From positions 1 to 24,589 of the forward strand of contig JAHBMJ010001482.1 in assembly GCA_018398765.1 (NCBI GenBank): DNA of 24,589 nt, written 5' to 3'. Numbering within the stretch: position 1 is the first letter of the stretch; each line of letters starts with the position of its first letter. The notes under the pieces were generated by a model. The model searched no databases and had not been told where the DNA came from. It saw only the letters and a program-made list of their open reading frames with translations. The translations under genes and the position numbers were made by a program. This DNA comes from Chromera velia. Taxonomy: Eukaryota; Sar; Chromeraceae. Positions 1 to 24,589 of this stretch are shown here, one piece after another.

Positions 1-650
1 CCCCCCCCGCGGGAAAAGCCGCAGAATCCCCCCTCCCCCAGGAAAAAAGCCCGGGGATGCAGCCTGTCACTTTCCGGGGCCACTGACGCACGCATACATG
101 AGGACGCGGGTTCATGCACGCTTTTCTAGACCATTTGGGGCGGGATCTTTCCGGGGCCTTTTTTTGGTGAAAGACACCTGACGCACGCACATTTGGCGCA
201 CATTCAGCCTTTCGGGACCGGCTTTTTACCGAAAGACAGCGTGTACGCACGTAGGCTGGGGTATTTCTGTTTTCTAAGTATCCCCCGCTTCGCTTTCCGG
301 GGCTATCTAATGCAAACAAGCTTGCGAACGGCCCCGGAAAGCAAGAAAAATGAGAACTTCACGATTGACGCACGCCGGCCAGCCGATCAAGCAGTTATGC
401 CGACCCCCCCCCCCATGGGAAAAGCTGCAGAACCCCCTCTCCCCCAGAAAAAAAGCCCGGGGATGCAGCTTATCGCTTTCCGGGCCTACTAACGCACACA
501 TGCATGATGACGCGGGTTTATGCACGCTTTTCTGGACCATTTGAGGCGGGATCTTTCCAGGGTCTTTTTTTGGTGAAAGACACGCATGCATGGGCTAGGG
601 TATTTTTATTTTGTAAATGCTCCCTGCTTTGCTTTTCGGGGCTATGTCTG
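1..650. repeat. Diverged direct (tandem) repeat, two copies
   Basis: Bases 1-180 recur, diverged, at about 405-590. The run ending CCCGGGGATGCAG lies at about 50-62 and again at about 456-468, an offset of 406 bases. The later part (GGGGTATTTCTGTTTTC at about 256) recurs near 594 with an offset of only about 338, so the second copy has lost roughly 65 bases. Each unit carries CTTTCCGGGGCC-type motifs, ACGCACGCA runs and a C-rich stretch. Small open frames here, including two antisense to each other, do not look like protein. The repeat is cut by the window edge, so the number of copies is unknown. It could be a local satellite or the end of a mobile element. Confidence 0.7.
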
Positions 651-1634
651 GCGCTGTAGGCCTCTACGTGGCGGCGACCGGCGGAGGATCCGGCCGCTAC
701 TATTATAATTGCTTAACGATACACCTTTATACATCACCGAAATTGTATAACCAAAAAAATCTCATTGAGCCATCGCACTGAATAGCTTAAAACCTGCCAA
801 GATGACAAAGACGTACATCTCTGAGATTTTTACATGTTCTTTAATGTTCTTCTCTGTATTTTCTGTTTTGCAGTGGTGTCAGTTACCTGATTAGTTACCC
901 TATAGTTTCTAATAGTTTCACTTTTTGTTCTTCAACCGACCATGAATTAGTTTTCCTTTGTTTCACATAGTTTCACATTTCTATACCAGTACGGAGAAAC
1001 TTACACTGTCACACATAACTTGACAGCCTGCAGACGACTTTTACTGTTTAAGTTGTATAGTTCAACTGCTTAAAGGTAGTGTGCACACTGCAGAGCAGCT
1101 CAAACCTAGTCAAACCTGTACGATTCTCTAAGTTTTACTCTCCAAGTCATATATTTAGATCAATTTATGTTTGAACAATCAGTTTTTACATACTCAATGT
1201 CTAGATCAGTGTCATGAGTCAATAACTTAAATGTTTTACGTTCCAATATACATTTAAAAGTATAGAAATTTATGTAAATTGACTATTCCAATTAATACCA
1301 TCTGAATAAGATTCATGTTACACAAGATTTAACACTCTAATTGTATGGCAATATATGGCAATGTACGCGGTACACGGTATAGTACGCCCAAATTGCGGTC
1401 CTAGTAACACGGGCCTAGTTGCAGGCCAACTTGCGGCCCAATATAAAATCATAGTTTACTAGAGAAAAATCAAATAGAACTATTTAATTTGCATTAATTT
1501 GTATATGGTAGATTATAATAGGGTTACCTTTGTTGCGAGTAGTTAAGAGAGTCTATGTATAAAAATGTTTAATAAAAGCATGAACTCTCAAGTTGACTTT
1601 TAATTACGCGAGACTGCGGACGAGCCAAACCAAT
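651..1634. other. AT-rich intergenic stretch, no gene seen
   Basis: After a short GC-rich join at about 645-690 the sequence becomes markedly AT-rich, with scattered stops in all frames and no splice-framed coding stretch that I can support. There is a duplicated ATATGGCAAT near 1347-1361. It contrasts with the roughly balanced composition of the cyclin and EF-hand loci and resembles the AT-rich block at 18750-22700. Confidence 0.6.
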
Positions 1635-1968
1635 GAAACCATGTAGTTTCGCAGTATAGGGATTCTCTTCCCCCCGCCATTTTGAAAAAACCAAGTCACG
1701 GCACCCTCGATCTCTTAATTGACTTCTATTCAAGTTGGTCCTAAAGACGGCAAAGTGAATCAAGAGACCCTGTCGATCTCTGCATACACTGCAGGAAAGC
1801 GACTGCTCTTGGGGGATCAACCGACAAGAGCTAGATGATGTGAGCCATCTCTGCACCGAACTAATTAGATTCATTGAGCTGGAGACGAAAGCATGCACGT
1901 TAGAGAGTGTCGAGGATGAGAAGGAAGAACTAAGGAAGAGTAAGACGACCAGATGGAAGGCAGGGTGA
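1635..1968 (+). pseudogene. Decayed coding region in three successive frames
   Basis: Three overlapping open stretches read like protein, each in a different frame. The first (1637-1744) contains LPPAILKKPSHGTLDLLIDF. The second (about 1716-1838) contains VGPKDGKVNQETLSISAYTA. The third (1759-1968) contains INRQELDDVSHLCTELIRF followed by an E/K-rich helix (VEDEKEELRKSK). Each is followed by a stop, and the order suggests one ancestral reading frame broken by small indels. The pattern of a short helical LLxFY segment and then a longer helical segment recalls the N-terminal part of Crypton-type tyrosine recombinases, but no catalytic residues are visible and this is only a guess. Introns could in principle explain the frame changes, but the segments overlap and no good splice sites separate the first two. 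The overlapping minus-strand frame (1569-2081) is serine-rich and looks like an antisense shadow. Confidence 0.4.
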
Positions 1969-2708
1969 TCACCAGCCAAAGAGCAAAGCCGACCGTCTGA
2001 GAGGTTTCTGAATTCTTTCCACGTACGTGCATATTCCCTTGCGTGCTCCAAAACAGGTCTGTCTGCGCACAGCTTTCCCATTCAATTCTTTTGCCCTCGT
2101 TCCTTCCTTCCTGCTTCACGGGCAGGGCTTGGTCCTGCTTCGTCTGTCTGTTTTTTCTTTAATTTTCAGTTAGTAAGCTGTTCTCATCAAAGCAAAAGAG
2201 AAAAAAAAGTGGAACGATCTTTCCTAAGGTCGTGCAATCTGTTTAGTGATACACGTACTTCCTGCTGCATGTCGTGACTTGGAACCACTTCGCTGTGCTG
2301 ATGCCATGCCATGCCTCATCAAACAGAACAGATCGACAAGGGAAAAAAGAGACAACACAACGGAAGGGATGAAACGAACAAATCAGGGCAGACATCCACA
2401 AGAGAAGAAAAGAGGGCCGCCCAGAGTGCAGACAGGACGGAGAGAAGAAAGAAGAGAGAAGAGAGGAAGCAAGCAAGGAAGGAAGGAGATGACCTCGAGA
2501 GAGGGCCTCCAGCGAGACGAGGCCGAAATGCTACTCGATCATTCGAATAGAAAGACCATCAATCAGGAAACGCAATTCAGTCAGGCAATGAAGGGAGAAA
2601 GGAGCTCGGGAGAGGTGAGGTCTAGTGGAGAGCAAACCGAATGAACGAACGAACGAACGAAAGAGAGGGTGGGTGGAAGGATTCATTGTCATCATGCGGG
2701 GGAAACAA

Positions 2709-2732
2709 TGTGTGTGTGTGTGTGTGTGTGTG
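2709..2732. repeat. (TG)n microsatellite
   Basis: About twelve TG units in a row, inside non-coding DNA. Confidence 0.9.
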
Positions 2733-3256
2733 ACTGATTTGCAATGCTGGTTCAAACTTGGGAAATCAACATGACCCCCCAAGGAGCCAGAGGGTTTGGG
2801 GGAGTTGCGAAAAAGCAATCATTCGAAAGAAAAGAGGTAACGGCACTTCGTCTTTTGTATTGTTCTGTCTTCTAACACCCTTCAGCCTTTTTTGCCGTCT
2901 GCGTGTAGACGTATTCTTCCAACTCTGTTTCCTGCATGTAAGTGAAATTACGTTGGCTTCTCTCTCCCAGGATTCCGACAGGCCGGAGCGCTCTATAACA
3001 CACTGCACTGCACAAGCAACCTACCAAGAGGAAGGGTACCCAACCACCCCTTCACATGCAGAGACAGATGGGACTGGAAGTATGAATTGGAGTTTGATGA
3101 ATTGATTGATGGACTGGATCGACGTCTCTGCTTTTGCACTTTCATCTTAACTTCAACTGGCTGAAGAGATCTCTATCCAGCTCCGGACAGCCAATATCTT
3201 CTGCTGTTCCCTTCTCTTTCCTTTATTTATGCATGAATTCAGGCCGTCTGTCTACA

Positions 3257-3266
3257 TGTGTGTGTG

Positions 3267-3320
<54 letters not shown>
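3257..3320. repeat. (TG)n microsatellite
   Basis: About thirty TG units with one TTTG interruption, followed by TCTG repeats and CCGTCTGTCTGTC. Confidence 0.9.
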
Positions 3321-3851
3321 TGCCCGTCTGTCTGTCTTCCCTTCGTTCTATTTTCCTGCAGCCTTCTCTCCTTTTCTGTTCATTCTTCCTTAGTTTCGAC
3401 AGACAGCAAGGTCGCAAACCCTCTCCAAGCTCAATGAATTAAATCCACCCGCCCCTTCCTCGAGACGTTCGAACAGGCTGGACAACGTCACAAAGATAGA
3501 GCTAGAAGCACAATGGTTTCAAGGCCAGACCAGCAAGGATGCATCCAAACTGATGGCAAGGATGGTAGGAGCGGAGGGAAAAGAAAAGACAGAAGAGAAG
3601 CGGAGGGAGGGTTCATTGGGGACGCAATACAGCAGCATGCGACGAAAAAACGGGAAGGGCGGGGGGAGGGCAACTGAAAGAAATCCGTCGGGCACCTTCT
3701 TTCATTCCGCCCTTTCCTTCTTTCATTCCTCTGCACGCAGCCCCCTCCTCCCCTCATTTGTTTTGGTAATATCGACACAAGTAACAGTCTCTGAAGAGTG
3801 GCTGTATCACTCTATTGGAGAAAGCACAAGACTCCTGGACGCACTTTCCTC

Positions 3852-4069
3852 CTATGGTGTCCGTCCTGGATGCAAACGTTGAATTTTGAGTTCATGAATT
3901 GATTTGTTCCGGTCCGCCCATTTGTCCGGCAACAAGTCTGAAAGGAGGGCAAAAGGAGAAACATCATCAAGCATGAAGCTCTGATCCGTCCTTTCCTTGC
4001 CCTCGAGGGGATTGTTGAAGAGACCGACGACCCACACGATTGACATGCGTGCGGAGTTTTCTGCTTCAA
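3852..4069 (-). CDS. Possible terminal exon, unknown protein
   Basis: The minus strand reads about 70 residues to a stop at 3852 with good codon use (mostly C or G in third position). Segments include MSIVWVVGLFNNPLEGKERT, FMLDDVSPFALLSDLLPDKW and NKSIHELK. A plausible 3' splice site (TTTGGGATTGAAGCAG) ends at about 4070, just before the protein-like part. The frame also stays open further upstream through a poor-quality segment. It lies about 490 bp beyond the cyclin stop codon on the same strand, so it could be an alternative 3' exon of that gene, the end of a separate small gene (a possible first exon, MKAVRRNIVEDGPKN, lies at about 4150-4195), or a remnant. I do not recognise the family. 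Confidence 0.35.
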
Positions 4070-4399
4070 TCCCAAACACACAGACAGAAACGTAGAAGGG
4101 CAACTTTGGTCGAATCGAATAGAATAGAAGAATGGATGGATGGAAAACGCAGCATACATTCTTTGGACCATCTTCGACAATGTTCCGTCGTACGGCCTTC
4201 ATTTTATTTTTTCTTTCTTTCTTTCTCACACCTTGACGACTGCATGTGGAAGGAATATCGGCATCTAGTCCCTCCCTCTCTGTCAAAAGAAAAGAAAGCG
4301 AAAGGGAGGCCCTGCATGTGGCAAAAAGAGAAGAGACATGCTGCTGCGGAAGAGAAGGAGAAGAGGCTAGAGGGGGGACACATCACGTACCAATCGAGC

Positions 4400-4462
4400 A
4401 AGAAAGAAAGAAAGAAAGAAAGAAAGGAAGGGAGGAAGGAATGAGGGAAGGAAAGAAAGAAG
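4400..4462. repeat. (GAAA)n / GGAA purine tract
   Basis: AAAG units repeat from about 4400, then turn into GGAAGGGAGGAAGGAATG-type sequence. It lies just beyond the cyclin stop codon, in the likely 3' untranslated or flanking DNA of that gene. Confidence 0.8.
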
Positions 4463-4557
4463 GAACAAACTCTCAGTGCAGAAAAAGCTGATGAACCGCC
4501 ATCATTCCCCACTCCCACCTCCTTTCTTCTTCTTCTCCCCAGTTGTCTCCAACCTTT

Positions 4558-7500
4558 CTACCGAGTTGTCTGCCTATCAATGAGTGATGCCCCCCTGCGG
4601 CTTGCATACTGAGGAGCCCCAGCATGGACGGCTAATCTGTGGCCTTGAGGAGAAACCCCAGCGGCCACCTTTGCACCCCGCGGCCCAACTCCAACCGCAG
4701 GGGTGGTCAGATGGCTGACGCAGCTGCTTCCGAGAGTCGAAGAACTGTCGACTTCCCGATTCCCTCCGCCTCTTCCCTTCTGCTTATCTCGGCTACCCAA
4801 CGCTAGAGCAAACCAGGCGGCCATGGGGGGCCTGTTGCCCCCATGAACTTTGTCGTGAAGAGACGAGGTGGCGGAAGAGGGGGTATGGCAGTTCTGGGGA
4901 GGGTGCGTTACGATCGGATGGGGGGCAGCCTGCCTGGAGAAAACGGAATGGAAAGCGGCAGCGTGTGCCGAAGGGGGTGCGTAGACAAGAGAATGGATCG
5001 CGTTGGGGGGGGGAACCCTGTGTTCTCTGTCGGTCATCTCCGCGAGAGAATTTGTGGGGTAATCCGCCCCTGTGCTTCCGCAAAAGCTTCCTTGGGGTGC
5101 AGACGCGTGGGATGCGTAGTTCGACAGTGGTGACCTTTCTGCAGACACATGACCTGCCCTAAACAAGTTCGCAAACGGAGTGCCGTCTGCATTTCTACTG
5201 AGGTAGGTCTCTGCCCCGCAAAAATAACTTGCGTTGAGTTCTCCTTCGTTTTCATTGCATGGGATAATTAAATTTTCGGAGCAGTGCGTGACTCCGTCTA
5301 CGGCTTGACGGTGGCTCTGGTAGCAATGCGGGTCTACAAAAGACGCATCAGACGGGGGGAGACGGACAGGATTCTTGTCACGAAAACGAATTCCCCCAGG
5401 TGTGTCAACTTGCCCCCCTGGCCATATTGCAGAATTCTCCCATCCATTGCAGCCTCTTGGGGCGGGTTGCTGAGACGTTGTCAGGATGCGATGATTGGAT
5501 TGAGAAGGACCACTCGGGGTGCCCAAATTGGGGTTTGTGCAAGGGGTAGGCACGGGGAAAGGGGGGAGCGAGGACTGGTTGCCCACACCCGGCGGTACTC
5601 CTCCCGACGAGGCTCCCGTACGCCCGCAAGAGCTTCTTGACGTGGCTAAAACAACACCCGGCCCAGTGCCCCCACTAGATCCTGAACCCCCCCCCCTGGA
5701 TGCAGTGGGTCTTCTCGAAGACAAACAAGGGCGCCCAGGAAACCCTACCCCCCCCGCCAGAGAGAGAGAAGCTGCTGCTGCTGCTGCTGCTGTATCTCTG
5801 TCCAAATGCCCCCCAGCGGACGACGACGGATCGAAAGACGAAGACGAAGAGGCGCAGCAGCCCCCCGAGAGGGAGACAGAGGAGACTTGAGGAGTGCAAC
5901 GGTGAGGATTCGAGGGCACGGGGGGACAGGCCACCCCCCGGGGTCGGGACCAACCAGCACCTACAGATGACGCTGATGGAGGATTGCAGGGAGTCACCGT
6001 GCCCTGCCCACGGTGGGCGCGTGAGCTGCCTGGTTGTCTTCCCTGGTTGTCACTTGCGGCGGCTGCCTGGCGGCTGGAGAGACCCCGGTAGGTCCCTCCC
6101 GGAGTCGGAATATTTTCGGCTTCTCCTCCTGGGTGTCGCCCGCTCAGAAGGGCGTGATCGTGCAGGTGGGCGAGTGAGAGGGAAAGAGAAGGGGGGACAG
6201 ACGGACGCGGAGGGCATCCCGCCCCCTGCACTCCTCCTCCTCCTTCTGCACCGTCAACCCTGCCGCCGCCGTGCAGATGAAGATCCCCTTCGTTCTCTGT
6301 CTGCACATGGGACCGCCGAGAAGAAGCAGAGGCCGAGGGAGGCCTGGGGTGTCCCTGAAGGGAGGGGCACTGCTGCTGCTGCTGCTGTTCTGAGGGTGCA
6401 GGCCGAAGCCTGGCGGAAAGGGACACGGCGACGCCACCAGAACAGGACCCAGAGGCTGACGCACTCGTGGGCCTGCTCACTGACAGAGAGCCGAACATTG
6501 ATGACTGCCCACTCCCCCGGCCTCCGTGGTTTCCTCCAGGGTATGCGCTGGCAGATGTGGTCGCTGTTGAATTTGAGACGGAAAAGGCGGGAACGCCCAT
6601 CCCGTTGGTGTCAGTCCTCACGCGGGCAGAACGACACCGAGCTGTATCGGAGCCTGTGTCCTGCAGAAACAATTGAACGGATGCGTGAACTTGAGTAGGT
6701 GTATATGCAATGTGTACTAGATTGATTCCATCTTTGCTGGCGAGTGCGTATGCTGGATCGAAATTGGTACTGCATGAAAGCGAAAGCAGAGGCATGATCA
6801 GTTCAAACAACAGACTTTCCTTTGTGTTTCTCGTTCTTCGTGCCTCCTGCCTTACTTGAGGGGGACAGGCAATATTTTTGACCTTCTTTTTCATTTTCTC
6901 CTTCTCTTTCTTTCTTTCCTTCCTTTCATGGTTTAATTCCCCTGGTATTGGACCATGGTTCTCATGACTGACTGTTGTCGCGTCACTCTTCAGATTCTTC
7001 ACTCTCGCCGTTCTGATGTGTCGTCCGCTTCCTCCTCCCCTCTCGGCTCTGCAAGTGTTCACACTGGATGTGGTGGTGGTGGTGGTGGTGTGGAAGTACG
7101 CGCCTGCCCCACTCTCTTCCTCCCTCACTGCATACTTGCTTCCCCCCATCACATGAAAATTGTTCCCTTGCTGTTGCTGCTGTTGTTGTTGATACCGCGA
7201 GGCATCGGACTGCGGCTTTCTCTCTCGTCTGCTGAGACTCTCCCTGTCAGCCTGCTCCAAGGCCATGCCGCGTTGGAGAGGACCCGACGCCGTGGTCGGT
7301 CGCACACGGGCGGATGCCGCAGAGGCAGGACGCGTAGAGGAAGCGAAAGTAGAACTGCCATTTCCCCGCAGAACAACGGAAGGGGCACCAGAAGGGGGAG
7401 TGTCCCTGGGTCCCCCCGCCCCGCCGCCACATCCTCCCCGACCACCGACGGTTCTGGTCCGAAGAACACCCCCTCTTGAATAATTTGAGTTGGCGCTGTT

Positions 7501-10500
7501 GTCCCCCACCGAGGATGCAACAGGGGTGGAATTTGGAGCCCCCTTGCTGCGGTGCTGCTGATGGAGACGGCCGACTAGGTCGACCACCGTGGCTTTTGAG
7601 GACACGGGAGACGCGGAGATGGTGTTTGTGTTCGTGTTCGTTCTCGAGGACGGAGAGACTCCCGGGCCCCCGGTCTGTTGGCCGTACGTTGCATTTGAAT
7701 ACGGTGCCTTCTTCAGGTTCTTGCAAGAGGCATCTGCGAGGCTTCTGCAGTCTGCTCTATCGTTTCTTTCTCTTCTGCTAGTGCAGGTGGTGCTCCGTTG
7801 AGACTGAGTAGGCCTAGAGGAAAAGGGGGCAAGGGAAGGGACGGGAATGGGCTTTGCCTCGGAGGGCAGAGAGTCTTTATCGGTGTATGTGTCTACGGAG
7901 CCCTCTCCGTCCGTCGGTGCCCTCAATGGCATGCGAGTAGGGCGCCAGGCCGAATCCAAAATCGAACAGTCACCTGCTGAAATTCGTTTGCACAACTGCA
8001 CACAGAAAGAAAGAAAGCAGAAAGAGGGAGGGAGAGAAAGAGCAGACCAAGACAGGAAGGAACGTCGAGTCGAGTCACGGTACATTTAAAGCAGCAGACA
8101 AGAAAAAGAGGGAAAAAAGAGAGAGGACAGAAGCGCTGGACGGACACAGAGAAGAACGGCACATAGAGAATCACACACAAAGCAGACAAGGACAGAAGCA
8201 GACAAATTGAAAGCAAATGAGTGAGACTGGAACACAAAAACGCCTCCCAGAAGCACGAAGGCGAAATCGGTTTCTGCTCTTAGTCACCAAAGACATAAAC
8301 TTCTCTCTGTCTCTTTCTGTATGTACGTGTGTCTACTCGGCCGTCAACAAAAGAGACCTTGCAACAGCTGTTCCCCCCCTACCCTCCCTCCCTCGCTTCT
8401 GACCGACCGACCCGACAGAATTCCACTGTAGTCAAACCCATCCGCCTGCATTCATTCGTCAATGCATTCATTAAGGAAATCATCCCGTTCAGTCCTTCTT
8501 TAATTTTCCCCCTCTTTCCTTATGCCATCACTTGCTTCCTGGCTTTGTTTCGTTCGATCGTTTTCTCCACGACACTGAGGAAAGGACCAACATGCAAGGC
8601 ACAACAGATAGGGAGTCCTGTGTACACGTACATACACACGCTCTTAGGCGCCCATGCCGACATCCACACATTCACTGACTCACTGGGTCTCATCAATTTA
8701 GTGACCTTTTAGTTTACTGTACGCAATTTACGAAGTGTTTCACCCACTTATTCACTCATTCTCTATCTCTGTCACGCACTCAGTCGCCCCACCCGCTCAC
8801 CTAATCAGCAACCCACGCATTCCCTTATTCTCTTTTGACAGGAAGCAGATTTTCTCGTTCTGCATTCTTCTTTACTCATGACAAACACAGATAGGAAGAG
8901 GGAGACACAGAAGGAAGAAAGTTCAAGTCTCTCCAGAACCTTTTCTCCATCGTTGCCTCTCTTTATCCCATTCCTTCCCGCCCCCGGTCCCTCTGTACGT
9001 GTGTGCGCGCGCCTCTGTCTGCCTCTCAGTCTACCAATTAAGCTGAGTCAGGTTTCCCCTGATCCAAACCACCCATTCACCACGCACTCGCTGACCGACC
9101 GACCGACCGACCATTCACAAATGTCCAAGAAGTCGACTTCCAGCCGCGCCAATTCGTCCTTCTGAAGGCCTCCCACCTGCACGCACCGAATCAGGTTCAG
9201 TCAACACGGATGAGAAAAAAATTTCTGAAGAGGGGAAACAAAAGAAAAGGAAAGTCTCGGAAAGGAAGCTGCGCAAAAAGGCGAAAAGAGGAAGAAAACG
9301 AACGATGGGACAGTTCACAAAAGAAAAAAACAAAAGAAGAAATGAGAGGAAGACAAAGGACATGAAAGGAAAGGAAGTTAGAGGAATGAGATGGGCCCTT
9401 TTCTGGCAGGGAAGTGTCAGCAGCTTCTTGGACCAAGGGGGATCCTTTTTTCGAATGCACAACGTCTGCGTGCGTGCATGTGTACGTTTATTCTTTGCGC
9501 TCTCATCTTTCGACAACGTGCAGTGGTAGAATCAGCAGGTCATTCTCTTTCTATTCCAATGGTCATTCTCTTTCGATTCCATTTGTTCACGTCTATGAAT
9601 AAGGCAGTCTGATGTCTCAGAAAAATAGAGAGAGAACGACAAGAAGGTCATGGAGAGCAAGCATCTTGCGAAACACTAAGGAACGGAGAAGCAAGCGAGG
9701 ATTTGAGTTCCCCTGTCGGCTGTTGGCGACTTGCCTTTGCCCAATAGTGCGTGTGGTAGTGTTTGTCGTGGAAGACTTTGTTTGTCAGCATCGCCGCCGT
9801 GATGGTCAGTCTGTGTGCAGTCAGTTTGTTGAACTGGAAGGAGCTGTGTTTGCTTGTAAGAACTCGAGATAGATAGGCGACCAGCACAATCAGTGCGCTG
9901 GCATCCAGATCTGCAGCAATGAGGAACAGAGGCTTGCACCTTTTGAAATCAACGACAGGCGAGTACCTCCACACGAAAAGATCCAACAGCTGTACTGACG
10001 CACGCCCATAGGATCTCCACAACACCATGCAGTCTTGCCGCAACGACGGAAACGTGTAGTTCGGCTGAGAGGACGACCCTCGAAACCGTCCGAACAGGGG
10101 CACACAAGTGTTGCAAACATCACAAAAATCTATGATACGCGGTAGAGGGATCGTTCCCATGTACACCTGGGGCCTTCTCTTCAAAGGGGGACGAAAGAAG
10201 AACACAGGCACAACGCAACGATTTACTTCACACACATGTGTTGTTGGAAGAGCAAGATGCACTGACTTGTGAACTTCATGATCCGGTCGGAGATGTATTC
10301 TCCGATTGGGACAGCAGGGGGGTGCTGGGAATGGAAAGGTGACATCGCGTCTGCAGGTGAACAACACATGAATGTGCGTTGCAGGGGAATATCTATACTG
10401 GAACAGGATATGTGTTGGACGTACTGGGCTTTCGACGTCGCAAGAGAAGACTGACCGTCGTCCTCTGGGGCAACGCCGAGAGAGGCCATCTTGTCTATTA

Positions 10501-10753
10501 GATTGCAGATCTTTTCAACTGTGCACCCCATGTCCTCAGCGTCTGGACATTCGACTTGCGGCAAGTGGCCGCTTTGTTTCATTAGGACAGTACTATTATT
10601 GTTGCGCAACCCTCTCGCTACCCCGGAATGCGGTGCGTTCTGAGAACCTCCGTCCGATGCATCAGAAGGGGTCTCTGTAGAAGCTTCTGAGGTTTCAGCA
10701 CGGCCTTTCCCTCCCTGCCTGCTTGAGGAGCGGGTTCTGCCGTGTAGTTCCAT
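4558..10753 (-). CDS. PHO80-like (P-type) cyclin with giant low-complexity tail, five exons
   Basis: Regulatory cyclin expected to bind and activate a cyclin-dependent kinase. Exons (minus strand): 10753-10267, 9910-9735, 9176-9112, 8445-8412 and 7995-4558. All phases join without a stop, giving about 1,399 residues. The cyclin box runs in order through VPIGEYISDRIMKFT (end of exon 1), LDASALIVLVAYLSRVLTSK and NKLTAHRLTITAAMLTNKVF then HYHTHYWAK (exon 2), VGGLQKDELARLEVDFLDIC (exon 3), RMGLTTVEFCR (exon 4) and LCKRISAG (exon 5). This matches the PHO80/cyclin-P pattern of YxxRI, NxHRLxITxxMxxxKF, YYAKVGG and LExxFL. The ATG at 10753 is chosen because the frame further upstream begins only at GTG. 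The N-terminal 130 residues and the tail are S/G/P/Q-rich. The tail has Q, A and T runs and no recognisable domain. Intron 2 has a GC donor. A 312-base in-frame segment may be a further intron. The cyclin identity is firm; the tail limits are less so. Confidence 0.9.
5771..5792 (-). repeat. CAG/GCA trinucleotide run coding polyalanine
   Basis: The same CTG/CAG repeat type is read here in the GCA register, giving a run of alanines after DRDT in the cyclin tail. Confidence 0.85.
6370..6391 (-). repeat. CAG trinucleotide run coding polyglutamine
   Basis: A nearly pure CAG run (CTG on the plus strand) encodes seven glutamines after APSE in the cyclin tail. Confidence 0.85.
6661..6972 (-). other. 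Possible retained or optional intron inside cyclin exon 5
   Basis: A 312-base stretch, divisible by three and stop-free, is bounded on the minus strand by ACAACA|GTCAGT and TTTCTGCAG|GAC. It encodes a K/E-rich then hydrophobic segment (KKEKEKMKKKVKNIACPPQ, LLFELIMPLLSLSC) unlike the S/G/P-rich sequence on either side, and its DNA is AT-richer. If spliced, the protein is about 1,295 residues; if retained, about 1,399. Confidence 0.5.
7169..7193 (-). repeat. Polyglutamine-coding CAG/CAA run
   Basis: A CAG/CAA run in the cyclin tail encodes eight glutamines after SRY. Mixed CAA and CAG codons suggest it is not a freshly expanded pure repeat. Confidence 0.85.
7996..8411 (-). other. Intron 4 of the cyclin gene
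   Basis: The donor is TGTCGG|GTCGGT and the acceptor CTGTGTGCAG|TTG, phase 0, joining VEFCR to LCKRIS. The intron is rich in pyrimidine towards its 3' end. Its 5' end is a short GTCG tandem repeat, as in intron 3 (9111-8446). Confidence 0.8.
9177..9734 (-). other. GC-AG intron (intron 2 of the cyclin gene)
   Basis: On the minus strand the donor reads AAG|GCAAGT and the acceptor GTGCGTGCAG|GTG. Joining here turns HYWAK into HYWAKVGGL, the conserved YYAKVGG block of PHO80-like cyclins, in phase 0 on both sides. Reading through the donor instead gives a 29-residue unrelated tail and a stop at 9648. Confidence 0.85.
9911..10266 (-). other. Intron 1 of the cyclin gene
   Basis: The donor is ACA A|GTCAGT and the acceptor ATTGCTGCAG|AT on the minus strand, phase 1. 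Joining gives KFTNLDASALI, the expected link between the first and second helices of the cyclin box. Confidence 0.85.
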
Positions 10754-11382
10754 TGCACTGCTCGATCCACAAACAGTTTTCAGCCAGACAGCTAAAGCTC
10801 GACAATTTGTGAAATTCTGAAATTCGTACACCGTAGACGCCCGGACGAGTCAAGAGTACAAAAAGACACCTGGAAGGAGATTCCGATACTTTCTGCCTTC
10901 TGCAGACTTGGACGAGGAGTGCGTGTCTCGATCTGTATGTGTAGGTATGTGTGATTGTACGCAAACATATAGCTATATATAGTACATGTATATATATTAT
11001 TCTTTTACGTATACATGCATCAAACAAAAATATGTGAGATCGTGGAGCCGGTTGGGGGCGCTTTTATACGTACGCAAAAACATGACATGCGGGTCCGCTT
11101 CTCTGTATGTTGAGTGGCCGCTTTCCGGGACCAAAACACAGACTGCGTGAGATGAGGGCTTTCCGGGACCATGCACTCGCCAGCCTATAAATCTGTCTCC
11201 TTCAGCTGTAGCAGTCTCTTTTCGGCTAGGTCTGTCTGGCCTGACAACTTCACTTCACCTCGATTGGTTTAATGCCGTGGCTTCCCCGGTTACAGCCAAT
11301 CTCGAAGAACTGACCACGGAACAGCGATTCAAAGGCGTTTGCGTTCGTTTTGGCTCGCCAATTTGCCGGCAATCAGTAAAAG
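10754..11382. promoter_or_regulatory. Shared upstream region of the divergent cyclin and EF-hand genes
   Basis: The two start codons face away from each other across about 630 bp. A TATAAAT at 11186-11192 lies about 190 bases before the plus-strand ATG. An AT-rich block of TATATA and AGCTATATATAG at about 10968-11000 lies about 215-250 bases before the minus-strand ATG. The 13-base motif CTTTCCGGGACCA occurs twice, at 11121-11133 and 11159-11171, just upstream of the TATAAAT. The assignment rests on gene layout and these motifs; transcription starts are not visible in sequence. Confidence 0.5.
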
Positions 11383-13479
11383 ATGAAAGTCCTCGGCTCG
11401 ATTTTTTCAGCGGCGGTGGCGCTGGTCTCTGCGGATGCTGACAGAGGATCGTCCCCTTTCCTGACACTCAGACGGCGTGCAGCATTCTCGGTTAGAACCC
11501 GTTCGATGTCCGTCATTTCTTTAGCTTTCCTGCATTTCTTGCTTCACGTCTCTGTGCTGTTTTCTCCTTGCAGTTCCCGGAGCTGGAGCTGATCAAGGTG
11601 TTCGGACGACTCGCCGGTAAGTCCTCCTGTCAAATTCAACAGATGTCGCCTCTTGCTGACCTGCTTGCCTCTTGTTTGACATTCAGTTCTCTCTGCCAGC
11701 TAAACATTGAGCGAGACGAATGACGCGTACGAGAGGCTTTTCTTGCGCTTCCACCTCTGGTTCTCATCGTCTTTGCACGCTCCGTCTGATTGATTTTTGG
11801 GTTCAGCAGTGTGTGTTTTATGGATTGACGAAGAAACCGGTGTGTAAACGTTTTTCTGAATGGACGCAGAACACGACGTTCCCGAAGGAATGTACGAACA
11901 GAAAATTCCCGGGGTCCAGGCGGGACGGTCAAGACGCCAGGTAGGAAAATCAGAATCCCCACCCTCCTCCCCTCCCCCCACTCCTCTCTCTCTCTCTCTC
12001 ATGCGCGCGCCCCTTACTTTCTTTCTCTTCATCTGTTGCCTTGCATAGAAGCGGGAGAGACCATCGTGTGCTTTGCAGTTATCCCTCACTGTTGGGTGTG
12101 TGAAAATAAGAAGTGAGTGGAGAAGATCGTTCAGTTCTTCAGTGTGACTACGTGTGTCCATTTTCTTTCTTCGCACTTCGTGTGAGGGTGCGGATGTCTG
12201 CTTCTCTCCCTGCCTCCCTTTCCCTCTTCCTTCTTTCCTCTCTCTTACCATCAGTCAGGGTCCTTCAAAGGATCCCGCTTGGAGTCGAGCTTGGAGTCGA
12301 GTTAGGCCGGCGCAATAGAGCTCATGCGCACACCTATTGATTTTGTATCTGTCTGTTTGCTGTACTTTGTCCTGCCTGCCTCCCTGCCTGCCTGCCTGCT
12401 GCCCTGATCGACCGACCGACCGACCGAAGGAACCGTGGGCCCTTGCAATCAAGGCTCCGAGAAACCCTGGATACTGGAGGTGGGTGGGTGGGTTGGGTGT
12501 ATCATTGGGGAAGGGGAATTTCTCTCCTCTCTGCTCAGGGGGGACTGTCTATAGCTGCGTCCTTTCCGATCCTCTCTTTACTGTCCAGCTCTCGATTTCT
12601 TGAAAGCGGCAAGCTGATGTGAGGCTGACAGAACAGCGTCCCTGCGGGTCGCCACGCGTGTCGCCACTGGATATCAATGGATGTCAATGTGTCATACAGT
12701 TATTGTGCAAGTCTGTGCGGGCAGGTCTGTTCAGGTACGTTCGCGATAGTGGTAATGAAAAGTTACAAGGAACTCCCGGATGGTTGTGTTTGTTGTGTGC
12801 TTATTTATGTGTGCGTGTGGGTGCAGGTCCATCAACGAGAACCCTTTCGATGCTTTTGCCTGGGACACTCTTTTCCCTCGGTCGGTGGTTTGGTTGGTTG
12901 GTGTGTCTGGCTCGGCGATCGATCGTTTTCATTTTTTTTTTTTTTCGTATTTCTCCTCTCGGCTTTTTACGCATCGCTTCATTTGCGAACACACACCTCG
13001 GCGGCTCTGCTCTGCCGCGCGGATGCGAGAGAGAAGAGAGAAAGAAAGAGAGGGAGAGAGAGAGAGAGACAACGTCCTGCCTTACTCGCAACCTCCTGCT
13101 TCAAACCGTTTTCAGGTCTCGAAAAAGCACCAGCGGGAGGTGAACAGTTCTTCGCGCGTTTTCTCATGTTTGTTCTGTGTCAATCATCTTCAGTTCGACA
13201 GGACGCGACTGGAACAGGGCAAAGGGAGTTAGGGAGATGAAAAACGGCGAGAATCTCGTTTGTCTGAGAATTTCTGTTGCTGTCTGCTGCCTGCCTGCCT
13301 GCCTGCCTGTCTACATTCCTTCAACCGATGATCGACCAATCCCGACCGATGATTCAAAAAGAAATTGCATGCATGCATGCTTGGTTGTTGCAGTAAGGAC
13401 AAGGACGAGCCCCCTCTGCTGAGCAAAAGAACCTTCGCAGACCGTCTTTCCACGATGCAGTTCAGATGGTTGGTCAGCT

Positions 13480-13526
<47 letters not shown>

Positions 13527-13982
13527 ATGTGGGTGTGCTTGGGCTTCGGCTTGGTTGTCTGCTTTCTTTCCTCTCTGTCTGAATGATGCACCACGCTGGC
13601 GATCCCCCTCGCTTCCTGTATCATATCATGTCATGTAAAGTTGGGGTTTTCGTATCATGTTATGTTGGGGTTTTCGTATCATGTTATGTTGGGGTTTTCG
13701 TCGCTCTCTGTCGCGCTTGTTTCTGCCGGTCCGTTCTTCTGTCTGTCTGTCTGAGAAGAAGAAGAAGAAGAAGAAACATATAGTCTGTCTGTCTGTCATG
13801 CTGTCCTTCAAAGTGTACGCACGCAAGTCCTGTCCTCCCCTAAGCCCTCAACTGTCGACTGGCTACCACGCTCTCCCCTTCTCCACCGCATCAAAAGAGG
13901 GGGTCAGTAACAACAGAAATCCAACAACAGATCGAGCGGTGCGTGGGCTTGTCTGTGCATGCGTGTGTGCGTGTGTGCGCGC

Positions 13983-14017
<35 letters not shown>

Positions 14018-15895
14018 GGTGGGTGGGTGGGTGTACGTGTACGAATACGTGTGTGTACGTGTGTGTACATATGCGTGCACGAGAGTATGTGTCCCCACTG
14101 ACCTCTGCTCCTGTCCCCCCGTCTCTGCACCCGGACCCTGATGCTCCAACAACACTGATGCACGCTCTGGATCGATCCATGCTTCGAACGAACGAACGAA
14201 CAGGCCAATGTCCCAACCAGTGACTACCCACCCCGAGGGGCAGGTCGAGGCCAGACACATTTTTCGTGAGGCGGCGCGAGAGCTTCAAATATCCGATCTG
14301 GTCAGATTCAGATTCAGATGCATTGATGGCACATACGGCTTCTTGCTTGGAACAGGAGTTGTACATAGAAATTGAATGAATGTCTGATCTGGTCAGACTT
14401 GTGTGGTGCGGTTGAAGGAAGGACGGGAGAGAGAGTTGCACTGAGCCTCTTTGATGCTTCTTCTCGTGTTCCTTCTGAGTGTGTTGAGAGATTTCTTCCC
14501 TGTCTTGGGTGCTTTCCTTTCGAGAGGAGAGTTTGCGGGTGCACAGAGAGAGAGAGAGAGTCAACACACGCACGTACGCACACACACACACACCTACACA
14601 CACACACACAGAGGGAGGGAGGGAGGGGGGGAGGGGGAGGGGGAGAGGGAGAGAGAGGGAGAGGGAGGGAGGGGGAGCGGGGGGGGGAGGGAGAGAAAGA
14701 TATTTCGGATATCTGAACTCTTTCGCCCCTCTTTCCCTTCCCTGCCTGCTCCCTTCTTTTTCCAGCGCGTGTGCGTCTTCCTGTCCTTGACTGCACCTTT
14801 CTCTTTCGTGCAGCTCTGATTTTCTTGTTTTTGTCTGTCGTACTCTTTTCATCTCAAGTTGTCCCATACATAATGCAATGCAGAGCTACGACGAGGACCT
14901 CGGAATGCGCCCGATGGTGGACAGACAAGTCGACGCTCTCGATATGGATTTGAACGTGAGTGACTGAGCAAGTTGAGCAAGCAATTGTGTTCGAGGTGGA
15001 ATCGTGGTCCTTGGGCTTTGCTCTTTTGTACGCGACTCTCCTCTGGAGGTACTCTGGCGCTCTTGGCTGCTGAATGTCTGCCTGTAGTACACCGATCCAT
15101 TGTGTCTTCTTGCACACGATGCATGTGGGCCCCCAGAGTGCTGCTGTGTGGTGTCTCCCTTTTTCTTCCTGCACCTGCTTTGTGTCTTGTCCCTGCTTGT
15201 GTCTCGCGCATGCAATAAGGAATACAGCAACGATGATGGTGATGCACGAGGCTGCAGGCTCTGAGTGCGGTGTTCAACGTGTGGTCGGACGGAAAGTTCT
15301 GGGTCAGTCAGTCAGGACATGTATGCGTGTGTGCTTTTTTCTGGCTCCGTTTTTTTTTTTCTCCCCTCTCTACTTGTCTCGATTTCATTGTCTCTTGCCG
15401 ATCAAGAGGCCGCTTTCCTCCGTTCTCTAGACAAGAAAAAAACTCCAGGAAGCCAAAGAAGAGAGATGCATAGAGAGACAGACAGACAGACGCATAGACG
15501 AAAAGACAAACACACAGAATTTTTGTGTTTCCTGTTCGTGTCTTCTTGAATCTCTTCTGTCATTCATGCTTCCTTTCCTCAGATTTCTCTGGAGGAGTTT
15601 GAGCAGAAACTTTACGACATGGCAAAAGCAAGCGGGCACTGTGAGTTCCTTTTTTTCCTGTTAAATGCTTCCCTGCCGATTCCTTCAAGCCTTACCCACC
15701 TTCTTCCGGTTTCCCTCATCCTTTCTCTCTGCGACTTCGTGATTGCTCTTCCCACCCATCGTCTTGTTGGCCAGCTCGGTTTTCTTGGTCCCCCCCCTTC
15801 TCCTTTCTCTCTCTGCCGCCTTTTTTTTTTTTCGCTTCTTTCGAGTCCCCTGCATGGGTACATTTGTTTTCTCCGTCTTTGTTCCCCTCCTCATT

Positions 15896-15965
<70 letters not shown>

Positions 15966-16053
15966 TGCAGCGTATATCGACTACCCGACATTTAAGGAAG
16001 CGGTCATTAAGAAGGGCCGACTGCTCCCCTACGGATACACGTCTCCTCGCTAA
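11383..16053 (+). CDS. EF-hand-like protein with N-terminal signal-like segment, many small exons
   Basis: The start ATG at 11383 follows an in-frame TAA two codons upstream and opens with MKVLGSIFSAAVALVSADA, which looks like a signal peptide. Likely exons: 11383-11490, 11574-11616 (FPELELIKVFGRLA), 11870-11940 (DVPEGMYEQKIPGVQAG), 12049 or 12079-12112, 12454-12479 (SEKPWILE), 12700-12734 (LLCKSVRAGLF), 12827-12884 (SINENPFDAFAWDTLFP), 13116-13139 (VSKKHQRE), 13194-13227 (FDRTRLEQGKG), about 13394-13468 (DEPPLLSKRTFADRLSTMQF), possibly one near 14208-14370, then 14884-14955 (SYDEDLGMRPMVDRQVDAL), 15258-15302, 15583-15640 and 15971-16053. The last four join exactly in phase. The C-terminus (WSDGKFWISLEEF, then YIDYPTF) matches the loop ends of two EF-hands, like IDFPEF of calmodulin, but lacks the first Asp and, in the second, the final Glu. 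Ca2+ binding is therefore doubtful. The junction between 13227 and 13394 does not keep frame in my model. The gene family is otherwise unrecognised. Confidence 0.7.
13484..13530. repeat. (TG)n-(TATG)n microsatellite in an intron
   Basis: A TG run is followed by TATG repeats, inside an intron of the EF-hand-like gene. Confidence 0.9.
13640..13699. repeat. Short tandem repeat, unit of about 26 bases
   Basis: The unit TTGGGGTTTTCGTATCATGTTATG occurs nearly three times in a row, from about 13640. It lies within an intron of the EF-hand-like gene. Confidence 0.8.
13964..14070. repeat. (TG)n and GGGT microsatellite in an intron
   Basis: A GCGCGCG core is followed by about thirteen TG units, GGGT repeats and further GTGTGTACGT units. 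The antisense frames are artificial T/H-rich strings. Confidence 0.9.
14208..14375 (+). CDS. Possible additional exon or 55-residue ORF
   Basis: The frame from ATG 14208 to TGA 14375 reads like protein: VEARHIFREAARELQISDL, then VRFRFRCIDGTYGFLLGTG. It lies between the exon ending at 13468 and the exon starting at 14884. An acceptor after CGAACGAACAG at 14203 and a donor GGA|GTTGTA near 14359 would join both neighbours in phase (phase 2 in, phase 0 out), but both sites are weak; in particular the acceptor has no pyrimidine tract. It may instead be a short non-functional frame. Confidence 0.35.
   Translation: MSQPVTTHPEGQVEARHIFREAARELQISDLVRFRFRCIDGTYGFLLGTGVVHRN
14540..14700. repeat. Compound AG / AC / GGGA simple-sequence block
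   Basis: A run of GAGAGA, then CACACA, then a G-rich purine tract built from GGGAGG and GAGAGG. It lies within an intron of the EF-hand-like gene. The plus strand is G-rich over about 80 bases and could form quadruplex or triplex structure. Confidence 0.85.
15896..15970. repeat. (TC)n-(TG)n-(CGTG)n tract forming a 3' splice site
   Basis: The last intron of the EF-hand-like gene ends in a TC run, a TG run and CGTG repeats, directly abutting the CAG acceptor at 15968-15970. The microsatellite therefore supplies the pyrimidine-rich part of the splice site. Confidence 0.85.
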
Positions 16054-18420
16054 ACGAGGATGCAGGTCATCTTAATTATCCATCGAGGTGCCATGCATTA
16101 ACCAAATTAAAATACATGATGCATGTTCTAGTGCCTGTGTGAATGAAATGATTTGAAAGATGGCCGACCGACGAAGAATTTTAAAGAGGAAGGGAGGAAG
16201 AGTGCAAAGGCCAAACTTCTTCTTTCCCCTCACTCACTCACTCACTCACTCACGACAAAACACAAAAGATGCGTGCATGGGTGGGACGGTGCGGGTGTGT
16301 GCGAGTGGAGGCAATGGAGGGTGTTTGCTGTTCCGTTTTTTTGCCCTGCCCTGCCCTGCCTCCCTTCGCATCTTTCGTTTCGTTCTGCCAACCCCTGGTG
16401 GATGGATTCTTTCTTGAATGGGATGCTTCATTCAAGCAAGCCTTCAGTGATGCCGGCTGTATTTAGGTGGGTAAACGAAGACACAAAACAAATGAATGAA
16501 TGAATGAATGAATGAATGAATGGTTGAGTGAATGAGTGGATGCATGAACACGAATGCGTGAAAAAGAAGAGGGAAAAAAGGCGAACCGAGAGAAGAAGAA
16601 AGAAATAGAATCACTCAGCTGAATTGGCTCTCGTCCGTAAAAAAATGCATCCATCTGTCGGCCCGTTCTTGATTCGTTCCGATTCGTCCTCCGACACGTC
16701 GAGAGGGGGTGAAACACAGACAATGAATGTCCACTTCTTTGTCTGTTTGTATGTTTGTTTGTTGGTCTCTCTGTTTGTTTGCCGGCTTTCATCTGTGGGT
16801 AGAGGGGGGTATATCCTTTTCTACCGTCCAACTCTTCTGCCCTGCTCTGCCTGGCGACTTCCTTCTGTGTTTTTGTTGTTGTGAGGCGCGTGCCGCAGGA
16901 AGGAAGGAAGGAAGATCAAAGAGGAATGGAATGGAAACAAGCGTACATGCAGGCAGGCGAGGGGAAAGAGGAAGGAGACAATGGGGGACAAGAGAGGGAA
17001 CGATGAACTGGACGGCCGCAAAGGCGGCCATGGAGAAAGCCGCTTGGCGCCCCTCCTCTTCTCTCTTCTTCCCTTTTCTATCCAGATGCGAGACACCTAC
17101 CCGCTGGTCGAATGAATCTCGGTCTCCTCCCGTATTGTTTCGTCTCGACAGTGTCAGGTTCCGTCCGTCCGTACTTCCGTCTTCACGTCTCTGAAAGAAA
17201 AAGAATTGGGGGGGGCATGGGCCTCTCTTGATCTCTTCTCTTCTTCTCTTCAGCCTGAGACTGGGAGGGAGGGAGCAACAAAGGAAGCAAGGTGCCTTCC
17301 TGCCTTTTTGTGCTTTCTTTGGAAGAAAACAGACGACCTTGAAGTGCTTCTTCTCCTCTATCCTTTCGATCGATCGACCGATCGTCTGTGTGTCAAGGAA
17401 GGAATGAGTCTTCTGAATGTATCGTTGGATTGTCCGCCCGACTGCCTTCCTCTGTTCCCTTCTCCTCCTTTTTCCTTCCCTGCCCTTCTTTCTCCTCCCT
17501 AATTGACGGGTGCATGGATGGCATTTTCGCTTCTCCGTTCTCCCTCCTGCGTCCCCCGACTTTTGACAGTCCGTCTGCCTTTTTACCTGCACACGCTCGC
17601 CCTCAACTAACTCGTCGAGGGCGCCGATGGAGTTGGAGGCCCTGGGGGGGGTGCGTTTTCGCCACAGCCTCCCGTTCCGTTCCCATGCACTGCACTCTGC
17701 CTGCCTGTGCCCGATTTATTTTCTCTTTCTTTCGTGGCAGTCGTTGCCTTCGTGGCATTTCATTCTCATCCGTCCTCCCTCCCTCCTGCCCCTTCCCTTC
17801 CCTTCCCTTTCTTGTCCCCGACTTCCCTATTTGTGGAAGGGAGAAGGGACGGGAATTTACTGGCAGTATGGGCCCTCGTGAGAAGCTGAAAAAAAAGGGG
17901 GGGGGGAGAGAACACACACTAAAGAGAGCCCCGCTCCCAAATTTATTTGGCTCGGAGAGAGGCAGCGAGGAAAGTGACGGGACGAGATGACACAACCTTG
18001 CAGAGTGAAGGCGATCTGATTTCAGTTCCCTTCGTTCGTTCGGTCGTCTCATGCAATTGACGGTACGGTAGATCACTGCGTGATGGTGAGTCGATCAGAC
18101 GATCCAGAGACAAGACAAGTTCGATAGTCGGGCCGGATTCATTTGTCGACATTGGTAGGCGGGCCTTCCTTTTTGCTTCTTTCTTTCTTTGTGTTCTTTC
18201 ATGCACGCTCCTAGCTCTGTGAAACAGATGGGCGTCTTTTGTCTATAGAGAATGGAAGAGGGGCCGGTGGGTCTTTTGACACTTACAAACGACTTAGAGA
18301 CGGCGAAAGAGAAAGAAGGGGGGAGACAGGAGAGCGAAGGTCGATGTACGCATATAAAAAGCTCGAAGCAGAATCATGCGACGACGGATTGCAAGGAAAC
18401 AGAGGGCAATTAAAGGTTCA
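16054..18420. other. Intergenic simple-sequence DNA
   Basis: No gene is convincingly seen. There is an (AATG)n block at about 16491-16522, CACT repeats at 16230-16253, TTTG repeats at 16740-16780, AAGG repeats at 16901-16913 and long pyrimidine-rich stretches from 17220 to 17850. Long frames on either strand (for example 16789-17592 minus and 17388-17990 plus) are F/S/P/L- or K/R/E-rich antisense pairs. Short protein-like scraps (such as VDGFFLEWDASFKQAFSDAG at about 16395-16460) have no supporting exon partners. Confidence 0.55.
16491..16523. repeat. (AATG)n microsatellite
   Basis: Eight or so AATG units in intergenic DNA, about 440 bases after the EF-hand-like stop codon. Confidence 0.9.
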
Positions 18421-18432
18421 TGAGTACGCATG

Positions 18433-18747
18433 ATGTGTGACGTGGATCAAGCGAAACCAACCGTGGAAGCAATGGACGAGGGAAAGTATTGAGTATTATA
18501 GCATTTGAAGCGAAGGCAAAACTGCAAAAATGGTGATCGAGACCAGACAAATTTGAAGGGGGGCGAGAATATCAAGCAACAGTCATGCAGAGGGCGGTCG
18601 GGGGTAAAGAGTTCGTTGACAGTGCATGGAATCAGACGGAGAGAAGGAACTGAAATTGGTGAACATAATTCACGATGCACTTTCCTGAATCTTGAACTTT
18701 TTGAATCATTGAGTCAACAACAACTTGAAAATGGAAAGCAAAGCTAA
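18433..18747 (+). pseudogene. Broken coding remnant
   Basis: A 19-codon frame from ATG 18433 (DVDQAKPTVEAMDEGKY) ends in TGA at 18490. An overlapping second frame from 18483 reads VLSIIAFEAKAKLQKW, meets TGA at 18534, and continues in the same frame with KFEGGREYQATVMQRAVGG and FVDSAWNQTERRN to TGA at 18651. A third frame (to 18747) ends with SRCTFLNLELFESLSQQQL. The second frame, with its single internal stop, looks most like a real protein. I do not recognise the family. It lies at the border where the DNA turns AT-rich. Confidence 0.35.
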
Positions 18748-19625
18748 CATTCATATCGATGCACATCATTGTGACATCAATGTGATATCATCCATACTAG
18801 CATCCATACAGCAAAGAGATGCGATAAATTGGTTACCTAAGTGATGACACTGTCATGACAGTTGGTGAGCGAATTGCTAGGTAAAATGGTATAATTATAG
18901 TTTTATTATCATGAGATTTCTGGGCTAATAGTGAGTGGAGGCAGGTAGCTAGTGGATTGCTTCAATAATACTATCTAGAGTATTATTCCGGGCGCAGCTG
19001 CCGAGCATGCACAGAAAATTTATGATTTTTTAAAAAAAATGGCCCGTGGCCGGTCGTTATTTTTTTCTTCTTATAATTTAATTATTTCAAGTGTCAAATT
19101 CTAGGTCAAATTTTAAAAGTTACAGTCAAAATATTTTAAAATGTTTATACAAAAACTTTTAACTGTCAAACCTATCTTTGCGCGCCTATAGTTCGCACAG
19201 CGCCGTGACAGCCACACCAGATTTACTATCTAGCACCGGATTTGTGCTTGACTTTGATCTCTAGAATACTTCAAAAATAAGTTGTATCATATAAGTTGCA
19301 TGAACATGCAAGCTGAGCATGGCATTGAACAGAATGAGATAGTAGGAAAGCCTTATGAGTCAAATTATGACGGAAACAAATCATTGAAATTCATCAATTA
19401 ATCAATAAATCATATACACTTATTAAACATATGACCCCATGGAGAACTAACCAACTAACTAAACAGTTTTAACCTAGTGTGACCCTAGGATTTGAGCAGC
19501 GTTTGCACCTCCCCACCCCCCTCCGCCCCCAGCATCATGACACTTGATGTCATTGCTATTCTCATTGAGTCTAGTAAAATGTTAAAAGTTCCATATAATA
19601 AATTGACTTTAAGTCAAACCAGGAG
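18748..19625. other. AT-rich stretch, no gene seen
   Basis: Stops are dense in all frames. It contains several GTCAAA/TTTGAC-type short words, an ATTTTTTAAAAAAAAT patch near 19026-19040 and a C-rich patch at 19510-19532. No splice-framed coding stretch was found. Confidence 0.6.
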
Positions 19626-20036
19626 TCAAACAACTTGAATTTGAGGTCTATCGGGAGAGTTCTCAATAAAGTCAATCTCCCTTTTTGAAACAATGACTTT
19701 GCCTTGAACACGGTGCCCTCGGACTGTTTCCATCACATCATAAGGTTTGGGTAGATATTCAAGGGTGTTGCCTTTCCCTAAAATGTGTTCCGTCGTAAAC
19801 TCTTCAACCCAACTGTCACCCCCAGAGTGCTAAAAATAAACAATATCAGTTTCTTGGGAATCACTTTCTTTTCGTATGTGCCTCATGATTTGAAACTTCA
19901 AATCTTTGTTTCGATACGTCAGGGCTGCTGGTGCCTGTAACCGAGTCCCTGTGGGGGTTTGAATTGTCTTAACAAGGCCTAGTTCAATACAAAGTTGCAA
20001 CTTATCTTACTCTCCTTCTTGCTGTTCTCTCTCCTC
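19626..20036 (-). pseudogene. Unknown protein gene with two in-frame stops
   Basis: On the minus strand one frame stays protein-like over about 137 codons, broken only by TAA at 20009-20007 and TAG at 19832-19830. Segments in order are EEREQQEGE, LQLCIELGLVKTIQTPTG, ALTYRNKDLKFQIMRHIRKE, then after the TAG SWVEEFTTEHILGKGNTLEY, YDVMETVRGHRVQGKVIV and SKREIDFIENSPDRPQIQ. Codon use and amino-acid mix look genuine. Both internal stops could come from glutamine codons by a single C-to-T change, which suits decay of a mobile or duplicated gene. I do not recognise the family. A spliced live gene is less likely because no splice sites flank the stops. Confidence 0.5.
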
Positions 20037-20249
20037 TCATTTATAGCGCTTTCCTCGTGATTGTAAGCTGCGTACAAGACTAGAGGCTCAATTACGATAA
20101 GCGTAGATCGTAGGCAGACTTATATTAAAGTATGACCTAGCAGAGTCAATCTGTTGATCCACTATTCAGACCAGCCAACACCACGATCGAGAAACTGGCA
20201 CAGAACAACTTTCGCACGCAAAGGTCAGACGTTACTTTATTCAGACTGG

Positions 20250-20557
20250 GTGCACGCGGCGTTGCGAAGTCGGCGGCGGCCCTAGCGCGGCGCGACGCTC
20301 GTAACAGGCCCACAATGATAGTACTACTGCTGCTGCTGCAGAAGCGGCTTCAAATGATAGTGCTGGGTCTGGATCCCCTCCTCTTTTACCTCGCCCCCTC
20401 CCGCCTCTCCCTCCTCTTCCTCCGTCGGCAACATCTATGGGCTGCAGCCCCTAAACCTAGTGCAAAAGCCTGTGCCTCTCAATCTTCATGCGCAGCACCA
20501 GGTCCTCCCGGTGCTGCTATTCAGATCGATGAAAGTGACTCAGAGCTCCCAATGTAG
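20250..20557 (+). pseudogene. GC-rich coding-like island, possible protein C-terminus
   Basis: Within AT-rich DNA this island begins with a GC-rich core (20250-20300). It then reads NDSTTAAAEAASNDSAGSGS and a P/L-rich linker in one frame to a stop near 20456. The adjoining frame carries APGPPGAAIQIDESDSELPM to a stop at 20557. The change of frame suggests an indel in a low-complexity linker followed by an acidic tail. Acidic D/E/S tails of this kind are common at the ends of transposase-like proteins, but that is only suggestive. A CTG run at 20326-20340 is part of it. Confidence 0.3.
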
Positions 20558-20663
20558 ACTCTGAGAAGACGCCTTCGACGAGCGCTCCTTAACTCAGACT
20601 TAGACTAACTCACACAATGCTAGCAGACAATGAGTGATCAAACCTTTTACAGTTTAACATATC

Positions 20664-20738
20664 AAACTAAACTAACTAAACTAAAGACCACGTATAATTA
20701 GTTTAGTTAATTCATAATTTAGTTAGTTAGTTTAGTTT
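20664..20738. repeat. Inverted repeat with an extra direct copy
   Basis: AAACTAAACTAACTAAACTAAA (20664-20685) is almost perfectly complementary to the segment at 20718-20738, with a spacer of about 32 bases. A third copy in the first orientation lies at about 20765-20780, and both forward copies run on into similar sequence (AAAGACCACG and AAAGGTCACG). This could be the termini of small non-autonomous elements or a hairpin. Confidence 0.75.
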
Positions 20739-21183
20739 TGTGGGAAAATGTAAACTAACAAAAGAACTAAACTAACTAAAGGTCACGCCTAGTATTAAAA
20801 ACTTATATTGACTAAGATTCTAGCTATGACTATGACGTGTCATCGTCATTTATATCCAGTTGCGAATACTTTTAGTGTTAGACAAGAGATTCTGAATGTT
20901 TGCCTAGATGTTTGCATTCAATCCTAGAAATACATATTATAACAGTTTATTTTTTGATTAAAAGTAAAGAAGAGTTGTCTTTTGAGATGCAGTTTAGGAT
21001 GCAGTCTATGTTTGCATTTTTTTTTTTTTGCATATTAACTCATGTTATACTAGACGCTGTATCAGCACTCCTCTCTCTTCTCTTTTAATCTTTCACCTGG
21101 AACTTTCCGGCCGCCGGGAATCCCCTTCCACCCCCTCATGCACCCCTCCCCACCTTCCAAGTCGTTGCTAAGCCTCGATTAGA

Positions 21184-21587
21184 ATGGATTATAGATGGAA
21201 TCTGAAACAGCATGGTGCAAAAGTGATTAACCAAGGCTCACCTGGCTCGAGCTTGAACTATCCGGAATTATTCCTTCAACGGTCTTTGAAATTGACGCCC
21301 CTCACACAAAGATTGCTTGAAGAAAACGTAGTCTTCTTTCAAATTCCTGATTCAAAATATTTAAAATTAGAATCAAATTATGCCACACAATATTGTATGA
21401 GTGCCATGAGGATTCACCACGGGAACCTACATCCAAGGACAGTGAGGAAACGATCAAAGACGTATTTCCAAAGATTGGTCTTGTGAGTCCTCAAGTACTA
21501 GCAGTTTATATCAGACCTCGCTTCGGACCGCTTCGGACTCACCATATCGATTTTTGGAGCCCCAATGACAGTCTAGGTGACTTTTAG
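21184..21587 (+). pseudogene. Coding-like region in two overlapping frames
   Basis: From ATG 21184 a frame reads MDYRWNLKQHGAKVINQG, SLNYPELFLQRSLKL and LLEENVVFFQIPDSKYLKL. Beyond about 21390 the better protein signal moves to another frame: CHEDSPREPTSKDSEETI, then KDVFPKIGLVSPQVLAVY, ending at 21587. A single indel near 21360-21400 would explain this. The family is not recognised and no domain is visible. It lies in the AT-rich block next to other broken frames. Confidence 0.35.
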
Positions 21588-21653
21588 AGAAGCGCTTATA
21601 TTGAAAAGACGCAAAACCATGATCTCAAGGTCCCATTGCTCATCAAATCCGTT

Positions 21654-22094
21654 CTATGTTGTAGTCTTCATGAGCTGGTCACTGTGTGGGAATCCAATAG
21701 AGGCTGAGGACTTCTTCCAGTCATCAACAAGAGTTTCAGCGCGGTCAAAGAAAGCCTTTATGGCATCGGTCAGGTTTTTGAAGTCCTCTAAAGTCATGTT
21801 CTTCACGGTGGCTATGTTGTTCAGAGCGTCATTCGTGATTTTTTTTTAGTCTTCAATGCAGTCGCCAAGTTTCCAAAGAGCACCCACTGTCAGAAGACTC
21901 TTTTCGGGCTCTAAGAGGGGCGTGGTGAACTCGTTACTGAAGTCATCAAATGTATGGGAAACTGTCTCTAAAGCAGCTTTGATCTTGGGTGTAGGATCCG
22001 ATGTTTTGGTTGTCGTCTTGTTTATATTGTTGTCAGGCACTAGTACAGGGTCTCTCCTGCTCCGTCGTTTCCCTTCGTGAGAACGTGACTGCAT
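21654..22094 (-). pseudogene. Helical protein gene split by an in-frame TAA
   Basis: From ATG 22094 the minus strand reads a basic start (MQSRSHEGKRRSRRDP), then KIKAALETVSHTFDDFSNEF and LLTVGALWKLGDCIED to a TAA at 21848-21846. The same frame continues for 63 codons (DALNNIATVKNMTLEDFKNL, AIKAFFDRAETLVDDWKKS) to TAG at 21656-21654. Both halves look like one amphipathic helical protein of about 146 residues. Nine A residues directly follow the TAA. The stop may be a decay mutation, a true end with a dead tail, or the edge of a missed intron. I do not recognise the family. Confidence 0.45.
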
Positions 22095-22866
22095 GATGAA
22101 GAGGCTTTTCTGAGAGTTCTTGCAACTTTCAAAAAGGGACACGCAAACGTAGTTACAGAGAGACACTCCCACGAGCAGCGACGGAATGGGTTAGGATGGC
22201 TCGTTACAGGCGGGTTGCTTTTTTAGATGTTTGCTGCTCAGAAGACGACAAGGCCAAAGCCTGGCAATCGAAATTGATAGAGGTCGATCGATTTAGAAAC
22301 ACTTTGTTCTGGCCTTCATCCGTTTGTATTGAAGTCTTGATAAGATTCAATGTACAGACTTGTTGAAATCCAGGGTTCAATGAATCTGTCAGAATGTAGT
22401 GGCATCTAGAGTGGCATTCTCACAATATGGCGCTCGTGAATCATGCAGTCTGACACTGTGACTATGACAAACAGTTGTGTCAGGACCGTGCCTATACAGC
22501 TATAATAGGCGCAAACCGCGCGAAGTTGATCTTATCTGCATCATTGGTCTTAATTGTGTTATATTCAGCTTCAACATGCACATATAGCTAGGAATCTAGG
22601 AATAGCTAGGAGGTTGCAGTACTGACTATGCGTGACAGAACTTCTATATACTCATGAGTCCCACATGCTACCCAGCGTGGTAGTACACCAGAGCTCGACC
22701 ACCGACATTTGCTGACAGTGTTCTCTTGAATCCTGACACAAGACGCACGACTCAGACTTTCTATATATATGTAGGTCAAACAACAGTTGTCAGTCTGTCT
22801 TCTGCACTAATAAAAATTAATGTGTGCATAGATTGTGATATTTGGACGTTCTTATGCAAGCTCAAG

Positions 22867-23244
22867 ATGGTAGGACAGAAGGAGAGAGTGAAGGAAAGAT
22901 TGGCAGTGATAGCCTCTGTGACAGACACGGCCGACAAGCTCAAGGACATTTCCATCAATACGGTCAAAGAAAATTGTGACGCTCTAGATACGGATCTCGT
23001 AGAGCTTGCCAAAGAGTTAAGACCCTGGCTAATCCCTGCTGCAGAACTTTGCACACCAGGAGAGGAGCCTGCAAAGAGAGAGAGAGTCAGCGAAGCGAAA
23101 GAGACAGAGGCGAAGAGGAAAAATAAAAATAGAGCAAGAAGAGGTCCCGATCCTCTGTAAAACAGTGGTTGCAGCTGCAGAAAGCGATGAAGGCCTTGGA
23201 GAGTTGTTGGGGAGAATGGAGGAGAAAATACGCCCTACCTACAG
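22867..23244 (+). pseudogene. Helical protein with a frameshift, possible multi-exon gene
   Basis: From ATG 22867 a frame reads VKERLAVIASVTDTADKLKD, NCDALDTDLVELAKELRPW and LIPAAELCTPGEEPAK to a stop at 23160. Its last 15 residues (RKNKNRARRGPDPL) look spurious, because the overlapping frame reads IEQEEVPILCKTVVAAAESD, then EGLGELLGRMEEKIRPTYR to a possible donor (ACAG|GTTTGA) at 23244. The shift falls in the A-rich run GGAAAAATAAAAATAG at about 23115-23130. This fits a one-base indel, either mutation or sequencing error. The protein is helical and charged, and similar in style to the divergent minus-strand frame starting at 22094. No family is recognised. Confidence 0.45.
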
Positions 23245-23436
23245 GTTTGAATGCCGCCATATCGCCTGACGTGGAGCCTTGAACGACTTTTGAGCTCAGT
23301 TCCGGCTCTCGATGATGGCTACGGCCGGAGGGGGCGCATACATTGATATATACAATGCATGTCAGCTGCGGCTGAAAAGCCAAGCCCCATTCTGATCGGA
23401 CGTATCCAGATGAAGAGAAAATGAAAGGCAGAGAGA

Positions 23437-23727
23437 ATGGAAGAGAAGACGCAAAGAAAAAAGGAAGCAAAAAGGGAGAATAGACATGCGGCCGAGCTCT
23501 CCTCCATTCGGCAAGAGCACACTGGGTCGGGAAAGTTTTCCCTCCCAACGCACAGGGTGCGTACACAGGAGACAAGAGAGTTTGGCAGTAGCCCAGTCAT
23601 GCCAGAAGCAGAGTCATTGCGCCTCCACTACGTTCACCACTACGACATGCCTGTCGTTCCTCAACTTAGAGGAGACCCCAAGAAAACTGCAGTCCTCGAA
23701 GGAAGGAGCAGGAGGAAGGGAGAGTAG
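23437..23727 (+). CDS. Possible small gene or downstream exon, unknown
   Basis: A 96-codon frame from ATG 23437 begins K/E/R-rich and becomes more protein-like: HAAELSSIRQEHTGSGKFSL, GSSPVMPEAESLRLHYVHHY and DMPVVPQLRGDPKKTAVLEG. It lies on the same strand and about 190 bases after the possible donor at 23244, so it may be a later exon of the same gene. An overlapping frame (23486-24094) runs through TG and TC repeats and is less likely. The family is not recognised. Confidence 0.35.
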   Translation: MEEKTQRKKEAKRENRHAAELSSIRQEHTGSGKFSLPTHRVRTQETREFGSSPVMPEAESLRLHYVHHYDMPVVPQLRGDPKKTAVLEGRSRRKGE

Positions 23728-23906
23728 TAAGAGAGATGGGGAGTGGAGAGCAGTAAGAAGAGTTGTCGAGAGCACGTGCCTCACTGAGCAGCCCCATGTT
23801 AGATGCGTCTACCAGCCGACTTATTTCAGTGGATCTCGAGCCATCCAGTGCATTGAACCAAATCATGAGGTTGGAAACTCTGCCTTGAGTAAATGTGTGG
23901 CGTGCG

Positions 23907-24016
23907 TGTGTATAATATTATGTGTATGTGTGTGTGTATATGTATCTCTCTCTCACTCTCTCTCTCTTTCTTTCTGTCTCTCTCTCTCTATATATATATA
24001 TATATGTGTGTGTGTG
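23907..24016. repeat. (TG)n, (TC)n, (TA)n, (TG)n compound microsatellite
   Basis: TG units, then CTCTCT runs, a TATATATATATATA core at about 23989-24004 and a further TG run. Confidence 0.9.
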
Positions 24017-24241
24017 GTAGTTGCTGAGCCTGTGAGTTCCTTTACCAAAGCTCTGTGCATCCATGTGCGTGCGGAACCTCTGCAGGTGTCATGATCGACT
24101 TGGGATCATCTGATGGCATGCCTTCATGCCCATGCCTTGGACCGTTCCTTTTCTCGATCGTGTGTAAGTCCGTGCGAGTATGCTTTTATATGTGCATGTG
24201 TCTTTGCTTGACATTTCTATTATAGAAAAGGAAAGGGGTAT

Positions 24242-24244
<3 letters not shown>

Positions 24245-24296
<52 letters not shown>

Positions 24297-24300
24297 TAGA
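24245..24300. repeat. (AG)n microsatellite
   Basis: Over twenty AG units in a row, ending in AGATAGAGACAGACAGAC. Confidence 0.95.
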
Positions 24301-24589
24301 GACAGACAGACTGGCAGGAAAACAAACATGCAAGCGCAAGACCCTCTTCTAAGCGAGTGTCTGCTTGCACGCTCTCTCCTCTGCTTTGCATTGTTATGTT
24401 ATGCTAAGGCAGGGTGGTTGCGATTGGAATTGCCCCTTCGGGCGCTCCCTTTGCCTCTCAGCGCCCCCGCCCTGCATAACTGCACCGAGAGTCGCTTCTG
24501 CCCGTTTTGGTTTTAAAATTAAGCAATAGCTCTTTGGTTCTCATAAGTGAAAGATGCCCTGGCGTGCGTGTTAAATGCATGACTCACCT
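24301..24589. other. Unassigned end of window
   Basis: No supported gene. One 62-codon frame (24328-24516) is short, leucine-rich and starts in microsatellite flank. Confidence 0.5.

Follow-up and report, generated by a model that had tools for sequence, protein, structure and literature searches.

Passage through G1 in Toxoplasma is accomplished by TgCrk2, a kinase of the Cdk5 family, together with P-type cyclins (PMC5510908; PMC9241953). The second of these reports places P-type cyclins of Chromera velia in a tree and describes CycP2-related factors as otherwise found only in chromerids (PMC9241953). TgCycP1, TgCycP2, and Plasmodium CYC3, which are P/U cyclins of apicomplexans and chromerids, possess a PHO80-type box, as does the C. 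velia gene described here; we liken them by family, not by orthology. Yeast PHO80 (2pk9) is a 293-residue chain without a long tail, and the box of the C. velia protein was 33% identical to the PHO80 segment (alignment A1). Other cyclins have been enlarged. In cyclin B3, the extended exon precedes the cyclin box, and the title of a 2012 paper by Lozano is said to refer to new protein-protein interactions through that expanded exon. Mammalian cyclin B3 is described as approximately 3 times larger through a huge extension of this one exon, exon 8 (PMC11811201). The gene in the present study would likewise have grown via a single exon, but cyclin B3 belongs to another cyclin family and the exon concerned is its exon 8. 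Cyclin T1, a subunit of a transcriptional kinase, has a low-complexity region, its histidine-rich domain, reported to form condensates (PMC8339362); the tail described here differs in being rich in S, G, A, and P, with only 3.5% His.

We analyzed a window of 24,589 nucleotides, which is an entire contig (C1480) in a 177.8 Mb assembly of 4,040 contigs. The best alpha-tubulin matches for this genome were 7tnt and 7miz, chains of Toxoplasma microtubules, consistent with a lineage close to apicomplexans, and a search for the plastid photosystem family PF00124 gave no match. Five exons on the minus strand (10753..4558) gave a spliced product of 4,065 nt and 1,354 residues with one terminal stop (Table 1). 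Donors were GT for introns 1, 2, and 4 and GC for intron 3, and the acceptor was AG in all 4. Retention of intron 1, translated as an alternative, gave a product of 1,389 residues; both paralogues described below also have an intron near the start of the box, but at a codon other than that of intron 1. Across the splice alternatives, protein length was 1,289 to 1,389 residues, outside the 200 to 400 residues that a preliminary description of this DNA gave for such cyclins, a range that is common but not defining.

Table 1. Features of the window gene, and hand models of its 2 paralogues on contigs C21 and C64 (paralogue positions are those of their own contigs).
Feature	Positions	Strand	Description
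Exon 1	10456..10753	(-)	ATG at 10753; S/G-rich N-terminus; residues 1-99 and one base of codon 100; placed by frame and GTCAGT donor
Intron 1	10351..10455	(-)	105 nt, stop-free, multiple of 3
Exon 2	10267..10350	(-)	Opening part of cyclin box; within the PF08613 match, residues 97-209
Intron 2	9911..10266	(-)	356 nt, GTCAGT...CTGCAG
Exon 3	9735..9910	(-)	Cyclin box core; by itself above the Pfam cut-off
Intron 3	9177..9734	(-)	558 nt, GC donor (GCAAGT); position and phase 0 match both paralogues (column 126)
Exon 4	9108..9176	(-)	VGGLQKDELARLEVDFLDICEWS, cyclin box end; donor inside a 4-nt tandem repeat (9093-9112)
Intron 4	7996..9107	(-)	1,112 nt, GTCGGT...GTGCAG; shares a codon with an intron of the C64 paralogue (column 149)
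Exon 5	4558..7995	(-)	Final box positions, then low-complexity tail; stop TAG 4560-4558; supported by 1,145 open codons and shuffles
Suspected intron within exon 5	6661..6855	(-)	195 nt, stop-free, frame-keeping; GTAAGG/TTTCTGCAG ends; suspected from GC and hydrophobicity
C21 cyclin	27057-30485	(+)	Seven exons, 323 residues; hand model
C64 cyclin	24058-20200	(-)	Six exons, 686 residues from first ATG in the open frame, 587 from second; hand model

Two observations concern the assembly and the introns. The end of contig C1372 (L020:5588-9961) matched window positions 304-4683 at 99.8%, with the match stopping short of window positions 1-303, and the 2 contigs probably adjoin, judging from this overlap. 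Ten of the 15 introns modeled in the 3 cyclin genes, the suspected exon 5 intron excluded, started with GTC (GTCAGT, GTCGGT, GTCTGT, or GTCAGC), and several of these continued into GTCG or GTCA repeats (window positions 10455, 10266, and 9107 are among the GTC donors). C is an unusual base at intron position +3; donors were picked by frame and homology, so the excess of GTC donors is only a lead.

Identity of the gene as a P-type (PHO80-like) cyclin is firm. When the spliced protein was searched against Pfam, PF08613 (PHO80-type cyclin) matched residues 97-209 with an E-value of 4.5e-24 and 86 bits against a cut-off of 21, covering model positions 36-148 of 149, and was the sole family matched by the first 300 residues at E up to 1. 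PF00134 (Cyclin_N) was not reported for this protein at E up to 1, and is reported for C21 and C64. The best solved relative was yeast PHO80 (E 1.5e-12, residues 96-213), with PCL10 next (0.0033). These searches bear out the PHO80-like cyclin proposed in the preliminary description. That description also spread a box of about 110 residues over 5 exons; the box instead begins close to the end of exon 1 and continues through exons 2 to 4, and exon 5 contributes at most the final positions. The expectation that gene callers would miss the cyclin was not supported, as exon 3 alone scored 32.2 bits against the 21-bit cut-off in a six-frame PF08613 search that ignored introns.

A PF08613 search of the assembly, in which the best candidates were scored, yielded matches on at least 2 further contigs, C21 and C64. 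Scores for PF08613 were 136.4 bits for C21, 117.4 for C64, and 87.2 for the window gene; to PHO80, the window box scored 50.8 bits compared to 94.7 for C21. The window box has a one-residue insertion, and Ser replaces the Asp of the YxDR found in C21 and C64. Twenty columns were invariant among the window protein, the 2 paralogues, and PHO80, including K73 and E100 (first-row numbering), which we take to be the Lys/Glu pair that makes the cyclin-CDK contact, as known from cyclin A. The lower PF08613 score marks the window protein as divergent within the PHO80 type. The Cyclin_N family gave 9 matches on 6 other contigs among the best candidates listed, and these are other cyclins.

Both paralogues also have low-complexity extensions. 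The last exon of C21 is a 147-residue tail rich in S, G, and A. C64 has 398 residues before its conserved part (299 from the second ATG) and 127 after it; the 398 residues lie in one exon (24058-22766), and 70% of them are S/G/P/Q/A/T/H/N. The C21 gene also contains local duplications. An 87-nt unit with an exon end is tandemly repeated (L021:8768-9028; 2 full copies 98% alike, and a third that matches over its first half only), and another stretch, 45 nt long and with an exon start, is present twice, 81 nt apart (L021:9600-9725). To judge by these repeats, this gene may have undergone duplication of small intron-like units.

Exon 5 is 3,438 nt, or 1,145 codons and a stop, in agreement with the very long low-complexity exon (approximately 1,130 codons) in the preliminary description. 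A frame of this length could be noncoding and open by chance, given that the exon 5 G+C of 0.587 lowers stop density and that an antisense frame of 339 codons is also present at 5679-6695 (+). However, over 1,000 dinucleotide-preserving shuffles read in 6 frames, the longest frame had a median of 214 codons and a maximum of 516, and the other 5 frames of the same stretch contain 22, 24, 28, 30, and 32 stops. We regard a chance frame as extremely improbable. The antisense frame over the tail falls within the shuffle range. A survey of 74.6 kb (the window, 10 kb of the C1372 end, and 20 kb around each of the 2 paralogues) found the tail frame to be the longest (1,175 codons stop to stop) of 30 frames of at least 200 codons, followed by the N-terminal exon of C64 (514), in a sample that is small, chosen around cyclins, and with approximately 4.4 kb counted twice via the contig overlap. 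The 30 frames are what is left of 36 stop-to-stop frames listed after subtraction of 6 over a 2.0 kb N run that closes the C21 stretch.

The PF08613 match ends at the junction of exons 4 and 5, and exon 5 has almost no homology to cyclins. Because the match stops there, membership of exon 5 in the cyclin gene rests on gene structure. In the box alignment, intron 3 has the identical place and phase in all 3 compared genes (column 126). Intron 4 and the final C64 intron fall in one codon (column 149), with phases one nucleotide apart, and the exon lengths compared at this site are 69 nt in the window gene and 68 nt in C64. This position is common to only 1 of the 2 paralogues, as C21 is without the intron. 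Introns 1 and 2 are near, not at, paralogue intron positions, and an intron at column 101 that is common to C21 and C64 is absent from the window gene.

Exon 4 has 2 candidate donors 4 nt apart (exon end at 9112 or 9108), and the second alone leads into the tail frame. Joining at 9108 restores the aromatic-x-Leu end of the box, which reads EWSL in the window gene, DYRL in C64, and GYQL in C21. The joined box scored 87.2 bits with the 9108 donor compared to 85.1 with the alternative, a small difference. As alternatives to the main model, we translated and weighed the products of splicing from 9112, of reading through exon 4, and of retaining intron 1.

The first 2 of these bear on the scenario in which the cyclin stops shortly beyond exon 4 and a separate gene contains exon 5. 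Read-through of unspliced exon 4 would give 228 residues and the 9112 donor 231, both of ordinary cyclin size; the Pfam match finishes at exon 4, and intron 4, at 1,112 nt, could hold a putative promoter for a second gene. However, the aromatic-x-Leu that ends the box is missing from the 9112 form and has Val for Leu in the read-through form, and the sole in-frame ATG ahead of exon 5 (8085) lies inside intron 4, immediately upstream of the pyrimidine-rich end of that intron. Further, at the homologous junction in C64, the box is joined to an exon that completes the box and then becomes a Q/S/G-rich tail of approximately 127 residues. We consider 2 separate genes improbable. The C64 intron in the junction codon, together with the tail exon that finishes the box, is the best evidence that exon 5 is part of the cyclin gene, and supports it indirectly. 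Membership as claimed in the preliminary description thus gains indirect support from the splice frame, the same-codon intron of C64, and the aromatic-x-Leu restored across the junction, and the tail is likely joined to the cyclin box. A further scenario, to which we give very little credence, is that the 4-nt tandem repeat where exon 4 ends acts as a double donor toggling the tail, with 9112 giving a 231-residue short cyclin and 9108 a long form of approximately 1,290 residues. If so, a 4-nt shift of donor would determine whether the CDK partner is plain or tethered.

The length of the long form assumes removal of an intron within the tail. GC content at 6855-6661 was 0.446 compared to 0.587 for exon 5 and 0.450-0.511 for the introns, and the lowest GC among other 195-nt windows of exon 5 (steps of 3, clear of 6855-6661) was 0.451. 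The translation of this segment (approximately 65 residues, 590-654) was 37% hydrophobic (I, L, V, M, F, Y, W, C), while other 65-residue windows had a maximum of 32% and a mean of 19%. Its S/G/P/Q/A/T/H/N share was low, not the lowest, with 1.3% of windows as low. Removal of the segment keeps the frame and leaves a 1,289-residue protein with a 1,080-residue tail. Position arithmetic excluded a shorter, 86-nt intron (6855-6770), removal of which would disrupt the frame. The tail probably contains the 195-nt intron. The tail of more than 1,100 residues in the preliminary description stands in the 1,354-residue model and falls to 1,080 if the suspected intron is removed.

With the suspected intron removed, the tail consists of S (14%), G (12%), A (10%), P (9%), R (8%), and T (7%), and has a net charge of +45. 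It contains runs of Q8, T7, Q6, S5, and A7; at the codon level, one run is a pure (CAG)6, others are near-pure ACC or GCA triplets, and the Q8 and S5 are of mixed codons. By charge-hydropathy, the tail scored -0.01, at the disorder boundary, and the box +0.17; 5 of the 9 tail windows were below zero, one was at zero, and 3 were above, the highest being +0.17 (window labelled 810). Disorder of the tail is thus suggested, not firmly, being plausible by composition and borderline by charge-hydropathy.

Relatives of the tail were searched for at the DNA and protein levels. In its own genome, none was found among the best candidates scored but the tail itself and the overlapping C1372 end, in a DNA search that skips simple repeats, and none was found in Pfam, PDB, or NCBIfam, the last a library of bacterial and archaeal proteins. 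Ten other frames of the window had 0 matches to Pfam at the curated cut-off, and the window was without a match to Rfam at the gathering score.

The tail could have a function as a scaffold or in regulation, whether by recruiting substrates, by forming condensates, or by setting the time at which the cyclin is destroyed. Its length is suggestive of such a role, and the condensates reported for the histidine-rich domain of cyclin T1 (PMC8339362) provide a precedent, as do the interactions named in the title of the Lozano paper on cyclin B3. However, compared to 2,000 shuffles, CDK-site, docking, and destruction motifs were not enriched: SP/TP (16 vs 21.0 expected), RxL (5 vs 6.6), and RxxL (4 vs 5.1) were below expectation, and KEN was 0. 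SxxE/D (20 vs 15.4) and RG (14 vs 10.3) were in slight excess (P approximately 0.13). A lysine-rich cluster, K[KR]x[KR], favors function (2 vs 0.3 expected, P 0.03 to 0.04), being the sole motif of 11 below 0.05, although it would fail correction for 11 motifs; the KERKKEKEKMKKKVK cluster could be a putative nuclear-import signal. The searches detected no relative by which to gauge constraint on the tail, which also weighs against a functional tail. A regulatory role has no support yet, and we consider this scenario unlikely, if somewhat less so than that of 2 separate genes. As for the disordered scaffold or regulatory tail suggested in the preliminary description, disorder remains plausible, but no regulatory motif clearly stands out.

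Taken together, the account that we favor with fair confidence is that one nuclear gene encodes a divergent P-type cyclin and that its last exon has expanded into a tail of approximately 1,080 residues that is probably disordered and little constrained; our confidence is lowered slightly because the disorder measure is only borderline. The box would bind and activate a CDK5/PHO85-type kinase, by analogy to Toxoplasma CycP1 with Crk2. The last exon may have grown by low-complexity and triplet-repeat expansion, its counterpart in C64 completing the box and adding a tail of approximately 130 residues; we infer expansion because the runs include the pure (CAG)6 and the near-pure ACC and GCA triplets and because no relative was detected in the genome. 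The tail would be under little sequence constraint and at most tether or localize the kinase complex, although its sequence is mostly heterogeneous, so that a function retains some plausibility.

The approximately 300-400 low-complexity residues ahead of the box in C64, and the similar single-exon expansion described for cyclin B3 (PMC11811201), weaken the view that only this gene reaches such length. Since cyclins overgrown through one exon are known elsewhere, the window gene is not a new kind of protein; it is the extreme of a pattern in its own paralogues. The usual G1 machinery is reported to have been replaced in Toxoplasma by a P-type cyclin with its kinase (PMC5510908), and because they took over there, the P-type cyclins of free-living relatives bear on the origin of that arrangement. 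The window gene and its 2 paralogues indicate that long low-complexity extensions occur in P-type cyclins outside parasites also, and the comparison of their exons offers a concrete route to testing whether these extensions do anything.
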